From positions 62,001-126,000 of the forward strand of contig REDI01000031.1 in the NCBI GenBank assembly GCA_007693595.1: DNA of 64,000 bases, in the 5' to 3' direction. Shown here piece by piece: positions 1 through 64,000 of this stretch. How positions within the stretch are numbered: position 1 is the first letter of the stretch; the number at the start of each line of letters is the position of its first letter. Both the position numbers and the translations under genes were made by a program. This DNA is from Deltaproteobacteria bacterium (GTDB taxonomy: Bacteria; Myxococcota_A; UBA796; GCA-2862545). The notes under the pieces are model-generated. The model was not told the DNA's origin, made no database searches, and worked only from the letters and a program-made list of their open reading frames with translations.

Positions 1-222
1 GTCGTCAGCGAGGAAGACACAACGCCCCTTGGACATACGGAGCGCATCGTCTTGGATGGGGTCGGGGATGTCCAGGTGCGCGGCGGCTCGCTCCACCTTG
101 GCCCGTTCTTGGTCATTGTATACCGGGATCCGGACGCCCTGACAGCAGCCCCCGCAGCCTGTGCAGCGATGGCGTAGGGTGGCGTTGCCTTGGCGCGTGA
201 TGTGGGTTCGCTGGGATGACAT
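1..222 (-). CDS. YkgJ-family cysteine-cluster protein, N-terminal part
   Basis: Seventy-four codons are visible from an ATG at 222-220, and the reading frame stays open to the left edge, so the gene is cut by the window. Residues 20-27 read CTGCGGCC. This is the CxxCxxCC signature of the zinc/iron-chelating YkgJ (UPF0153) family, which is thought to bind a metal or Fe-S centre. The Cys cluster lies near the N-terminus, as is usual for the family. The gene diverges from the hydrolase-like gene on the plus strand, with 189 bases between their starts. The substrate or role cannot be told from this fragment. Confidence 0.75.
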   Translation of the reverse strand, partial: MSSQRTHITRQGNATLRHRCTGCGGCCQGVRIPVYNDQERAKVERAAAHLDIPDPIQDDALRMSKGRCVFLADD

Positions 223-354
223 AGGAGAGTCATATCGTAGTGGGGAGAGGTTGCAGCCGATGAGTGCCAGATCCTTTCCTTTTTACAGCACACCCCAGAC
301 CGGCTTCAAGGCCGTGCTCGGTCGGGTCAGAAGGATGGCCGGAGTACTAAAAGC

Positions 355-368
355 CTTGACATGTCAAG
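355..368. promoter_or_regulatory. 14-bp perfect palindrome in a divergent intergenic region
   Basis: CTTGACATGTCAAG is a perfect palindrome lying between the divergent YkgJ-like gene and the hydrolase-like gene. The sequence AAAGCCTTGA overlaps its left arm and recurs at 371-380. Symmetry, a flanking direct repeat and position suggest a repressor or activator operator for one or both genes. The left arm contains a TTGACA, but no good -10 lies at the right spacing. Confidence 0.4.
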
Positions 369-411
369 TGAAAGCCTTGAGAAAACATGAAGTTCTTGCC
401 AGGGGTCGCAG

Positions 412-1641
412 TTGCAGCTAGGTTATGTCTGGCGCAGGGCCTCGTTTCCCTTCGCCCCCGTCTCGCGGGCCTTCCATCCCATGCTCCACGCACCTTCCCC
501 CTCGGCTCCTACTCGTGACCCCCTCGCGGTTGGAGCTTCCCCAACGCCGTCCTCGCCGTCCGCGCCAACCCCCTTGGCGCGGCGGCTTGGGGGATGGGTT
601 CGCCGGGCGACCTGGCGAGTCCTGCACCCTGACCTGCGCGAGCCCTACCTACGCCGGGTCGAGCTTCCCGAGCTGGAGCTCCTGCCCTTCGCCACACGCG
701 ATGGTTGGCGCAGCGTAGTCCATGTGCTGCCTGCGCGGCCGGGAGCATCTGGAGAGCCGGTCGTCGTCGCCCACGCGCTGGGGGTCAGCCCAGACGCCTT
801 TCGCCTCGACGATCGAGACAGCCTCGTTGCCCATCTGCGTCGTGCTGGTTTTGCGGTCTACCTCCTCACCCATCGCGGGGATCCCTGCGCGCGGGCTCCG
901 TCGGTGGGCGCGACCTTCGACTTCGATGACGTGCTCGAGCGCGATCTCCCGGCCGCGCTGCGGGAGATCCGAGCGCACTGCGGAGCGGCTCGTGTCCACT
1001 TCATCGGCCACGGGCTCGGCGGGCACCTTGGTTTGGCCCACGCAGGGCGCGGATATTCCGACGATCTCGCTTCGCTCACGGTCCTTGGTGCGCCGGCGCG
1101 GTTCGAGCCCTCTTCGGCGCGCTCCGAGGCCCGACGCGCGGCCCGAGCGTTGGCCTTCCTCCCGGCCCACTGGCGTCTACCATCCGCCTCGTTGGCTTGG
1201 GCGGTCGCCCCTTGGGTCCGAGATGGGGCCAGCTTGGGGCTCGACCTCGCCTCCGAGGCCCCAGGGGACCTGATGCGAAGCCTCCTGTGCCTAGGCAGCC
1301 AAGATGTGGCGGTGGGGCTCGCCCGTCAGGTAGCCCGGTGGCAGCGCACTGGGGTCTGGTCCGATCGGACAGGGCTGCTCGACTACGCAGCCACCCTTCG
1401 CGGTGCCGACGCGCCCCTCTTTGCCATCTCCGTCGCAGCCGATGGGGTCGCCTGTGCGTCGCACACGACCTCTCTGTGGGGCGCAGGCCCAACGGCGCAT
1501 CTCTCTGTCCCCGGCGGACGGCACCTCGATCCCTTGATCGGCGAACGTGCTCCAGAGCAGGTCTTTGCTCCCATCGTCCAGTGGCTGGACCAGCACCGTC
1601 ACCGAAGCTGGGGTGGCGTCGATCCTCACCGGCAGGGTTGA
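412..1641 (+). CDS. Alpha/beta-hydrolase-fold protein lacking the nucleophile serine
   Basis: The 409-residue frame has an alpha/beta-hydrolase layout: a core strand leading to 'VVVAHALGVSPDAF', then 'VHFIGHGLGGHLGL' at about residue 200, and a late 'GGRHLDPL' that could supply the catalytic His. The region resembles lipases and PHA-synthase-like proteins. In those families the elbow reads GHSxG or GxCxG, but here it is GHGLG with Gly at the nucleophile position. The protein is therefore probably non-catalytic, or catalytic by another route. The start is uncertain: a TTG at 412 has AGGGG upstream, while an ATG at 481 removes 23 weakly conserved residues and has no clear RBS. A small HTH gene follows 46 bases downstream. 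Confidence 0.7.
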   Translation: MQLGYVWRRASFPFAPVSRAFHPMLHAPSPSAPTRDPLAVGASPTPSSPSAPTPLARRLGGWVRRATWRVLHPDLREPYLRRVELPELELLPFATRDGWRSVVHVLPARPGASGEPVVVAHALGVSPDAFRLDDRDSLVAHLRRAGFAVYLLTHRGDPCARAPSVGATFDFDDVLERDLPAALREIRAHCGAARVHFIGHGLGGHLGLAHAGRGYSDDLASLTVLGAPARFEPSSARSEARRAARALAFLPAHWRLPSASLAWAVAPWVRDGASLGLDLASEAPGDLMRSLLCLGSQDVAVGLARQVARWQRTGVWSDRTGLLDYAATLRGADAPLFAISVAADGVACASHTTSLWGAGPTAHLSVPGGRHLDPLIGERAPEQVFAPIVQWLDQHRHRSWGGVDPHRQG

Positions 1642-1687
1642 CGCGTCAACGGAGGGAGCGTTAGACCTCCTGGGCGGAGGAGGCCCG

Positions 1688-1945
1688 ATGTCGAGTCGAG
1701 AACGAATCGCCGAGAACTTCGTGCGACGCTACGGTGCGGAGCGCCTTCGAACCCTGATCGACGCCTTCGCGCAAGGGGTCTCGGGCCAAGTGATCGCCGA
1801 CGAGCTCCAGGTGAGTCGGGAACGCGTTCGTCAGTGGAAGAACGCTTTTGGATCCGTCATCATGGTCTACCAGGTACACCCCGAGATCCAGCGACTCATC
1901 GCCGTGGAAGCGGGCGTGTCGTCGGATCCTTCCGAGAGGCGGTAG
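1688..1945 (+). CDS. Small helix-turn-helix protein
   Basis: This is an 85-residue protein from an ATG with a strong GGAGGAGG ribosome-binding site 6 bases upstream. A longer in-frame extension back to 1547 overlaps the previous gene and lacks an RBS. Residues about 30-52 contain 'GQVIADELQVSRERVRQWK', which looks like the HTH of sigma-70 region 4 or related DNA-binding domains. There is no other domain. It lies between the hydrolase-like gene and the cyclophilin gene on the same strand, so it may be co-transcribed. Its target is unknown. Confidence 0.7.
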   Translation: MSSRERIAENFVRRYGAERLRTLIDAFAQGVSGQVIADELQVSRERVRQWKNAFGSVIMVYQVHPEIQRLIAVEAGVSSDPSERR

Positions 1946-2004
1946 CCCCTGCTCCAACAGACTGCTAGCAGGCCTTATCCCTGCGACCCAACAAGGAGCT
2001 TTGC

Positions 2005-2517
2005 ATGAGCAACCCCACCGCGACCTTCGAGACCACTCTCGGCACCTTCAAGGCCGAGATCTTCGCCGACAAGATGCCCATCACGTCCAAGAACTTCATG
2101 GATCTGGCCAAGTCCGGCTTCTACGATGGATTGCACTTTCACCGTGTCATCCCCAACTTCATGAGCCAGTTCGGCTGTCCCCACAGCAAGGATCCCAAGA
2201 GCCCCCGCGCGGGCACCGGCGGCCCGCCTCATGGAACCATCCAAGACGAGTTCACCGAGAAGCTTTCGAACGAGCCCTTTACGCTGTCTATGGCGAACAC
2301 GGGGCGTCCGAACTCCGGTGGTTCTCAGTTCTTTATCAACGCGACCCACAACCGCTACCTGGACTGGTTCGATCCCTCCACCCCCTCCAAGCACCCTGTC
2401 TTCGGCAAGGTCACCGAGGGTCAAGACATCGCCACCAAGATCAACACGGCCAAGACCGACGGTCGCGATCGGCCGCTGGAGCCGATCCAGGTGATCCGGG
2501 TCACGATCTCGGAGTAG
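2005..2517 (+). CDS. ppiB: Cyclophilin-type peptidyl-prolyl cis-trans isomerase
   Basis: At 170 residues this is a typical single-domain cyclophilin. It has '[13 protein letters not shown]' (R47, F52, M53, Q55), 'GGSQFFI' (Q108, F109, F110), W121 and 'HPVFGKV' (H130), which matches the active-site set of the family. The enzyme isomerises Xaa-Pro bonds during protein folding. It has no signal peptide, so it should be cytoplasmic. An AAGGAG ribosome-binding site lies 7 bases before the ATG. The gene converges with the phosphatase gene, and their stop codons are only a few bases apart. Confidence 0.93.
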
Positions 2518-2523
2518 TCCGGG

Positions 2524-2991
2524 TCAGCCGTCTTCGGTCAGCCGTGTGAGCAGACCGTCGACCGCCCCCTCGATCTGATCCCGAACCCTTCGGTAGACGA
2601 ATCGCCAGCGCCCCATCGGATCTTCGATCTCGGGGCGCTTTCCGCCGAAGGGTCCCAGGAGCTTGACCTTGGCGCCCGCCGTGGGGTCAAGAGCGTGAGC
2701 GGCGCTCGCGTGCTGGAGCGTCATGACGAGCACGTGGTCTGCCCAGTCGATGTGTGGGGGGGTGAGGCCCTTGCTGCGGTGCTCCGCGATCGAGATCCCT
2801 CGCTGACGCATGACGGCGATCGCGTTCGGAGGCGGGGCCTGACCGACGAGGTTGAGGGTTCCGGCCGAGTCGATCTCGACGGGGATGCCCCGTAGATGGG
2901 CGATCGCTCCGGCGAAGCCCGCCGCCATCGGTGAGCGGCAGAGGTTTCCAGAGCACACGAAGAGCAAGCGGTGGGGACGCTCAGGCGACAT
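2524..2991 (-). CDS. Low-molecular-weight protein tyrosine phosphatase
   Basis: The 155 residues open with the P-loop 'FVCSGNLCRS' (CxxxxxR with C13 and R19), the hallmark of LMW-PTP enzymes. The general-acid Asp is in 'IEDPMG' (D124-P125), slightly away from the usual DPY, with Met in place of the aromatic residue. Bacterial members act on tyrosine kinases of exopolysaccharide systems or on arsenate. No such partner is nearby. The short frame, good catalytic residues and a rnd gene upstream on the same strand make the call firm, but the substrate is unknown. Confidence 0.88.
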   Translation of the reverse strand: MSPERPHRLLFVCSGNLCRSPMAAGFAGAIAHLRGIPVEIDSAGTLNLVGQAPPPNAIAVMRQRGISIAEHRSKGLTPPHIDWADHVLVMTLQHASAAHALDPTAGAKVKLLGPFGGKRPEIEDPMGRWRFVYRRVRDQIEGAVDGLLTRLTEDG

Positions 2992-3071
2992 GGGGTCTCG
3001 GGGGCGGGGGGAGCGGTCGGTCAGGAGTCGAAGCTCGTAGTCGATCGGGAACCGATCGCGCCCTTATCGGA

Positions 3072-4316
3072 TCAGCTCACGCTCTTCTTCTTCTTCTTCT
3101 TCTTCTTCTTGGCGAGCTTGGGTTCCCCGGCATCTTTGGGAGGCCAAGGGCAGTGGGTGTCGAGGATCTCGAGGATCTCCTCTCCGTAGTCGCTGACTTG
3201 CCACTTGCGCACGTCGGGGATCGCGGCCAGCTCTTCGAGGGTCGTGGGTCGAACACGGGCGATCTCTTTGAGCGTCGCGTTGCTCGCCGTGGTGATCGGG
3301 GTGTAGAGGGCGTCGCGCTTGGTCATCTCGTTGCGCCAGCGCTTGAGCTCGGCCATCGCGGCTTCGGCGGCTTGGCCGGTCAGACGGGAAGGGGGGCCTT
3401 TCCGGACCTTGCGCTTCTTTCGCTTGGGCTTGGGGATCGGCCGCTCGTCGGCGAGCCCTCGCTCGACGGCTTGGATCATGCCGCGGCCATAGCGCTTCTT
3501 CATGGAGGTCTTGCCCTTGAAGAGCTTGTCGAGCTCCTGCTCTGAAGTGGGCTGCCTCTCGGCGACTCGGACCAGAACGAAGTCGGGAAGGACCTTGAAG
3601 GGGGGGCGGTCGGAGCGGCGCGCCTGGTCGTCGCGGTACTGCCAGAGCGCCCGAAGTACGCGAAGGGCTTTGGGCTCGAGATGCTGACTCTTCTTGGTCT
3701 TGAGCCACTTGTGAGGGTCGGCCTCGCGCGGCTCCCACTTCTTTCGCTCGAGGATGCGGCACTCCTCGCGCACATGCCCCAGCCGCCCGACCTGCCGAAG
3801 CCGCCGGATGAGGATCTCGCGGATCGCCAGGAGGAAGTGGGTGTCGCCGCGAGCATATTGGATATGTTCGTCGCGCAGGGGTCGCTTGGCCCAATCGTGC
3901 CGTTGGTATTGCTTGTCGATGTGGTGACCGAAGAAGGACTCGATGAGGTCGGCGAGGCCGAAGCGGGGCTGGCCCGCCATCTGCGAAGCGATCATGGTGT
4001 CGAAGATGTTGTGGATCTCGAAGCCAAAGTCTCGCTTCATACAGAGGATATCGTAGTCGGCCCCGTGGAAGATCTTGACCTGCTCCCGGTTGGCGAAGAT
4101 GCCCTCGAGGGGGGTCAGATCAGGGATGGACAGGGGATCGACGATGTAGTCGCGTTCCAGATCCGAGAACTGGATCAGGCAGACTTTCTCTTGGTAGTGG
4201 TGAAAGCTGTCGCTCTCGGTATCGACGCCGATCACAGGCGCCTTAGCCAGCTCCCGCGCCGTCTTGGCCAGCGAGCTTGCATCATCGACGAACCACAACT
4301 CCGTATCACCGAACAT
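3072..4316 (-). CDS. rnd: Ribonuclease D
   Basis: This is a 414-residue 3'-to-5' exoribonuclease of the DEDD family. Motif I is 'GVDTESDSF' (D32, E34), motif II is 'FHGADYDILC' (residues 83-92) and motif III is 'YARGDTHF' (Y154, D158). An HRDC region follows at about 210-290. The enzyme trims tRNA 3' ends and other structured RNAs. The last 14 residues include nine consecutive Lys encoded by an AAG repeat and then SVS, a basic tail not typical of E. coli RNase D. An AGAGG ribosome-binding site precedes the ATG. The start faces the PNP gene across 142 bases. Confidence 0.93.
   Translation of the reverse strand: MFGDTELWFVDDASSLAKTARELAKAPVIGVDTESDSFHHYQEKVCLIQFSDLERDYIVDPLSIPDLTPLEGIFANREQVKIFHGADYDILCMKRDFGFEIHNIFDTMIASQMAGQPRFGLADLIESFFGHHIDKQYQRHDWAKRPLRDEHIQYARGDTHFLLAIREILIRRLRQVGRLGHVREECRILERKKWEPREADPHKWLKTKKSQHLEPKALRVLRALWQYRDDQARRSDRPPFKVLPDFVLVRVAERQPTSEQELDKLFKGKTSMKKRYGRGMIQAVERGLADERPIPKPKRKKRKVRKGPPSRLTGQAAEAAMAELKRWRNEMTKRDALYTPITTASNATLKEIARVRPTTLEELAAIPDVRKWQVSDYGEEILEILDTHCPWPPKDAGEPKLAKKKKKKKKKSVS
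3084..3110 (+). repeat. (CTT)9 trinucleotide microsatellite
   Basis: Nine perfect CTT units, read as AAG on the minus strand, encode nine consecutive Lys at the C-terminus of RNase D. The repeat is in frame, so slippage would change tail length without breaking the gene. Confidence 0.95.
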
Positions 4317-4458
4317 CTTACCTCTCTTGCGTGCGCAACTTGCCCCGTCTGCGTCTGTTGCGCCACATGCCTACGAAGGGATCTGGGGTTGACAAGGCTG
4401 GGCCGATGGACCATGAAGCTGGGCTGTGGTGGCCTCGACGCCGCCAGCAGGAGGTTCG

Positions 4459-5271
4459 ATGCTCGATGAGAAGGCTCGCATCGCGGGCGTGGCCGAGGCG
4501 CTGCAACGCCACCTCGGCGACTGCCCGCCCACCGTGATCACGCTGGGCTCCGGGTTGGGGCCACTGGTCGAGCGATGCGAGGTCCTTGACCGCATCCGTA
4601 CGGTCGAGCTCGGGCTGCCCGCCTCGACGGTGCCCGGTCACGCGGGCGAGGCGATCCGGGCCCGTCTGGGCGGCGCCCAGGTCCTCTTGCTCTCGGGGCG
4701 GGTACACGCCTACGAGGGCTACTCCATGGACTCGGTCGTACGGTATGTTCGGGCGATCCATCTATGGGGGGTCGAGCGGCTCCTGCTCACCTGCTCGGCC
4801 GGGAGCGTGCGGCATGGCCTGCCTCCAGGCACGCTGACCTTGATCAGCGATCACCTCAACCTGATGGGAAGCAACCCGCTTGTCGGTGAGAACCTTGGGG
4901 GAATCAGGTTCCCTGATGGCGCCAAGATCCACGACCCCGCCATGCAAGCGGCCCTGCGCGAGAGCGCTGCCGCGCTGGGGATCACCATGCCCTCGGCGAT
5001 CTATGCTGCGTTTCTTGGTCCCTCCTACGAGACGGCGGCCGAGGTCCGTATGGTTCGTACCCTCGGCGCGGACCTCGCGGGCATGTCCACCGTCCCTGAG
5101 CTTCTGGCGGCGGCGCGGATCGGGCTCCGGGCGGCGGCCGTGGGGGTCGTCAGCAACTACGGGGCGGGCGTGGGGGATGGCGAGGTCGACCACGCGGGGG
5201 TGACCAAGGTCGCGAACCGCGCAGCAGCGCAGCTCGCCGAGGTGCTCGAGCGAGCCCTGCCAGGCCTCTGA
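4459..5271 (+). CDS. punA: Purine nucleoside phosphorylase (trimeric type)
   Basis: The enzyme splits purine ribonucleosides with phosphate to give the base and ribose-1-phosphate. At 270 residues it has 'LGSGLGPLV' (phosphate site), 'GRVHAYEGYS' (phosphate/ribose site), 'SDHLNLMGSNPL' and 'FLGPSYETAAEVRM' (base site), and 'VSNYGAG' with the conserved Asn. The ATG at 4459 is chosen because AGGAGG lies 4 bases upstream; a GTG 33 bases earlier has no RBS. It converges with the UPRT-like gene, and both stops fall inside one hairpin, so two salvage enzymes adjoin. MTA phosphorylase at 60789 is a relative but clearly distinct in its motifs. Confidence 0.92.
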   Translation: MLDEKARIAGVAEALQRHLGDCPPTVITLGSGLGPLVERCEVLDRIRTVELGLPASTVPGHAGEAIRARLGGAQVLLLSGRVHAYEGYSMDSVVRYVRAIHLWGVERLLLTCSAGSVRHGLPPGTLTLISDHLNLMGSNPLVGENLGGIRFPDGAKIHDPAMQAALRESAAALGITMPSAIYAAFLGPSYETAAEVRMVRTLGADLAGMSTVPELLAAARIGLRAAAVGVVSNYGAGVGDGEVDHAGVTKVANRAAAQLAEVLERALPGL

Positions 5272-5302
5272 TCGGATGCGCCCCGATGGGGGCGAGCGAT
5301 CA
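5269..5302. terminator. Bidirectional hairpin containing both convergent stop codons
   Basis: The outer arms TGATCG (5269-5274) and CGATCA (5297-5302) and the inner arms CGCCCC (5279-5284) and GGGGCG (5289-5294) form a long stem with a GATG loop. The stop codon of the PNP gene lies in the left arm and that of the UPRT-like gene in the right arm. There is no U-run on either side, so Rho-independent activity is not assured. Confidence 0.55.
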
Positions 5303-6118
5303 GACCCACGCGTTGTTGAGGACCTCGCCGATCCCTCCGGCGCCAGGCACGATGTAGCTGTGGGCGTCCAGGCCTCGCTCCTCGGCCCACCGTTGCCCTG
5401 GGACCTCAGCCAAGACCTCGGGTGCTGAGAGGCCGCGATCGACTCGGAGAGCGTAGACCACCACATCGGGCGCGTTCCGGCTGATCCGGGCCAGGTACTC
5501 TGGGGTGACGATGAGGTGGCAGGCGACGATCTTGCGGGGAGCTCCCGGAGGTAGGGCGCGGTAGATGTCGAGCACGTAGGCCATGGAAGCTCCGGTAGCG
5601 GCCATGGGATCGGGCACGAAGACCGTCGCGCCTTGGACGGGTCCACCGATCTTGCTACCGGCGTGGTGTACGCCGGTGACCGCCCCCGTGTCAGGATCGG
5701 ATCGGCGTTGTAGATAGAGGTGATCGACTCGGACGCTTTGTGGCTCGAGGACCTCCATCAAGCCGCGCTGAAAGTGAACCGCCGGGATGATCCCGCCGCG
5801 TGCGATGTCGACGACGATGGCGCGGGCAGTGGGATCGATGAGGGTGGTCCGTAGCCGGGCCCTGGGCTCGTCCTGGGTCATGCGCGTCGGCAGGTCGGCG
5901 GACAGGGATGGAAGTTCCTGGGCCGCGAGGTGGAGCAGGATCCGGGAGCAGGCATCGAGGAGGGGCTGGGCGGCGCGGGTATCGCACTCCGGGGCGCACA
6001 AACGGGCCAGGAGCGCGTTCGCCCAGGGGTCGTCGAGGATACGGACGTTGCCGCCATAGCGGTGTTCGAGCCAGCGAGTTGGGCTGGGTTGGGCGCTGGG
6101 ATGGGCCGTCGTAGACAT
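5300..6118 (-). CDS. upp: Uracil phosphoribosyltransferase-like protein
   Basis: This enzyme makes UMP from uracil and PRPP. The PRPP-binding motif is 'FVPDPMAATGASMA' at residues about 167-180, and the uracil-binding tail 'SYIVPGAGGIGEVL' lies near the C-terminus, where UPRT has a YIVPGLGD-like motif. At 272 residues it is about 60 longer than typical bacterial UPRT, with an unusual N-terminal region (residues 1-70). The ATG at 6118 is used because a GGGAG lies upstream; the longer frame to 6172 would overlap the neighbouring gene. It may be co-transcribed with the lipoprotein gene 19 bases upstream. A diverged substrate preference is possible. Confidence 0.8.
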   Translation of the reverse strand: MSTTAHPSAQPSPTRWLEHRYGGNVRILDDPWANALLARLCAPECDTRAAQPLLDACSRILLHLAAQELPSLSADLPTRMTQDEPRARLRTTLIDPTARAIVVDIARGGIIPAVHFQRGLMEVLEPQSVRVDHLYLQRRSDPDTGAVTGVHHAGSKIGGPVQGATVFVPDPMAATGASMAYVLDIYRALPPGAPRKIVACHLIVTPEYLARISRNAPDVVVYALRVDRGLSAPEVLAEVPGQRWAEERGLDAHSYIVPGAGGIGEVLNNAWV

Positions 6119-6137
6119 GCAGAAGCTCCCAGGGGGG

Positions 6138-8114
6138 TCAGTCCTGCCTCGCCTCGAGGGTACGCAGGTCATCGGTGATGGTGCGGATCAGACGAAAGAG
6201 ATCATCGAGCGTGCCACTCCGGATGAGGTGCGCCGCGAAGGCGAGCGGGACCTCGGGTTGTTCGTGCGCGGGGTGGGTCGCGAACAGCTCGTCGAGGACC
6301 GGCTCGGTCGAGGCCAGGCGGAGGGTCGGCCCAACGAGGTTGGGGTCCCCGAGGATGGGGCTGAGCTGCTGGAGGAGTCGAAGATCGGGATCGGCATCCA
6401 GCATGGGAGGGAGGAGCTCGTGGGCCCGGCTCAGGGCGCTGGAGCGGTGACCGAGCACGGGAGCGACGGTGTGCACGGCGTCCCAGGTCTCGTCGTAGGT
6501 GGTGGCGGGCAGGAGGAGAGGCTGGAGGCGCTGCCAGCCGGTGCGCCCCTGGTCCTGCTCGACGAGCCATCGGCTGACCGCCAGGAGATCGCTGAGGTTG
6601 GTGGCGGGCTCGTCGCCGGCGGTGACCCCGAAGTCTTGCGGACGGTTCATGACCGGGACCAGGTTCACCGCATGGTTGAAGGCAGGTGAGGGGCCCATGT
6701 CGCGGACCAGCTCATCGAGGGGATAGACGACGTCGTGCGCCCACGCCGCGGCGAGAAGATCGACGACGTTGGGCACCTGATCCTGATCGCCGTGGTGCAG
6801 CACATGGAGGATCCGGATCAGGGTGTGCGTGAGGTGCCGGGTCTGCGGGATCCCGAAGAGGTCGAGGGCCTGGAGGTCGAGCGCGACCTGGGGAGTCAGC
6901 GCAGAGCAGGCCTGGGAGTCGGCGATCGCGTTCAGCACGCCCTCGCCGACGCCCGACCCGAGGACCGAGCCGACCATGCCCGCGGCGCTCTGGACGTTGT
7001 CGGGGTCTTGGTCCGCGAGCACCCGGAGCAGAAAGACCGCGAGGTTGCCGAGGTTGAACTCGAAGGTCGAGCCGAAGACGGTGACGCGGCAGTCCATGGG
7101 CTGGTTGGTGTTGTGGATCAACCGCACCAGCGAGACCAGGGCGGAGTCCTGGCCGGGTTGTACGAGCTGGCCCTCCGCGTTGAGCTCGACCAGCAGAGTG
7201 AGCTGGCGGGGGGCGTGCTCGAGATGGCCTTCGTCGTACAGGGCGACGAGCTCTGCGGGGAGCTGGGTGCGGACGGTCAGGTCGTTGACCATGGGATCGA
7301 CCATAGGGGAGACGACCTCGACGAAGTCGCCCCCCGCGCGGTGCTGCGAAGCGGCGTCGACCAGATCACGGAGGCTGTCGCCTGAGGCCCCGACCCAGAG
7401 GTCGTTGTCAGGGGAGCGCGTGGAGACGATGGCGCGGCCCAGCTCGGGCAGCAGGCCGCGGAGGGGTTCGCGCACGGAGGGGTGCTCGGAGGCGGACCAT
7501 GCGGTGACGGTTCGGATCCAGCGGTGGGTCTCGGGGTCGACGAGCAGCTCGCTCACGAGATCGGTGGTCTCGGGGTGCTCGTAGAGCGCCGTCGTGATGA
7601 CCGGCACCACGGGCCGGAGGGGCGCGATGGCGCCACCCTGCAGGTTCGCGGGGGCGTGCAGGTCGAAGCTCTCGCGGCGGACGTTCACGTGATGCTGGCC
7701 ATAGAGCAGCTCAAGCACCAGGTCTTGGCTGTGGGTGATGGCCGAAGGAGGCATGTCGACCACACCCATGAGACCTTGGGCCAGCTCCATGACGTCGACG
7801 TCGGCTTGGGGCATGGCGTTGACCGCCCGAGCGAGCTCGATCCCCGCGGGCACGCCATCGCGGGACGGGCTCTCGAGGGCGTCGACGGTGCGCTCCAAGG
7901 CGCGCAGGTGCCCGTGGTGGTTCAGACAGGCGAAGAGGTCGCGCAGCTCTTCGGTGTCGTCTTCGTCGAGGCCGTCCATCAGGTTGACCCGGTAGCACGG
8001 CGAGTCGGCTTGGAGCTGGGTGTACCAGGGAGGCTCGGGCTCGGCACAACCCCACAGCCCGATGCACAGCACCCCACTCAGCACGAGAGTCGGCGGAGCG
8101 GGGCGTTGAAACAT
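6138..8114 (-). CDS. Large lipoprotein of unknown function
   Basis: This 658-residue protein starts with a lipoprotein signal ending in 'IGLWGC' (C23). The residue after Cys is Ala, so outer-membrane sorting is expected by the enterobacterial rule. The mature part is rich in Leu, Asp and His, looks helical, and has recurring 'xLLxLLxxxxD'-like stretches that may be ARM/HEAT-like repeats, but I recognise no named family. The start at 8114 has GAGG upstream; a longer frame to 8177 would overlap the next gene. The exported beta-rich protein gene lies 8 bases upstream, so the two form an operon, possibly with the UPRT-like gene. Confidence 0.75.
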   Translation of the reverse strand: MFQRPAPPTLVLSGVLCIGLWGCAEPEPPWYTQLQADSPCYRVNLMDGLDEDDTEELRDLFACLNHHGHLRALERTVDALESPSRDGVPAGIELARAVNAMPQADVDVMELAQGLMGVVDMPPSAITHSQDLVLELLYGQHHVNVRRESFDLHAPANLQGGAIAPLRPVVPVITTALYEHPETTDLVSELLVDPETHRWIRTVTAWSASEHPSVREPLRGLLPELGRAIVSTRSPDNDLWVGASGDSLRDLVDAASQHRAGGDFVEVVSPMVDPMVNDLTVRTQLPAELVALYDEGHLEHAPRQLTLLVELNAEGQLVQPGQDSALVSLVRLIHNTNQPMDCRVTVFGSTFEFNLGNLAVFLLRVLADQDPDNVQSAAGMVGSVLGSGVGEGVLNAIADSQACSALTPQVALDLQALDLFGIPQTRHLTHTLIRILHVLHHGDQDQVPNVVDLLAAAWAHDVVYPLDELVRDMGPSPAFNHAVNLVPVMNRPQDFGVTAGDEPATNLSDLLAVSRWLVEQDQGRTGWQRLQPLLLPATTYDETWDAVHTVAPVLGHRSSALSRAHELLPPMLDADPDLRLLQQLSPILGDPNLVGPTLRLASTEPVLDELFATHPAHEQPEVPLAFAAHLIRSGTLDDLFRLIRTITDDLRTLEARQD

Positions 8115-8122
8115 GGGCAACC

Positions 8123-8734
8123 TCAGTCGAAGAGGAAGCGTATCCCGGTCGCGCCGATCACGCCGCCGCGGCCCCACTTTCGGAAGCGCAGGTGGCCCAT
8201 GGCGTTGCCGAAGAGCTCCATGTTTCGGTTGAGCCGTACCGTGCCCCCAACGCCGAGCTCGCCGAAGACGAACTCCGTGTGGTCGAAGGTGAGGAAGCCA
8301 GAGCCGATGAGGCCGACCAAGGTGAGCTGGGCTTTCTCGGGGTCACCGATGAGGCCGCCCTGGAGGCCGACCGAGAAGACACCAACGTGGCGGATACTGT
8401 CGCGGGGCTCGACCAAGACCCGGCCCGGAATATTGGCGCTAGGGTCGGGCTGTGGACCTTCGGCTTGGTAGTATACACGAGCGATACCGATGATCCGGTC
8501 GTCTCGATCACCGAGGATGAGCTCGAGACCGAGCCCCCCCATGGGGAGCATCTGGGACTCCTTGTAGGGCCCCGTGATGCTGGGATCGGCGTCGGGGTTG
8601 ACACGATGGTAGTACAGCCGCTCCTGGTAGGTGCCCCCGTTGGCGAAGACGCCGACACCGCCGGCATAGGCGGTGGAGGTCAATAGCCACGCGGAGGTAA
8701 TCAGGAGCGCGAGAAGGGCATGGGCGAAGCGCAT
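8123..8734 (-). CDS. Exported beta-rich protein, possible outer-membrane barrel
   Basis: At 203 residues it has a signal peptide 'LLALLITSAWLLTSTAYA' with cleavage after AYA. The mature protein has alternating hydrophobic/polar strands, many Gly and aromatic residues, and ends in 'GATGIRFLFD', so a small beta-barrel is likely. No specific family is recognised. The ATG at 8734 has GGAGAG upstream. The lipoprotein gene follows 8 bases downstream, which suggests the two products work together at the outer membrane. Confidence 0.7.
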   Translation of the reverse strand: MRFAHALLALLITSAWLLTSTAYAGGVGVFANGGTYQERLYYHRVNPDADPSITGPYKESQMLPMGGLGLELILGDRDDRIIGIARVYYQAEGPQPDPSANIPGRVLVEPRDSIRHVGVFSVGLQGGLIGDPEKAQLTLVGLIGSGFLTFDHTEFVFGELGVGGTVRLNRNMELFGNAMGHLRFRKWGRGGVIGATGIRFLFD

Positions 8735-8853
8735 GGGCTCTCCGGAGGGGATGCGGCCCAGCCTTGTAAACCAAGTGGCCGGCCGGGTCAACCGAGGTGT
8801 GCGTCAAGAAGCCAAGGGGGCGGGAGATAGGGTGTGTCGGGGAAGCCCTGTGT

Positions 8854-9297
8854 TCACTCGGGCTCGGACGCTTCGTCGGCAGCAGTGACGATCAGCGGCA
8901 TGGGCAGGCTATTGCCGTAGCGGTTGAGGAGGGTGACGGGGTGCTCACCTGGGGGGAGGTCCGGCACTTCGAAGACGGTGGCGGGCTCGCAGGGGTCGCA
9001 GTCGTCGGCGCAGGACAGGCAGCGTTGGCAGGTGGTGCAGCCGCGACGGGCTCGGCAGGCCTCGCAGGGCTGGCAGGCGCCCGCGTCCACGGAGACCTCG
9101 ACGATCGGGGCGACCACGCCCCCGACCCGTACCTCGGTGTCGACCTGCTCGCTCATCGGCCGTCCGACCGCCGCGATCGCCTCGCCCGGTGACGCGACGT
9201 CGGGATCGAGGGTGATCTCGAGCTCACATTGGACGAACTGGGGTCGAAGATCCGGCTGGCAGGCAGCGAGCAGTAGGAGGATCAGCCAAGGTCGCAA
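8854..9297 (-). CDS. Small lipoprotein with IPT/TIG-like fold and cysteine-rich insert
   Basis: A 147-residue protein with the lipobox 'LLLLAACQ' (C13). The mature part looks like an IPT/TIG-type immunoglobulin-like domain ('SPGEAIAAVG', then 'VFEVPDLPPGEHPVTLLNRYG'). Between its strands lies a dense Cys segment at about residues 75-103: 'CQPCEACRARRGCTTC', then 'CLSCADDCDPC'. It carries ten or more Cys, mostly as CxxC pairs. This could form disulphide ladders or bind metal outside the cytoplasm. The PBP1A gene lies upstream on the same strand, 27 bases away, so co-expression is likely. I know no named family for this combination. Confidence 0.7.
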   Translation of the reverse strand: MRPWLILLLLAACQPDLRPQFVQCELEITLDPDVASPGEAIAAVGRPMSEQVDTEVRVGGVVAPIVEVSVDAGACQPCEACRARRGCTTCQRCLSCADDCDPCEPATVFEVPDLPPGEHPVTLLNRYGNSLPMPLIVTAADEASEPE

Positions 9298-9324
9298 GGA
9301 GGCTCCGGCGGGAAGTCAGATGGA

Positions 9325-12300
9325 CTACAGATCGGTGAAGTCGTCGACGGTGTACTCGTCGGCGGCCACGCCGGTCGAGGTGGGGACCGTGTCTTCGAGG
9401 AAGGGGTAGCGCATGCCGCCCGACGTGACACGGATGCCGCGCTTCTCGTCGATGAGGGCCCACTCGATGTCGCCGTGGGTGGCGAAGGGGCGGTCCTTCT
9501 CTTTGGGCGCGGCCTCGCGCATGATGTCGATCCAGATCGGCAGGGCTGTGCGACCTCCAGTGCTGCTCACCCCGAGCGAGCGCGGCTCGTCGAAGCCCAC
9601 CCAGGTCGCGGTGAGTACGTCGGGGCTGAAACCCACGAACCAAGTGTCCTTGTAGTCCTGGGAAGTACCTGTCTTACCACCGAGTTTCAGCCCGAGCTCC
9701 CGCTTGGCGTCGTAGCCTGTCCCCGTGTTGATCACGTTCTGGAGGAGCCAGTTGGTGATGGTCGCGACCTCGGGGCGCACGACCTGTGGGAAGGGTTGAG
9801 GATCGTGCTCTTCGAGGATCTGCCCGTCGCGGTCGGTGACCTTGACGATGTAGTGAGGCTGCACGAGGCGCCCGTCGGTGACGAAGGGGGAGTAGGCACG
9901 CAGCAGCTCTTCCATCGTGAGCGAGGCGCTGCCGAGGCCCATCGACATGTCGCAGGCCCGGCACATATAGACGTCGTCGGGCTTCATGAGCAGGCGGTGC
10001 CTGGTGTTGCTCATGTTCGGGTCTTTCGGCGGGTAGCGGTCCATGCAGATGGTGGACTCGGGTGTCTCGCGTACCCAGGGGCAGAGCCGGTCGTTGCTCG
10101 GGAGGGGCACGTGATCTTCGGGGAGCAAATGAGTTGGGGGCCCGCCGATGCCCAGCTTTCGCGCAAAGCGATAGAGGACGTCGTCGTTCATGCCTGGGTC
10201 CATCGACTCGAGCACCTTGACCGTGCAGGTGTTCTTGGACATGGCGAGCGCCTTGCGCAGCGTGATGTTGCCCAGGTACTCCGCTCCGTAGTTGTCGGGC
10301 TTCCAGACGAAGCCCGCGTCGGTGGTGTAGGAGGCACCGCGCACATCGGGCACGATGCTGGCAGCGGTCAGCCTCTCGGTGTCGATGGCTGCGGCGTAGA
10401 CGATGGGCTTGAAGGTGGAGCCCACTTGGCGGCGTGCTTGGGTCGCGCGGTTGAACTCGGACTTTGAGAAGTCCGAGCCCCCGACCATGGCGCGGACGGC
10501 GCCGGTGTGGACGTCGTAGGCCATGGCGGCGGCCTCGACCTCGGGGATCTGCCACAGCCGGGCGACCGGGAGGTCTTCGTCGGCCGCGGGGGTGCCCTTG
10601 AGGGCCTTGGTGATCTGGGCCTTTTCTTTGGCGAGGTCCGGGGTGTCGTCGGGGAGCTGCGGATCGACGCTCGAGACATGGGCGAGCTTGACGACGATCA
10701 CGTCGCCAGGTCGTATCAGGGCTCCCCCCTTCTCGACGTCGTCTTCCCAGCCTCGGACCTCGACGGTGAAGTCATCGGCGACCCGACGGCGCCACGACCA
10801 CTTGGGGTTGGGCTCATAGGCCCAGGTAGACCAGGCGATCGGTACGATGATCTCGTGCGTGCCGACCCCGACGCGCAACCACTTGGGCTTGGCCTCGAGC
10901 ACGACGCCCTCGTAGACCTCCTCGGGCTCTAGCCGTGATCGATCGGGGAGCGGGACCCGCAGGGCCGGATCTTCTTTGAAGCGGTTGGCTTCGCGGATCT
11001 CTTGCTCCTTCGCGTCGCGGTGCGCCTGGATCTCGGCGTCGGAGCTCAGGGTGACGAGCCCCGCGCGGCGGAAGCCCATCCGCTGGTCGACGCGGTGCAC
11101 GTTGCGAACGACGGACTCCTGGGCGACGAGCTGGACGGGGAGGTCCATGGTGGTGATGACCCGGAGCCCGTCCTTGTAGACGGCATCGAAGCCGTACCGT
11201 TCCATCAGGTGGCGCCGCACCCGCTCGGTGAAGTGGGGAGCAAGGGTCAGAAAGGGGTTCTCTTCGCGAACGATCTTGATGTGTTCGTCGACGGCGGCGC
11301 GGTGCGTGGGCTCGTCGATGCTCCCCTTCTGCAGCATCTGGTCCAGCACGTAGAGCTGACGGGTTCGCGCGCGATCGAAGTTGCGGTGAGGGCTGTAGGT
11401 CGAGGGCGCTGGAGCCAAGCCGGCGATCAGCGCAGCCTCGGCGGTGGTGAGGTCTCCGACGTGCTTGCCGAAGTAGACCCTGGAAGCAGCCTCGACCCCG
11501 TAGGCGCCGGAGCCAAGGTAGATCTCGTTCAGGTAGAGCCAGAGGATCGTGTCTTTGTCGTAGACCGATTCGATCCGCTGCGCGAGGAGGATCTCTTTGA
11601 TCTTTCGCTCGTAGGTCTTGTCTCGGGTGAGCAGGAAGTTTCGGGTGACTTGCATGGTGATGGTCGAGGCGCCTTGGCGCTTGGAACCGCCCATGACCTC
11701 GTTGAGGGTCGCGCGAGCCAGCCCAAAGAAGTCGACCCCCCCGTGGTCGTAGAACTGCGAGTCCTCGGCGTAGATGAAGGCGTGCCGGACGTGCTCGGGG
11801 ATCTCGTCGATGGGCACGACGTACCGTCGCTGTTCGTAGAGCTCTCCCATCAGGGTTCCGTCTCGGTCGTAGACCTCGGTCACCGTTGGCGGTCGGTAGT
11901 TCTCAAGGGCATCGACCGAAGGGAGATCCTTGCTGTAGTGCTGGTGGACGAAGAAGAGGGCTCCGGCCGCGACCGCGACGCCGATCAGGCCGAGGAGCAG
12001 GGCCAGGCAGCCGAGACGCTTCGTCCAGCGCCAGACGAAGGAGCCCTTCTTGGAGGCGGGTTTTTTGGTCTCCCTGCGCCGCTTCTTGCGCGAGTTCTTG
12101 CGCGGGTTCGGCCCGCCGTCTCCCTCCGGCGCAGCGAGGGGCTTCCCGCCGCCCCGTGGCGCGGGTGGCGGGAGGGGGAGGGTGGGCTCTCCGGGCTCTT
12201 GGTGGCGGTCCTGGGGGAGGGCGGCCGTCGGCTCTTGGGCGATCGAGCTCGAGGGTAGGGCGGCCGTGGGCTCCTCGGAGGCGGTCCCCGGCACGGAAGG

Positions 12301-12825
12301 GGGCCGAGGCAGAGGGGCGGTGGGCTCGGTGGCGATGCTGCGAGAGCTGGTGGCCCCCCCCGCGAAGGCCGCGGGGGGAGACTCGTCGGGCACGTCGGAG
12401 TCGGGATCGCCCGCGTAGGGATCCGCCATGGAGAAGGACGGCATGGTCATGGGAGGCGGCGGCCGGCGCCGTTTGACGGGCCCGCTCGGGATGCTGTCGA
12501 GGTCGATGGAGCGCGCCGCCGGGGGGCCTTGCGGGGAAGCCAGCTCGGTCGGCTCGTGCGACGTGGTGGGTTCGGGCGGCTCGGTCTGGAGCGAGGGATG
12601 AATCGAACGCCCGAGGTGGGGCGCTGGAGGTGGTGGCGGGATCACGACCTGATCTTCGGCGAAAGTCTTGCCGCGATCGCGGAGCTTCTGGATCACGCCG
12701 GTCGGGTAGGAGACCGTCATGGCTACGCCGCAGGAGGTGCACATGATCTCGGCGCCAGGGAGCGGGTACGGCTCGGACAAGCGCGTAGGCTGGCTACACG
12801 TAGGACAGGTCAGCTTGAGGGGCAT
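9325..12825 (-). CDS. mrcA: Class A penicillin-binding protein with N-terminal zinc ribbon
   Basis: A bifunctional peptidoglycan synthase of 1166 residues. In order: a cytoplasmic MJ0042-type zinc ribbon (C7, C10, C29, C32); a Pro-rich, apparently disordered stretch (about 60-260) with repeated 'EPTAPLP'-like motifs and a basic end; one membrane helix (about 270-292); a GT51 glycosyltransferase ('AEDSQFYDHGG', about 350); a beta-rich linker; and a transpeptidase with 'GSTFKP' (Ser near 802), SKN and 'KTGTSQD' (near 1050). A Cys-containing insert sits inside the transpeptidase. The ATG at 12825 starts just before the ribbon; an upstream GTG at 12948 has no RBS. PBP1A enzymes polymerise and cross-link murein. 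The N-terminal part is not typical of E. coli PBP1A. Confidence 0.92.
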   Translation of the reverse strand: MPLKLTCPTCSQPTRLSEPYPLPGAEIMCTSCGVAMTVSYPTGVIQKLRDRGKTFAEDQVVIPPPPPAPHLGRSIHPSLQTEPPEPTTSHEPTELASPQGPPAARSIDLDSIPSGPVKRRRPPPPMTMPSFSMADPYAGDPDSDVPDESPPAAFAGGATSSRSIATEPTAPLPRPPSVPGTASEEPTAALPSSSIAQEPTAALPQDRHQEPGEPTLPLPPPAPRGGGKPLAAPEGDGGPNPRKNSRKKRRRETKKPASKKGSFVWRWTKRLGCLALLLGLIGVAVAAGALFFVHQHYSKDLPSVDALENYRPPTVTEVYDRDGTLMGELYEQRRYVVPIDEIPEHVRHAFIYAEDSQFYDHGGVDFFGLARATLNEVMGGSKRQGASTITMQVTRNFLLTRDKTYERKIKEILLAQRIESVYDKDTILWLYLNEIYLGSGAYGVEAASRVYFGKHVGDLTTAEAALIAGLAPAPSTYSPHRNFDRARTRQLYVLDQMLQKGSIDEPTHRAAVDEHIKIVREENPFLTLAPHFTERVRRHLMERYGFDAVYKDGLRVITTMDLPVQLVAQESVVRNVHRVDQRMGFRRAGLVTLSSDAEIQAHRDAKEQEIREANRFKEDPALRVPLPDRSRLEPEEVYEGVVLEAKPKWLRVGVGTHEIIVPIAWSTWAYEPNPKWSWRRRVADDFTVEVRGWEDDVEKGGALIRPGDVIVVKLAHVSSVDPQLPDDTPDLAKEKAQITKALKGTPAADEDLPVARLWQIPEVEAAAMAYDVHTGAVRAMVGGSDFSKSEFNRATQARRQVGSTFKPIVYAAAIDTERLTAASIVPDVRGASYTTDAGFVWKPDNYGAEYLGNITLRKALAMSKNTCTVKVLESMDPGMNDDVLYRFARKLGIGGPPTHLLPEDHVPLPSNDRLCPWVRETPESTICMDRYPPKDPNMSNTRHRLLMKPDDVYMCRACDMSMGLGSASLTMEELLRAYSPFVTDGRLVQPHYIVKVTDRDGQILEEHDPQPFPQVVRPEVATITNWLLQNVINTGTGYDAKRELGLKLGGKTGTSQDYKDTWFVGFSPDVLTATWVGFDEPRSLGVSSTGGRTALPIWIDIMREAAPKEKDRPFATHGDIEWALIDEKRGIRVTSGGMRYPFLEDTVPTSTGVAADEYTVDDFTDL

Positions 12826-12920
12826 GGGAGTGGCCCAAGGCGGAGAGGGTGCGGAAAGGTCGAGCGGCGTGGAAGCATCGAACCAGAGGTCTACTAACGA
12901 GATGCGGTCGAGGGTGCGAG

Positions 12921-12939
12921 GTTGACAAGGGAGGTCAAC
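12921..12939. promoter_or_regulatory. Inverted repeat in the mrcA-ctpA intergenic region
   Basis: GTTGAC and GTCAAC form a perfect 6-base inverted repeat with a 7-base spacer, lying between the divergent PBP1A and protease genes. It could be an operator shared by both, but it may be chance. Confidence 0.3.
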
Positions 12940-12992
12940 ACTGGTCACGGCTGATCATCTCGTCGCACCGATCGCATGTGATGGAGGTCATG

Positions 12993-13021
12993 TTGACGGT
13001 AGGGGCTGCGGCTCCTAGTCT
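12993..13021 (+). promoter_or_regulatory. Candidate sigma-70 promoter for the S41 protease gene
   Basis: TTGACG and TAGTCT are 17 bases apart and lie 36-42 bases before the likely start of the protease gene. The -35 is near-consensus and the -10 is weak, so this is only a candidate. Confidence 0.35.
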
Positions 13022-13056
13022 GAGACAGAGGTGGCGTCGGGCGCCCTTCAGCGGAG

Positions 13057-16029
13057 ATGGGATTGAGAACCTTGCTGACGTCGCTAGCGCTACTGGGCCT
13101 CGCCGCGGTCGTGAGCATCAGTGGGGCGGTGCTCGCGAGCTCCGAGCGGCTCGTCGACGATGAGCGCACCGCTTCGCTCACGCCCTCGATCACCAAGAGC
13201 GTGGGCTTCTCCGCACGATACGATCTTCGCAAGCTCTCGCTCCTCCACGCGACCCTCGGCGAGATCGACAACCGCTACGTCGACCTCGGCCGCGTCGACT
13301 TCGACACCATGTTCGAGGCTGCCCTGCAAGCCACCGAGCGCCTCGTGCCTACGACCCTCTTCCAGCGGGTCGAGGGGAGCTCCCTCCTTCACGCGCGGGT
13401 GGGCTACCACCACACGGTCCTCGAGATCCCGCCCATCGGATCTCGTCAGGAGCTCCAGGCGGCCTTGGCGCAGGTCGCCACGCTCATCGCGGCGCACGTC
13501 GATCCCTCCGACATCCCGGTCGACGACGATCGCGAGCCGTGGCCCGAGGTTGAGTACGCCATGATCAACGGCATGCTCAGCACGCTCGATCCTCACTCCC
13601 GCCTCCTTCCCCCCGAAGACAGCCGCGAGATGGACGTCGAGAACTCGGGCGAGTTCGGAGGCCTTGGCATCACCATCGTGCAGCGTCAAGGGCAGCTCAC
13701 CATCGACTACCCGCTCCCCGACACCCCTGCTTCCGAAGCAGGCTTACAAGCAGATGACCGCATCGTTCGCATCGACGGCGAGTCCACCATTAACATGAGC
13801 CTTCAAGAGGCGGTCGGCCGCCTCAGGGGTCCGGTGGGTTCCGCCGTGCAGCTCGTCATCGAGCGCGACGCGGAGCTCGAGCCCCTCTCGGTCCGTCTCG
13901 TTCGCGCGCGGATCAAGATCAACCCGGTCGAGGGGGAGCTGCTCGATGGCGGCGTCGGGATCGTCACCATCAAGAGCTTTCATGCCAACGTCTCCTCCGA
14001 CCTCGACGCGGTGCTCTCGAAGCTGGCGCGGCAGGCTCCGGGGGGCCGCCTCAACGGCTTGGTGCTCGACCTGCGCGGGAACCCCGGTGGCTACCTCTCT
14101 CAGTCGGTGGCGGTGGCGAACAAGTTTCTCGAAGATGGGATCATCGTACGCACGATGGGCCGTGGGCGAACCGACGAGACCGAGCGAGCCCGCGCGACCC
14201 GAACCCAGCCCCGTTACCCCATCGCGGTGTTGATCGATCCCTCCTCCGCCTCCGCGTCCGAGATCGTCGCGGGCGCGTTGCGCAACAACGATCGCGCGAT
14301 CACGCTGGGGGAGCGCTCCTTCGGCAAGGGGTCCGTCCAGAACCTCGAGAGCTTCTTCGATGGGTCCAAGCTGAAGCTTACCATCGCCCAGTATTATACG
14401 CCGCCAGGCGATCAGAGCATTCAGTCGATCGGCATCCCGGCCGATATCGAGATCGTACACACGGTCGCCCAGTCCGGTGCCGAAGAAGGCCGAAAGATCG
14501 CGCTGGTGCACTATCGCGAGCGCGTTCGGCGCGAGGCTGACTACGAGCGGGGCCTGGCCCGAGAGCTTGAGATCATCGATCCGCCAACGTATGGCGTGCG
14601 CATGCTTCGCCCGGCCACCCTGCGGCGCCGAGGCCCGACCCTCGACCACCTGCGCGAGGATCCGCAGGTCGAGCTCGCCCGGCAGATCCTCTTGCAAGGG
14701 CAGGGGTCGGTGAGGCGCTCCGATCTCTTGGAGCGCGCCGCCCCTGTCGTCGAGCGCACGCGGCGTCAGGCGGAGCTCGAGATCATCGATGCCTTTCGGG
14801 AGCTTGGCATCGACTGGTCCGCGGGGGCCTCAGTCACCAAGGCGGATCTCGAGGTCAATCTTGATCTCGGAAGCGACCGTCAGCTCGTCGCCGGCCAGGA
14901 AGAGACGGTCTGGCTCGAGGTCACCAATCGGGGGCCGGAGCCGATCCATCGTCTCGTCGCGGTCAGCACCTCGGACTCTGAGATCCTCAACGGTCGAGAG
15001 TTCGTCTTTGGTCGGGTCGAGCCTGGCCAGACCGTGCGTTTTCCGCAGCACATCTCGCTGAATGAGGGCTATCCAACCGAGAAGACGCCGGTACGGTTCA
15101 GCTTCCGAGACATCGGGGGCGATGTGGTCGCGTCGTGGGGCGCACACCTACCCGTCGTGGGGCGGGAGTTGCCGCGTCTCGCCTGGCAGTGGGAGCTCGT
15201 GGATCGGGGGGATGGCGATGGCCGACCCAGCCCCGGCGAGCAGGTCGCGATCCTACTCACCGTCGAGAACCTGGGTCTGGGGCCCACCTCCGACGCCTTT
15301 GCTCGACTGCGTAATCGGTCAGGTCAAGCCTTGGATCTCGTCCAGGGAACTCTCGAGGTCGGTGACCTGCGGCTCCCCGACGGCTCCGCCTGCCCGATCG
15401 TCGACGCGGGGCCTGCCTCCGACGACGAGGTCGACGCTTCGCCCCCGATCTCTCCCGCCGATCTCGACGAGCCGGCCACCGAGGAGCCCGACTGCTCCCG
15501 CACCTTGCTGCCCGGCGAGACCTGGACTGGCGAGCTCCTGGTCGAGGTCCGCCGCCCAGGCGAGCTCGCGCTCGAGCTGAGCGTGGGCGATGCGCGGGCC
15601 TACGACCACGCGGCGGTCATGCGAAGCAACTTCCACCGCACCTTCACCAACAAAGACACGATCCGCTTCGCCACGGGCCGGGTGTTCCCGATCGGGCAAC
15701 GCATGGTTCCGCCCGACATTGAGATCAGCCGAGCGCCGGGTCCTAAATCGCGTCGCGCCGCCGTCTCCATCTCAGGTCGGGTCACCGACGATCGAGGCTT
15801 GTCGCACGTCGTCGTCTACCACGATGATCGCAAGGTCTTCTTCGCCGATGGGGGGCAAGGTCTCCAAGCGCTGCCCTTTACCGCCGACGTCGAGCTCAAG
15901 GATGGCCTCAACACCCTCGTGGTCATCGCCACCGATGAGTCTGGCCTTACTCGAACGAGCTCGGTGGTGACATCATTTCATCCCCCCTCCGAAGTCGCGG
16001 GTACCGACGCTGCTGTCTCCACCCCCTGA
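13057..16029 (+). CDS. ctpA: S41-family C-terminal processing peptidase, extended
   Basis: A 990-residue Ser/Lys-dyad protease. A hydrophobic N-terminal segment ('LLTSLALLGLAAVVSISG') anchors or exports it. A PDZ domain spans about 195-285, and the protease core carries 'SSASASEIVAGAL' (Ser near 397) and 'GERSFGKGSVQ' (Lys near 424). After the usual CTP length of about 450 there are some 500 more residues with CARDB-like folds ('LEVTNRGPEP', 'LTVENLGLGPT') and an acidic linker. CTPs trim envelope proteins and regulate murein hydrolases. The ATG at 13057 abuts GGAG; a TTG at 13063 has the same GGAG at ideal spacing and may be the true start. A MATE gene follows 6 bases on. Confidence 0.88.
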   Translation: MGLRTLLTSLALLGLAAVVSISGAVLASSERLVDDERTASLTPSITKSVGFSARYDLRKLSLLHATLGEIDNRYVDLGRVDFDTMFEAALQATERLVPTTLFQRVEGSSLLHARVGYHHTVLEIPPIGSRQELQAALAQVATLIAAHVDPSDIPVDDDREPWPEVEYAMINGMLSTLDPHSRLLPPEDSREMDVENSGEFGGLGITIVQRQGQLTIDYPLPDTPASEAGLQADDRIVRIDGESTINMSLQEAVGRLRGPVGSAVQLVIERDAELEPLSVRLVRARIKINPVEGELLDGGVGIVTIKSFHANVSSDLDAVLSKLARQAPGGRLNGLVLDLRGNPGGYLSQSVAVANKFLEDGIIVRTMGRGRTDETERARATRTQPRYPIAVLIDPSSASASEIVAGALRNNDRAITLGERSFGKGSVQNLESFFDGSKLKLTIAQYYTPPGDQSIQSIGIPADIEIVHTVAQSGAEEGRKIALVHYRERVRREADYERGLARELEIIDPPTYGVRMLRPATLRRRGPTLDHLREDPQVELARQILLQGQGSVRRSDLLERAAPVVERTRRQAELEIIDAFRELGIDWSAGASVTKADLEVNLDLGSDRQLVAGQEETVWLEVTNRGPEPIHRLVAVSTSDSEILNGREFVFGRVEPGQTVRFPQHISLNEGYPTEKTPVRFSFRDIGGDVVASWGAHLPVVGRELPRLAWQWELVDRGDGDGRPSPGEQVAILLTVENLGLGPTSDAFARLRNRSGQALDLVQGTLEVGDLRLPDGSACPIVDAGPASDDEVDASPPISPADLDEPATEEPDCSRTLLPGETWTGELLVEVRRPGELALELSVGDARAYDHAAVMRSNFHRTFTNKDTIRFATGRVFPIGQRMVPPDIEISRAPGPKSRRAAVSISGRVTDDRGLSHVVVYHDDRKVFFADGGQGLQALPFTADVELKDGLNTLVVIATDESGLTRTSSVVTSFHPPSEVAGTDAAVSTP

Positions 16030-16035
16030 GCCCGC

Positions 16036-17406
16036 GTGAGCGCTCCTCTCGCCTCTCCCATCCAGGGCATCTCCGATCCCGAAGCGTGGCTTCGCCCTCG
16101 GGCCCTCGTCCGGTTGGCCGTCCCCGCTGCGCTTGGCGCGGTCTTGCACAACGCCTACCGCCCCCTGGATCAGCTCTACGCGTCCTGGCTCGGTCGCGAG
16201 GCGCAGGGGGCTCTCGGGGCCTCGGTCTTCGTGCTCATCGTAGCGTTTGGGATCTGCATGTTGATCGCCGCGGGAGTCGGTCCCCTGGTGGGCCGAGCGA
16301 GCGGAGCCGGCGACGAGGAAGGACGACGGATGTGGATCGGTGCGGGGCTCCTGGGGGCGGGCGGGGTGGCGCTCGGCCTCGCCTTCACCGGCCTCTTTGC
16401 TGCGGAGGGCATCGTCGCCCTCATGGGACTTCAGGGCGAGACGGCCCATCTCGCCGTTGTCTATCTTCGGGTGCTTCTCGTCACCGGCCTCGCCTTGCCC
16501 TTCGGACCGCTGCTCGACGCCTCGTTCTCGGCCATGGGCAACACCGTCCTTCCGCTGGTCCTTCAAGGAGTGGTGGTGGTCCTGAACGCTGTGCTCACGC
16601 CGGTGTTCATGTTCGGGCTTGATCTGGGCATCGCGGGGGCGGCCTTGGGATCGACCCTCGCCCAGCTCCTCGGGGTCACGCTCGGGGTGGCCCTCCTCGC
16701 CCGAGCGGCAGACCTGCGTTGGCGTGATCTGTTCGCCGGTGGCGTCGAGCTTGGTCGGCGAGTCGTCGGCATCGCGAGGATCGGCTCTCCCGTCGCCATG
16801 AGCACCGTGCTCTACGCGGGGGTCTACTGGGCCCTGCTCGCGACGTCGATCACCCCGCTCGGCGATGCGGTGACCGCTGGCCTGGGGATCGGCTTTGGTG
16901 CCCTCGAGGCCTTTGCCTGGCCCCTTTATATGGGATGTTCGGTCGCGGCTGCCTCGCTGGTGGGCCGGTGCTTGGGGGCGGGCCGTACCGATCTGGCGCT
17001 TCGAGCCTTGAGAAGACTCCTCCCCGCCCAGGTCGGGCTCGGGGTCAGCGTGGCGCTGGTGTTCTGGCTCGCGGGCCCTTCGCTGGTCGCCCTGATCGCC
17101 GCCGACGAAGACGTCGCGGCTCAGGCGGCGACCTATGCCTTGATCCTTGCCTGGTCCCAGCCCTTCGTCTCGCTCGAGGCCCTATTTGACGGCACCTTGA
17201 ACGGGGCGGGGGACACGACCGCGAGCTTCTGGACGACCGCGCCCTACAACCTCATCCGCGTCCCTTTGGCCTGGTTCTTGGCGATCGGGCTCGGAATGGG
17301 GGCGCCGGGGGTATGGTGGGCGATCAACAGCACCACGATGGCCAAGGCGGTGAGCAAGGGCCTGGTGGTCTGGCACGGGCGCTGGCGCCGGCTCGACCTG
17401 TCATGA
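16036..17406 (+). CDS. MATE-family multidrug efflux transporter
   Basis: This is a 456-residue protein with about 12 hydrophobic helices in two similar halves. Typical MATE features are 'AVPAALGAVLHNAYRPLDQL' near the start and 'FDGTLNGAGDTTASFWTT' late. It would export cationic drugs or metabolites in exchange for Na+ or H+. The start is a GTG 6 bases after the stop of the S41 protease gene, so it is probably translated by coupling with that gene. Its stop shares the palindrome TCATGA with the stop of the convergent CPBP protease gene, overlapping by 6 bases. Confidence 0.88.
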   Translation: MSAPLASPIQGISDPEAWLRPRALVRLAVPAALGAVLHNAYRPLDQLYASWLGREAQGALGASVFVLIVAFGICMLIAAGVGPLVGRASGAGDEEGRRMWIGAGLLGAGGVALGLAFTGLFAAEGIVALMGLQGETAHLAVVYLRVLLVTGLALPFGPLLDASFSAMGNTVLPLVLQGVVVVLNAVLTPVFMFGLDLGIAGAALGSTLAQLLGVTLGVALLARAADLRWRDLFAGGVELGRRVVGIARIGSPVAMSTVLYAGVYWALLATSITPLGDAVTAGLGIGFGALEAFAWPLYMGCSVAAASLVGRCLGAGRTDLALRALRRLLPAQVGLGVSVALVFWLAGPSLVALIAADEDVAAQAATYALILAWSQPFVSLEALFDGTLNGAGDTTASFWTTAPYNLIRVPLAWFLAIGLGMGAPGVWWAINSTTMAKAVSKGLVVWHGRWRRLDLS

Positions 17407-18405
17407 GCCTCGGGCGAGTCCTTCGGGGAGCTCCGCCCAGGCCTGCTCGGGGGTGGCGAGGGGCTCGCGACGAAGCACGTAGGCCAGCGCGACCAAGACG
17501 ATGGTGACCCCGAGCCCGAGTAGGGCGATCCAGAGCGCGGGCTCGATGTCGTCGAACTCGGTCTGGGAGGCGAGGATGCCCACGGTGGCTGCGAGGCTGT
17601 TGTTCACGAAGTGAGCCAGAATGCATGGCCAGATGGAGCCGCTCGTGAGACGAAGCCAGCCGAGGAAGAAGGCGGTGAGCACCAGGGCCGGGGACTGCAC
17701 CAGGTCGGCGTGAGCCACCACGAAAGCGAGGCTGGTCACGATCAGCGCGATGCTCTGGCCGAAGATGCCGGGCGCGAGGCGCTCCAGGGCGTTCCACAGC
17801 GCGCCGCGAAAGCAGAGCTCTTCGAAGATCGGAGCGCCGATGACGATGGTGATCAGCGTCAGCGTTCGGCTGAAGGGACCTCCGCTGTTCAGCACGCGAT
17901 CGATGGCCTCTAGGGCCCCTTGGTTGGCGAGATCGGGGAACGTCTCGACGATCTGGTGGGCGATCCATCCGGGAAAGAGCCCGACGAACAGGCCGCCGAT
18001 GAGCGCGATCCCGAGCATGGTGAGGGAGGGTCGCCGGAGGGCAAAGCCGTGTTTGGGGCGCCAGCCCACGACGAAGACCGTCACCCCACACGCGAGGGTC
18101 CAGCTCCCGAACCCCACGAAGAAGGAGAGGAAGAGGACCTCGGCAGACAGGGCGGTTTCGAGGCTGGCGGGATCGGACAGGACCTCGGGGCTCTGCAGCA
18201 GTAGGCCGACCGCCGCGGCGGCGCCCCCCAAACAGAGCAAAAAGACGGGAGCCAGGGTGAGCAAGAGGGCGGCGACCGCCAGGGCGCTGAGCCGACTGGA
18301 GATCCAGGGGCGCTCATCGGGCCAATGACCCGTGCCTGGTATCGCCTTGCGCTCCTGTAGGCGCGGCGAGATGGCTGCTTGCCAAGGGGGGAGATCATCG
18401 CTCAT
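17401..18405 (-). CDS. CPBP-family intramembrane glutamic endopeptidase
   Basis: A 334-residue polytopic membrane protein. The CPBP (Abi/Rce1-like) motifs are present: 'EELCFRG' (EExxxR, near residue 194), 'FVVAHA' and 'HFVNNSLAA'. Members cleave or process peptides in the membrane; many process bacteriocins or regulators, but the substrate here is unknown. The start has AGGAG upstream. The gene converges with the MATE gene, overlapping 6 bases. Confidence 0.88.
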   Translation of the reverse strand: MSDDLPPWQAAISPRLQERKAIPGTGHWPDERPWISSRLSALAVAALLLTLAPVFLLCLGGAAAAVGLLLQSPEVLSDPASLETALSAEVLFLSFFVGFGSWTLACGVTVFVVGWRPKHGFALRRPSLTMLGIALIGGLFVGLFPGWIAHQIVETFPDLANQGALEAIDRVLNSGGPFSRTLTLITIVIGAPIFEELCFRGALWNALERLAPGIFGQSIALIVTSLAFVVAHADLVQSPALVLTAFFLGWLRLTSGSIWPCILAHFVNNSLAATVGILASQTEFDDIEPALWIALLGLGVTIVLVALAYVLRREPLATPEQAWAELPEGLARGS

Positions 18406-18495
18406 GGGCTGCTCCTGACGTTCGGAGCCCTCGGCCTATCCGGTTAGTGGGGGCAGGGGCGAGCGTGAGGTCACGTCCGTCCCAGGGAGGTCGGC

Positions 18496-20763
18496 GTGTC
18501 TGCGCTCGTGATCCGTGGTGCTCGGGAACACAACCTGCGTTCCCTCGATCTCGCTCTGCCGCTTCAGGGGCTGGTCGTCGTCACGGGGGTGAGCGGGTCG
18601 GGGAAGTCCTCCTTGGTCTTCGACACGCTCCACGCCGAGGGACGTCGGCGCTATGTCGAGGCCCTTGGCTTGGCCGCCTCGAGCCTGCGCCGACCCGCGG
18701 TCGACCGCATCGAGGGGCTCCCCCCCACCGTGGCGCTCAGGCAGCACGAGCGCGCGCCAGGGCCGCTGGATACCCTGGGGAGCCTCTCGGGGATCGAAGC
18801 GCTCTTGGCCGTGATCTGGGCGCGGGGGGGCGTCCAGCATGATCCCCAGACCGGCGAGGCGATCCGCCCGACTTCGCAAGACGCGATCCTGCGGGAGCTC
18901 CTCGACGCGCCTGAGGGGTCGCGTTTGCATGTCGAGGCGCCGCTGCTGCCCTCCGAGGGCAGCTCCATGGTGGGTCTCCTCGACGAGCTGAGGCGGGCGG
19001 GCTTCTCGAGGGTGCGCATCGATGGGGAGGTCCGACGCCTCGACGAGATCCCCGAGCGTCGAGAGGTCGATCCTCGGGTTCGGGTCGTGGTAGATCGTCT
19101 CAAGGTCGCGCCCGACCGTCGCCCCCGGCTCGCCGAAGCGCTCCGGCTGGCGAGCGCTGCTGGACGCGGGATCCTGGTCGCGCACTTCGACGATCACGAG
19201 CGCGTGTTCGTCGATCGTCCCTTCAGCCTCTCGACGCGTCGCACCTTCCCCGAGCTTCGCCCCGCGCGGTTCTCTTGGCGCGGGGCAGGTCGATGCCGCC
19301 CCTGCGAGGGACGGGGCCAGCTCGATGGGCGGACCTGTCCAGCCTGCGGCGGGGCACGGCTCGACGAGGCCGCACGTCACGTGCTCTTCCGGGGGCACTC
19401 CCTGCCGGGGCTGCAGGCGCTCCCCCTCGCCGAAGCCCTCGCGCGGCTGCAGCCGACCGACTCCGATCCTGCCGTCGAGATCGCGCTGGCTGACGTTCGT
19501 GATCGGCTCGAACGCTTGAGAAAGCTGGGACTCGGCGCGGTCTCGCTCGACCGACGCGCCGCCTTCCTCTCGGTCAGCGAGTGGCAGCGGCTCCGGCTGG
19601 CGCGCACGACCTCTCAGGATCTCTCAGGTGTGCTCTACCTGCTCGACGAGCCGACGGCAGGCCTCCACCCCTCGCTGGTCCCGGCGGTGATCGAGCTGCT
19701 GGTCGAGCTCGTTCAACGGGGCAATGGTGTGATTGCGGTCAGCCATCGCGAGGCTCTGGTGCGCGCCGCCCAGACGGTGCTGGAGCTTGGCCCGGGTGCC
19801 GGCGCGGACGGGGGCGCGGTCCTCCACGCGGGCTCGGTCGAGGAGCTCCGCGCGGGCCAGACTCCGACTGGGCGTTGGCTGGCTGGCGATCTCGGCACCC
19901 CAAGCCCCCCTCCGGTCCAGACTGAGATCGTGGAGGTTGGGCCACTGCCCGCGCTCAGGGACCTGGTCATCGAGCTTCAGCTCGAGGGACTCACCGTGCT
20001 CGAGGGAGCCCCGGGCGCGGGCACGAGCCAGGCGCTGGTCGCCTTGGCGGCGCACGTCGGGGAGCGGGGCGGCGTGGGTGGCCTGGATCGGGTGCTGCGG
20101 GTGGAGCCCGTGCGCATCGGGAGCGCCCGCTCGATGGTGGCGACCTACGTCGGGCTGTGGGATGTCTTGCGCGAGCTCCTCGCAGCCACCACCGAGGCGT
20201 CGATCCGCGGCCTGACCTCCTCGCACTTCTCGCTCGCCACGCCGGGCGGGCGTTGCGAGTCCTGCAAGGGCACCGGCGAGGTCAAGGTCGATCTCGGGCT
20301 CCTGCCACCCGTCTTTCTCTCCTGCGAGATCTGCGAGGGCCAGCGCTTCCAAGAGGAGCTGCTCGACATCACCTGGAAGGGGCGAGACCCAGCTCAGCTC
20401 CTCCAGCTCTCGGCCCTCGAAGCCTACCGTCTGCTCGCTGGGCACCCCCGGCTCGAGCGTACGCTGCGCGCCTTGGTCGACGTAGGCCTTGGGTACGTGC
20501 CGCTGGGTCAGCCCACGCGCGACCTCTCGGGGGGCGAAGGGGCTCGGCTACGTCTGGCGCGGGAGCTGGGCCGCTCGGCCCTGGGGGTGAAAGGCGCGCT
20601 GCTCGTGCTCGATGGGCCCACCGACGGACTCCATCCGGTCGACGCCCGGAGCATGATCCGCTTGCTCCATGAGCTTGGGCGATCGGGGGCCACCGTGGTG
20701 GCGGCGTCTCACGACCCCTTGGTCCTCGCAGCGGCCCACCTTCGTGTTCCAGTCCATGGGTAG
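18496..20763 (+). CDS. UvrA paralogue with one degenerate ATPase site
   Basis: At 755 residues it is about 190 shorter than UvrA. Both ABC halves and both zinc modules are recognisable. Half 1: Walker A 'GVSGSGKSS' (31-39), zinc 'CRPC...CPAC' (near 267-285), signature 'LSVSEWQR' (near 358, normally LSGGEAQR), Walker B 'LLDEPTAGLHP' (near 382). Half 2: Walker A 'GAPGAGTS' (near 505; the Lys is missing), zinc 'CESC...CEIC' (near 588), signature 'LSGGEGARLRLA' (677), Walker B 'VLDGPTDGLHP' (705, catalytic Glu replaced by Gly). UvrA scans DNA for bulky lesions in nucleotide excision repair. This is probably a paralogue with a changed role. The start is a GTG with GGGAGG upstream. Confidence 0.88.
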   Translation: MSALVIRGAREHNLRSLDLALPLQGLVVVTGVSGSGKSSLVFDTLHAEGRRRYVEALGLAASSLRRPAVDRIEGLPPTVALRQHERAPGPLDTLGSLSGIEALLAVIWARGGVQHDPQTGEAIRPTSQDAILRELLDAPEGSRLHVEAPLLPSEGSSMVGLLDELRRAGFSRVRIDGEVRRLDEIPERREVDPRVRVVVDRLKVAPDRRPRLAEALRLASAAGRGILVAHFDDHERVFVDRPFSLSTRRTFPELRPARFSWRGAGRCRPCEGRGQLDGRTCPACGGARLDEAARHVLFRGHSLPGLQALPLAEALARLQPTDSDPAVEIALADVRDRLERLRKLGLGAVSLDRRAAFLSVSEWQRLRLARTTSQDLSGVLYLLDEPTAGLHPSLVPAVIELLVELVQRGNGVIAVSHREALVRAAQTVLELGPGAGADGGAVLHAGSVEELRAGQTPTGRWLAGDLGTPSPPPVQTEIVEVGPLPALRDLVIELQLEGLTVLEGAPGAGTSQALVALAAHVGERGGVGGLDRVLRVEPVRIGSARSMVATYVGLWDVLRELLAATTEASIRGLTSSHFSLATPGGRCESCKGTGEVKVDLGLLPPVFLSCEICEGQRFQEELLDITWKGRDPAQLLQLSALEAYRLLAGHPRLERTLRALVDVGLGYVPLGQPTRDLSGGEGARLRLARELGRSALGVKGALLVLDGPTDGLHPVDARSMIRLLHELGRSGATVVAASHDPLVLAAAHLRVPVHG

Positions 20764-20765
20764 CC

Positions 20766-20774
20766 TGTGGATAA
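20766..20774 (+). promoter_or_regulatory. Consensus DnaA box
   Basis: TGTGGATAA is the exact reverse complement of the DnaA box TTATCCACA. It lies just after the stop of the UvrA paralogue, in a relatively AT-rich stretch. A near-consensus copy is at 20874-20882. Confidence 0.4.
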
Positions 20775-20873
20775 CCTGAGGAAGACCTGGCGACGCTTGA
20801 TGGATAGGTTGTGAAGATATAGTTGAGAAGGCGATTTTTTACAAGATCGAGAAACTTTGTGCTCCCGCTTGCC

Positions 20874-20882
20874 TGTGGACAA
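20874..20882 (+). promoter_or_regulatory. Near-consensus DnaA box
   Basis: TGTGGACAA differs from the DnaA box by one base (TTGTCCACA on the other strand). It has the same orientation as the box at 20766, about 100 bases away, with AT-rich sequence between. This is a possible DnaA binding or titration site. Confidence 0.3.
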
Positions 20883-20976
20883 GAGACACACTACAGGGCG
20901 TGGTTTGGCCGCTCGGCGCGCGTGGGTTTTGAGCGGAGCGCTTCTCTTGGCGGCCCTTCGGTGTGCTGTGGAGCGC

Positions 20977-22365
20977 TCAGAGATGAACGCTCTGGCCAAG
21001 CGCCTGGGCGACGGCCTCCATCATGGCCTCGCCGTGGGTCGGGTGGGCGTGGACGGTGTGGACGAAGAGCTCGGCGGTGGCCTCGGCGCTGCGGGCCATG
21101 ACGAAGTTCGCGATCAGCTCCGTGGCTTCGCTCCCGACGATGTGAGCACCAAGGATCTCGCCGTACTCGGGGTCGATGAGCACCTTGACGAAGCCCTCGG
21201 GCGCGCCCGCCCCTTGCGCTTTGCCGTTGGCTGCGAAGGGAAACTTGCCCACCTTGTAGGATAGTCCCTTTTTCTTGGCGGCCTCCTCGGTGAGACCTAC
21301 GCTGGCGACCTGGGGGATGCAGTAGGTGCACGAAGGCATGTTGTCGTAGTCGACATCGGCGATGCGGTGCCCGGCGATGCGGTCGACGCAGACGTGGGCC
21401 TGGGCGGTGGCGGTGTGAGCCAAGGCCGGGCCCCGATCGTTGAGGTCGCCCAAGGCATAGACGCCAGGGACGGAGGTGCGGTAGCTCGCGTCGACCACCA
21501 CGAAGCCTCGCTCGGTCTTGACCCCGAGCTCCTCGAGGCCGAGATCTTCGGAGTTAGGGGAGATCCCCAGGGCGACGAGCACGCGGTCGGCACGCAGGGT
21601 CTCGCCATTGTCGAGCTCGACGACGGCTTCGTCGCCGTCTGCCTGGGCGGATCGCGCGAGGGTGCCTAGCTCGAAGCGGATCCCGGCCCGACTCAGGTGG
21701 CGCCGTACTTCTTTGCCGATCTCGCGGTCTTCGAGCGGGAGGACCTCGGCTTGGCCCTCGACGACGATGACCTCGGTGCCCATGGCGTTCATGAAGTAGG
21801 CGAACTCGAGCCCGATGGCGCCAGCGCCGAGGATCACTATGCGCTCGGGCTGCTCCTTCGAGACGATCGCCTCGCGGTAGGTCATGACCTTCTCTCCGTC
21901 GACCTCGATGCCAGGGAAGGTGCGGGCCCGCGCGCCGGTGGCGAGCACGATGTGCTTGGCGGTGAGCTCCTGAGCGTCGCCGTCTCGAGGTTGGAGCGTG
22001 ACGTGCCCCTTGCCCGCGAGCCGAGCGGTGCCCTCGAGGTGGTCCACCCCGTACTTCTTGAAGAGGGAGGCGACCCCCTTGTTGAAGCGGCCCGAGACGG
22101 TGCGTGAGCGATCGACGACCCGCCCGAAGTCGACGCTCACGTCGCCTGCGCGGAGGCCGAAGTCGCTCGCGTGGCGCATTTTGTTCGCGAGCTCGGCGGT
22201 CTTGAGGAGGGCCTTGGAGGGGATGCACCCCCAGTTCAGGCAGACTCCGCCGAGGAGTTCTCGCTCGATGCAGGCGGTCTTGAGTCCGAGCTGGGCGCCG
22301 CGGATCGCGGCAGGGTAGCCGGCGGGCCCGGCGCCGATGACGATCAGGTCGTAGGAGGTGGACAC
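20977..22365 (-). CDS. lpdA: Dihydrolipoyl dehydrogenase (E3)
   Basis: A 462-residue flavoprotein that reoxidises lipoamide with NAD+. It has 'VIGAGPAGYPAAIRGAQLG' (FAD), the redox disulphide 'GGVCLNWGCIPSK', 'GAGAIGLEFAYFMN' (NAD) and a C-terminal 'HAHPTHGEAM' with the catalytic His-Glu pair. The start is a GTG at 22365 with GGAGCG upstream; the frame stays open far beyond, but that extension has no family similarity. It is the last gene of the minus-strand block carrying E1alpha, E1beta and E2. Confidence 0.94.
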   Translation of the reverse strand: MSTSYDLIVIGAGPAGYPAAIRGAQLGLKTACIERELLGGVCLNWGCIPSKALLKTAELANKMRHASDFGLRAGDVSVDFGRVVDRSRTVSGRFNKGVASLFKKYGVDHLEGTARLAGKGHVTLQPRDGDAQELTAKHIVLATGARARTFPGIEVDGEKVMTYREAIVSKEQPERIVILGAGAIGLEFAYFMNAMGTEVIVVEGQAEVLPLEDREIGKEVRRHLSRAGIRFELGTLARSAQADGDEAVVELDNGETLRADRVLVALGISPNSEDLGLEELGVKTERGFVVVDASYRTSVPGVYALGDLNDRGPALAHTATAQAHVCVDRIAGHRIADVDYDNMPSCTYCIPQVASVGLTEEAAKKKGLSYKVGKFPFAANGKAQGAGAPEGFVKVLIDPEYGEILGAHIVGSEATELIANFVMARSAEATAELFVHTVHAHPTHGEAMMEAVAQALGQSVHL

Positions 22366-22424
22366 GGGAACGCTCCGGGAGAAGGGGAGTCGATGCCGTA
22401 GCGCCCCACAGCGAGGCGGCAAGC

Positions 22425-22913
22425 TCACTCGCCGCTGTCGGCGATCCCCGTGACGGACTCGCAGCGTAGGATCAGTCCCCCTCGAAGCCCTTGGGGTACT
22501 CGATGTGGATCGGGCCTCCCGTCTGGAAAGGCCCGGCTCGGCCCTGTGCAGTCGGGGTGGGCATACTCGATGGCGCGGCGCCGGCTCAGGTCTGGGGAGG
22601 AGTGGCCCCCGGCGACCTGCCGGCACGCGCGCTCCCAGGAGAGCCCCTCGATGCCCCTTGGATCGACACACTGTGACCAGGCACCCTGCCCGGGTCCGGT
22701 CTCGGCCAGCTCGCGGCGCCCCTGGACCGAGAGCTCTGGTCGCCAGCCAGCGGGAAGATCGGCGGGATCTCCAAGGTCGACCAGCCCGCCGTCGTCCATC
22801 CACTGCTCGGCTTCGTCCTGCCAGTGAGCGGGGGTGGGCGGCGGGACAAGCCCGTTCGGGACGGATCCGCGCACACACGCGAGAAGAAAGAGCGGTATCC
22901 AACGAGAAATCAT
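22425..22913 (-). CDS. Small lipoprotein between E2 and E3 genes
   Basis: This 162-residue protein has the lipobox 'PLFLLACV' (C13), so it should be lipidated. The rest is Pro/Gly/Asp-rich with three later Cys ('SQCVDP', 'RACRQ', 'PDCTG') and another near the end, and I recognise no family. A strong AGGAGG lies 6 bases before the ATG, so the gene is real. It lies 140 bases after the E2 gene and 59 before lpdA, all on the minus strand. Nothing in the sequence ties it functionally to pyruvate dehydrogenase. Confidence 0.72.
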   Translation of the reverse strand: MISRWIPLFLLACVRGSVPNGLVPPPTPAHWQDEAEQWMDDGGLVDLGDPADLPAGWRPELSVQGRRELAETGPGQGAWSQCVDPRGIEGLSWERACRQVAGGHSSPDLSRRRAIEYAHPDCTGPSRAFPDGRPDPHRVPQGLRGGLILRCESVTGIADSGE

Positions 22914-23053
22914 GAAGACCTCCTGGCTGAGAGGCCCCGATCTAGGATCTTCGGGCGAGCCTCAGCCACTACCCGGACTTCATTTCCGGAGGGCTGTTGT
23001 CGTGCTCTAATCGAGATCTTCGTCCGCGCTGAGGCTCGAGGCGGTCCGCCTTG

Positions 23054-24424
23054 CTAGAGGAGCAAGAGGGCGGGGCTCTCGACATAGCGCCGCAAGACCT
23101 GGAGGAACTCGGCGCCGGTCGCGCCGTCGATGACGCGATGGTCGCAGGTCATCGTGACCTTCATGCGCCAGGCGGGCTCGAGCTCGCCCTGGTCGTTCAC
23201 GACGGGCACGCGCTCTAGGGCACCGACGGCGAGGATCGCGCTGGCGGGCGGGTTGATGATCGCGGTGAACTCTTCGATGCCGTACATGCCAAGGTTGCTA
23301 ATCGTAAATGTGTTGCCCTGGTACTGTTCAGGCTTCAGCTTGCCTTCTCGAGCGAGGCCAGCGAGCTCGCGTACCTGGTCGCCGATCTGGGCGAGCCCGA
23401 GCTGATCGACGTTGCGAAGGACCGGGGTGATCAGCCCATCGGGCAGGGCCACGGCGACTCCGATGTCGACGGAGCCGTGGCGCGTGATCGCCTTGTCGCC
23501 CCAGCTCGCGTTGACCTGGGGAGACTCGGCCAGGGCGCGTGCCACCGCCTTGATCAGCATGTCGTTGTAGCTGACCTTCGCGTCGGGGGCCTGGGTCTTG
23601 AGGCTCGCGCGCAGCGCGACCATGCCGCCCATGTCGAAGGACACCGTAAGGAAGAAGGTGGGGATGTCTCGGTGGCTCTCGAGGAGGCGCTTGGCGATGG
23701 TCTTGCGCATGGGGGAGTTGCGTACCTGCTCATCGGCGCGGCTGGTGCCGGGGGCCGCCGGGCGCGCGGGGGCCTCGAGGACGTCAGCCTTGACGATGCG
23801 GCCGCCGGGGCCGGTGCCCTGGAGCTTGTTGAGATCGATGCCCTTGTCGGCGGCGATCTTGCGGGCCAGCGGGCTCGCGGCGACGCGCTCGGCGGTGGTG
23901 GCCGCGCCGATGTCTCCGGGGGGATCCATGAAGGCGGCGGAGAGGGCGCGCCCTTGCCACTGTCGGGTGATCGAGACCTTCTCGGCTCGGCGTGGGGGCG
24001 GGGCCTTCTTGCCCTCATCCCCGGCCTTGGGCTCTCTTGGCTCTTCGGCCTCTTCAGTCTCTTCATCCCTTGCTTCTTGGGAGGGAGAGGAGGGCTCTTC
24101 GTCGTCGCTCGCGTCCCCACCGCTGGGCGACCCTCGGTCCTTTTGCGCTTCGAACGCTTTGACCAGCTCGCTGATGTCTTCGTCGGCGGACTCGCCGACG
24201 ATCGCGATCGGGTAGCCAGCAGGGACTTCGTCGCCCTCTTCGATCAGGTGCTTGATCATCACCCCCGCGTCGAAGATCTCGGCGTCCATGTTGGCCTTGT
24301 CGGTGCCGACTTCGGCGATCACGGTCTGGGGCTCGAAGGACTCGCCCTCGGCCACCCGCCACTCGACGAGGGTGCCGAGCTCCATGGTGGGCGAGACGGC
24401 GGGCATCTCATAGAACTGGGCCAC
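23054..24424 (-). CDS. pdhC: Pyruvate dehydrogenase E2, dihydrolipoamide acetyltransferase
   Basis: A 456-residue E2. It has a lipoyl domain with the lipoylated Lys in 'VGTDKANMD' (K43), an acidic and Pro-rich linker (about 95-150), a peripheral-subunit-binding domain ('ASPLARKIAADKGIDL'), and the catalytic domain ending with 'CDHRVIDGATGAEF' (His and Asp of HxxxDG). It takes acetyl groups from E1 to CoA and forms the complex core. The start is a GTG with AGGAG upstream. It follows E1beta on the same strand, with a gap of about 33 bases. The single lipoyl domain and linker length fit the usual bacterial type. Confidence 0.94.
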   Translation of the reverse strand: MAQFYEMPAVSPTMELGTLVEWRVAEGESFEPQTVIAEVGTDKANMDAEIFDAGVMIKHLIEEGDEVPAGYPIAIVGESADEDISELVKAFEAQKDRGSPSGGDASDDEEPSSPSQEARDEETEEAEEPREPKAGDEGKKAPPPRRAEKVSITRQWQGRALSAAFMDPPGDIGAATTAERVAASPLARKIAADKGIDLNKLQGTGPGGRIVKADVLEAPARPAAPGTSRADEQVRNSPMRKTIAKRLLESHRDIPTFFLTVSFDMGGMVALRASLKTQAPDAKVSYNDMLIKAVARALAESPQVNASWGDKAITRHGSVDIGVAVALPDGLITPVLRNVDQLGLAQIGDQVRELAGLAREGKLKPEQYQGNTFTISNLGMYGIEEFTAIINPPASAILAVGALERVPVVNDQGELEPAWRMKVTMTCDHRVIDGATGAEFLQVLRRYVESPALLLL

Positions 24425-24457
24425 GATGTGCTCCTGGGTTGCGAGGGCGAGAGGGGC

Positions 24458-25438
24458 TCACCGATTGCAGACGGCTCGTGCCGCTTGGATGATCCGGGCG
24501 ACGCTCGGTATCACCAGCTTCTCGAGGTTGGTGGCGTAGGGTTGGTTGAGGTCGAGGTTGGTCACGCGCAAGATCGGGGCGTCGAGGGCGTCGAAGCAGG
24601 CCTCTTGTACGCGGGCGGAGATCTCGGCGGCGATGCCGGCGAAGGGGAAGCCCTCTTGCACGATCACCATGCGGTGCGTGCGGGCGACGGCGTCGTACAG
24701 AGCCTGCTCATCGAGGGGGCGGATGGTGCGAAGGTCGAGCACTTGGGCGCTGATCCCGTACTCTTTCTGGAGCACATCGGCGGCCTCGAGGCAGCTGAAG
24801 ATCTGCTTGTTCCACGACACCAGGGTCAGATCGGAGCCCTCGCGCCGCGTGACCGCCTCGCCGAGCGGGATCAGGGTCTCGTCGTCGGGCACCTCGCCCT
24901 TGACGCCGTAGGCGAGCTCGGACTCCATGAAGATCACGGGGTCGGGGTCGCGGATCGCGCTCTTGAGCAGGCCGTAAGCGTCGGCAGGGGTGGAGGTGGA
25001 GACGACCTTGAGCCCTGGGAAGTGTGCGAAGATCGACTCGAGGGCCTGGCTGTGCTGGCTGCCGAGGTTCTCGGCCGCGCCGTTTGGACCGCGGATCACC
25101 ATGGGCACGGTGTACTGCCCGGCGGTCATCTGCACGATCTTGGCGGCGTTGTTGATGATCTGGTCGTAGGCCACCAGGCTGAAGTTCCAGGTCATCACCT
25201 CGATGATCGGGCGCAGACCGGCCATGGCGGCGCCCACGCCCAGGCCCACGAAGCCGTTCTCGCTGATGGGGGTGTCGATGATCCGACGCTCGCCGAACTC
25301 TTCGAGCATGCCTTGACTGACCTTGTAGGCGCCGTCGTAGTTCGCGACCTCTTCACCCATGAGGAAGACGCGATCGTCGCGCCGCATCTCTTCGACCATC
25401 GCCCTGCGCAGGGCCTCGCGTAGCTGAAGCTGCGCCAT
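24458..25438 (-). CDS. pdhB: Pyruvate dehydrogenase E1 component, beta subunit
   Basis: A 326-residue E1beta with 'REALRRAMVEEM', 'GEEVANYDGAYKV', 'TPISENGFVGLGVGAA', 'RGPNGAAENLGSQHSQ' and 'LDLRTIRPLD'. All are typical of the subunit, which closes the thiamine-diphosphate site together with E1alpha. The enzyme decarboxylates pyruvate and passes the acetyl group to E2 lipoate. Its ATG follows the E1alpha stop codon after one base, with GGAGG upstream, so translation should be coupled. Confidence 0.94.
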   Translation of the reverse strand: MAQLQLREALRRAMVEEMRRDDRVFLMGEEVANYDGAYKVSQGMLEEFGERRIIDTPISENGFVGLGVGAAMAGLRPIIEVMTWNFSLVAYDQIINNAAKIVQMTAGQYTVPMVIRGPNGAAENLGSQHSQALESIFAHFPGLKVVSTSTPADAYGLLKSAIRDPDPVIFMESELAYGVKGEVPDDETLIPLGEAVTRREGSDLTLVSWNKQIFSCLEAADVLQKEYGISAQVLDLRTIRPLDEQALYDAVARTHRMVIVQEGFPFAGIAAEISARVQEACFDALDAPILRVTNLDLNQPYATNLEKLVIPSVARIIQAARAVCNR

Positions 25439-25439
25439 C

Positions 25440-26450
25440 TCAGGCCTCCACGTTGTCGTCGTCGCCCGCGTCGGGGGCGTAGGTGTAGTCGTAGAGCCGT
25501 GCCGGATCGGGATCGGGCGAGCTCTCTGCGAAGTCGTAGGCGTCTTGTGCGATCTCGTTGACCTCGGCCTTGACTTGGTCGAGGGTGTCTTGGTCGACCC
25601 CCATGGCGGCCAGGCGGTCGCGGACGAGTTCGAGGGCGTCCTTTTTCTTGACGTCGTCGAGCTCGCCCTTTTTTCGGTACTTTGCGGGGTCGCTCATGGA
25701 GTGGCCGCGGTAGCGGTAGGTGACGGCTTCGAGGATGACCGGGCCCTCTCCGCTTCGGGCGTAGTCTACGGCGCGCTTGACGTTGTCGTAGACCTCGGCG
25801 ACGTCGAAGCCCTGAAACTGCCAGCGCTTCATGCCGACGCCGTCTCCACGCAAAGACATATCTTGCAAGGCGCTGTATCGTTCGATCGAAGTGCCCATGG
25901 CGTAGTAGTTGTTCTCGCAGAGGAAGACGACGGGGAGCTTCCAGAGCTGGGCCAAGAGCAGGGACTCGAAGAAGGCGCCCTGTTGGGCTGCACCATCGCC
26001 GAAGTAGACGAGCGAAACCTGCTCGTCCTGGCGGTAGCGCGCGGCGAAGGCTGCCCCGGTCGCCAGCGTGAGGTGGCCTCCGACGATGCCGTATCCACCC
26101 CAGAAGTTGCGTTCACGGTCGGCGAGGTGCATGGAGCCGCCGACGCCCTGGGTGATTCCCGTGCCCTTGCCGAAGAGCTCGGCCATGACGGCGCGCGGCG
26201 AGGTGCCGCGGGCGAGGATGTGGCCGTGCTCACGGTAGGCGCTGACCACGACATCGGTGGGCTCAAGGGCAGCGGAGGCGCCGACGGCGACTGCTTCCTG
26301 GCCGATGTAGAGGTGGCAGAAGCCTAGGATCTTTCGCTGGGTATAGGCCTTGGCCGCCAACTCCTCGAACCGGCGAATGAGCGCCATTTGCCGGTACCAC
26401 TCAAGGAGCTCATCTCTGCTGGGCTCGTAGCTCGTCTCGCCTTCGCTCAT
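25440..26450 (-). CDS. pdhA: Pyruvate dehydrogenase E1 component, alpha subunit
   Basis: A 336-residue E1alpha. The TPP motif is 'FGDGAAQQGAFFES' followed by 'VVFLCENNYYAMGT', and the phosphorylation-loop-like 'YRYRGHSMSDPAKYR' is present. The ATG at 26450 is used; a longer frame to 26519 has no family similarity. It is the first catalytic gene of the block. Two coupled lipoprotein genes lie upstream on the same strand, 88 bases away, and may share transcription. Confidence 0.94.
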   Translation of the reverse strand: MSEGETSYEPSRDELLEWYRQMALIRRFEELAAKAYTQRKILGFCHLYIGQEAVAVGASAALEPTDVVVSAYREHGHILARGTSPRAVMAELFGKGTGITQGVGGSMHLADRERNFWGGYGIVGGHLTLATGAAFAARYRQDEQVSLVYFGDGAAQQGAFFESLLLAQLWKLPVVFLCENNYYAMGTSIERYSALQDMSLRGDGVGMKRWQFQGFDVAEVYDNVKRAVDYARSGEGPVILEAVTYRYRGHSMSDPAKYRKKGELDDVKKKDALELVRDRLAAMGVDQDTLDQVKAEVNEIAQDAYDFAESSPDPDPARLYDYTYAPDAGDDDNVEA

Positions 26451-26538
26451 GCGGGCTCCACGCGGAATAAGGGGGAGGTCATGGCGTAGCAAAGGGGGAG
26501 GCGCGGGGCAACCGCGCACACGAAGCGGGGTGTCTGCG

Positions 26539-27222
26539 CTACCGTAAGCGCTCGATCTCGGGGTCGGGTTCGCAGACGTAGGGTGCGCTCAGGTCGCAGC
26601 GGACATCGTTCCATCGGCCGTTCCAGGGGTACATCTGCACGCAGTGCTCCTGGCCCGTGAGGTTGTTCGGCTCGAAGGTGTCCCAATGGTCGTAGGTGAG
26701 TCGCTCTCCGCTCACCCAGCGCCAGTCGCGGTCCCCGTCGGGAGGATCGGCGAAGAGGCCGATCCAGCCCGCGCCCCTGCGGGTCTCGTTCAGGATGCTC
26801 CGTACGCGCTCGTTGGTGGCTTCGTCGTGGATCACGGTGAGCTGCATGCTGTAGTCTTCGCAGTGGGCTTGGGCGAGGTCGAAGGTCTTGCCGTCGGCGC
26901 ACGCGCTGAGGATGTGTTCGTCGAGGGTACGGATCAGAGGACAGGGGCAATCCTCTTCGGGGTCGAAGGCGCGCCCGTCGCAGTTGCGATCGACGGCGTC
27001 GCACCGTTCAGGGGCGCCGGGGTAGATGGTGGGGTCGTCGTCGTCGCAGTCCACGTCGGCGGTGAAGCCGTCGCCGTCACGGTCGATGGCGCTCAGGTCA
27101 CTCCCCTCGCTGAGTTCGTCGGTGTGGGGATCGGCTTCGCTCGGGGCAGGGATGGAGCGCCGCTCGTCGTCGAGGGAGGTCGAACAGGCCACCAAGAGGA
27201 GGAGAAGGAGCCGAGACCTCAT
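26539..27222 (-). CDS. Lipoprotein with MopE-type metal motif and C-type lectin-like domain
   Basis: A 227-residue protein with the lipobox 'LLLLLLVACS' (C13). Residues about 45-80 hold a MopE-like repeat: 'DRDGDGFTADVDCDDDDP', then 'APERCDAVDRNCDG', which binds Ca2+ in related proteins. The C-terminal half is a C-type lectin-like fold, with 'CEDYSMQLTVIHD', 'GWIGLF', 'WRWVSGERLTYDHWDTFEPNN' and 'DVRCDLSAPYVCE'. It probably binds carbohydrate or protein at the cell surface in a Ca2+-dependent way. Its ATG overlaps the stop of the upstream lipoprotein gene (ATGA), so they are translationally coupled. Confidence 0.82.
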   Translation of the reverse strand: MRSRLLLLLLVACSTSLDDERRSIPAPSEADPHTDELSEGSDLSAIDRDGDGFTADVDCDDDDPTIYPGAPERCDAVDRNCDGRAFDPEEDCPCPLIRTLDEHILSACADGKTFDLAQAHCEDYSMQLTVIHDEATNERVRSILNETRRGAGWIGLFADPPDGDRDWRWVSGERLTYDHWDTFEPNNLTGQEHCVQMYPWNGRWNDVRCDLSAPYVCEPDPEIERLR

Positions 27223-28043
27223 GGCAGAGACCAGGTGGCGGGCTCGGCGGTGAGGGACATGGCGCTCGACACCGCCCGCTCGTCTTCACCGAGCTCGATG
27301 TCTGCGATGGCCGAGAGGCCTGCGAACCTTCGGAGGAGGTCAAGCATCTCTTCTTTGGACCGGGAGCCGACCCCCTCGGGCGGGATCAGGTCCGCGAGCA
27401 CGTCGTCGACCAGGCGCTCGGAAGGGATGAGGCCCGTCACCATGCCCTCGAGCTCTTGATCGATCGCTCCGTGAACCCGCATGTCGACCATGGGGACGTC
27501 GGAGAGGGGCTCGTCGGGGAGGAAGGGCACGGTCAGGATCGCGGCGTCGGTCTGAACGAGGAAGTGCTGGGCGATATTGCCGTAGTCGCCCGTCAATCGC
27601 GTGCGTGGCTCGCCGTCGTCTTCGAAGGAGATGGGGTCGATCACGTTCTCACCCTCGGTCTCGGCCCAGGGGAGGCCGGTGAGGACGTCGACGGTGAGGA
27701 CGCCTTCTTGAACCGAGACGTCGAGGAGGAGGTTCAGCTCCCCGCTCTCGATGGAGGCCTCGACCTGGGCGTTGAAGCTCTCGGGGGAGAGGTCGATCTC
27801 GCTCATGGCTGCGTTGGCCGCGTTCAGGGCGTTGGGGAGGTTGTTGTCGGGCTCGCCGTCGCCGTTGAAATCGTCGCCCTCTTCGGTCGAGAGCAGGACG
27901 AGCGAGGTGACCCGATACTGACCGACGCTGAAGGTCGCGGGTTCTTCGGACGATTCGCTGCCTCGATTTGCGCTATCGCTCCCGCCGTTGGTGCACGCGC
28001 TGACCATGAGCGCTACGCAGCCCATGAATACCCTTCGCCTCAT
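27219..28043 (-). CDS. Lipoprotein of unknown function, coupled to lectin-like lipoprotein
   Basis: At 274 residues it has the lipobox 'LMVSACTN' (C17). A Ser/Glu-rich linker is followed by a mixed alpha/beta domain with a Ca-site-like 'DFNGDGEPDN' near residue 60. I do not recognise the rest. AGGAG lies before the ATG. The end overlaps the lectin-like lipoprotein by 4 bases, so the two are made together and probably form a surface pair. Confidence 0.75.
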   Translation of the reverse strand: MRRRVFMGCVALMVSACTNGGSDSANRGSESSEEPATFSVGQYRVTSLVLLSTEEGDDFNGDGEPDNNLPNALNAANAAMSEIDLSPESFNAQVEASIESGELNLLLDVSVQEGVLTVDVLTGLPWAETEGENVIDPISFEDDGEPRTRLTGDYGNIAQHFLVQTDAAILTVPFLPDEPLSDVPMVDMRVHGAIDQELEGMVTGLIPSERLVDDVLADLIPPEGVGSRSKEEMLDLLRRFAGLSAIADIELGEDERAVSSAMSLTAEPATWSLP

Positions 28044-28111
28044 GTGGACTCCTTGATGCTGCGCGGGGGCCCCGCGCCAAGTCCACGCCGCATAACCTTC
28101 TCGGAGGCTCC

Positions 28112-29956
28112 TTGTCTCTTTTAGAACTACTTCAACGAGGCGACGTCGACGCCTTCAACGCAAGCCGATCCCTGCGCGATCGCCCCGATCTCTTCGCCGC
28201 CGATCTGGCCGAGAAGCGCTTGGTCGGTGCCGACCTCTCCGCAGCCAAGATGGCGAAGGCCGATCTGACCGGGGCCGATCTCACCGACGCCACCCTCGCG
28301 CGTGCGGATCTCTCGGGCAGCGATGGCACGGGCGTCGATCTCACCCGCGCCCTGGCCCTCAAGGTCAAGCTCCGAGGAGCATGGTTCGACAGAGCGATCC
28401 TCGAGCATGCGGACCTCACCCGCGCCGACCTCACCGAGACCGTCCTCGCTCAGAGCTCGGGTGAGGGGGTGCGTCTCTCGGGGGCGAGCCTCCGGCGGGC
28501 CGACTGCAAGGGCGTGCGCTGGCCTTCTGCGGATCTGGCCGAGGCGCGGCTGCATCAGTGCGACTTGACCGACGCCGATCTGCGGGCCGCGGACTTCACC
28601 GAGGCCGTCGCGACCGAGGTGGTCTTCGAGAACGCACGCCTCGACGGGCTGATCGGTCCTCGATCCAACCTCGCCGAGAGCCGCTTGACCGGGGCCAGCC
28701 TGGTCGGAGCCGACCTGCGCGAAGCGAACCTCAGCCAGGCTGATCTGACGAGGGCGAAGCTTCGCGGCGCGGATCTCTCGCGTGCCAACCTGACCGACGC
28801 GACGCTGACGGACGTGGATCTGCGCGAAGCATGCCTGGCGGACGCCAACCTTCAGGGCGTCGACCTCTCCTCTGCGCAGCTCGAGGGAGCCGATCTCTCG
28901 GGGCACGATGCGCGGGCGCTAGGGCTCTCTGAAGAGGTCCTCGTCACGCTCTCCGCGTGGGGTGCTGCCGTCGCCGAAGACGCCCCCATCGTGGTGTCCG
29001 AGCCCGCCTCCGCGCGGCATGGGGATCGCGTGGCCCTGCTCTGGCTCAACCCCGACACCGACACCCTGAGCACCCTTCGCTGGGCGGTGCTCGGTCCCGA
29101 CGCCGCGTCCCACGGGGTGCTCGCGACCTCGGCCGAGGGGGTCGTGGCCCGCATGGTCGTCCCGACCTCCGACGGCTTCATGCTGCTCGCGCTGATCCAG
29201 CGACCGGGCGGGACCTCGCTGCACCAGGTAGACCTCAGCTTGGACGGCGTCGCGGGCGTGCCTCGCAACGCGGAGCTGCGCTACACCCCGGCCGTGGTCC
29301 CGGTGGTCGAGCCCATCGAGGGTGGGATCCGGCTGACCGGGCTGTCGCGTCGTGGGCCGGCGATCGTGGTGCAAGCCCTGCGAGGAGGCGAGGTCGAGCT
29401 GCTCAGCAGCGCCCCCGTGCCGACCGCATCGGGGTTCTGGAGCGAGCACTCCGCGGTGGTCGCCACCCGAGGTGGGGTGGTGATCCCCGTCATCGACGGC
29501 CGAGTGGGCGATCCCGTTCGCACGCCAACGGGCTTTCCGGGCCGCACCGCCAAGGTCATCGAGCAACAGGGGGAGCTGGTCGCGGTCTGGTTCGAACCGA
29601 ACGGCGTGCCGGATGAGCCCGGTTGGATCCGCTGGGCCGTCCTGGGCGGTCGAGGCAAGCCCGAGGTCCACACCCTGCACCGCGCCATGCGGCTCAAGAG
29701 TCTCGCGGTGGCGCCGAGCGTCGAGGGGGTCCAGGTCGCCTGGGTCGAGGCGCAGGATCTCCTTGTCTCTTTGACCTACCGGGCGACCCTGCCGGGTGAG
29801 GGGGCCAGGTTCCTTCAGGCCGCTGGCGACGCGGCGGCCGAGGTCCAGTGGGCGCGGCCCGCGCCGGGTCACCTGCCCGCCTTGATCGTCACCACCCTCG
29901 AAGAGCAGGTGCTCGTCCTCGACCAGGATGAGCGACTGGCTGTTTTTCTGTCGTAA
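28112..29956 (+). CDS. Pentapeptide-repeat protein with C-terminal beta-rich domain
   Basis: A 614-residue protein. Residues about 30-275 consist of some 40 or more A(D/N)LxX pentapeptides ('ADLTGADLTDATLARADLSG'), which form a right-handed quadrilateral helix. After about residue 290 the repeats stop and a beta-rich domain of about 320 residues follows, with recurring 'LRWAVLG' and 'IRWAVLGG' that suggest a beta-propeller. No signal peptide is seen, so it is probably cytoplasmic. The TTG start has CGGAGG upstream. The protein is divergent from the lipoprotein gene 68 bases away. The function is unknown; DNA-gyrase protection is known for some pentapeptide proteins but is not implied here. 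Confidence 0.85.
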   Translation: MSLLELLQRGDVDAFNASRSLRDRPDLFAADLAEKRLVGADLSAAKMAKADLTGADLTDATLARADLSGSDGTGVDLTRALALKVKLRGAWFDRAILEHADLTRADLTETVLAQSSGEGVRLSGASLRRADCKGVRWPSADLAEARLHQCDLTDADLRAADFTEAVATEVVFENARLDGLIGPRSNLAESRLTGASLVGADLREANLSQADLTRAKLRGADLSRANLTDATLTDVDLREACLADANLQGVDLSSAQLEGADLSGHDARALGLSEEVLVTLSAWGAAVAEDAPIVVSEPASARHGDRVALLWLNPDTDTLSTLRWAVLGPDAASHGVLATSAEGVVARMVVPTSDGFMLLALIQRPGGTSLHQVDLSLDGVAGVPRNAELRYTPAVVPVVEPIEGGIRLTGLSRRGPAIVVQALRGGEVELLSSAPVPTASGFWSEHSAVVATRGGVVIPVIDGRVGDPVRTPTGFPGRTAKVIEQQGELVAVWFEPNGVPDEPGWIRWAVLGGRGKPEVHTLHRAMRLKSLAVAPSVEGVQVAWVEAQDLLVSLTYRATLPGEGARFLQAAGDAAAEVQWARPAPGHLPALIVTTLEEQVLVLDQDERLAVFLS

Positions 29957-29974
29957 GAGCGGAGCAGGGCGCCG

Positions 29975-29996
29975 GGGCCTCTGTGGCGCGAGGCCC
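29975..29996. terminator. Hairpin between convergent genes
   Basis: GGGCCTC (29975-29981) and GAGGCCC (29990-29996) pair around an 8-base loop, just after the pentapeptide-repeat gene and before the stop of the methyltransferase gene. There is no U-run. Confidence 0.5.
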
Positions 29997-30001
29997 TGGG
30001 A

Positions 30002-31480
30002 TCAGCCCTGCAGGAACATCGCGCTGTGGTGTAGGGCATCGAGCGCTAGGTCCACCGCCTCCTCGATCGAGGGGCGGTCCTGAACCGGCTCACCCTCAAC
30101 GAGGATCTCGGCCTTGCCCTGTGCGAGGTCTTGGGCCAGGTGGTCGGCCAGCGCGCCGGGGTCGCGCGTGCCATCGCAGTGACGCAAGACACACTGGGCG
30201 CTGCGGGGCATCTCGATGCTCTCGTGGCGGAGGTTGGTGACCCGAGGCCGGTGCTCCGCCTGGAACCGCGCGATCTTGGTGGCGCGGGGTCGCGTGGGGA
30301 GCGCTGCGGCGATGCCCATGTCGTGGGCGAGGGGCAGGATTAGTCCCCGCGCGGTCAAGCCCAAGAGGATCTTGCCGACCGCAGCGCGGCGCTCCCCGAC
30401 CCTCTCGACGATCTCGTCGAAGGGAAGGAGCCGAGGGGCCGTGTCGCTCAGCGTGTCGAGGATCGCGCGCTCCACGGCGCTGGAGGTCTGAAAGCGCAGG
30501 CCCTTGGAACTCTGATAGCCCCCGTCTTTTGTTGGGCGAAGCGCGGTATGAAAGTAGAGGCCTTCGAGGCGCCGCCAGTGGACCTCGCGATCGATGACCC
30601 GCTCACGATGCACGAGCAGGCTGCGGCGAAACATTCGGTGCGTGGCGAGGTCCCGCAGCTCCTCGCTGGCGGCGAGGCTCGAAGCAAGACCCCGGAGGCG
30701 CTGTTCGGAGACATCGCCCAGGGGGGCGTGGATCGCCAGGCAGGCATCGCCCAGGTAGGAGAGCTGGGCTTTGCCGAAGGCGCGGTGCAGATCCGAGAAC
30801 CACATGGGCTCGTTGAGGGGCGCGAGGTGCTCGTAGAGCAGGTAGCTGTCGCTGGCCTTCTGTAGGGCGCGCAGCTCCTCGGTCAGAAAGGGTCCGAAGC
30901 CCGCAGTGTCGCGTTGGGCCGCGTCGGCCCAGAAATCGAGCACGCGTCGTGCGGCGTCGATCTTCTCGCGGGGAGGGAGGGTTGGATCGACGTGGCGCAG
31001 GAGGCCGGCGCGAAGGGTGCCGCGGCTGCGCCAGCCAGGGAGCATGTTCGTGCTGAGGAAGGCGACCCCATGGGCGGCGAGGTGCTGGCGGAGGACCCGA
31101 AGGATCGCCGCGCGCACATCCGGGGGAACCCAAGAGTAGACCCCATGGCAGACGATCAGATCGAAGCGCCCGAGTTCGCTTGAAAGGTCGCGAATATCGC
31201 CGGCCATGAGCTGAACATTCTCAAGCCCCGTAGCGTGGACCATGCCCTCACCGACTGCGATCTGGGCGCGGGAGAGGTCGAGGCCGATGTAGCGACCTTC
31301 GGGGTCGCGTTCGGCCATCGGGAGCAGGTGGGAGCCGCAGCCGCAGCCCAGGTCGAGCACGCGCAACCCTCGGTGCGCGCGCATGGGCGCGCCGTGGATC
31401 TGGGCCACGGCGGCGACCGTGCTCGGGTGGGCCTGGGGGAAGCTGTATTCGTCGTAGAGGATGTCTTCGTAGTCGCTCAC
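30002..31480 (-). CDS. SAM-dependent methyltransferase with regulatory domain
   Basis: A 492-residue protein. The class I SAM-binding motif is 'VLDLGCGCGSHLLP' (41-54), followed by 'YIGLDLSRAQIAVGEG' and 'FDLIVCHGVYSWVP'. The remaining C-terminal part fits the 'methyltransferase regulatory' domain family (PF10119), and residues about 300-380 resemble a winged-helix module. The substrate is unknown. The start is a GTG one base after the fabG stop, so both are translationally linked. Confidence 0.85.
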   Translation of the reverse strand: MSDYEDILYDEYSFPQAHPSTVAAVAQIHGAPMRAHRGLRVLDLGCGCGSHLLPMAERDPEGRYIGLDLSRAQIAVGEGMVHATGLENVQLMAGDIRDLSSELGRFDLIVCHGVYSWVPPDVRAAILRVLRQHLAAHGVAFLSTNMLPGWRSRGTLRAGLLRHVDPTLPPREKIDAARRVLDFWADAAQRDTAGFGPFLTEELRALQKASDSYLLYEHLAPLNEPMWFSDLHRAFGKAQLSYLGDACLAIHAPLGDVSEQRLRGLASSLAASEELRDLATHRMFRRSLLVHRERVIDREVHWRRLEGLYFHTALRPTKDGGYQSSKGLRFQTSSAVERAILDTLSDTAPRLLPFDEIVERVGERRAAVGKILLGLTARGLILPLAHDMGIAAALPTRPRATKIARFQAEHRPRVTNLRHESIEMPRSAQCVLRHCDGTRDPGALADHLAQDLAQGKAEILVEGEPVQDRPSIEEAVDLALDALHHSAMFLQG

Positions 31481-31481
31481 G

Positions 31482-32210
31482 TCAGCAGCTCAGTCCGCCG
31501 TCGACCACGAGCACCTGGCCGGTGATGTAGCTGCCACCTGGCCCTGCCAGAAAGCGGACGAGCGGAGCGATCTCGTCGGGTCGACCTAACCGTCGCAGGG
31601 GAATGTGTTCCTGGGCGGTCTGTAGGACCTTCTCGGGCAGCGCCGCCGTCATGTCGGTCTCGATGAAGCCCGGCGCCACGGCGTTGACCCGAATGTTCCG
31701 CCGCCCCATCTCTTGGGCGAGGCTCCGGGTGAGGGCGATCAAGGCGGCCTTGGAGGCGCCGTAGTTGGCCTGGCCCGCGTTTCCACGCAGCGCCGCGACG
31801 CTCACGAGGTTGACGATCACGCCCGCGCGCGCCCGCGCCATGAGGGGGAGCGCCTCGCGGATCAGCCGGAAGGGGCCTGTGGTGTTGACGTCGAAGACCC
31901 GTTGCCATTGCTCGTCGCTCATGCGCATGACCAGACCGTCGTCGGTGATGCCGGCGTTGTTGACCAGGATGTCGAGTCCGCCCCGATCGACACACGCCGC
32001 GATGAGCGCCTTGGCGCCCTCGAGGGTGGCGACGTCGGCTTGCACTGCGATCGCACCCTCGAACTCGGCGGCGAGGGTCTGGGCCGCTTCGGCCGAGCCG
32101 CGATAGTTGAGCACGACCTTCGCGCCGCCTTCGGCCAGCTCCCGAGCGATCGCCGCCCCGATCCCTCGACCTGCGCCGGTGACCAGCGCGACCTTTCCCG
32201 ACAGCTCCAT
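31482..32210 (-). CDS. fabG: 3-oxoacyl-ACP reductase (FabG-like SDR)
   Basis: At 242 residues it has the NADPH motif '[13 protein letters not shown]', '[11 protein letters not shown]', a catalytic Ser-Tyr-Lys set ('[10 protein letters not shown]', '[10 protein letters not shown]', Tyr near 150) and 'VDGGLSC' at the end. The enzyme reduces 3-oxoacyl-ACP in fatty acid synthesis. The ATG at 32210 has GGAGG upstream; the longer open frame to 32915 overlaps other genes and is spurious. The methyltransferase gene follows. Confidence 0.9.
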
Positions 32211-32279
32211 GAACACCTCCGGCAGGCGGGGTATAACGTGGCCCCACCCCCCTTGAGCGCAACAACCGCTGGAGACGAC

Positions 32280-32489
32280 ATGAGCGAGCCCTCCCCGCAA
32301 GACGCCGACCGAGCCCAGGCCGAGCCGACCCCCGACGAGCCCGGAGCCCGCCGGTCCCAGGCGCCCGACAATCTGCCTCCCCAGCTCCAGAACCCGCACG
32401 CCAAGCACGAAGGCGCGGTGGCGTCTCGTCCGGGCTTCCGCAACCCCACCAACAAGCGGTCGAAGAAGCAGAAGAAGCGCAAGCGCTGA
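32280..32489 (+). CDS. Small basic protein with Lys/Arg-rich tail
   Basis: Sixty-nine residues from an ATG preceded by GGAGA. The first half is acidic and Pro-rich ('[15 protein letters not shown]'), and the end is '[10 protein letters not shown]'. No known domain is visible. It is divergent from fabG and separated from the rhomboid gene by 29 bases. A longer frame on the same strand (from 31713) is an antisense shadow of fabG. Its size and basic tail suggest nucleic acid or ribosome contact, but this is inference. Confidence 0.6.
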
Positions 32490-32505
32490 GGTCCGAGGGG
32501 CGCCC

Positions 32506-32519
32506 CGCCAGCAGGCGGC
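32506..32519. terminator. Hairpin between convergent genes
   Basis: CCGCC and GGCGG pair around AGCA, between the small basic protein gene and the rhomboid gene, with a GGGGCGCCCC palindrome just before it (32498-32507). No U-run follows. Confidence 0.45.
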
Positions 32520-35500
32520 TAGAGCGCGTAGCCGGGTAGGGTCTGCAAGTCGCCGAACGTGTGTCGGTACTGCTCCTGCGCGCCCGGTACGCCGTCGTGG
32601 GCCAGCCGGAGCAGATCTCGGGCTGCAGCCCGGCGGAAGCTTCCGAGTCGCTGTTCTCTCGCCTGGCGATCCGCCTGGCGGTACTGCTCGTCTGCGCGCT
32701 CCACGTCCCCTTGGACGAGCAGGCAGAGGCCGAGGTTGTAGCGCGCGAAGACGAGCGAGGGCTCGTCCTGGAGCGCTTGGCGCGAGTCCGAGACGCAGCC
32801 GTTTGGATCGCCGGCGAGCAGCTTGCCCCATCCTCGATTGCCTCGCCAAGACGCCGGAGCGATCGAGGCCAGATCCGCCGGCCGGACCCACCAGGGCTCC
32901 TCGCGGGCGAGCCACTCTCGGGCGAGGCGCTCGGCGCGGTCGGGCTCGCCCGCCTGCCAGGCGAGCTGCGCTTGGTGCAAGGCGACGATCCGGGTGGACT
33001 CCAAGGCGCTGAGGGCGTCTCTCGGGCGCCCGGCCTCTTCGAAGATGCGGGATCGGCTCACGCGCAGGGGGTCGAGGCGGTCGGCGGGGGTGACCGACCG
33101 CAGGGCATCGTTCAGCGAGAGGGCGAGCTCGACTTGGCCTGCTCCCGCCAGGATCTCGGACAAGGCCAGGGCGCGAGCCCGAGCGCTCGGATCGTCGAGT
33201 GCAGAGTCGGACAGGGGGCCGCCGTCTCGCACGGCCGCAGCCAGGGTGAGGGCCCGTCGAAGGTCGTCGTCGAGCCCGTGGAGGTCAGGCAGGGGCGTGC
33301 CCTCGCTCAAGGCGAGGAAGGCGGCGACGTCTGGGGCAGGATCGGTCTCGTCCCAGGCCGCGGGCTGAGCCGCGATCCCGGCTGGGATGCGCTTCCAGGT
33401 CCCTGAGAGGCGGCTTCGGACGACGTCGGCGGTGCCGATGACTCGGGCGCTGACGATGACGCCATCCCGCTCGACCAGGAAGCGCTGGCGCACGAGCCGG
33501 TCGGTCGGGGAGAGGGCGTCGAGGATCGTGGTGGGGCGGGGGCTGGGACTGGCGCTCAGAAAGGGGCCGTCGGGGGTGCTTCCGGTCTCCCAGGGGAGCT
33601 CCGGGCTGCCGCGCAGCACTCGCAGGACGTCGAGGTCTAGCGGCTCGGGGTGCCCCGTTGGGCGCGCTTCATAGTGGACTTGCAGGCCATCGCGGAGAGC
33701 GTCGCCGGCGATCACGACCCTCGCGCCGTCTGGACGCCGCTGCAGGGACGGAGGCCCGGCGGATCCGGGGAGGGGTACCGTGAGCGCGCCATCGTCGAGC
33801 ACCACGTCGCGCACGCGGCCCTCGGGTTGCTGGAGGATCCACGGCTCGCCGAGGGAGATGGCGACGAGTATCGAGACCGTGGCGGCGGCGGCGAGCGCGG
33901 CGGTGAGGGCGTACCAGGCTGGAGGGGTCTCGATCTGGGTCGGGCCCTCGGAGTTGGCGTTGCCCGTCGATACGCCGAGGGTGATCAGGCCAGAGAAGAC
34001 CAGTCCGAAACCGGCGATCGCCCCCCCGAGGTGCGCCAGACCGCCCACGAAGGGGAGCAGGGAGATCCCCAGGATCAGCAGGCCGTTGATCCACGCTTCA
34101 CGCCAGAGCAGCCTTCGGATCCTCGGAGGCACCAGATCGGGGCGCCGCAGGACCAGGGCCCCTTGGGCTGCGAGCACCCCGAGCACGCCGGTCGAGGCGC
34201 CCACCGCGATGTCTCCTGGGCTCGAGAAGGCCTCGTGGAGCATCGAGCCGCCGATACAGGAGAGCAAGAAGAGGATCGCGAAGCGGTGGGGCCCGAGCAT
34301 GGCCTCGAGGCGTCGGCCCAGGATCCACAGCGCCCAGGCGTTGAGCGCGATGTGCCACCAGCTCGCATGCAAGAAGGCCGCTGAGAGCCAGCGCCAAGGC
34401 TCCCCCGAGAAGAGCCCTTCGCCAGTTAGGGCGCCCATGCGCACTGCGCCGGGGCCGGTGGTCGCGTCCCAGCTCATCTGCAGGAGGTAGCCGGCGGCGA
34501 TCGCCACGAGGAGCAAGCGGGTCGCCCACGGGGTCGCGGCGAAGAGACGACGGCGGAAGTCGGCGTCGGCGACCATGGCCCGGAACTCGTCGACCGCCTT
34601 GCGCTCGAGTCGCTGCTTTAGCTGATGCAGGCCGCGAAGACGCTCCAGCTCGGGCCGCTTGAGCCATCGTCGTAGGGCGCGGACGAGGGGCTGGGTCTGC
34701 CCGAGCGCCCCGGCTCGGGCTCGCACCCTTCCGTCGGCACCGAGGTGGTAGACGTGGCCTTCCGAAGCGCCGGGCATGGCCTTGGTCGCGCGCTGCCAGG
34801 TGCTCTGATCGCCCCCGACCAGCAGAAGATCGGTCCGAGTCCGCGACCACCGACCCGCCGCAGCCGCCAGGCGCCACTGCTGCACCGCATCGCCAACCTC
34901 GCCCCCCTCGGGGCCGACCCAACGCACCTGGAGCTCGCGGCCCTCGATCTGAACCAGCGCGAGGGTGGCGTGGAGCCAGCGAAGACGGGCGTCGGGCAGC
35001 AGGTCGAGCAGTCCATCGATCAGACCGATCCTGCGCTCTCCTGCGGCGTCGGCTTCGCGACTGAGCACCGCGTCGCGACGCTCCAGCCCGATCTCGAGGG
35101 AGCTCCACAGGTCGCGAGGGCCGTCGAAGCGCAGGGCCAGGCGGGTCAGCGCACGCAGCTCGGCGCTGGGAGGCTGGACGGCACCGAGGGGGCCGATGGC
35201 GTGGATCGAGCCGCGCAGGGCACGCTTTCCGAAGATGTCGGCGACGCGTACCTGGAGGTCTGGGGGGCCCTCGGTCATGATCAGTGCGGGGAAGTGCGGA
35301 TCGCGCGCGAGAGCTGGCGCCATACTCGCGAGAGCGGCCGCGAGAGAGGCGTGATCGACCTCGGGGTCTCCGGTCGCGGCGAGCACCGTGAGCTGGCCCC
35401 CGGCGCGTAGGCGCAGGCGTGCCTCGCCTCGAACCAGACGCACCAAGTCGTGAGCATGCGCCATGGAGTAGACGAGGCGTTCGAAGATCTCGGTGGGGGG

Positions 35501-35989
35501 AGGGGAGGACCGGGGTGGCCAGGGGAGGTCTCGGTGCTGCTCCAGGCGCTCGAGGGTGTCGGGCGGGGGCGGGGGGCGACGGTCCGCCGCCTCGGTGAGC
35601 ACGTCTGCGAGCTGAGGCCAGTCCTCGTCCCACAGACACGCCCCGGTCTGGAGCAAGGCGACCTGCATCGTCGGGCTCGGTCGATCGGGAGGGGCGTCGA
35701 GCAGCTCGGCGCGGGCATCTTGATCGAGCAGGAGTAGGGCGAGGATACGGGACTCGGGGTAGTGAGCCGCCCAGCGGCGCAGATCGGCCCTGGCCTGGTG
35801 CGCACGCTGAGGGGCAGCCAGAATGAGCCAGCTCCCGTCGGCGAGCTCCAGCTCGATCTGATCGGCCTCGACGCGCTCGGGTCGAGCCAGGGGCACGTGC
35901 ACGCTCCGATCCCCCCAGGTCGCGCGCTGAAGGGTCGCGGCGGCTGCCAGTCGGAGCAGGGCGTCTTGGGTGGGCTCGGGCAAGGGCAC
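32519..35989 (-). CDS. Giant rhomboid intramembrane protease
   Basis: A 1156-residue protein with a rhomboid core of six helices at about 490-670. Catalytic residues are Ser in 'VGASTGVLG' (near 599) and His in '[14 protein letters not shown]' (near 651), with an oxyanion Asn in 'HIALNAWAL'. In addition there is an unusual 480-residue N-terminal region of unknown fold and a C-terminal part with TPR-like helices ('[20 protein letters not shown]', '[11 protein letters not shown]'), about 900-1150. Rhomboids cut single-pass membrane proteins near the membrane. The start is a GTG with GGAGAAC upstream. It is much larger than typical bacterial rhomboids of 200-300 residues. Confidence 0.88.
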
Positions 35990-36180
35990 GTTCTCCAGCG
36001 TGGCTCTGAGCGTCTCCCCCTCTACGCCGAACCGCGATCGCTGGCGACCCGCTCTCGGACCGGGGGCCCTCGGTCGTCCTCCTGGGCGTCGGTCTGTTCC
36101 CCGTGCCGGTGCCAGCGCGGGCTCACACCAGGCGGCGAATCGTGACGCTTTGCACTAAGATGGTCCGGTAAGGAGGCTCT

Positions 36181-39165
36181 ATGCATCGTGTCGTGCCCCA
36201 CATCGTCCTGTCCAGCGTCCTCTCCATCCTCGGCGTCGTCAGCGTCGCCCACGCGGCCGACTGCGTCGCGCACCCCTCCGAGGGGACCTCGCTCATGGAC
36301 TGTCTCCACGCGCTCGACGACGAGGGCGGGGTCATCCACATCTCGCCGGGCGAGCACGCCATGCGTCCCTTCGACATCCTGGGCGATGTGCAGCTCTTGG
36401 CCGAGCCGTCGACGGCCCGGCCCCTCATCCGTGGTTCGGTCGAGGAGGTGGCGGCCGATCCCTCGCCGGGGCTCGACGATCAGGCGGCCCTCTTCAACCT
36501 CAAGTCGGCCGGGGCGCGGCTTCGGGTGGTCGGCGTCGATGTCCGACCGATGGTGGTGATCTTCGACACCTCGCTGCGACCGAGGGCGGTGAACCGGATC
36601 TTCGACGTCGATCAGGGGGACCTGGTCCTCGAAGACGTCACCCTCTCCCCTGAGGGCTCTGTCCTTCATGGGGGCCGCCGGATCTGGGTGCCGCTCAGCT
36701 CGGCGGCGGGCGAGCAGTTCGGGGGCCTGTTGGCGCGGGTCCGCGGGGGCGGGAGCGTCCTGGCCCAAGGGGTCACCGTGGAGCGCATCGAGGCCCCCTC
36801 GACGGTGGGGGTCGCGTTGCTGGCCCAAGGGGAAGGTAGCGCCATCCGCATCACCGGCGCCTCCAGCTTCTCGAAGATCGAATCCCGAGCGGGTGCGGTC
36901 GCGGCGATCGGGGGCGCCAACCTTCAGGTCGAGCCCCTCGACGGCCACGCCCCGACCTTCTCGGAACTCCGCTCTGTCTCGGGGGGAGCGCTGCACGGCC
37001 ACCGGGCTCGGGTCGCGGTCGAGGGGGCGTTGTTCCGCGACAACGGCTACCGCCGCCGCTTCGACGAAGCGCCGCCTGAGCTGCCCGTCGACCTCTGCGG
37101 TGGCGACATCGCGGTCTGGGACGGTGCAGAGCTGTTCCTGAACGACGTCCAGAGCGAGGGGGCGCGGGCGAGCAGAGGTGGCTCCGTGTGCGCGGTGTCG
37201 AGCGCCACGTCCATCGAGGACTCCAGCTTCAGCGACTTTGGGGCCCGCGAGGGCGGGGCGCTGTGGATCTCGGGCCTCGAAGGTCCCCGGCTGTCGGTCT
37301 CCATCACGGGGACGTCCTTCGAGGACGGCGCGCTGAGTGTGAACGAAAGCCTCGACGCCATGGCGGGCGACCACGCGACTCACCACGGCGGCGCGATCTT
37401 CTTGCACCGCGTCGAGACCGACATCCGCGACTCGACCTTTCGCGACAACACCACGCTCGTGGGGACCAGCGCTCATGGTGGAGCGATCGCGGCCTTCGAT
37501 GCCGAGATCGAGGTCCGAGGCTCCGAGTTTGTCGGGAATGAGGCAGACCACGGATGTGCGGTCTTCGTTCTCTCATCCCAGGCTACCCTCCGAGACGTGC
37601 GGTTTGCGCGCAACGGCTCGCGCGACGCTTGCGAGCAGGGGGGCGGCCTGTGGAGCGGTCTGGGAAGCCTCGAGCTCACCGATGTAGACTTCGAGGAGAA
37701 CGCCTCGGCGATCGGTGGCGCGGCGATGATCACCGCCGTCTCGCAGCTTCGCATGAAGGGGGGCACCCTCCGCGCCAACGCCGCGGGTGCGGGTGGCGCG
37801 CTCTGGATCCTCTCGCCTGACGTGCGCATCGACGGCGTTGACTTCGAAGAAAACAGCGCGCTCGGCGGCTCGGGAGGGCACCTCGTCTTCGCAGGACCCG
37901 AAGACGACGGCGATCCTCATCACGCGGTCTCGATCCTCGACAGTGCCTTTTCGGGTGGCCGGGCGCGGATCGGCGGCGCGGTCTCGGCAAGAAGGGTGGA
38001 CCTCCAGATCCACGACTCCGTCTTCAGCGACCATGAGGCGACCGGGACGGAGCTGGCTGGCGGGGCGATCGCGACGCTCCACTCCTCGCTGGACATCGAG
38101 CGCTCGCGCTTCTCGGGAGGCAGCGCGGGCAACGGGGGCGCCATCCTCACGATGGGCCATGGCGACTTCCGGTCCGTCGATACCGACTACCTCGACAACG
38201 AGGCCCTAGCAGGGGGAGCGCTCTACCTGTCGTCCGACGGCCACCACCTGGTCGAACGTGGACGGATGTGTCGGAACCGCGCCTCGAACGGGTCCGCGAT
38301 CGCCTACGGCGAGATCGACGACAACGAGCCGGGCACCCTCGAGCTGCGCAACCTGATCGCGCTTAGTGATGGACCGACCTCCAACGCCACCATCTGGTCC
38401 GACCGCGCGGGGGTGATCGTCGAGCACAGCGCCATCGTCTCCTCCGCGGGCACCGCCCTCGAGGTTCGAGGAGCATCATTGAATGTGGCAGGGTCGCTCT
38501 TCGGCTGGTCTCGGAGCGCTGAAGCGCCCGTGGTCCGTCTGTCGGGGGGGGACCTCATGCTCCAGGGGAGCGTCCACTGGCCTGAGCCGCAGGCTCCTCT
38601 GGCGCTCGTCGATGATGAACCCGCGGAGCTCGGGAGCGGCGTCCTGATCGAGCACCCACACCTCAGGGGTGCGCTGCGCGGTCGAGACTCGCAGCTCTCG
38701 TGTGAGCTCTCCGCCTTCCATCCGCGTCCCTTCTCGCCCCTGTTGCTCGATGGCTGGCCTGCCGAAGAGGGGGACCCTCTGATCGGCCCCTTTGGCGGAG
38801 AGTACCGACACACCGAAGACTGGCGCCGCGACGCGGATGACGATGGAGTGCCGGCGATCTTCGACTGTGATGATCACGATCCGGCCCTCGGAGCCTGGCT
38901 CGTACAGTATGTCGACAACGACGGCGACGGCGTCGGGGGGGAACTGTGGGAGGGAGACGACTGCGATCTGGTCGAGGGCAACGTGCTCATCGGCGGAGAT
39001 TGCGATGACGACGATCCGGACAACACCGAGATCTGTGACGACCCGGACGACTCCGAGGTCTTCTACGGGGCATCCTGCGGGGGGTGCGCGGCGGTGACCT
39101 CGCCGAAATCTCTTCTTTTCTCCTTCGTCCTCCTCGGCGCGCTCGCGCTGCGTCGCCGCCGCTGA
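36181..39165 (+). CDS. Right-handed beta-helix surface protein with MopE-type Ca motifs and MYXO-CTERM tail
   Basis: This 994-residue protein begins with a signal peptide ('VLSSVLSILGVVSVAHA'). Residues about 60-840 hold many 'GGA', 'DSxF' and 'xGGALW' repeats, typical of a right-handed beta helix. The C-terminal section has MopE-like metal motifs: 'DADDDGVPAIFDCDDHDP', 'DNDGDGVGG' and 'GGDCDDDDPDN'. The last 30 residues carry 'CGGCAAV', a hydrophobic stretch 'LLFSFVLLGALAL' and RRRR, which is the tripartite pattern of MYXO-CTERM sorting. So it is exported and probably anchored at the surface. AAGGAGG precedes the ATG. Confidence 0.88.
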   Translation: MHRVVPHIVLSSVLSILGVVSVAHAADCVAHPSEGTSLMDCLHALDDEGGVIHISPGEHAMRPFDILGDVQLLAEPSTARPLIRGSVEEVAADPSPGLDDQAALFNLKSAGARLRVVGVDVRPMVVIFDTSLRPRAVNRIFDVDQGDLVLEDVTLSPEGSVLHGGRRIWVPLSSAAGEQFGGLLARVRGGGSVLAQGVTVERIEAPSTVGVALLAQGEGSAIRITGASSFSKIESRAGAVAAIGGANLQVEPLDGHAPTFSELRSVSGGALHGHRARVAVEGALFRDNGYRRRFDEAPPELPVDLCGGDIAVWDGAELFLNDVQSEGARASRGGSVCAVSSATSIEDSSFSDFGAREGGALWISGLEGPRLSVSITGTSFEDGALSVNESLDAMAGDHATHHGGAIFLHRVETDIRDSTFRDNTTLVGTSAHGGAIAAFDAEIEVRGSEFVGNEADHGCAVFVLSSQATLRDVRFARNGSRDACEQGGGLWSGLGSLELTDVDFEENASAIGGAAMITAVSQLRMKGGTLRANAAGAGGALWILSPDVRIDGVDFEENSALGGSGGHLVFAGPEDDGDPHHAVSILDSAFSGGRARIGGAVSARRVDLQIHDSVFSDHEATGTELAGGAIATLHSSLDIERSRFSGGSAGNGGAILTMGHGDFRSVDTDYLDNEALAGGALYLSSDGHHLVERGRMCRNRASNGSAIAYGEIDDNEPGTLELRNLIALSDGPTSNATIWSDRAGVIVEHSAIVSSAGTALEVRGASLNVAGSLFGWSRSAEAPVVRLSGGDLMLQGSVHWPEPQAPLALVDDEPAELGSGVLIEHPHLRGALRGRDSQLSCELSAFHPRPFSPLLLDGWPAEEGDPLIGPFGGEYRHTEDWRRDADDDGVPAIFDCDDHDPALGAWLVQYVDNDGDGVGGELWEGDDCDLVEGNVLIGGDCDDDDPDNTEICDDPDDSEVFYGASCGGCAAVTSPKSLLFSFVLLGALALRRRR

Positions 39166-39256
39166 GGGCTTGGATCTCTGGGATGGATGGCGAGGGCAGA
39201 GCGTGGCAGATATGCACGCGCCTCGCTCGCTCCGGCCCCTCGAGGTTCTGCAGTCC

Positions 39257-40135
39257 ATGACGCTCACCGCTGCTACGCATTCCGGGCCCTTTCACGCCGA
39301 TGACGTCCTTGCATGGGCGCTCATCAAGGTCTTCCACGCCCCAGACGGTCAGCTCGTTCGCACGCGTGACCCGGCCCAGATCCGGCAAGCCGAGCTCGTC
39401 TTCGATGTCGGGGGCCAGTATGACCCAAAGAACGGCCGATTCGATCATCACCAAGCGAGCTACCAGGGGCCGCTGTCCTCGGCGGGTATGGTGCTCGAGT
39501 GGCTGATGGAGCGAGGGGAGGTCGAACTCGAGGTCGGGGCTAAGCTCAAGGCCGAGATGGTCGACTACGTCGACGCTGTCGATAACGGTCGGCTGGTTCC
39601 CGATCGCGGCGTGCCGTGCTTCGCCAGGGTGGTCGAGCTCTATGCGGCGGGTCACGACACGCACGAAGCCTTCGACGCGGCCTACCACCGCGCCGTCGCC
39701 ATGGCAGAAGGCGCGGTCCGCGGCGTCGTCTCTTCGATCGAAGAAGTCCGTCGCGCCCGGTCCACGGTGGTCCAGGCCATGAAGGATGCGGAACAGGCTG
39801 GTCGAAATGTGATCTTCCTCGACGGCTACCAAAAGTGGAAGCCTGTGTACTATGCCCAGGGTGGAGCGCAGCACCCCACCGAGTACATCGTGTTTCCGGG
39901 TATCGAGGGCACCTGGCGGGTCATCGCCATCGCCCCACACGAAGACAGCTTCGATCAGAAGCGCCCCTTGCCCGAGTCCTGGGCGGGGCTCACCGGCTCG
40001 TCTCTGTCGGAGGTCACGGGCGTCCAAGGCTCGCTTTTCTGCCACAAGAACCGATTCATCGCCGTCTTCGAGTCTCGCGACGCCGCGGTCGAAGCCCTAG
40101 AGCGCCACGGCCTGATGTGGCGCGAGCGCAACTGA
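39257..40135 (+). CDS. MYG1-family predicted metal-dependent hydrolase
   Basis: At 292 residues it is a MYG1-family protein. 'THSGPFHADDVLAWAL' at the start and 'DVGGQYDPKNGRFDHHQ' (with DHH) are the family's metal-binding motifs, while 'YVDAVDNG' and a C-terminal 'IEGTWRVIAIAP' fit the rest. Eukaryotic MYG1 is a 3'-5' RNA exonuclease; the bacterial substrate is unknown. The ATG at 39257 has GAGG at 11 bases; a longer start at 39212 is possible. It is followed immediately by the lipoprotein metalloprotease gene. Confidence 0.85.
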   Translation: MTLTAATHSGPFHADDVLAWALIKVFHAPDGQLVRTRDPAQIRQAELVFDVGGQYDPKNGRFDHHQASYQGPLSSAGMVLEWLMERGEVELEVGAKLKAEMVDYVDAVDNGRLVPDRGVPCFARVVELYAAGHDTHEAFDAAYHRAVAMAEGAVRGVVSSIEEVRRARSTVVQAMKDAEQAGRNVIFLDGYQKWKPVYYAQGGAQHPTEYIVFPGIEGTWRVIAIAPHEDSFDQKRPLPESWAGLTGSSLSEVTGVQGSLFCHKNRFIAVFESRDAAVEALERHGLMWRERN

Positions 40136-40137
40136 CC

Positions 40138-41643
40138 ATGCGTGTGGCACGCCTGGCGTTGACGGTGGCGCTCGTCCTCCTGGGACTAGCCTGCCTCTCG
40201 GGCCCGCCCGAGTCCCGATCCTCCGTGACCGATCTGCTCGACGAGGTGGGCGAGTCCTTCAGCCCGACCCCCCGCATGGAGCTCCCGACCCCGCGCGACG
40301 CGGCCGAACTCACCGAAGCCGACATCGACCTCCTGATCCAGGCCTTGCAGCCCGTGATCGAAGCCGAAGCAGGCGCGACTTTCCACACCACACCCAAGGG
40401 CCTGCTCGGCACCGCCGATGCCCTGCGCGAGGTGCTGCGGTCCGAGACCCGGTCGGTCTTGGGCAAGATCTACGACATCCCCGAGCCGGTCATCGAGCGC
40501 ATGGCCTCTGCGGTCTCGGGCGAACTTCCTGGTCTGCTCGGGAAGTATGCTTCGTCTACGGGGGCGGTCTACCTCGTCCCAAGCGGGATCGCCGCACTTC
40601 AGACCGTCGGCGCGACCCCGGACGACGTCAACGACCTGATGGTCCTCTTGCTGGTGCACGAGCTGGTGCACGCGCTTCAGGATCAGGTGGCGCGCCTCGA
40701 TCCCGTCATCGAAGGGCTCGAGGACCGGGATCACTTCGATGGATTTCGTGGGATCACCGAAGGCCACGCCAACTGGGTCACCCTGCGTGTCGCCCGTGCG
40801 ATCGGCCGCGAAGAGGCCTTCTGGGATCTCTCTCGGGCGCAGGGCTGGGGGCCTGAGGGCCTGATCGAACCCGGTGCCTTCCCGATCTTTATGCTCTACG
40901 GACAGGGCATGACCTTGTGTGAGCACCACGCGGAGGCTGGGGGAACCGATCGCCTCTGGGAGCTGGTGCGTGAGCCGCCTCGCAGCACGACCATGCTCTT
41001 CCGGCCCGAGCGGTATGCACCCTCCCTCCCAGAGCGACCGGACCTTCGCGGGGTCTTTCGGGGGGTCGAAGATGTCCTCACCCGCGGCATCCCCTGGGTG
41101 CCGGCTGACTCCAACCTGGGCGAGGGCGTCCTTCGGAGCCAGGTCATCGGGCTCTCTCCCGAGCGGGTCGATCAGGTCTTGGGGAGTATCGACTGGGGCT
41201 ATGAGCGGCGCATGTATAGCGAAGGGGGCCCGAACGCGGGGCCTCGTCAGGCGCTCGTGCAGGTGGTTCGGTTCGAGCGCTCCCAAGATGCCAAGGCGCT
41301 GGTGGAGCTGCTCACGGACGGGCTCGAGGCCCAGGCCCAGGCGCGGACGCGCCTGGAGGCCGATCACGCCGCCGTGCTCGGCTCCGAGGCGGCCCGAACC
41401 TGGACGGTCGACGCGGTCCCCTACGACAAGGTCGAGGGCGACGCGGTGGTTCGCCGGATCGTCGGACCGACGACGGCGAGCGGCGCGCGGAGGAGCATCG
41501 AAGAGGAGCAGGCCCTCTGGGTGGTCCGCGACGTGGAGCTGGTGGTGATCTCGGTGAGCGGGTTTCGGCCTGGAAACCGGCTTGACCGTGCGGTGGAGCT
41601 CGTCTTCGAGCAGCTCGAGGCCCGCGAGGATCACGCTCCCTGA
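40138..41643 (+). CDS. Lipoprotein with HExxH metalloprotease motif
   Basis: A 501-residue protein with the lipobox 'LLGLACLS' (C19). A zinc-protease signature 'VHELVHALQDQ' (near 175) is followed by 'GITEGHANW', whose Glu is a likely third ligand. No known peptidase family was recognised for the remainder. It probably acts in the periplasm or at the outer membrane. The start ATG lies 2 bases after the MYG1-family stop codon. The end overlaps the convergent desaturase gene by 13 bases. Confidence 0.78.
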   Translation: MRVARLALTVALVLLGLACLSGPPESRSSVTDLLDEVGESFSPTPRMELPTPRDAAELTEADIDLLIQALQPVIEAEAGATFHTTPKGLLGTADALREVLRSETRSVLGKIYDIPEPVIERMASAVSGELPGLLGKYASSTGAVYLVPSGIAALQTVGATPDDVNDLMVLLLVHELVHALQDQVARLDPVIEGLEDRDHFDGFRGITEGHANWVTLRVARAIGREEAFWDLSRAQGWGPEGLIEPGAFPIFMLYGQGMTLCEHHAEAGGTDRLWELVREPPRSTTMLFRPERYAPSLPERPDLRGVFRGVEDVLTRGIPWVPADSNLGEGVLRSQVIGLSPERVDQVLGSIDWGYERRMYSEGGPNAGPRQALVQVVRFERSQDAKALVELLTDGLEAQAQARTRLEADHAAVLGSEAARTWTVDAVPYDKVEGDAVVRRIVGPTTASGARRSIEEEQALWVVRDVELVVISVSGFRPGNRLDRAVELVFEQLEAREDHAP

Positions 41644-43091
41644 GCGGCGATGGCCGTCCGGTGACCGCCGAGGGTCGTGCCCAGCACGCTCTGCCCCAAC
41701 ATCACGGAGTCCCCCACGAGGTAAAGTCCGGGAAGGACAGGCTTGGGGAGCAGATCCAGGTATTGGCGCAGACCGACCCGGCGCGGGATCCCGCCGACCA
41801 GTCCCTGAGGCCTGCGCGTGAACCGCTGGAAGGTCCTTGGGCTCGCGGTCATCTCGGTCTTGATGTGGCCGTCCAACTCGGGCAGGTGCGTTCGGAGACC
41901 CTCGCGCATGGTCTGGTGGATCGCGTCGATGATCCCACCGGCGTCGCCTGCCTCCAAGGCCTTGGGATCGACGTGGGTGGAGACGGTCGCGACCCGCTGG
42001 CCTGGCGGAGCGCGATCGGTGTCGCGGGCATCGGCGAGACTGACGAGCAGATGGTTCCCGGCGTCGAGCCTGAAGCCTGGGCGCTGGACGATCTCGATGT
42101 GGTGTGCGTGCGGTGGGAGGGGACAGTCGAGGTCGAGCCCCAGGTAGAGCATGCAGGCGCTCCAGCCCTCCCGGACCCGTGCCCCGCGGGCCCTGAGGGC
42201 GGGTAGGTCCTGGTCCAGGAGGTTCGACAGGGCTTGAGGGAGCACGTTGGCCAGGACGAGGGGAGCGCGCACCGCGTCCTTGCGGGTCTGGATGGTGTAG
42301 CCTCCGCCACCTCGGCACAACGAACGTACCCGATCGGCGAGACGGACCTCGCCTCCCGCGGACTCGATGGCACGCACGAAGGCCGCAGCGAGACTGCCCA
42401 GCCCCCCGCGTATGTGTCCGGCTCCGTGAAAGAAGTAGTCGATCGCTGCGATCGCGAAGGGTGCCTCGGCGGTGTGGTGGTCGCACTGGACGGTGATCTG
42501 GCAGATGGCGTCGAGCCAGGTGGTGAGGGGGGCGCAATCGCTCAACCCGAAATGGCGCACCATCGCGCTCAGAGATCGACCCATCCAGCGCATGACCCGA
42601 AGACTCTCGGGGCCCCTTCTGAGATGCGAGACCAGGGCCTTGGTCGACAGCGGAGGGAGGAGGTCGGGATCGTCGAAGAGCGACCAGAGCATCGCGGCGA
42701 TCCGCCCTTGTTCCTCGAAGAACCTACGGAGTCGTGCTGCGGGCACATCGGGCAGGGCGCAGAAGGCGTCGACGAAGCGGTCCCGGTCTCGGTGCGCGAC
42801 GATGCGCAGGTCGGGGGCGCGGAGCTCCAGGCTGGGATCGAGGAGGTCGATGGTCGGTTCTACGCCGTGCCTTCTGAGCCAGCGCCGGATCGGCTGATCG
42901 ACCTCCAGGCCCGCGGAGAGGGTGGCGCCTGCCTCGAAGCGGTACCCCCGCCGGCTGAAGGTCGAGGCGCAGCCTCCCGGATAGGTGAGGGCTTCGTAGA
43001 CCGTCACCTTCGCGCCGGCCTCCGCGAGTGTGAGCGCCGCGCCCAGGCCGCCGAAGCCCGCGCCGATCACCACGGCGTCGGCGTCGCGCAT
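41631..43091 (-). CDS. Carotenoid desaturase/retinol-saturase-type FAD oxidoreductase
   Basis: The 486-residue protein opens with the FAD motif 'VIGAGFGGLGAAL' and has 'YPGGCASTFSRRGYRFEAGA' typical of the CrtI/CrtO family. It ends with 'LYLVGDSVMLGQSVLGTTLG', the FAD-binding carotenoid oxidoreductase signature. Members desaturate or isomerise polyprenoids and carotenoids. The gene lies after an SDR gene (TGATG overlap) and a CarH-like regulator, so the substrate may be light-linked. No phytoene synthase or other carotenoid gene is in the window, and the exact reaction is not shown. Confidence 0.82.
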   Translation of the reverse strand: MRDADAVVIGAGFGGLGAALTLAEAGAKVTVYEALTYPGGCASTFSRRGYRFEAGATLSAGLEVDQPIRRWLRRHGVEPTIDLLDPSLELRAPDLRIVAHRDRDRFVDAFCALPDVPAARLRRFFEEQGRIAAMLWSLFDDPDLLPPLSTKALVSHLRRGPESLRVMRWMGRSLSAMVRHFGLSDCAPLTTWLDAICQITVQCDHHTAEAPFAIAAIDYFFHGAGHIRGGLGSLAAAFVRAIESAGGEVRLADRVRSLCRGGGGYTIQTRKDAVRAPLVLANVLPQALSNLLDQDLPALRARGARVREGWSACMLYLGLDLDCPLPPHAHHIEIVQRPGFRLDAGNHLLVSLADARDTDRAPPGQRVATVSTHVDPKALEAGDAGGIIDAIHQTMREGLRTHLPELDGHIKTEMTASPRTFQRFTRRPQGLVGGIPRRVGLRQYLDLLPKPVLPGLYLVGDSVMLGQSVLGTTLGGHRTAIAAQGA

Positions 43092-43828
43092 CAGCCCGTC
43101 TTCAGAGTGGCCAGGCCGCCGTCGACGCCGAGCACCTGGCCGGTGATCCAGTCGTTGCGAGGGTCCAGCAAGAAGGCGATCGCGTTGGCCACGTCGTCAG
43201 CCTGTCCGATTCGGCCTAGGGGGTGGAGGGCCAGAGAAGCGCGGAGCGCCGCGTCGCTTCGGGTGAGCCTGGCGGAGAGCGGCGTCTCGACCAGCCCAGG
43301 GGCGACGGCGTTGAAGCGCAGCCCGCAGCCGGCGTAGGTCGCGGCGGCAGCGCGCGTCAGCCCCTCGACGCCGGCCTTCGCCGCGGCGATGGCTTCGTGG
43401 TTCGCGAGCCCGATGCCTGCGGCGCCGGTGCTGATAAAGACCACGCTGCCTCCGTCGCGCCTCATGTGCTGGGCGGCGGCGCGTCCGATCCTGAAAGCGG
43501 TACCCAAGTTCAAGGCGATCGTCTGCTCGAAGTCTTCGTCGCGCGTCCGGTGGAGCGGCTTGAGAAGGATGGAGCCGACGCTCAGCGCGACGCCTCGGAT
43601 CGAGCCCAGATGCTCCTCGGCGGTGGCGAAGAGCGCCTCGACCTCCTGGGAGCGGGTCGCGTCCGTGGGAACGGGCAGCGCGTCCAACTCCGCGGCGAGC
43701 TCCGCGAGTCGCGCTTCGTCTCGGGCGGCCAGCACGAGGCGGGTGCCCTCCGCCGTGAGTCTTCGGGCGAGAGCTGAGCCGATTCCGCCGGTCGCTCCGA
43801 CGATGACACAAGTTTCTAAGGAAGCCAT
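43091..43828 (-). CDS. Short-chain dehydrogenase with atypical active site
   Basis: At 245 residues it has the nucleotide motif 'VGATGGIGSALA', Ser in 'VFISTGAAG' (S133) and Lys in 'AIAAAKAGVEGL' (K151). The position of the catalytic Tyr in YxxxK is Ile (I147). The C-terminal 'WITGQVLGVDGGLATL' is FabG-like. The reading 'NHEAIAAAK' is seen in a subgroup of SDRs, so it may use another residue or bind rather than reduce. The gene precedes the desaturase with a 1-base TGATG overlap, so the pair is translationally coupled. Confidence 0.8.
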   Translation of the reverse strand: MASLETCVIVGATGGIGSALARRLTAEGTRLVLAARDEARLAELAAELDALPVPTDATRSQEVEALFATAEEHLGSIRGVALSVGSILLKPLHRTRDEDFEQTIALNLGTAFRIGRAAAQHMRRDGGSVVFISTGAAGIGLANHEAIAAAKAGVEGLTRAAAATYAGCGLRFNAVAPGLVETPLSARLTRSDAALRASLALHPLGRIGQADDVANAIAFLLDPRNDWITGQVLGVDGGLATLKTG

Positions 43829-43895
43829 GGCGCGCTCCGGGTCCGAGGGTGTGCCAGCGATGTGAGCCGGACGGGAGCCGCCAGGGCTCGCCCAG

Positions 43896-44828
43896 CTATG
43901 TCGCGGTAGGGAAGGGTCTTGAGGCCCACTGGTATAGAGGTTCAAGGCCCGAGAGGTGCGTGATTCCGGGAAGCGCCCCAGGGGACCCGCTCCCTCCGAC
44001 GAGCAGGTAGGTCTCGGGCTCGAGGCGCGCCCGAAGCTGCTCGAGGTGGGCATGGGCGAGATCAGGGGCAGTCCAGGCCGAGATCGAGATCAGGGCGGCG
44101 GGAGCACGGGCGCGCACGACCGCCTTGGCGATGTCATCGACGGGGGTGTCGCGTCCGAGGAAGACGATCCGCCACCCACACATCGAGACGATCGAGGCCG
44201 CCATGTGCAGGCCGAGATCGTGCCGGTCGTGAGGGAGGGAGCTCGCCACCATGGGTGGACCGGCGGCCGCGGTCGAGAGAGGGCCCCAGGTCTCGACCAG
44301 GAAGCTTCGGAGGTGCTCGCTCACCCAGTGTTCTTGATAGATCTGGATCCTACCTTGTCTCCAGGCCTCACCCAGCGCGACCATGAAAGGCCCGGCGCGC
44401 TCGGTGAGCATGCGAAGCACCCCGAGCCGGGCGGCCTCGCTTCGGAACCCCGCGGCGAGGGTCGCCCCGTCGAGGTTCTCGACCGCCCTGAGCCAGCGAT
44501 CGACCGAGGTGGTACCGGGTCGGATCGGAGCGGGCTCCGCAGGGGAGGGGGCCGTCTTGTCTAGTAGGCGGCGGATCTGATCTTCATCCAGGCCCAAGAC
44601 CTGGCGCGGACGATGCCCTGCCTCGAGGGCTTGGTTGACTAAGCGGAGATGACCGATCACGGTCGGGTCGTACACGCGCTGCCCTGAAGCAGTGCGGTCA
44701 GGCTCCGGGAAGCCATAGCGACGCTCCCAGGTGCGAAGCGTGTTGGCTGGAATACCCGTCGCCTGGCTCATCGCTCCGATCGTGATGCCGAGCGTCTGGG
44801 GGGTTAGAGATTCGGGTCGGTCGCTCAT
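43896..44828 (-). CDS. carH: CarH/LitR-type B12-dependent photoreceptor regulator
   Basis: A 310-residue MerR-family protein. The N-terminal MerR HTH is 'IGAMSQATGIPANTLRTWER' (17-36). The cobalamin part carries W156, then E166-H167, that is the W-x9-EH motif of CarH, and the lower-ligand motif 'DRHDLG' with H203. In Thermus CarH the residue after this Trp is H132, which forms the light-state bis-His adduct; here it is Arg. Known CarH proteins repress carotenoid genes in the dark and release DNA on illumination. The SDR and desaturase genes follow on the same strand. Confidence 0.85.
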   Translation of the reverse strand: MSDRPESLTPQTLGITIGAMSQATGIPANTLRTWERRYGFPEPDRTASGQRVYDPTVIGHLRLVNQALEAGHRPRQVLGLDEDQIRRLLDKTAPSPAEPAPIRPGTTSVDRWLRAVENLDGATLAAGFRSEAARLGVLRMLTERAGPFMVALGEAWRQGRIQIYQEHWVSEHLRSFLVETWGPLSTAAAGPPMVASSLPHDRHDLGLHMAASIVSMCGWRIVFLGRDTPVDDIAKAVVRARAPAALISISAWTAPDLAHAHLEQLRARLEPETYLLVGGSGSPGALPGITHLSGLEPLYQWASRPFPTAT

Positions 44829-44843
44829 TGGGGCTCTACCTCA

Positions 44844-44856
44844 TACCCCTGGGGTA
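44844..44856. promoter_or_regulatory. Inverted repeat upstream of carH-like gene
   Basis: TACCCC and GGGGTA flank a single T, 15 bases before the CarH-like gene start and about 100 before the amylase-like lipoprotein gene. It may be an autoregulatory operator for the MerR-type regulator. Confidence 0.4.
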
Positions 44857-44953
44857 AGCGCTACGACTGGAATGAACAACCCTTGAATAGAGCTTGCGTA
44901 GCATCGGTGACCAATCGGCGCGCGCGGGTCTTAGACGAAGCTGGAGGATGAGG

Positions 44954-46897
44954 ATGATCCGTCACGCGGCAATGCTGGCCCTCCTTGTGGCCTGCAACCC
45001 TTCTGATCCGGTCGAGTCTGACACTGTATTGAGCTCGGGGACCTCCACGGGCTCCGACACGGACTCCGACACCGACTCTGACTCGGACACCGGCGAATCG
45101 ACCCACCCCGAGACGCCGGCGGAGCGCGTGGTCATCTATCAGCTTGTCGTGCGGCACTTCTCGAACCTCAACGCGACGCGCGCGGTCGATGGGACGCTCG
45201 AGCAGAACGGGGTGGGGAAGTTCAACGACATCGACGAGACCGCCATCGACGCGCTGAAGGAGCTGGGCGCCACACACATCTGGCTCACGGGGATCCCGCG
45301 GCAGGCCACCCTCACCGACTGGTCTCATCTGGGGATCCCGCCTGATGACCCCGACGTGGTGAAGGGTAGGGCCGGCTCCTTTTATTCTGTGAAGGACTAC
45401 TACGATACCAGCCCGGACTATGCCGAGGATCCCGAACGGCGCATGGAGGAGCTCAAGGCGCTGATCGACCGCATCCATGACGCGGGTCTCAAAGTGCTGA
45501 TCGACATCGTCCCCAATCATGTGGCCCGAGGCTATGGCTCTCTGAGTCACCCTGAGCGAGACTTCGGCGCCGAAGACGATCCCACCCAGTTCTACGACCC
45601 CGACAACAGCTTCTTCTACCTTGCGGATCCTCCGGGGCAAGTTCTCGAGCTTACGCGCCCTTCGTACTGGAACCCCGAAGGGGTGGAGTTCGATGGCCTC
45701 TATCCTCCCGAAGATGGGACCGCCCCCGAGCGGACTCCCAAGGTCACGGGCAACAACGTCACCTCTCCCCGCCCCTCCGAGAACGACTGGTACGAGACCA
45801 TCAAGCTAAACTGGGGTCTGAACTTCGTCACGGGCGAGACCTTCTACGATCCTCCCCCTCCGGTCTGGCATACCTTCGACGAGATCGTCGAGTTTTGGCA
45901 GGATATGGGCGTCGATGGCTTCCGAGCAGACTTCGTGCACATCGTGCCCACCGAGGGACTCTCTTGGGTGATCGCCCAAGCCAAGGCTCGAGATCCCGAG
46001 TTCGAGTTCTATGCCGAGGCCTATGACAACCTCCAGGGCATGCTCGATGCAGGCTTTGACGGGGTCTATTATGATCCGGCCTACGACGCGCTCAAGGCGC
46101 TGTATCAGGGGCGCGCCAGCCAGGCCGAGGTCGACAACGCCTACTTAGCCTTGTCCGACGAAGACCGTCACCGCTGGGTCCTCTACCTGGAGAACCACGA
46201 TGAACGCCGCATCGCCTCTCCGATCGTCGACTCGTCCAACCCCGACGATAGCGGGTTTGGCTCCGCGGCAGCCGGGCGTCAGGTCGCCCCCATTCAGTAC
46301 TTGATCACGCCGGGGCCCATCCTGTTCTACAACGGGCAAGAAGTGGGCGAGCTCGGAGAAGGCCGTGAAGGCTTCAGCGACAACAACGGGCGTTCCTCGA
46401 TCTACGACTATGGATCTTTGCCCGCCCTCCAAGGCTGGGTGAACGACCACGCCTACGATGGTGGCGGCCTCACCCCAGCGCAGTCGGATCTCCGAGAGTG
46501 GTATTCAGACCTCCTCAACGGTCCCGTCAAGGATCCGGCGGTGCGCGGCTCGGGCTACTGGGGCCTTCGGTACCTGAACAACAGCACAGACAACCCCGGA
46601 TTTCCCGACGACATCTACACCTTCGCCCGCTTTCAGCCCAACGGAGGCCGGCTCCTGGTCGTCGCGGTCAACTTCCGCCCCGGGGATGCGAGCTCCGGCT
46701 CCGTCAAGCTCCCCGAGGAGCTGCTCGACGCAGCGGGCCTCACCGGGGACTCTCTGCGGGTGGAGCGCATCTTCGACGAGCGTGGAACGGTCGAGGAGTT
46801 TGTCGAAGACACCTCCCGTTTCGGCCTGACCCAGGCGGGCTTCCCCGCGGTGCTCCCCGATCAGACCGCCGCCGTCTTTCAGGTAGTACCTCGCTGA
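44954..46897 (+). CDS. GH13 alpha-amylase-family lipoprotein
   Basis: A 647-residue protein with the lipobox 'LALLVACN' (C14), followed by a Ser/Asp/Thr-rich linker with SDTD repeats. The GH13 barrel has 'DIVPNHV' (region I), 'GFRADFVHI' (nucleophile Asp near 323), 'FYAEAYD' (acid/base Glu near 353) and 'YLENHDERR' (region IV). It ends with a short beta domain. It hydrolyses or transfers alpha-glucans outside the cytoplasm. The ATG at 44954 has GGAGG 6 bases upstream. An ATG at 44948 is too close to that site. It converges with the metallophosphoesterase gene. Confidence 0.9.
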   Translation: MIRHAAMLALLVACNPSDPVESDTVLSSGTSTGSDTDSDTDSDSDTGESTHPETPAERVVIYQLVVRHFSNLNATRAVDGTLEQNGVGKFNDIDETAIDALKELGATHIWLTGIPRQATLTDWSHLGIPPDDPDVVKGRAGSFYSVKDYYDTSPDYAEDPERRMEELKALIDRIHDAGLKVLIDIVPNHVARGYGSLSHPERDFGAEDDPTQFYDPDNSFFYLADPPGQVLELTRPSYWNPEGVEFDGLYPPEDGTAPERTPKVTGNNVTSPRPSENDWYETIKLNWGLNFVTGETFYDPPPPVWHTFDEIVEFWQDMGVDGFRADFVHIVPTEGLSWVIAQAKARDPEFEFYAEAYDNLQGMLDAGFDGVYYDPAYDALKALYQGRASQAEVDNAYLALSDEDRHRWVLYLENHDERRIASPIVDSSNPDDSGFGSAAAGRQVAPIQYLITPGPILFYNGQEVGELGEGREGFSDNNGRSSIYDYGSLPALQGWVNDHAYDGGGLTPAQSDLREWYSDLLNGPVKDPAVRGSGYWGLRYLNNSTDNPGFPDDIYTFARFQPNGGRLLVVAVNFRPGDASSGSVKLPEELLDAAGLTGDSLRVERIFDERGTVEEFVEDTSRFGLTQAGFPAVLPDQTAAVFQVVPR

Positions 46898-46915
46898 GCG
46901 CCTGCCCGCTCAGCG
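46892..46915. terminator. 9-bp hairpin containing both convergent stop codons
   Basis: CGCTGAGCG and CGCTCAGCG pair perfectly around a CCTGCC loop. The left arm contains the amylase-like stop codon (46895-46897) and the right arm contains the metallophosphoesterase stop codon (46910-46912 on the other strand). No U-run follows on either side. Confidence 0.6.
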
Positions 46916-47800
46916 CCCTGTCGCGTAGGCGCCGCCCGGCTCGGGCACGAAGCGCTCGCCATCATGTCGGTGGCGCTCGACCGTGACGGCCCCGTCGGGT
47001 CCGATCCCATAGACGTTCACGCAGGCGGCGCGGTCGTGGTCGGGCTCGTAGCGCTGCCCTCCGGTCCCGGGGTTGAAGATAGGAACCTTGGCGTCGCCCA
47101 GATCGAGGTCGATCCGATAGCCGTGGTGTCGGTGCCCGTGGAGGATGGCCGAGGGACGAACCGGGGCCTCCCGGAGGAGCGCGATCAGATCGGAGGCGTT
47201 TCGCAAGCCGTGCCCGACCTTGTCGTAGAGGCTGCCGTCGGGGTGGAGCAGCGGGTAGTGAAGGGCGATCACCACGACGCGATCCGTCGTGGAGGGGTCA
47301 TGAAGCTGGGCTCGCAGGGTGTCGAGCTGCTCGGACGGCAGCCGTCCTGAGGCCGACCAGTGAGGTCGGCATGGGTCGAGAGCGAGGAGGGTGAGGTAGT
47401 CGTGATCGAGCCGCGCGACCCGGCTGCCCTCGATGCGGTGCAGGAACGGTCCGAAGCGCTCGGCGATCCTATCTTGCTTGGATGAGCCGACCGTGTAGAC
47501 GTCGTGGTTGCCGTTCATCACGAGGGTCGGCACCGTCTCGAGCAGGGGGCTCAGGTCACGTCGGGCGAGCTCGAACTCCTCGGGCAAGGCGAGGGCGGTG
47601 AGATCGCCAGTGATGACCGCGATGTCCGGCTCTGCTTGGAGCATGGCCTGGACCGCGGCCTGCTGGACCGTCCGGTCGAAGTGGTGGACCCTCCCGCGCA
47701 GGTAGAGGTTCGCGGTGCCGAGTAGCCGCTTGCCTGGGACGCGGCGAAGGGAGGGAGGCGTGAACCAATGCAGATCGGTGGCGTGGGCGAGACGGATCAC
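46910..47800 (-). CDS. Calcineurin-like metallophosphoesterase
   Basis: A 296-residue protein with the metal-site motifs 'ATDLHWF', 'ITGDLT', 'NGNHDVY' and 'HGHRHHGYRIDLD'. These define the calcineurin-like phosphoesterase family, which acts on phosphoesters. No signal peptide is apparent. The GTG start (47800) overlaps the stop of the upstream gene (GTGA), with AGGAG upstream, so the genes are coupled. The substrate is unknown; the neighbours suggest an envelope-related role. Confidence 0.85.
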   Translation of the reverse strand: MIRLAHATDLHWFTPPSLRRVPGKRLLGTANLYLRGRVHHFDRTVQQAAVQAMLQAEPDIAVITGDLTALALPEEFELARRDLSPLLETVPTLVMNGNHDVYTVGSSKQDRIAERFGPFLHRIEGSRVARLDHDYLTLLALDPCRPHWSASGRLPSEQLDTLRAQLHDPSTTDRVVVIALHYPLLHPDGSLYDKVGHGLRNASDLIALLREAPVRPSAILHGHRHHGYRIDLDLGDAKVPIFNPGTGGQRYEPDHDRAACVNVYGIGPDGAVTVERHRHDGERFVPEPGGAYATGR

Positions 47801-48189
47801 TTCGGGCTCCTGCGCGCGCGGCGACGAGGGGGGCGAAGGGCGAGCAGGCCCAAGACCAAGCCAGTCAGGGCGGTGAGGCCCAAGAGGACCAAGGTGGGAG
47901 CAGGCGGCGTCTTGTCGTGAACGCGGACAGTGGTGGAGAGCTCCCGGGCACGGACCTGGGTGCGGCCGCCCTGGGTGGGGGTCCAGTAGACTTGCCCCCG
48001 CGCGTCGGTGAGCCCGAGGGCGAGCTCCCGCTCCCCCGTGAGTCCGACTCGGTGCGCGACCCGCACCGGGGCGCCTACGATCGGGCGAGAGAGGTCGTCG
48101 AGCACGGTGATCTCGACCTCCTCCCCGACGGTCGCGGGCTCCTCGATGAGGATGCTGGCCGAAGCGAGCGTCGCAAGCAGGAGGATCAT
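47797..48189 (-). CDS. Small Ig-like membrane-anchored protein
   Basis: At 130 residues it has an N-terminal signal ('MILLLATLASASI'), a beta-sandwich-like middle ('VGEEVEITVLDDLSRPIVGA', 'LGLTDARGQVYWTPTQGG') similar to an Ig/CarboxypepD_reg-like fold, and a C-terminal membrane helix ('LVLLGLTALTGLVLGLLAL') with an Arg/Lys end. It should face the periplasm. Its ATG overlaps the upstream stop (ATGA), and its stop overlaps the phosphoesterase start. Confidence 0.7.
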   Translation of the reverse strand: MILLLATLASASILIEEPATVGEEVEITVLDDLSRPIVGAPVRVAHRVGLTGERELALGLTDARGQVYWTPTQGGRTQVRARELSTTVRVHDKTPPAPTLVLLGLTALTGLVLGLLALRPPRRRARRSPK

Positions 48190-49229
48190 GCGTGCCTCTG
48201 GACCAGGAGTTGTCGGGTTCCGACAAGCCAGACCGCCAAGCCTGGCACGAGCGCGAGAACGGCGGCAGCCCACGTCCCAGGCAGGGAGGGTGCGGTGAGA
48301 GGGATCACGGCTAGGCTGAGCAGGGCACCGAGTCCGAGCACGAAGCGGTGTACGCCTTGGGCGATGAGGACCTTCAGGATCAGGCAGATCGCCAGACCCG
48401 CCGGCAGGAGTGCGCCCCAGAAGAAGGGGAGACCCTCGAGGCCAGGACCGGCGAGCAAGAGGCTGAGGGCGAGCCCGATCGCGGCGTGCAGGCGCGGGAG
48501 CTCGGTGCGCGTCGCGATCATCAGAGGGGCGGCTCCAAGCAGGGGCAGGACCGCCACGATCGTGAGCGTCGAGGGTTGGAGCGAGAGATCGAGCTCGTAG
48601 CTCGTCGCGTGCAGCAGGCTCAGGCCCAGGGCGAAGAAGAGCCCAACCGCTACGCACGCTGCCGCTGAGCGCCACCGCGGCCCTGGCAAGAGCTTGGGTC
48701 CACCGTAGCCGACTCCAGCCAGGAGCATTCCCCCGATCAGGGTGAGCCCGATCCAGCTGGCCCAGCTGGACCACCACGGTCGCAGCAGCGTCCAGCCGGG
48801 GTCCTGGACGGGCCCCATCCCCAGGCTGACCACGACGCCCGTCGCGCCGAGGGCGAGCAAGACCACGATCCCGATCCAGGAGGCACGCGATGGCCATGAG
48901 GCCGCGGACCATCCTACGGCCATGATGGCGATCCCGGGCCACCCGAGGAGCGCGACCCACGGCGCGGCGGCCGCGGCGATGGCCAGCGTCAACAATAGAC
49001 TGCCGAGATCCTCCGCCCCGACCCGTAGGCGCGAGTCTACCGCCTCGACCGATCGCTCCGCGCTGACGAGCGGGAGCCCCACTGCGACGGCTACCACCGA
49101 ACACGCGGCGAGAATGGCGAGGCCACCCTGAGCGAGTAGGGACGGCGTGAGCGCGAGGGCGGGGAGGATCCCCAGGACCGCGACTCCGACGAGCCGCAGC
49201 GGGATGGACTTGGGTGGCGCGATCGGCAT
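48186..49229 (-). CDS. Multi-pass membrane protein of unknown function
   Basis: A 347-residue protein with about 10 hydrophobic helices and few charged residues in the helices. It has no recognised transporter motif. It is the first gene of the three-gene coupled unit: its stop overlaps the start of the Ig-like gene (ATGA). The role cannot be inferred from sequence. Confidence 0.75.
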   Translation of the reverse strand: MPIAPPKSIPLRLVGVAVLGILPALALTPSLLAQGGLAILAACSVVAVAVGLPLVSAERSVEAVDSRLRVGAEDLGSLLLTLAIAAAAAPWVALLGWPGIAIMAVGWSAASWPSRASWIGIVVLLALGATGVVVSLGMGPVQDPGWTLLRPWWSSWASWIGLTLIGGMLLAGVGYGGPKLLPGPRWRSAAACVAVGLFFALGLSLLHATSYELDLSLQPSTLTIVAVLPLLGAAPLMIATRTELPRLHAAIGLALSLLLAGPGLEGLPFFWGALLPAGLAICLILKVLIAQGVHRFVLGLGALLSLAVIPLTAPSLPGTWAAAVLALVPGLAVWLVGTRQLLVQRHA

Positions 49230-49392
49230 CGGGAAGAGCGTATCTCAGCCGCCTACACATCGCCCGGCGAGCTGGTGCTCAAGACCAGGGTCTGAGCCGC
49301 GCGACGAGCTCGATGGACGATAAAGAGACGCACGATCCGATCGCCGCAGAGGTGCGCCCCATGAAGGAGGCTGCACCGAGGTCGGCTGGGGT

Positions 49393-49662
49393 TCAAGCGC
49401 TCCGGGCGGTGACGCGCCGGACCGGCAAGGTCGATACCAGGGCGATGGCGCCGCCTTCCTTGTCGAGGCGGAACTCCATCTCGTCGGGATTGATCTCGAC
49501 GTAGCGTCCGACGACCTCGAGGATCTCTTGGCGCATCTGTTCCATCTGAGCGGGGCTGAGATCGACCTGATCATGGATCAGGAGGAGCTGGAGGCGCTGC
49601 TTGGCGTCGGACTTGCTCGGGGGCTCGCCGTGGCCGATGAGTCTCTTGAGTAGGGCACGCAT
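49393..49662 (-). CDS. minE: Cell division topological specificity factor MinE
   Basis: An 89-residue MinE with 'SKSDAKQRLQLLLIHDQ' (MinD-binding helix/strand region) and 'VVGRYVEINPDEMEFRLDKE' in the dimer part. It drives MinCD oscillation and keeps division at midcell. The ATG at 49662 overlaps the minD stop codon, with GAGG 7 bases upstream. A GTG 3 bases earlier is possible but too close to that GAGG. Confidence 0.93.
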   Translation of the reverse strand: MRALLKRLIGHGEPPSKSDAKQRLQLLLIHDQVDLSPAQMEQMRQEILEVVGRYVEINPDEMEFRLDKEGGAIALVSTLPVRRVTARSA

Positions 49663-50474
49663 CACATCACCTCGCGGGCGGGGGCGAGACCCATCCAGCG
49701 GGCCACGGAACCCCAGAACGTCTGCTTGTCGTCGAACGATGGGATCTCGATCTCGGCCCCACCCAGGCGAGCGGCGATCCGCCGGTAGGCGGCGCCCACG
49801 ACGCTGTCATCATCGAAGGACGCGGGGATGCCTCGGTTGGCGCTGATGATGATGTCTTCGTGGTCGGGTACGATCCCGAGCAGGGGGATGGCGAGGATCT
49901 CGAGCACATCCTCGCGGCCGAGCATGTCGCCCCGACCCACCATGCCGGCGCGGTAGCGGTTGAGGATGAGCTCGGGCTCGGGCAGGTCGTGGGCCTCGAC
50001 GAGCCCGATGATCCGGTCCGCGTCACGGATGGCGCTGACCTCGGGGGTGGTGACGATGAGGGCTCGGTCGGCACCCGCGATGGAGTTCTTGAAGCCTTGC
50101 TCGATGCCCGCGGGGCAGTCGATGATGACGTAGTCGTGAAGCTCCTTGAGGTCGTCGACGAGCTTCTTCATGTCGTCGGGGGTCACCGCGTTTTTGTCGC
50201 GGGTCTGGGCCGCAGGCAAGAGGAAGAGCCCTTCGATCCTCTTGTCGCGGATCAGAGCTTGCTTGAGCCGACACTGACCTTCGATGACGTTGACCAGATC
50301 GTAGACGATCCGGTTCTCGAGGCCAAGGATGACATCGAGGTTTCGAAGGCCTATATCGGCGTCGACGACCGCGACCTTCTTACCCTCACGGGCTAGCGCG
50401 ACGGCCAGGTTGGCGGACGTCGTGGTCTTGCCGACGCCCCCCTTGCCGGACGTGATGACGAGGCACTCAGACAT
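49662..50474 (-). CDS. minD: Septum site-determining ATPase MinD
   Basis: A 270-residue MinD with the deviant Walker A 'GKGGVGKTT', 'DADIGLRNLD' and 'VIIDCPAGIEQGF'. It ends with an amphipathic 'FWGSVARWMGLA' segment fit to act as a membrane-targeting helix. It is an ATP-dependent membrane switch that recruits MinC. AGGAG lies before the ATG. minC is 9 bases upstream, and the order minC-minD-minE is as in E. coli. Confidence 0.95.
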   Translation of the reverse strand: MSECLVITSGKGGVGKTTTSANLAVALAREGKKVAVVDADIGLRNLDVILGLENRIVYDLVNVIEGQCRLKQALIRDKRIEGLFLLPAAQTRDKNAVTPDDMKKLVDDLKELHDYVIIDCPAGIEQGFKNSIAGADRALIVTTPEVSAIRDADRIIGLVEAHDLPEPELILNRYRAGMVGRGDMLGREDVLEILAIPLLGIVPDHEDIIISANRGIPASFDDDSVVGAAYRRIAARLGGAEIEIPSFDDKQTFWGSVARWMGLAPAREVM

Positions 50475-50483
50475 GGTGGTCTC

Positions 50484-51374
50484 CTACCTTGGAAGCCTGG
50501 AACGGTACGGTTCAATGACGATTCGCCCCTCGCGGACGAGAGCGACTTCGGGCCCTTGGCTGCCCTCTTTGGGAGGGATAGCGATGCGGGTGCCGATGCG
50601 GAGCTGGGTGGCCTGGAGCTGGAGGCAGAGGATGAAGGCCTGCTCATCGCCGGTCGCGCCCGCGTGGACGACCCCCTTCAAGGTGCCGAGCACGATCACC
50701 GATCCCGCTGCGGTGATCTGCGCCCCGGGGTTCACGTCGCCGAAGATGGTGACGTCTCCATCGAAGCTGACCGCGTGGCCGGATCGCAGGGTGCGCGGGA
50801 CGTGGAGGGTGCGAACTCCAGACTCCTCTTCGGCGGGCTCGGGCTCGGGCTCGAGCTCGTCGGAAGGGGTGGGGGTCTGTAGCTCCGCGTCGAGGATGTC
50901 GTCGGGGTCGAGGTCGAGCGCTTGGCCCGCTTGAGGGGCGGGTGCGGTGCTCGCGTCGACGTCGGGCGCCTCGGGGGCTGTCGCGGAAGCGGGCTCGAGG
51001 TCCGTGGGCTCGGGCTGCGGCATCAAGTCTTCAGGAGGAGGCGTGCCGTCGAGGAAGAGCTTGAGCTTAAGTTCGCGCTGCGCGAAGCGGTGGATGGCCT
51101 GCGTCGAGCTGTAGAGGCCCGTGACTTCGATGCTGTGGGTCTGGTCGAGGTGGTGGACCAGTCGTCGAAGGTCGAGCAGCGTGATCGGGCGTTCGCCCAG
51201 GTCGAGGCGGCAGGTGGGCCCCAAGGCGTCGGGGGGTTCGAGGGCGATGAGTCGGTCGATCTGTTCGCGCACGCCTTCGAACTCGACCGTCTCAGGGATC
51301 TGGAAGACGGCGATCTCGTCGCGGAAGAGGAGCAGGATCTGAGGCGCATCGAGCGCCGGGGTCGGGGGCGCCAT
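50484..51374 (-). CDS. minC: Septum site-determining protein MinC
   Basis: At 296 residues it has the MinC C-terminal domain ('FDGDVTIFGDVNPGAQITAAG', 'GTLKGVVHAGATGDE', 'ALVREGRIVIEPY') and an N-terminal domain of about 110 residues. A 70-residue acidic and Pro/Ala-rich linker (near 125-190) separates them, which is longer than the usual linker. MinC blocks FtsZ polymerisation. The ATG at 51374 follows a pyrimidine-rich leader and has no clear Shine-Dalgarno. The long frame to 51479 is not supported. Confidence 0.9.
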   Translation of the reverse strand: MAPPTPALDAPQILLLFRDEIAVFQIPETVEFEGVREQIDRLIALEPPDALGPTCRLDLGERPITLLDLRRLVHHLDQTHSIEVTGLYSSTQAIHRFAQRELKLKLFLDGTPPPEDLMPQPEPTDLEPASATAPEAPDVDASTAPAPQAGQALDLDPDDILDAELQTPTPSDELEPEPEPAEEESGVRTLHVPRTLRSGHAVSFDGDVTIFGDVNPGAQITAAGSVIVLGTLKGVVHAGATGDEQAFILCLQLQATQLRIGTRIAIPPKEGSQGPEVALVREGRIVIEPYRSRLPR

Positions 51375-51384
51375 GGGCGTAGCC

Positions 51385-51432
51385 AGGGAGGGAGAGAGGG
51401 GAAGGGGAGGGGGGAGGGAGAGGGAAGAAGAA
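51385..51432 (+). repeat. 48-bp polypurine tract with G-quadruplex potential
   Basis: The plus strand has 48 consecutive purines, with at least four runs of 3-6 G in close order (for example GGGG, GGGG, GGGGGG and GGG). This lies directly upstream of minC, whose mRNA would carry the complementary C/T-rich leader. The strand could fold as a G-quadruplex or a purine triplex. Confidence 0.7.
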
Positions 51433-51577
51433 TGTACCACGGTCCTCCCTGGGTGTGCAAGGACTTCGAGCAAGATCATGCGAAGGCAGAGGAGGCGGCG
51501 GCGCTCAACCTGGTCAGAGCAACGGCGCGCCAGCCGGAGGGGGACGCGCCGTCATCTTGCGGTCTGCGGGCTCGTCG

Positions 51578-52030
51578 TCAGTCCCACCAGGGCATGATGG
51601 TGAGGACGTCGATGGCGTCGAGCTGGTCGTAGGCCACGATGTCGACGGTGTAGAGGTCGTAGCCGCAGATGAGCCAGGTGGTCGATCCCAGCCAGTCGCT
51701 GAACCAGTGGTAGGGGTCGTGCTGCGTCGGGAAGAGCTCGAAGCTCTCGACCAAGCTACCATCCCACTCGTCGTAGACATCGGCCCAGACGGCGATGACG
51801 TCTTCGGGGCCGTTCGGGTCGTCGACGATGGCGTCGAAGACCCAGATGTCGTCGCGGTAGGTCCGGTCGAAGTAGCAGCCGGCGTCCGCGTCGAGGATCT
51901 CGGGGGCGTAGTTGACGACCGCCGGTGGGGCGCGGCGCACGGGCTGGTCGCGGTAGTCCGACTCGTAGACGATGCAGCCGGAGGCGATCGTGGCGAGAGC
52001 GAGGGCCGGAAGCGTGATGCGGTTGAGCAT
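51578..52030 (-). CDS. Small lipoprotein upstream of minC
   Basis: At 150 residues it has the lipobox 'ATIASGCIV' (C19). The rest is rich in Asp, Trp and Tyr ('WADVYDEWDG', 'YHWFSDWLGSTTW') and ends 'IMPWWD'. It looks beta-rich, possibly a sandwich with Ca-binding acidic loops. No family is recognised. AGGAGG is 5-6 bases before the ATG. About 200 bases separate it from minC. Confidence 0.72.
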   Translation of the reverse strand: MLNRITLPALALATIASGCIVYESDYRDQPVRRAPPAVVNYAPEILDADAGCYFDRTYRDDIWVFDAIVDDPNGPEDVIAVWADVYDEWDGSLVESFELFPTQHDPYHWFSDWLGSTTWLICGYDLYTVDIVAYDQLDAIDVLTIMPWWD

Positions 52031-52207
52031 GGGGTCCTCCTTGGGGCTGCTGAGGCGGGTGCCGTTTCGTTCAGTCAGAAGACGCTTCCGCCTAGCCGGT
52101 CATTCAACCGTGTTGCATCTTCGACGCGCTGCGACGTCCCGACCCGCCACGAGGCGATACGCGCTCGTCCCGTTCGTTTATGATGACCCGCTTCCTCGGA
52201 GCTGTCC

Positions 52208-53362
52208 ATGCCCCGTGCTCAGACCAGCCTGACCATCTCCCGTGCCGCCTCACGGATCTTGCGCAAGGGCCACCCATGGTTTCTGCGCGAGAGCGGCCCC
52301 CGACCCGCGCCGGGCACCGTGGTCACCCTGCACGACGACAAGGGAGTGATCGCCTGGGGTCTCGCCGACGAAGGCTCCATCGCGGTGAGGGTGCTGGGTC
52401 GGGGCGAGCCCAGCTCCCGACCGCTCGCCGCCGAGATCGCGGACCGAGTCTTTCGCGCCGATGTTGCGCGAACCCGCCTACTCGATGCAGCGACCGATTC
52501 CTACAGGGTGGTCTCGAGCGCGGGCGATGGCCTGCCGGATCTGATCGTCGATCGCTACGGGTCGCTCGCCGTCCTTCGGCTGTACGCGAGAGCCTGGGAG
52601 CCGCACCTGGACGCGATCGTTCAGGGCGTCGCAGCCTTGCCTTGGTGCGCCACGGTCGCGCGTCGCCTCGGAGTCGCGAAGGTCGACGAAGGCCAGGGAC
52701 TCCAGGTCTTGCATGGCCCAGCGCCGGCGGATCTGCTGGTGGTGCACGAGGGGGACATGGCGCTCCCGGTGCGGCCCTACGTCGGCCAGAAGACGGGCCT
52801 ATTTCTGGATCAGCGAGAGCATCGTGCCTTGGTCCGGCGGTGGGCTTCAGGCAGGTTGGTCGCCAACCTCTTCGCCTATAACGGAGGGTTCTCTGTGGCG
52901 GCAGCCCTGGGAGGAGCGGCGAGGGTGACCACGGTCGACCTTGCGCCCGATGCCGTCGAAGATGCGCGCGAGGCCTTCCGGCTCAACGGGATCGATCCCT
53001 CGGAGCACGCCTTCGAGGTGGCCGACGTCTTTGCATGGAGCCCCCGCGAAACCGTGGATTTCCTGATCCTTGATCCCCCCGCCCTGGCGCGAGGGCGGGG
53101 GGCGGACGCCGCGGCCGCGCGAGCCTACCGTAAGCTACACTACAGATTCGGGCCCAAGATCCCTCGTGATGGCCTGCTGGCGACCTCGTCGTGCACGGCG
53201 CGGATCGACTTTGGAGCCTGGACGGAGCTCATCGAGCAATGCTTGGCGGAACACGGGGACTGGTCCTGGCATCATCGGAGCGGGGAGCCGGTGGATCACC
53301 CCGTCACGGTTTGTCATCCCGAAGGGCACTACCTCAAGTTTGCGCTGCTCCGGCGGCGTTGA
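52208..53362 (+). CDS. rlmI: RlmI-like 23S rRNA cytosine-C5 methyltransferase
   Basis: A 384-residue protein with a PUA-like N-terminus and a Rossmann methyltransferase ('KTGLFLDQREHRALV', 'NLFAYNGGFSVAAA' near 219, 'VDFLILDPPALARG' near 285). It matches the RlmI/YccW family, which methylates C5 of a 23S rRNA cytosine. The conserved LDPP and late 'TSSCTARI' fit the active site. The start has GGAG upstream. It is divergent from the lipoprotein gene and precedes the RNase E/G gene by 267 bases. Confidence 0.85.
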   Translation: MPRAQTSLTISRAASRILRKGHPWFLRESGPRPAPGTVVTLHDDKGVIAWGLADEGSIAVRVLGRGEPSSRPLAAEIADRVFRADVARTRLLDAATDSYRVVSSAGDGLPDLIVDRYGSLAVLRLYARAWEPHLDAIVQGVAALPWCATVARRLGVAKVDEGQGLQVLHGPAPADLLVVHEGDMALPVRPYVGQKTGLFLDQREHRALVRRWASGRLVANLFAYNGGFSVAAALGGAARVTTVDLAPDAVEDAREAFRLNGIDPSEHAFEVADVFAWSPRETVDFLILDPPALARGRGADAAAARAYRKLHYRFGPKIPRDGLLATSSCTARIDFGAWTELIEQCLAEHGDWSWHHRSGEPVDHPVTVCHPEGHYLKFALLRRR

Positions 53363-53520
53363 GGTTCGATCTGCGCTTGACGCGGCTGGGGCTGTCGTGT
53401 GACGCTGCGCGGTGAAGTGGCCTCTACGCCACCCCCCTCTCAGGCTACGCGCCTCATTCATCATCTCTAGGGTTCGGTCCTCCCCATCTCGGCTACTCCC
53501 GAGTCGAAGTCGACTGAGCT

Positions 53521-53557
53521 CACCCAAGTATCCCCCCCTTTGACCTCTCACTTGGTG
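53521..53557 (+). promoter_or_regulatory. Hairpin in the RNase E/G leader
   Basis: CACCcAAGT and ACTTGGTG pair with one bulged C about 70 bases before the RNase E/G start. AGTCGA and TCGACT form a second small inverted repeat at 53502-53515. RNase E-type genes are often autoregulated through their leader, so these may matter. Confidence 0.35.
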
Positions 53558-53629
53558 GAGTCCGGTTGATCGCCCTACAACATGGCAGGTCCCGCGAGTC
53601 ACTCCTCCGATCGAGGGCAGGAGTCCGCC

Positions 53630-55138
53630 TTGTCCACCGAGATCATCTGCAACCAGACAGGTCGCGAGATCCGTGTCTCTCTGATCGAGCACGGCCAGCT
53701 CACCGAACTCCACATCGATCGAGGCGATAACCGCGGCTTTGTCGGCAACGTCTACCTCGGGCGAGTCGTTCGGGTCCTCCCTGGGATGCAGGCGGCCTTC
53801 GTCGACATCGGGCTCGAGCGTGCCGCCTTCCTCTACGTCGGCGACATCTACACGCAGACGCTCCATATGCACGTCAACGAGGCGGAGCGCCCCGAGGCGG
53901 CTCCGCAGCACAGCCGCAGCGGTCGGTCCGGCCATCCGCCCATCCAGGATCTTCTGAAGGAAGGTCAGAACATCGTCGTCCAGGTGGCCAAGGATCCCAT
54001 CGGCACGAAGGGTGCGCGGCTCACCACCCACATCGCCCTGCCAGGTCGCTACCTGGTGTTCATGCCGACGGTCGAGCACGTCGGGATCAGTCGTCGGATC
54101 GATAAAGACAAGGAGCGTCGCCGCCTTCGAGATTTCGTCGACAAGCACCGCCGCGATGGGCAGGGCTTCATCGTCCGCACCGTGTGCGAAGGTCAGCCGA
54201 CCGAGCGCCTCGAAGCCGACATGGAGTTCCTCGTCCGCATCTGGGAGCGCATCTCCGACGCGGCGAAGAAGCAGTCTGCGCCGTCGCTCCTCCACGCCGA
54301 GTATGGGGTGCTCCTCCGCACCGTCCGCGATCTCATGGATGAGCAGGTGAGCCGGGTCGTGGTCGATGATCGCTCGGCCTTCGACGCCGTCCGGGGCTTC
54401 ATGTCCGACTTCATGCCTCGGTTCAAGGATCGTGTTCAGCTCTATCGGGGCAAGGAGCCCGTCTTTGACATCTACGGCGTCGAGACCCAGATCAACAAGT
54501 CCATGGGCCGCAAGGTCTGGCTGAAGAGTGGGGGCTACCTGATCATCGATCAGACCGAGGCCTTGATGGCGATCGACGTCAACTCCGGGCGCTTCGTCGG
54601 CAAGTCCTCCCTTGAAGAGACGACCTTGCAGATCAACCTCGAAGCGGTCGAAGAGGTCGTCTACCAGCTCAGGTTGCGGAACATCGGCGGGCTCATCATC
54701 ATCGATCTCATCGACATGGATCGGGAGCACCACCGCGAGCAGGTCTACCGCACCCTCGAAGAGGCGCTGCGCAAGGATCGGGCGCGTACCAACGTCTTGC
54801 GCATCAGCGATCTGGGCCTGGTCGAGATGACCCGCAAGCGGGTACAGGAAGGACTGGACCGCTATTTGACCGAGTCCTGCCCCACCTGCTCCGGTACGGG
54901 CGTGCTTCGATCGCGCACCACGCTGTGCTACGAGATCCTCCGCGAGCTCGCGCGCGAAGCCACCCGCGCGGGATCGGCGACCGCGCTGTACGTCAACACC
55001 ACCCCCGCCATCGCCGATATGCTCTACGGCGAGCACTACGACGAAGTCGTCGCCGTCGAAGAGTCCCTCGGTCGCCGGGTGGTGGTGCGCACGCTCGGGC
55101 ACTACCACCCGGAACAGTTCGAGGTCTACGCGAAGTAG
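53630..55138 (+). CDS. rng: Ribonuclease E/G family protein (RNase G)
   Basis: A 502-residue RNase E/G catalytic core without the long C-terminal scaffold. It has an S1 region ('FVGNVYLGRVVRVLPGMQAAF'), catalytic 'MAIDVNSGRF' (Asp near 321) and 'IIIDLIDM' (near 357), and the zinc link 'ESCPTCSGTG' (CPxC near 416). It starts rRNA and mRNA maturation at single-stranded sites. The TTG at 53630 has AGGAG at 5-9 bases and matches the usual RNase G start ('STEIICN'). An ATG at 53582 adds 16 residues but lacks an RBS. Confidence 0.92.
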   Translation: MSTEIICNQTGREIRVSLIEHGQLTELHIDRGDNRGFVGNVYLGRVVRVLPGMQAAFVDIGLERAAFLYVGDIYTQTLHMHVNEAERPEAAPQHSRSGRSGHPPIQDLLKEGQNIVVQVAKDPIGTKGARLTTHIALPGRYLVFMPTVEHVGISRRIDKDKERRRLRDFVDKHRRDGQGFIVRTVCEGQPTERLEADMEFLVRIWERISDAAKKQSAPSLLHAEYGVLLRTVRDLMDEQVSRVVVDDRSAFDAVRGFMSDFMPRFKDRVQLYRGKEPVFDIYGVETQINKSMGRKVWLKSGGYLIIDQTEALMAIDVNSGRFVGKSSLEETTLQINLEAVEEVVYQLRLRNIGGLIIIDLIDMDREHHREQVYRTLEEALRKDRARTNVLRISDLGLVEMTRKRVQEGLDRYLTESCPTCSGTGVLRSRTTLCYEILRELAREATRAGSATALYVNTTPAIADMLYGEHYDEVVAVEESLGRRVVVRTLGHYHPEQFEVYAK

Positions 55139-55154
55139 CTCGGCGTCTGGGCGC

Positions 55155-56690
55155 TCAGTCTTCGGGGCCGATCCACCGGACCTCCACCAGATCGGTCCGC
55201 CGATCCTCCCAGTTGTGGACCGTTCCTTCGCGGCGCTGGCGTCGGGCGAGCTCCAGATCGATCTCGTGTACCAGGACGGTCTCAAGGTTCGGCGGCGCCT
55301 CCATGGCGATCCCATCGAGGGGAAACTGGACGTCGGAGGGGGTGTAGAGCGCGCTGCCCGCGTAGTGCACATCGGCGTTGGCCACGTGAGGGAGCAGCCC
55401 CACGCACCCCGCGGTGACGATGAAGAGGTGGTTCTCGATGGCGCGGGCATGAGCGCAGGTGCTCACCCGCACATGCCCGTAGCGATCCGTGGTGTTGTAC
55501 GGCACCAGGATGACTCTGGCGCCCCGCTCGGTCAGCAGGCGCGCGAGCTCAGGGAACTCGACATCGTAGCAGATCAGGACCCCGACCCGACCGCAGTCTA
55601 GATCGAAGGTCTTTAGGGTCTCACCACCCTTTACGCCCCACCAGCGCGCTTCGTCGGGGGTGATGTGCAGCTTGGGCTGGTGTTCGACCTTGCCGCTACG
55701 ATGGCAGATCGGCGCGATGTTTCGCAGGGTCCCGTCGGGTTGCAGGATGAGGTGGCTGCCGCCGACGATGTTGACGGCGTACTTGACCGCCAAGGTCGAG
55801 AGCATGTCTTCGATCCTGGTGGCGAAGGAGGACAAGGCGCGTGCGCCTTCGGCGGGTCGTCGGATCCCGTCGATCAGCGAGAGCAAGGGGAGGCTGAAGA
55901 GCTCGGGAAAGAGCAAGATGTCGGCGCGACGATCGCTCGCCACCTCGACGCAGAACTCGACGCGTGAGGCGAACTCTTGCCAGGAGTCGATCGCCCCCAT
56001 CTGCCACTGGACAAAGCCGACGCGAAGGCGCTGGACTGCGCGACGTCGGCGACGACGCGAGCGGTCGGGGACGTGATCGAGGTTGGGCCAGACCAAGCTG
56101 GTGGCGTAGCCGGCGGAGTCCTCGTCGTCGGGGAGGTAGTCTTCGATGATCGCCTCGAGCACGAAGCCGTTGGAGACCTGAGCAGTCAAGACGGGGTCGA
56201 AGAGCCGTTTATCGAGGACCTTCTTGACGTATTCGGTGGCGCTCAGCTCGCCTTGGTAGCGCCCGTAGCCGGGGATGCGGCCCCCGATCGCGATCCGTGC
56301 CAGGTTGAGGCGCCGGCAGAGATCCTTGCGGGCCTCGTAGAGTCGCCGCGAGAGGCGCTTGCCGCGGTGGTCGGGGTGGACCTGGATCTCGATCCCGTAC
56401 AAGGTGTCGCCTTCGGGGTCGTGGTTGGTGATCTTGCCGTCGTCCGAGAGCGTACGCCAGTCGTGCCACTCCTCGTAGTCGTCGGAGTCGACGATCAAGG
56501 CGCCGGCGCTCGCCACGATCTGCCCTTCGATCTCGATGCAGAGCTGGCCCTCGGGGAAGGTCCCGACCTGCGAGGTGAAGTCTTCGAGGCTCCAAGGGGG
56601 CATGTTTGGGAAGCAGGCCTTCTGGAGCGCGACGATCGCGTCGTGATCGTCCAGGGTGAGCTGGCGTAGCGTCAAATGCGGCGTCGCCAC
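55155..56690 (-). CDS. GNAT acetyltransferase / carbon-nitrogen hydrolase fusion
   Basis: At 511 residues it joins a GNAT domain (about 1-200: 'VHPDHRGKRLSRRLYEAR') to a nitrilase-family hydrolase (about 225-500). The hydrolase triad is Glu in 'LFPELFSL' (near 265), Lys in 'QPKLHITP' (near 340) and Cys in 'VLICYDVEFPE' (near 371). This bifunctional architecture is known in bacteria, but its substrate is not established. The start lies 147 bases from the divergent RecD2-like gene. Confidence 0.9.
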   Translation of the reverse strand: MATPHLTLRQLTLDDHDAIVALQKACFPNMPPWSLEDFTSQVGTFPEGQLCIEIEGQIVASAGALIVDSDDYEEWHDWRTLSDDGKITNHDPEGDTLYGIEIQVHPDHRGKRLSRRLYEARKDLCRRLNLARIAIGGRIPGYGRYQGELSATEYVKKVLDKRLFDPVLTAQVSNGFVLEAIIEDYLPDDEDSAGYATSLVWPNLDHVPDRSRRRRRRAVQRLRVGFVQWQMGAIDSWQEFASRVEFCVEVASDRRADILLFPELFSLPLLSLIDGIRRPAEGARALSSFATRIEDMLSTLAVKYAVNIVGGSHLILQPDGTLRNIAPICHRSGKVEHQPKLHITPDEARWWGVKGGETLKTFDLDCGRVGVLICYDVEFPELARLLTERGARVILVPYNTTDRYGHVRVSTCAHARAIENHLFIVTAGCVGLLPHVANADVHYAGSALYTPSDVQFPLDGIAMEAPPNLETVLVHEIDLELARRQRREGTVHNWEDRRTDLVEVRWIGPED

Positions 56691-56837
56691 GGGGACTCCT
56701 AGCAGGGCTGTTGGGAAGTGGGAACGTCGCTCTCCGGGAGTCTGGCTCCCGTCGCACGCAGCCTTGTGCTATCGAGCGGGCATGGCACCGCCCACCCCGC
56801 TGCTGTCCTTCTTCGGCGCATCCCCTGAGGAGGTCTG

Positions 56838-59045
56838 TTGAGCGAATCGTCTCCGACGTGGCTCGAAGGCCGGCTCGAGCGGGTCGTTTGGGCCTCGGAT
56901 GATGGCGGCTACGCGGTCGTCAAGGTTCGAACAGAGGGCGGCACGGTGACGGCGGTGGGGGACATCGGGCTGCTCGCCGACGAGGCCGAGCCCGATGACT
57001 TCGTCGCGGTCGAGGGGCGCTGGGAGGAGCACGCGGTCCACGGCCGCCAGTTCCGCGCGACGGGCTTTCTGCAGGGCCTCCCCCGCACCCTCGAGGGGCT
57101 CGCTCTCTACCTCTCCCAGGCGGGCATTCCGGGTGTGGGCAAGGCGATCGCGGGTCGGATCGTGAAGGTGTTTGGGGTCTCCGCCCTCCATGTGCTCGCC
57201 GAGGAGCCCCAGCGACTCAGCGAGGTCCCTGGGCTCGGCCCGGCGCGAATCGAGGCGATCACCGAACGCTGGGAGCGCGACGCTCAGGGATCCGCGCTGG
57301 CGGTCCGCTTGCGCGCCCTCGGACTCTCGCCCCGCATCGTTCGTCGGATTCGGGAGCGCTATGGGGAACGGTCCGCGGCGGTCGTCGCCCGGGAGCCCTA
57401 CCGCCTCACCGAAGAGATCACTGGGGTCGGCTTTCATACCGCCGATGCTCTGGCTCGTCAGCAGGGCTTGCCCGAGGACGATCCGGCGCGGCTGCGCGCC
57501 GCGGCGCTGCACGCTCTCCGACGAGCCGAGAGCGAGGGCCACGCCTACCTCGACCGGGCGCGCTTGTCGCGGGCGGTGGAGGCGCTCGGGGTGCCGATCG
57601 ATGGCCTCGACGCCGCGCTCGACGGGGTCGCGATGGATCGCCGGCTCATCATCGAGCCGATGGGTCGAAGCGAAGACCCCTTCGTCCTGCCACCCGCGCA
57701 CCCTCAGGACCGCCTCTGGCTGCCTTGGCTGCATCGTGCCGAGCTCGAGGTCGCGGAGGCGGTCTGCGTGCGTGCGGGTGCGGAGCGGCCGGATCCTGCC
57801 CTCGCCGTCGAGATCGCCGCAGCCGAGGCCTTCGAGCGGGTGAGCCTGGGCGAGGAGCAGCGCCGAGCGGTGGAGCTGGCCCTGAGCGGTGGCATGGTCA
57901 TCCTCACCGGGGGTCCTGGCACGGGGAAGACGACCTTGCTCCGGGTGCTCCTTCGAGTCGCCAGGGAGCGAGGTCAGACCTGGACCCTCGCCTCTCCGAC
58001 CGGGCGCGCCGCCCGACGTCTCGAAGAAGCGACCGGCCAGCCCGCCAGCACCGTCCACCGCCTGTTGGAGCTTCGTCCAGGTGAAGGGGGATTTCAGCGG
58101 GGGCCCGAGAACCCCCTCGAGCTGGAGGGGCTGGTGATCGACGAGGTGAGCATGGTGGATCTACCGCTCATGGAGGCGCTCATGCGGGCGCTGCCCCCCG
58201 AACCCATCCCGATCGTCCTGGTGGGCGACGCCGATCAGCTCCCCTCGGTGGGCCCTGGACAGATCCTCCATGACCTGATTTTTAGCGACGCGGTGCCGGT
58301 CGTGCGGCTCCACCGGGTCTATCGCCAGGGCGAGGGCTCGGGGATCCTCGAGGCTGCGGCCTCGATCCTCACGGGCCAGGTTCCCCGAAGCGGCGAGCGC
58401 GCACCGTGGGAGGACTGCTTCTTGCTTGAGCGTCAAGATCCCGACCGAGCGGTTGAGACGCTGCTCACCGTCGTCTCGGAGCGCTTGCCCGCGCTCGGTT
58501 TCGAGGTGCCCGATCAGGTGCAGGTGCTCACCCCCGTCCGCCGCGGGGCGCTGGGCACCGAGGGCCTCAACCGGGTCCTACAGGCTCGCCTGAACCCCGA
58601 CGGTCGCGAGATCTCTCGTGGCGGGCGCTCCTTCCGCGAGGGCGATCGGGTGATCTGTACCCGCAATCGCTACGACGTCGAGGTCTTCAATGGAGATGTT
58701 GGCAAGGTCCTCGGTGCCGATCGGAGCGGGCTGAGGATCGACTTCGAGGGGCGACGCATCGACTGGGCCTGGGAGGAGCTGTCGAGCTTGGAGCTCGCCT
58801 ACGCGATCACCGTGCACAAGAGTCAAGGCAGCGAGTATCCCGCGGTGGTGCTCGCGCTGCACCCGAGCCACGGGATCATGCTCCGACGGACGTTGTTCTA
58901 CACCGCCGTCACGAGGGCCCGCGACTTCTTGTGCGTGGTCGGTTCGAACCGCGCATGGCGCCGGGCGGTCGACCAAGCCCGTGGCGAAGAGCGCCTCACG
59001 CAGCTCGCGGCGCGGATTGCGGAGCGACGAGAGGGAGCCCGGTAG
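56838..59045 (+). CDS. recD2: RecD2-like superfamily 1B DNA helicase
   Basis: At 735 residues it has an OB-like N-terminus, a helix-hairpin-helix region ('IPGVGKAIAGRIV', 'VPGLGPARI', 'GVGFHTADALA'), motif I 'GGPGTGKTTLL' (near 357), motif II 'VIDEVSMVD', motif III 'VGDADQLPSVG' and late 'YAITVHKSQGSEY' and 'TAVTRARDFL'. It unwinds 5'-3' and acts in DNA repair without RecBC. The TTG start has GAGGAGG 5 bases upstream. It is the RecBC-independent class by length and HhH content. No recB or recC lies nearby. Confidence 0.92.
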   Translation: MSESSPTWLEGRLERVVWASDDGGYAVVKVRTEGGTVTAVGDIGLLADEAEPDDFVAVEGRWEEHAVHGRQFRATGFLQGLPRTLEGLALYLSQAGIPGVGKAIAGRIVKVFGVSALHVLAEEPQRLSEVPGLGPARIEAITERWERDAQGSALAVRLRALGLSPRIVRRIRERYGERSAAVVAREPYRLTEEITGVGFHTADALARQQGLPEDDPARLRAAALHALRRAESEGHAYLDRARLSRAVEALGVPIDGLDAALDGVAMDRRLIIEPMGRSEDPFVLPPAHPQDRLWLPWLHRAELEVAEAVCVRAGAERPDPALAVEIAAAEAFERVSLGEEQRRAVELALSGGMVILTGGPGTGKTTLLRVLLRVARERGQTWTLASPTGRAARRLEEATGQPASTVHRLLELRPGEGGFQRGPENPLELEGLVIDEVSMVDLPLMEALMRALPPEPIPIVLVGDADQLPSVGPGQILHDLIFSDAVPVVRLHRVYRQGEGSGILEAAASILTGQVPRSGERAPWEDCFLLERQDPDRAVETLLTVVSERLPALGFEVPDQVQVLTPVRRGALGTEGLNRVLQARLNPDGREISRGGRSFREGDRVICTRNRYDVEVFNGDVGKVLGADRSGLRIDFEGRRIDWAWEELSSLELAYAITVHKSQGSEYPAVVLALHPSHGIMLRRTLFYTAVTRARDFLCVVGSNRAWRRAVDQARGEERLTQLAARIAERREGAR

Positions 59046-59049
59046 ACGT

Positions 59050-59068
59050 TCCTTGGCTGTTGCAAGGA
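59050..59068. terminator. Hairpin between convergent genes
   Basis: TCCTTG and CAAGGA pair around a 7-base loop, just after the RecD2-like stop codon. No U-run follows. Confidence 0.4.
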
Positions 59069-59081
59069 GGACCGGGCGGGC

Positions 59082-59522
59082 TCAGGGACTCGAGCGGAAC
59101 GTGTAGACCGCGACGATCTCAGCGACCTGCTTGCCCTTGGCGTCGTAGATCGCCACGATGACGTCCGCTTCGGTGCGCCCGGTCTCTTTGAGGCCGCGCT
59201 GCACATCGTCGACGAAGGCGTCGTCGAGGGCGGCGCTGGCGATGATGTCGGTGGTCGCTCGATGGAGATACTTGATCCCCGTGGCCTTCTGCAGCGAGGT
59301 GATGCTCGCGAGCACCGGATGGGTGCCGACGGCGACGCCCGCCGCGGCCTCGCCTGCGGCAAAGACTGCGCTCGTGTGCATACCCCCTGCATGATCCTTC
59401 AGCGGGTCCGAGAGGGGAAGCTTGAGCGAGACTCGGCCGGGCCGTGCCTGCTCCACCGTGATACCCAGAGTCTCCAAGTAGGGGACCGATCGAAGGGCGT
59501 TGATGAGCGCTTGAACCGACAT
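59082..59522 (-). CDS. Hotdog-fold thioesterase-like protein
   Basis: A 146-residue hotdog-fold protein with 'LPLSDPLKDHAGGMHTSAVFA', which fits a PaaI/DUF4442-like group. 'HAGGMHTSA' matches the active-site helix region of this superfamily. It may hydrolyse acyl-CoA or bind acyl chains. GGAGG precedes the ATG. It is divergent from rlmN. Confidence 0.8.
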   Translation of the reverse strand: MSVQALINALRSVPYLETLGITVEQARPGRVSLKLPLSDPLKDHAGGMHTSAVFAAGEAAAGVAVGTHPVLASITSLQKATGIKYLHRATTDIIASAALDDAFVDDVQRGLKETGRTEADVIVAIYDAKGKQVAEIVAVYTFRSSP

Positions 59523-59590
59523 CCGTCCGCCTCCATCGCGAGCCTTGCCGCACCCTAGCACCTGCGCGCCAACCCGCACTGAGCTCTGTC

Positions 59591-60760
59591 ATGAAGTTAC
59601 CTTCTTCCAAGCCTATTGCTCCTTCGCGCGCACATCGGCTCCGGTGCGATGCGCAGGGCCGAGTCGACCTCAAGTGTCTGACGCTGACCGAGCTCGAGGC
59701 GTGGGTCATGCAGGAGCTCGGTGGGGATCCCGCCCTGGCGCAGCGCATCTATCAGGGGCTCTGGCAGGGGGGCGCCCGCACCGTCGACGAGCTGCCCGAT
59801 GTGGGCGCTGCCTGGCGATCGGCCCTGCGCAACGCGGCGTTCGTGTCCATGCTCGAGCCCGATCTGGTGCTCGCGAGCGACGATGGAACGCGAAAGTACC
59901 TCTGGCGCCTCGAAGATGGACACCGCATCGAGAGCGTGCTCATCCCCGATGGCGATCGGCTCACCCTCTGCATGTCCTCCCAGGTGGGCTGCGCCATGGC
60001 CTGCACCTTCTGCCTCACCGGCGATCTGGGGCTCAAGCGGCAGCTCAAGGCGAGCGAGATCGCCAACCAGCCGCTTCAGGTCGGCCTGCAGCTCGCTCGT
60101 GAGGACGGACGGCGCATCACCAACCTCGTGCTCATGGGCATGGGCGAGCCCCTGCACAACCTGCCGAACCTCATCCCAGCGCTCACCAACTGCCTGCACG
60201 ATCTCGGGATGAACTTCAGCCATCGTCGAGTCACGGTGTCGACGGTGGGGCTGGTCCATAAGATGGTGGAGCTCGCCGAGGCGCTCCCCGTCAACCTGGC
60301 GGTCAGCGTCAACGCGACCACCGAGGCGCAGCGGCGCCAGATCATGCCCATCACCCGCAAGCACAGCCTCGCGAAGCTCATCGAGGCGATGGAGCGTTTC
60401 CCGCTGCCCAACAACAAGCGCATCACGATCGAGTATGTCATGATCGCGGGATTCAACGATTCGCTCGATGATGCCGCACGTCTCTTCGAGCTGCTTGAGC
60501 GCGTGCGGGCCAAGGTCAACCTCATCCCCTACAATGAGAACCCCGACCGCGACCTGCGGACCCCTCCCCACGACCGAGTCAAGGCCTTCCAACACTACCT
60601 CGTGAGCCGTGGCCTCTCGTGCTCCATCCGTACCACCCGAGGCACCGACATCTCCGCCGCCTGCGGTCAGCTCGGAAAGGCTCGACAGCAGGCCACCGAG
60701 CATGGCTGGCTCTCCGACGCGCGCCGCGTCGCAGGGTTCGCCCCCTTCCCAACCTCCTGA
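59591..60760 (+). CDS. rlmN: Dual-specificity 23S rRNA/tRNA A2 methyltransferase RlmN
   Basis: A 389-residue radical-SAM enzyme with 'CAMACTFC' (CxxxCxxC, near 133-140), 'MGMGEPLHNL', 'VSTVGLVHKM', and the late catalytic Cys in 'ISAACGQLG'. It methylates C2 of A2503 in 23S rRNA and A37 of tRNAs. The start has no strong Shine-Dalgarno, but the ATG is the only one that gives the full N-terminal domain. The MTA phosphorylase gene follows 28 bases on. Confidence 0.94.
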   Translation: MKLPSSKPIAPSRAHRLRCDAQGRVDLKCLTLTELEAWVMQELGGDPALAQRIYQGLWQGGARTVDELPDVGAAWRSALRNAAFVSMLEPDLVLASDDGTRKYLWRLEDGHRIESVLIPDGDRLTLCMSSQVGCAMACTFCLTGDLGLKRQLKASEIANQPLQVGLQLAREDGRRITNLVLMGMGEPLHNLPNLIPALTNCLHDLGMNFSHRRVTVSTVGLVHKMVELAEALPVNLAVSVNATTEAQRRQIMPITRKHSLAKLIEAMERFPLPNNKRITIEYVMIAGFNDSLDDAARLFELLERVRAKVNLIPYNENPDRDLRTPPHDRVKAFQHYLVSRGLSCSIRTTRGTDISAACGQLGKARQQATEHGWLSDARRVAGFAPFPTS

Positions 60761-60788
60761 ACCCTTCTCTACGCCTTATGGAGTTCAC

Positions 60789-61649
60789 ATGCCACGTATA
60801 GGCATCCTCGGAGGCAGCGGCCTCTACGACATGCCCGGCCTCAAGGACCGTCGCGAAGAGCGCGTCGACACCCCCTTCGGCTCCCCTTCCGACGCGATCT
60901 TGCTCGGCGATCTCGACGGAGAGACCCTCGCCTTCTTGCCTCGGCACGGGCGCGGCCATCGCTTCAACCCCTCCGAAGTCAACTATCGAGCCAATGTCTG
61001 GGCGCTCCGCAAGCTCGGTGTCGAGTGGATCATCAGCGTGAGCGCGGTGGGTAGCCTGCGCGAAGAGGTGGTTCCGGGGCACGTCGTCGTCATCGACCAG
61101 TTCATCGATCGCACCAAGGGTCGGCACGCCACCTTCTTCGAGGGCGGCGTTGTGGGGCACATCGCCTTCGCCGACCCGGTCTGCTCCACCCTGCGCGGCT
61201 TCCTCCTCCAGGCTGCGAACGAGGCAGGCGCGACGGTGCACGATGGCGGTACATATGTTTGCATGGAGGGGCCGGCCTTCTCGACCCGCGCGGAGTCTCA
61301 TCTATACCGTTCTTGGGGGGGCAAGGTCATCGGCATGACCAACCTGCCCGAGGCTAAGCTGGCGCGCGAGGCGGGGATCTCCTACGCGACCCTGGCCATG
61401 GCGACCGACTACGACTGCTGGCACGAGGCCCACGACGCCGTCACGGTCGATCAGGTTGTCGCGACCCTCAAAAAGAACGTCGCCCTCGCTCAGCGCGCCG
61501 TGGCCCACGCCGTGCCGCTCATCCTCTCTCACGCAGGCCCATGCCCCGCCTCCCGGGCCGCCGAGGGTGCGATCATGACCGATCCCTCCAAGATCCCTAC
61601 CGATCGTCGCGAGGCCCTGGCGGTGATCGCCGGCCAGTTCTTGGGCTAG
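60789..61649 (+). CDS. mtnP: S-methyl-5'-thioadenosine phosphorylase
   Basis: At 286 residues it has 'GILGGSGLYDMPGL', 'RHGRGHRFNPSEVNYRANVW', 'VSAVGSLREEVVPG', 'YVCMEGPAFSTRAES' and 'ATDYDCWH'. These are the phosphate-, ribose- and base-contact motifs of MTAP. It recycles MTA from polyamine synthesis into adenine. It differs from the PNP at 4459 in the C-terminal motifs. The RodZ-like gene follows 2 bases after its stop. Confidence 0.93.
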   Translation: MPRIGILGGSGLYDMPGLKDRREERVDTPFGSPSDAILLGDLDGETLAFLPRHGRGHRFNPSEVNYRANVWALRKLGVEWIISVSAVGSLREEVVPGHVVVIDQFIDRTKGRHATFFEGGVVGHIAFADPVCSTLRGFLLQAANEAGATVHDGGTYVCMEGPAFSTRAESHLYRSWGGKVIGMTNLPEAKLAREAGISYATLAMATDYDCWHEAHDAVTVDQVVATLKKNVALAQRAVAHAVPLILSHAGPCPASRAAEGAIMTDPSKIPTDRREALAVIAGQFLG

Positions 61650-61651
61650 CC

Positions 61652-62317
61652 GTGGTCGCCCATCGCTCCAAGCACCCCGGTCCCGAGCAGCTTCGTCGGC
61701 TCCGAGGCCTTCGTCAGGCGGCTCAGCTATCGCTCGACGCGGTGGCGGAGCGGACGGGTCTCCCCGTCGCGCATGTCGAGGCCCTGGAGCAGGGGAAGAT
61801 CGACGAGCTGCCGTCGGGCCCCTATGTGCTGGCCTACTACCGGCTGGTTCTCGGCGCGGTGGGTGGCGAGGAGCTGCTGCAGGAGCTCGAGGATCCCCCG
61901 CCGGTCGAGGCTAACGGCCTGCCGCTCTGGATGATCCGCGGGGTCGCGATCGCGGCGGTGCTCTTGCTCGCGACCCTCACGGTCGTGCAGGTCCGACAGC
62001 TCGGGCTCGACGATGTCGCTGTGCTCACGGAGGCGCTCTCGGGTCGCTCGGCGGCGACGGGGCCTGATCTGCTCGTGGTGATCACGCCCCGAAAGGAGTC
62101 TCGGTTCAGGGTTTGGAGCGATGGCGAGTCGGCCTTTGAAGGGGTGCTGGCTCCTGGCGTAGCGAAGGCTTTCTCGGCGAGCGACAGGCTCGAGATCGAG
62201 CTTGCGGGAGCCGAGGTGGCTCATATCGAATACAACGGCGACCCCGTGGTGCCTCAAGGGCGGCAGGGGGTGCCGCGTCGGCTGATCTTCATCGACGATC
62301 TCTCTCCTGGGGACTGA
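61652..62317 (+). CDS. RodZ-like HTH/transmembrane protein
   Basis: A 221-residue protein with a cytoplasmic Xre-type HTH ('LRGLRQAAQLSLDAVAERTG', 12-60), a membrane helix ('GVAIAAVLLLATLTVVQV', near 100) and a beta-rich periplasmic domain with 'KESRFRVWSDGESAFEGVL'. This is the RodZ/YfgA layout, which links MreB to the wall. The GTG start lies 2 bases after the mtnP stop codon, so it is probably coupled. The stop overlaps the mgtE start (TGATG). Confidence 0.82.
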   Translation: MVAHRSKHPGPEQLRRLRGLRQAAQLSLDAVAERTGLPVAHVEALEQGKIDELPSGPYVLAYYRLVLGAVGGEELLQELEDPPPVEANGLPLWMIRGVAIAAVLLLATLTVVQVRQLGLDDVAVLTEALSGRSAATGPDLLVVITPRKESRFRVWSDGESAFEGVLAPGVAKAFSASDRLEIELAGAEVAHIEYNGDPVVPQGRQGVPRRLIFIDDLSPGD

Positions 62318-63672
62318 TGGCGAACTCCCTCCACACCCGCACCGAGACCGTGCTCCGGCGACTCGTCCGCCGGGACGCGACCTCTCAGGTGCGCAAGGTG
62401 CTCGCCAAGAGCCGCCCGGAGGACGTCGCGGCGGCGCTGGAGCACATGACGCGGTCGGAGCGCCAACGGCTCTTCCCGATGCTCGGGGATCGTGAGACCG
62501 CCGCCGAAGTCATGGTCAACCTCTCCGAAGGCGCCCTGAGGGACGTGCTCGCCTCGGTTGGCTCCGGGCTTATCGTGGAGCTCCTCGAGCGCATGGAGCC
62601 CGACGACGCGACCGATGTCATCGAGGCGTTGCCCGAAGAGCTTCGCGCGGCGGTCCTCAGCGACCTTCGTGGCGAAGATACCGAAGAGCTCAGCGTCCTG
62701 ATGTCCTGGCCCAGCGACACGGCGGGCGGGATCATGTCGACCAGCTTCTTCTCGATGCCCGAGGCATCGACGTGCGGGCAGGCCATCGAGCAGATCCAGA
62801 GCAAGGGCGAAGACTTCGACAGCCTGTTCTACGTCTACGTGCTCGACGGGCAGGGGCGCCTGGTCGGGGTCGTCAGCCTGCGCCAGCTCCTCACCAATCC
62901 CCCGAATACACCCCTCGTCAGCGTGATGACCCGTGAAGTCATCACGGTGGGGCCCAAGCAGGACCAAGAGGAGGTCGCCCGCTACGTGGCGCGCTACGAC
63001 CTGCTCGCTATCCCCGTCGTCGATGAGCACCAGCGCCAGCTCGGCATCGTCACCGTCGATGACGTCGTCGACGTCATCCGCGAGGAGGCGGTCGAAGACA
63101 TGATGCTTCTCGTGGGGATTAACGACGATGCAGCCCATGGCAAGGGCATCTTCGCGCTGGTGAAAGACCGGGCGGGCTGGCTCCTGGCGACCATCGGTGG
63201 AGGGGTCCTCTCGTCGGAGCTGATCGGATCGTTCGAACAGACCTTGATGGCGGTGGCGGTCCTGGCGGGTTTCATCCCGGTCATCATGGGGATGGGCGGC
63301 AATGTGGGCTTGCAGTCGGCCACGATCACGGTGCGAGGGATCGCGACGGGCCACGTTCAACTCGGGGGTGCGCTGGCCTACATCTGGCGCGAGACCAGGG
63401 TCGGCGTGGTCATGGGTCTGCTCTTTGCGGTCGTCCTTGGCGGCTATGGCTTGGTCCGCTACCTCGACCAGCCGCTCATCGGCGTGAGCGTCGGGATCTC
63501 GGTCTGTCTGGCGATCATCGTCGCGAGTCTTTTTGGAACCACTGTTCCGGTCGTGCTGTCGCTCATCGGGGTCGATCCTGCGCTCGCCACCGGGCCCTTC
63601 GTGACCACGGCCTCGGACATTACGGGCATCATCATCTACTTGGGCGTCGCGACGGTGCTGCTGCAGATCTGA
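62317..63672 (+). CDS. mgtE: Magnesium transporter MgtE
   Basis: A 451-residue MgtE. The N-domain (about 1-130, with 'GDRETAAEVMVNLSEGALRD') is followed by two CBS units ('MTREVITVGP', 'IPVVDEHQRQLGIVTVDDVVD') and five membrane helices. The pore motif is 'PVIMGMGGNVGLQSATI', and 'PFVTTASDITGI' lies in helix 5. It imports Mg2+ under CBS-domain gating. The ATG overlaps the upstream stop. No M-box riboswitch is possible in this overlap. Confidence 0.93.
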   Translation: MANSLHTRTETVLRRLVRRDATSQVRKVLAKSRPEDVAAALEHMTRSERQRLFPMLGDRETAAEVMVNLSEGALRDVLASVGSGLIVELLERMEPDDATDVIEALPEELRAAVLSDLRGEDTEELSVLMSWPSDTAGGIMSTSFFSMPEASTCGQAIEQIQSKGEDFDSLFYVYVLDGQGRLVGVVSLRQLLTNPPNTPLVSVMTREVITVGPKQDQEEVARYVARYDLLAIPVVDEHQRQLGIVTVDDVVDVIREEAVEDMMLLVGINDDAAHGKGIFALVKDRAGWLLATIGGGVLSSELIGSFEQTLMAVAVLAGFIPVIMGMGGNVGLQSATITVRGIATGHVQLGGALAYIWRETRVGVVMGLLFAVVLGGYGLVRYLDQPLIGVSVGISVCLAIIVASLFGTTVPVVLSLIGVDPALATGPFVTTASDITGIIIYLGVATVLLQI

Positions 63673-63708
63673 GCGATGCCAGTCATGAACGGGTCATGTG
63701 GGGCTCAG
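63669..63708. terminator. Nested hairpins across mgtE and recO ends
   Basis: CTGAGC (63669-63674) and GCTCAG (63703-63708) enclose an inner hairpin, CATGA and TCATG around ACGGG (63684-63698). The mgtE stop codon lies in the outer left arm, and the recO stop codon (63694-63696, minus strand) in the inner right arm. Confidence 0.5.
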
Positions 63709-64000
63709 CCCCTCGACCTCCTCGAGCATGGGGCGAGACTTGAGCCCTGCTCCAAGGTGCCACTCGGCGAAGTCGGTCAGCAGATAGAGGGGCGCTGCGG
63801 GACGGACTCCCAGCGTGTCGCGCAGCGGGGTGCGGCGCAAGGCCTCGAGGCGCAGGAGAGCGTCGGCAGAGACGCGGGGCGCCGGCGCGCAGGCGGCGTG
63901 GACTCCCCCGCCGGAAGAGGTGGAGAAGCAGCAGGGATCCGTGAGGCGCTCACGGCAGATCGGACAAAGCACCAGGGCTGGGGTAAATCCGGCAAAGGTG
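63694..64000 (-). CDS. recO: DNA repair protein RecO, C-terminal part
   Basis: The frame is open to the right edge and the gene's start lies outside. The visible part has 'CPICRERL', then 'GGGVHAACAP' (CxxC and a later Cys, the RecO zinc motif), an internal 'VSADALLRLEALRRTPL' and 'EWHLGAGLKSRPML' near the end. These fit the C-terminal domain of RecO, which loads RecA with RecR. A GTG at 63972 could start a shorter version, but the family needs a further 150-odd residues upstream. Confidence 0.72.
   Translation of the reverse strand, partial: TFAGFTPALVLCPICRERLTDPCCFSTSSGGGVHAACAPAPRVSADALLRLEALRRTPLRDTLGVRPAAPLYLLTDFAEWHLGAGLKSRPMLEEVEGLSPT

Follow-up and report, generated by a model that had tools for sequence, protein, structure and literature searches.

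A PBP1A-type murein synthase of Myxococcota_A with a conserved N-terminal four-cysteine ribbon: a likely docking module

Introduction

The closest described systems are membrane proteins with a small ribbon at the N-terminus and a class A penicillin-binding protein (PBP) with a long tail inside the cell. AgmX/GltJ of Myxococcus xanthus sits in the membrane and bears a zinc ribbon at its N-terminal end; it also has a GYF domain, serves gliding motility and binds MglA. ZitP of Caulobacter and other Alphaproteobacteria is likewise built from an N-terminal zinc ribbon (residues 1-37), a linker, a single membrane helix (residues 106-127) and a C-terminal domain, and its ribbon is reported to direct the protein to the pole and to bind PopZ (PMC5182065). 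According to the same paper, the ribbon of AgmX shows no polar localisation in Caulobacter (PMC5182065).

Among murein synthases, the mycobacterial class A PBP PonA1 possesses a long, poorly conserved cytoplasmic tail with a regulatory Thr, and PknB phosphorylates this tail on Thr, which slows elongation (PMC4483258). The premise of an earlier, sequence-only reading of the present locus, namely that murein synthases of model bacteria have only a short cytoplasmic tail, is therefore not general. Our literature search, for which subscription papers were mostly outside reach, returned no paper on a zinc-ribbon PBP1A, nor any that combines MJ0042, zinc and polarity, or GltJ, zinc and GYF.

Results and Discussion

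The window, by which we mean the whole stretch of 64,000 nucleotides that was analysed, encodes on its reverse strand a class A PBP whose 1,166-aa product scored 552 bits against TIGR02074 (curated cut-off 508.75), which places it in the PBP1A family. Pfam recognised both catalytic domains (Transgly PF00912, E 4.5e-63; Transpeptidase PF00905, E 4.3e-32), and the transpeptidase motifs are invariant in 23 orthologues, as are two glutamates of the glycosyltransferase domain. Judged by its sequence, the product is an ordinary bifunctional murein synthase. In the full-length AlphaFold2 model, a single long helix (residues 264-298) runs into the periplasmic part. The features of the gene are as follows.

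9325..12825, (-) strand: class A PBP, PBP1A type, 1,166 aa plus stop, ATG at 12825
12649..12825, (-) strand: four-Cys ribbon (Cys 7, 10, 29, 32) with helix 44-50, residues 1-59, from AlphaFold2 and a 24-copy alignment
12037..12648, (-) strand: disordered Pro-rich cytoplasmic tail, residues 60-263, from pLDDT, variable in length among orthologues
12169..12573, (-) strand: stretch with six EPT motifs, four having the form EPTxxLP, residues 85-219, from the motif count
11932..12036, (-) strand: membrane helix, residues 264-298, an AlphaFold2 helix
11335..11859, (-) strand: glycosyltransferase domain, residues 323-497, PF00912, E354 and E411 invariant in 23 orthologues
9604..10530, (-) strand: transpeptidase domain, residues 766-1074, PF00905, motifs S803xxK806, S863xN865 and K1051TG
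9952..10083, (-) strand: transpeptidase-domain insertion containing Cys 915, 927, 955 and 958, near the split of the TIGR02074 match

An in-frame GTG at 12948 would lengthen the protein by 41 residues; the ATG at 12825 is preferred because M1 is kept in 24 of 24 aligned copies. The source genome (a 4.92 Mb assembly in 97 contigs) holds four Transgly genes, and the ribbon is found only in the 12825-9325 gene, being absent from the other three PBPs. A profile of the ribbon gave six matches at E<=10 in this genome, among which only the PBP copy was strong, the runner-up having an E-value of 0.019.

Modelled alone by AlphaFold2, residues 1-58 form a compact ribbon of four short strands and the helix 44-50 (mean pLDDT 82.7), and in the full-length model residues 1-59 stand out as a block with pLDDT of about 76-90; the ribbon fold models are zinc-free. 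The four invariant cysteines form two pairs about 20 residues apart (C7 and C10, C29 and C32), which is the MJ0042-type spacing, the second pair being CxC and not CxxC in some families. The ribbon presumably binds zinc. The sequence-only reading had called this element a four-Cys MJ0042-type ribbon; the ribbon stands, while the label reaches it only by way of its orthologues. No MJ0042 or zinc-ribbon family model scored above its curated cut-off on the window ribbon, which is unmatched at E<=1, and we retain the name because 15 of the 24 orthologue rows match TIGR02098 (best 6.7e-7) and 18 match Zn_ribbon_4 (best 3.2e-6) at that threshold.

Structural comparisons point to two known ribbons. 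A sequence-profile search of the PDB gave LysW (3wwl) as the best match, with an E-value of 5.8e-5, and the ZitP zinc finger (2nb9) and AgmX (7zok) among the next, both at 0.018. Foldseek with the ribbon model placed 2nb9 first (probability 0.99, TM 0.55/0.63, E 0.068) and LysW next, and VIA-align 2 gave 2nb9 a Z of 4.0 over 47 residues, level with LysW (Z 4.2). These fold matches are weak, with no Foldseek E-value of 0.001 or below and no Z of 5 or above, and LysW fits as well as ZitP. LysW is, however, a free small amino-group carrier, whereas the ribbon described here forms the N-terminal end of an enzyme anchored in the membrane.

In its order of parts the protein resembles ZitP, the difference being that the C-terminal part of ZitP is DUF3426, while here it is a murein synthase without a DUF3426 match, and that the tether is longer. 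It shares the N-terminal ribbon and membrane attachment of AgmX/GltJ, but has no GYF match at E<=1. Extending the GltJ analogy to MglA as ribbon partner was rejected: the source genome has no match over cut-off to PF00025, the Arf/MglA-type GTPase model (best E 0.0024), in a search whose sensitivity may be low. With PonA1 it has in common a class A PBP and a long, poorly conserved tail; the passages on PonA1 (PMC4483258) mention no zinc ribbon, and phosphorylation, reported there, is in our protein a prediction.

The comparison with relatives that the sequence-only reading had proposed as a check has been made, on orthologues drawn from 38 genomes searched in the order, with further ones added later, and its outcome is stronger than that reading could have known. 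The ribbon profile is positive in 65 of the 71 class genomes (31 of the 32 high-quality ones) and, within the order, in 57 of 63 (26 of the 27 high-quality ones). All eight genomes from other orders of the class have a match, although in one of them (G256) it is weak and lies in a non-PBP frame (L188). Four of the other-order matches (L161-L164) are PBPs, that of G258 is strong, and in two (L165 and L189) the contig breaks off within the locus, L189 adjoining the S41 gene in the usual arrangement. As for the six class genomes without a match, three (G008, G028 and G032) have lost the N-terminus of their PBP at a contig end, and the remaining three (G029, G247 and G249) are 72-79% complete. In a phylum-wide search, the profile has matches in 51 of 235 genomes; six of these lie outside the class, all with weak matches, and none of the loci inspected, one from each of the six (L166, L167, L172, L173, L174 and L192), is a PBP.

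Mean column identity in the ribbon is 61% over the 24 aligned PBP copies, in which M1, C7, P8, C10, P19, P21, G24, C29 and C32 are invariant. In all four orthologue pairs analysed, dN is lower than dS (0.275/0.82, 0.045/0.79, 0.125/1.32 and 0.23/0.90), and this, together with the conservation, indicates that the ribbon is translated and under selection. Since the tree of the catalytic part matches families f1, f2 and f3 and the other orders (f4 needs two changes), the ribbon-bearing PBP looks vertically inherited.

The genes around the PBP are also conserved.

8854..9297, (-) strand: small Cys-rich lipoprotein, next gene downstream, from synteny, no Pfam match
8123..8791, (-) strand: conserved neighbour, predicted exported protein, from synteny, no Pfam match
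6138..8177, (-) strand: conserved neighbour, from synteny, no Pfam match
13057..16029, (+) strand: divergent PDZ-S41 peptidase, PF03572, E 1.7e-46

Of the 30 orthologue loci L035-L064, 28 have a homologue of the lipoprotein alongside the PBP, with 9-12 Cys in most copies. The S41 peptidase gene is divergent to the PBP in 21 of these 30, with the available stretch or contig stopping short of the gene in seven others (L041, L043, L047, L052, L055, L059 and L061), and in four of four loci of other orders. The exceptions for both genes are L051 and L054, from the two f3 genomes, in which the PBP is located elsewhere. At the ancestral f3 site, between the S41 and lipoprotein genes, the ribbon has been kept without the enzyme: one copy (L168) is a ribbon-only frame of 99 residues (3001-3300), its stop codon overlapping the lipoprotein ATG, and in the other (L169) the ribbon frame continues directly into that of the lipoprotein. 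Both retain all four Cys, and the dN/dS values of 0.47/0.91 between them indicate mild constraint; by their sequences, these frames may be slowly decaying. A coupling between the cysteines of the transpeptidase insertion and those of the lipoprotein was considered and discarded, as f2 lacks the insertion Cys, yet its lipoprotein has 9-11 Cys.

Between ribbon and membrane, AlphaFold2 gives pLDDT below 50 over residues 60-255 and 257-265, and residues 60-263 are 24% Pro. Six EPT motifs occur there (EPTAPLP, EPTAALP twice, EPTLPLP, EPTTSH and EPTELA), which bears out the sequence-only description of some 200 disordered residues with repeated EPTAPLP-like motifs. Searched as a DNA pattern, EPTA[AP]LP has three matches in the window, where shuffled sequences average 0.01, and three across all 4.9 Mb of the genome, each of them within the PBP gene; EPTAxLP is absent from the closest relative (L057). 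Across 34 orthologues within the class (L060, with a misplaced domain boundary, is excluded), the distance from ribbon to membrane ranges from 56 to 1,468 residues, a freedom of length that fits a tether, and some tails contain Ala/Glu/Lys repeats (L049 and L052).

Docking appears to be the best reading of the ribbon, and a likely one, in view of its strong conservation, which the linker does not share, and of the polar-localisation domain of ZitP as first-ranked fold match. We propose that a ZitP-like ribbon docks the murein synthase to a cytoplasmic scaffold or regulator, the tail being a tether with motifs, and give this a probability of roughly 0.58; it is the architecture, together with the conservation, that suggests a docking module. 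Binding of the scaffold or regulator by the ribbon would set the place or time of synthase activity. The tail would serve chiefly as a spacer, unconstrained in length, and would display short motifs as well; in many members its Thr residues after Asp/Glu-Arg/Pro could be modified by Hanks-type kinases. The predicted fold and disorder, conservation, motif excess and synteny were computed; zinc binding, docking and regulation are what we infer. The earlier suggestion that the tail docks on cytoplasmic proteins thus survives as to docking, whereas its link to FtsZ or MreB found no evidence.

The motifs of the tail bring in a second reading. Counts were made on 32 tails (the 34 minus the near-duplicates L044 and L179), and shared descent, for which shuffling makes no correction, inflates them: [DE][RP]T was observed 39 times, the mean in shuffled tails being 12.1 (sd 3.4) and the count of the reversed form 7, and Tx[VIL]D 17 times against 2.6 shuffled and 4 reversed. 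The corresponding counts with Ser were 10 observed and 10 reversed for [DE][RP]S, and 6 observed and 1 reversed for S.[VIL]D, with no excess of [DE]PS or [DE]RS over reversed or shuffled counts. By family, [DE][RP]T is present in 10 of 17 tails of f1, 4 of 5 of f2, 2 of 2 of f3, 1 of 3 of f4, 0 of 1 of f6 and 0 of 4 of other orders, 17 of 32 in all. Relative to the Thr, an acidic residue at -2 and, at +3, an Asp or a Leu resemble the preferences of kinases and of FHA domains (pTxxD/L). A second block, near DRTVPSxRxPYGxLPxNxPEPE, was seen in several f1 tails (L035, L036, L038, L045, L046, L055 and L187).

It is possible, if rather doubtful, that the tail is chiefly a phospho-switch as in PonA1, with Hanks-type kinases acting on the Thr of EPT and DRT, FHA-type readers binding them, and the ribbon as no more than an aid to docking of the kinase or reader. 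The excess of both motifs is specific to Thr, Ser and reversed forms not being in excess, the source genome has 76 Pkinase matches (68 over the Pfam cut-off), and the tail of PonA1 provides the precedent (PMC4483258). Nevertheless, [DE][RP]T is missing from 15 of the 32 tails, while the ribbon is present throughout, and the window tail itself has no Tx[VIL]D.

The sequence-only reading also raised sensing of metal or redox state; the ribbon would then respond to zinc or to the redox state of thiols and gate synthase activity. Four invariant Cys would suit such a sensor. Four-Cys ribbons are, however, usually structural sites, conservation also takes in P19, P21, G24, P41 and the helix, which is beyond what metal ligands need, and a disordered linker of anything from 56 to 1,468 residues would relay a conformational change poorly. 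Sensing is thus improbable, and we found no evidence in its support.

Still less probable is that the ribbon binds DNA through a Cren7-like fold and couples wall synthesis to the nucleoid. Cren7 is among the weak fold matches (Z 2.5), and the fold of ZitP has been compared with it; the paper that makes this comparison also states, however, that the ZitP ribbon is without the strand through which Cren7 contacts DNA (PMC5182065). The basic residues of the tail, KNSRKKRRRETKK, adjoin the membrane, where a positive-inside stretch is to be expected.

Finally, an annotation artefact, with the true start after the ribbon and the 5' stretch untranslated, can be dismissed with near certainty: no strong ribosome-binding site was seen before the ATG at 12825 and further Met codons lie at about residues 126-133, but all 24 aligned copies retain M1 and the four Cys, the frame is open across the class, and with dN below dS the ribbon is conserved as protein, so that it is real and translated.

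Returning to docking, the f3 loci invite a more speculative extension, which we hold to be on balance unlikely: the ribbon might be a transferable address tag in an envelope-spanning unit. Such a unit would comprise a cytoplasmic scaffold, the ribbon with its tether, the murein synthase, and the Cys-rich lipoprotein as an outer activator. In one family the ribbon would have been freed as a small adaptor or competitor protein, coupled or fused to the lipoprotein.

Conclusions

Long PBP tails and ribbon-type localisation domains are already known; what the present locus adds is the ribbon on a PBP1A. For most bacteria, the means by which class A PBPs are positioned and activated from the cytoplasmic side is an open question. 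A docking domain that is small, conserved, separable and fused to the enzyme offers a handle on it, as its partner would tell what positions murein synthesis in this class of Myxococcota-like bacteria. Docking by this ribbon would, moreover, add wall growth to motility and pili as processes served by ribbon-type localisation domains.

Ribbons with and without the synthase

Two genera of family f3, in which the PBP1A gene has moved elsewhere, carry ribbon-only reading frames at the ancestral PBP1A site:

L168:3001-3300, ribbon-only reading frame
L169 from 3001, ribbon-only reading frame

The former overlaps the start of the lipoprotein gene found at this site, and the latter is in frame with the lipoprotein. 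Elsewhere in the phylum, a ribbon protein of 1,402 residues (L167) resembles GltJ/AgmX, the Myxococcus xanthus membrane protein with an N-terminal zinc ribbon and a GYF domain, and a putative GYF-like stretch was recognized in it by eye.

Unusual orthologues

A tail of ~1,470 residues, with repeated AARIEE/AARSQE units, belongs to the following orthologue:

L052:207-7484 (+), PBP1A orthologue of 2,426 residues

One genome possesses a second PBP with a ribbon (L170), diverged in sequence and located outside the conserved block. In L185, two reading frames together make up PBP1A; this split is a frameshift, either the gene's own or the assembly's.

Cysteines in the synthase and its neighbour

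Two features of the window contain several cysteines:

9952-10083 (-), insertion in the PBP1A transpeptidase domain, with four Cys, the last of them in CRAC
8854-9297 (-), small Cys-rich lipoprotein gene directly after the PBP1A gene

The PBP catalytic part contains 13 to 17 Cys in f3, f4 and f6 relatives and a single Cys in f2 relatives. A lipoprotein homologue accompanies PBP1A in 28 of the 30 orthologue loci, most homologues having 9-12 Cys. A Pfam search of the window lipoprotein returned no match. This lipoprotein is a candidate outer activator of the PBP1A synthase.
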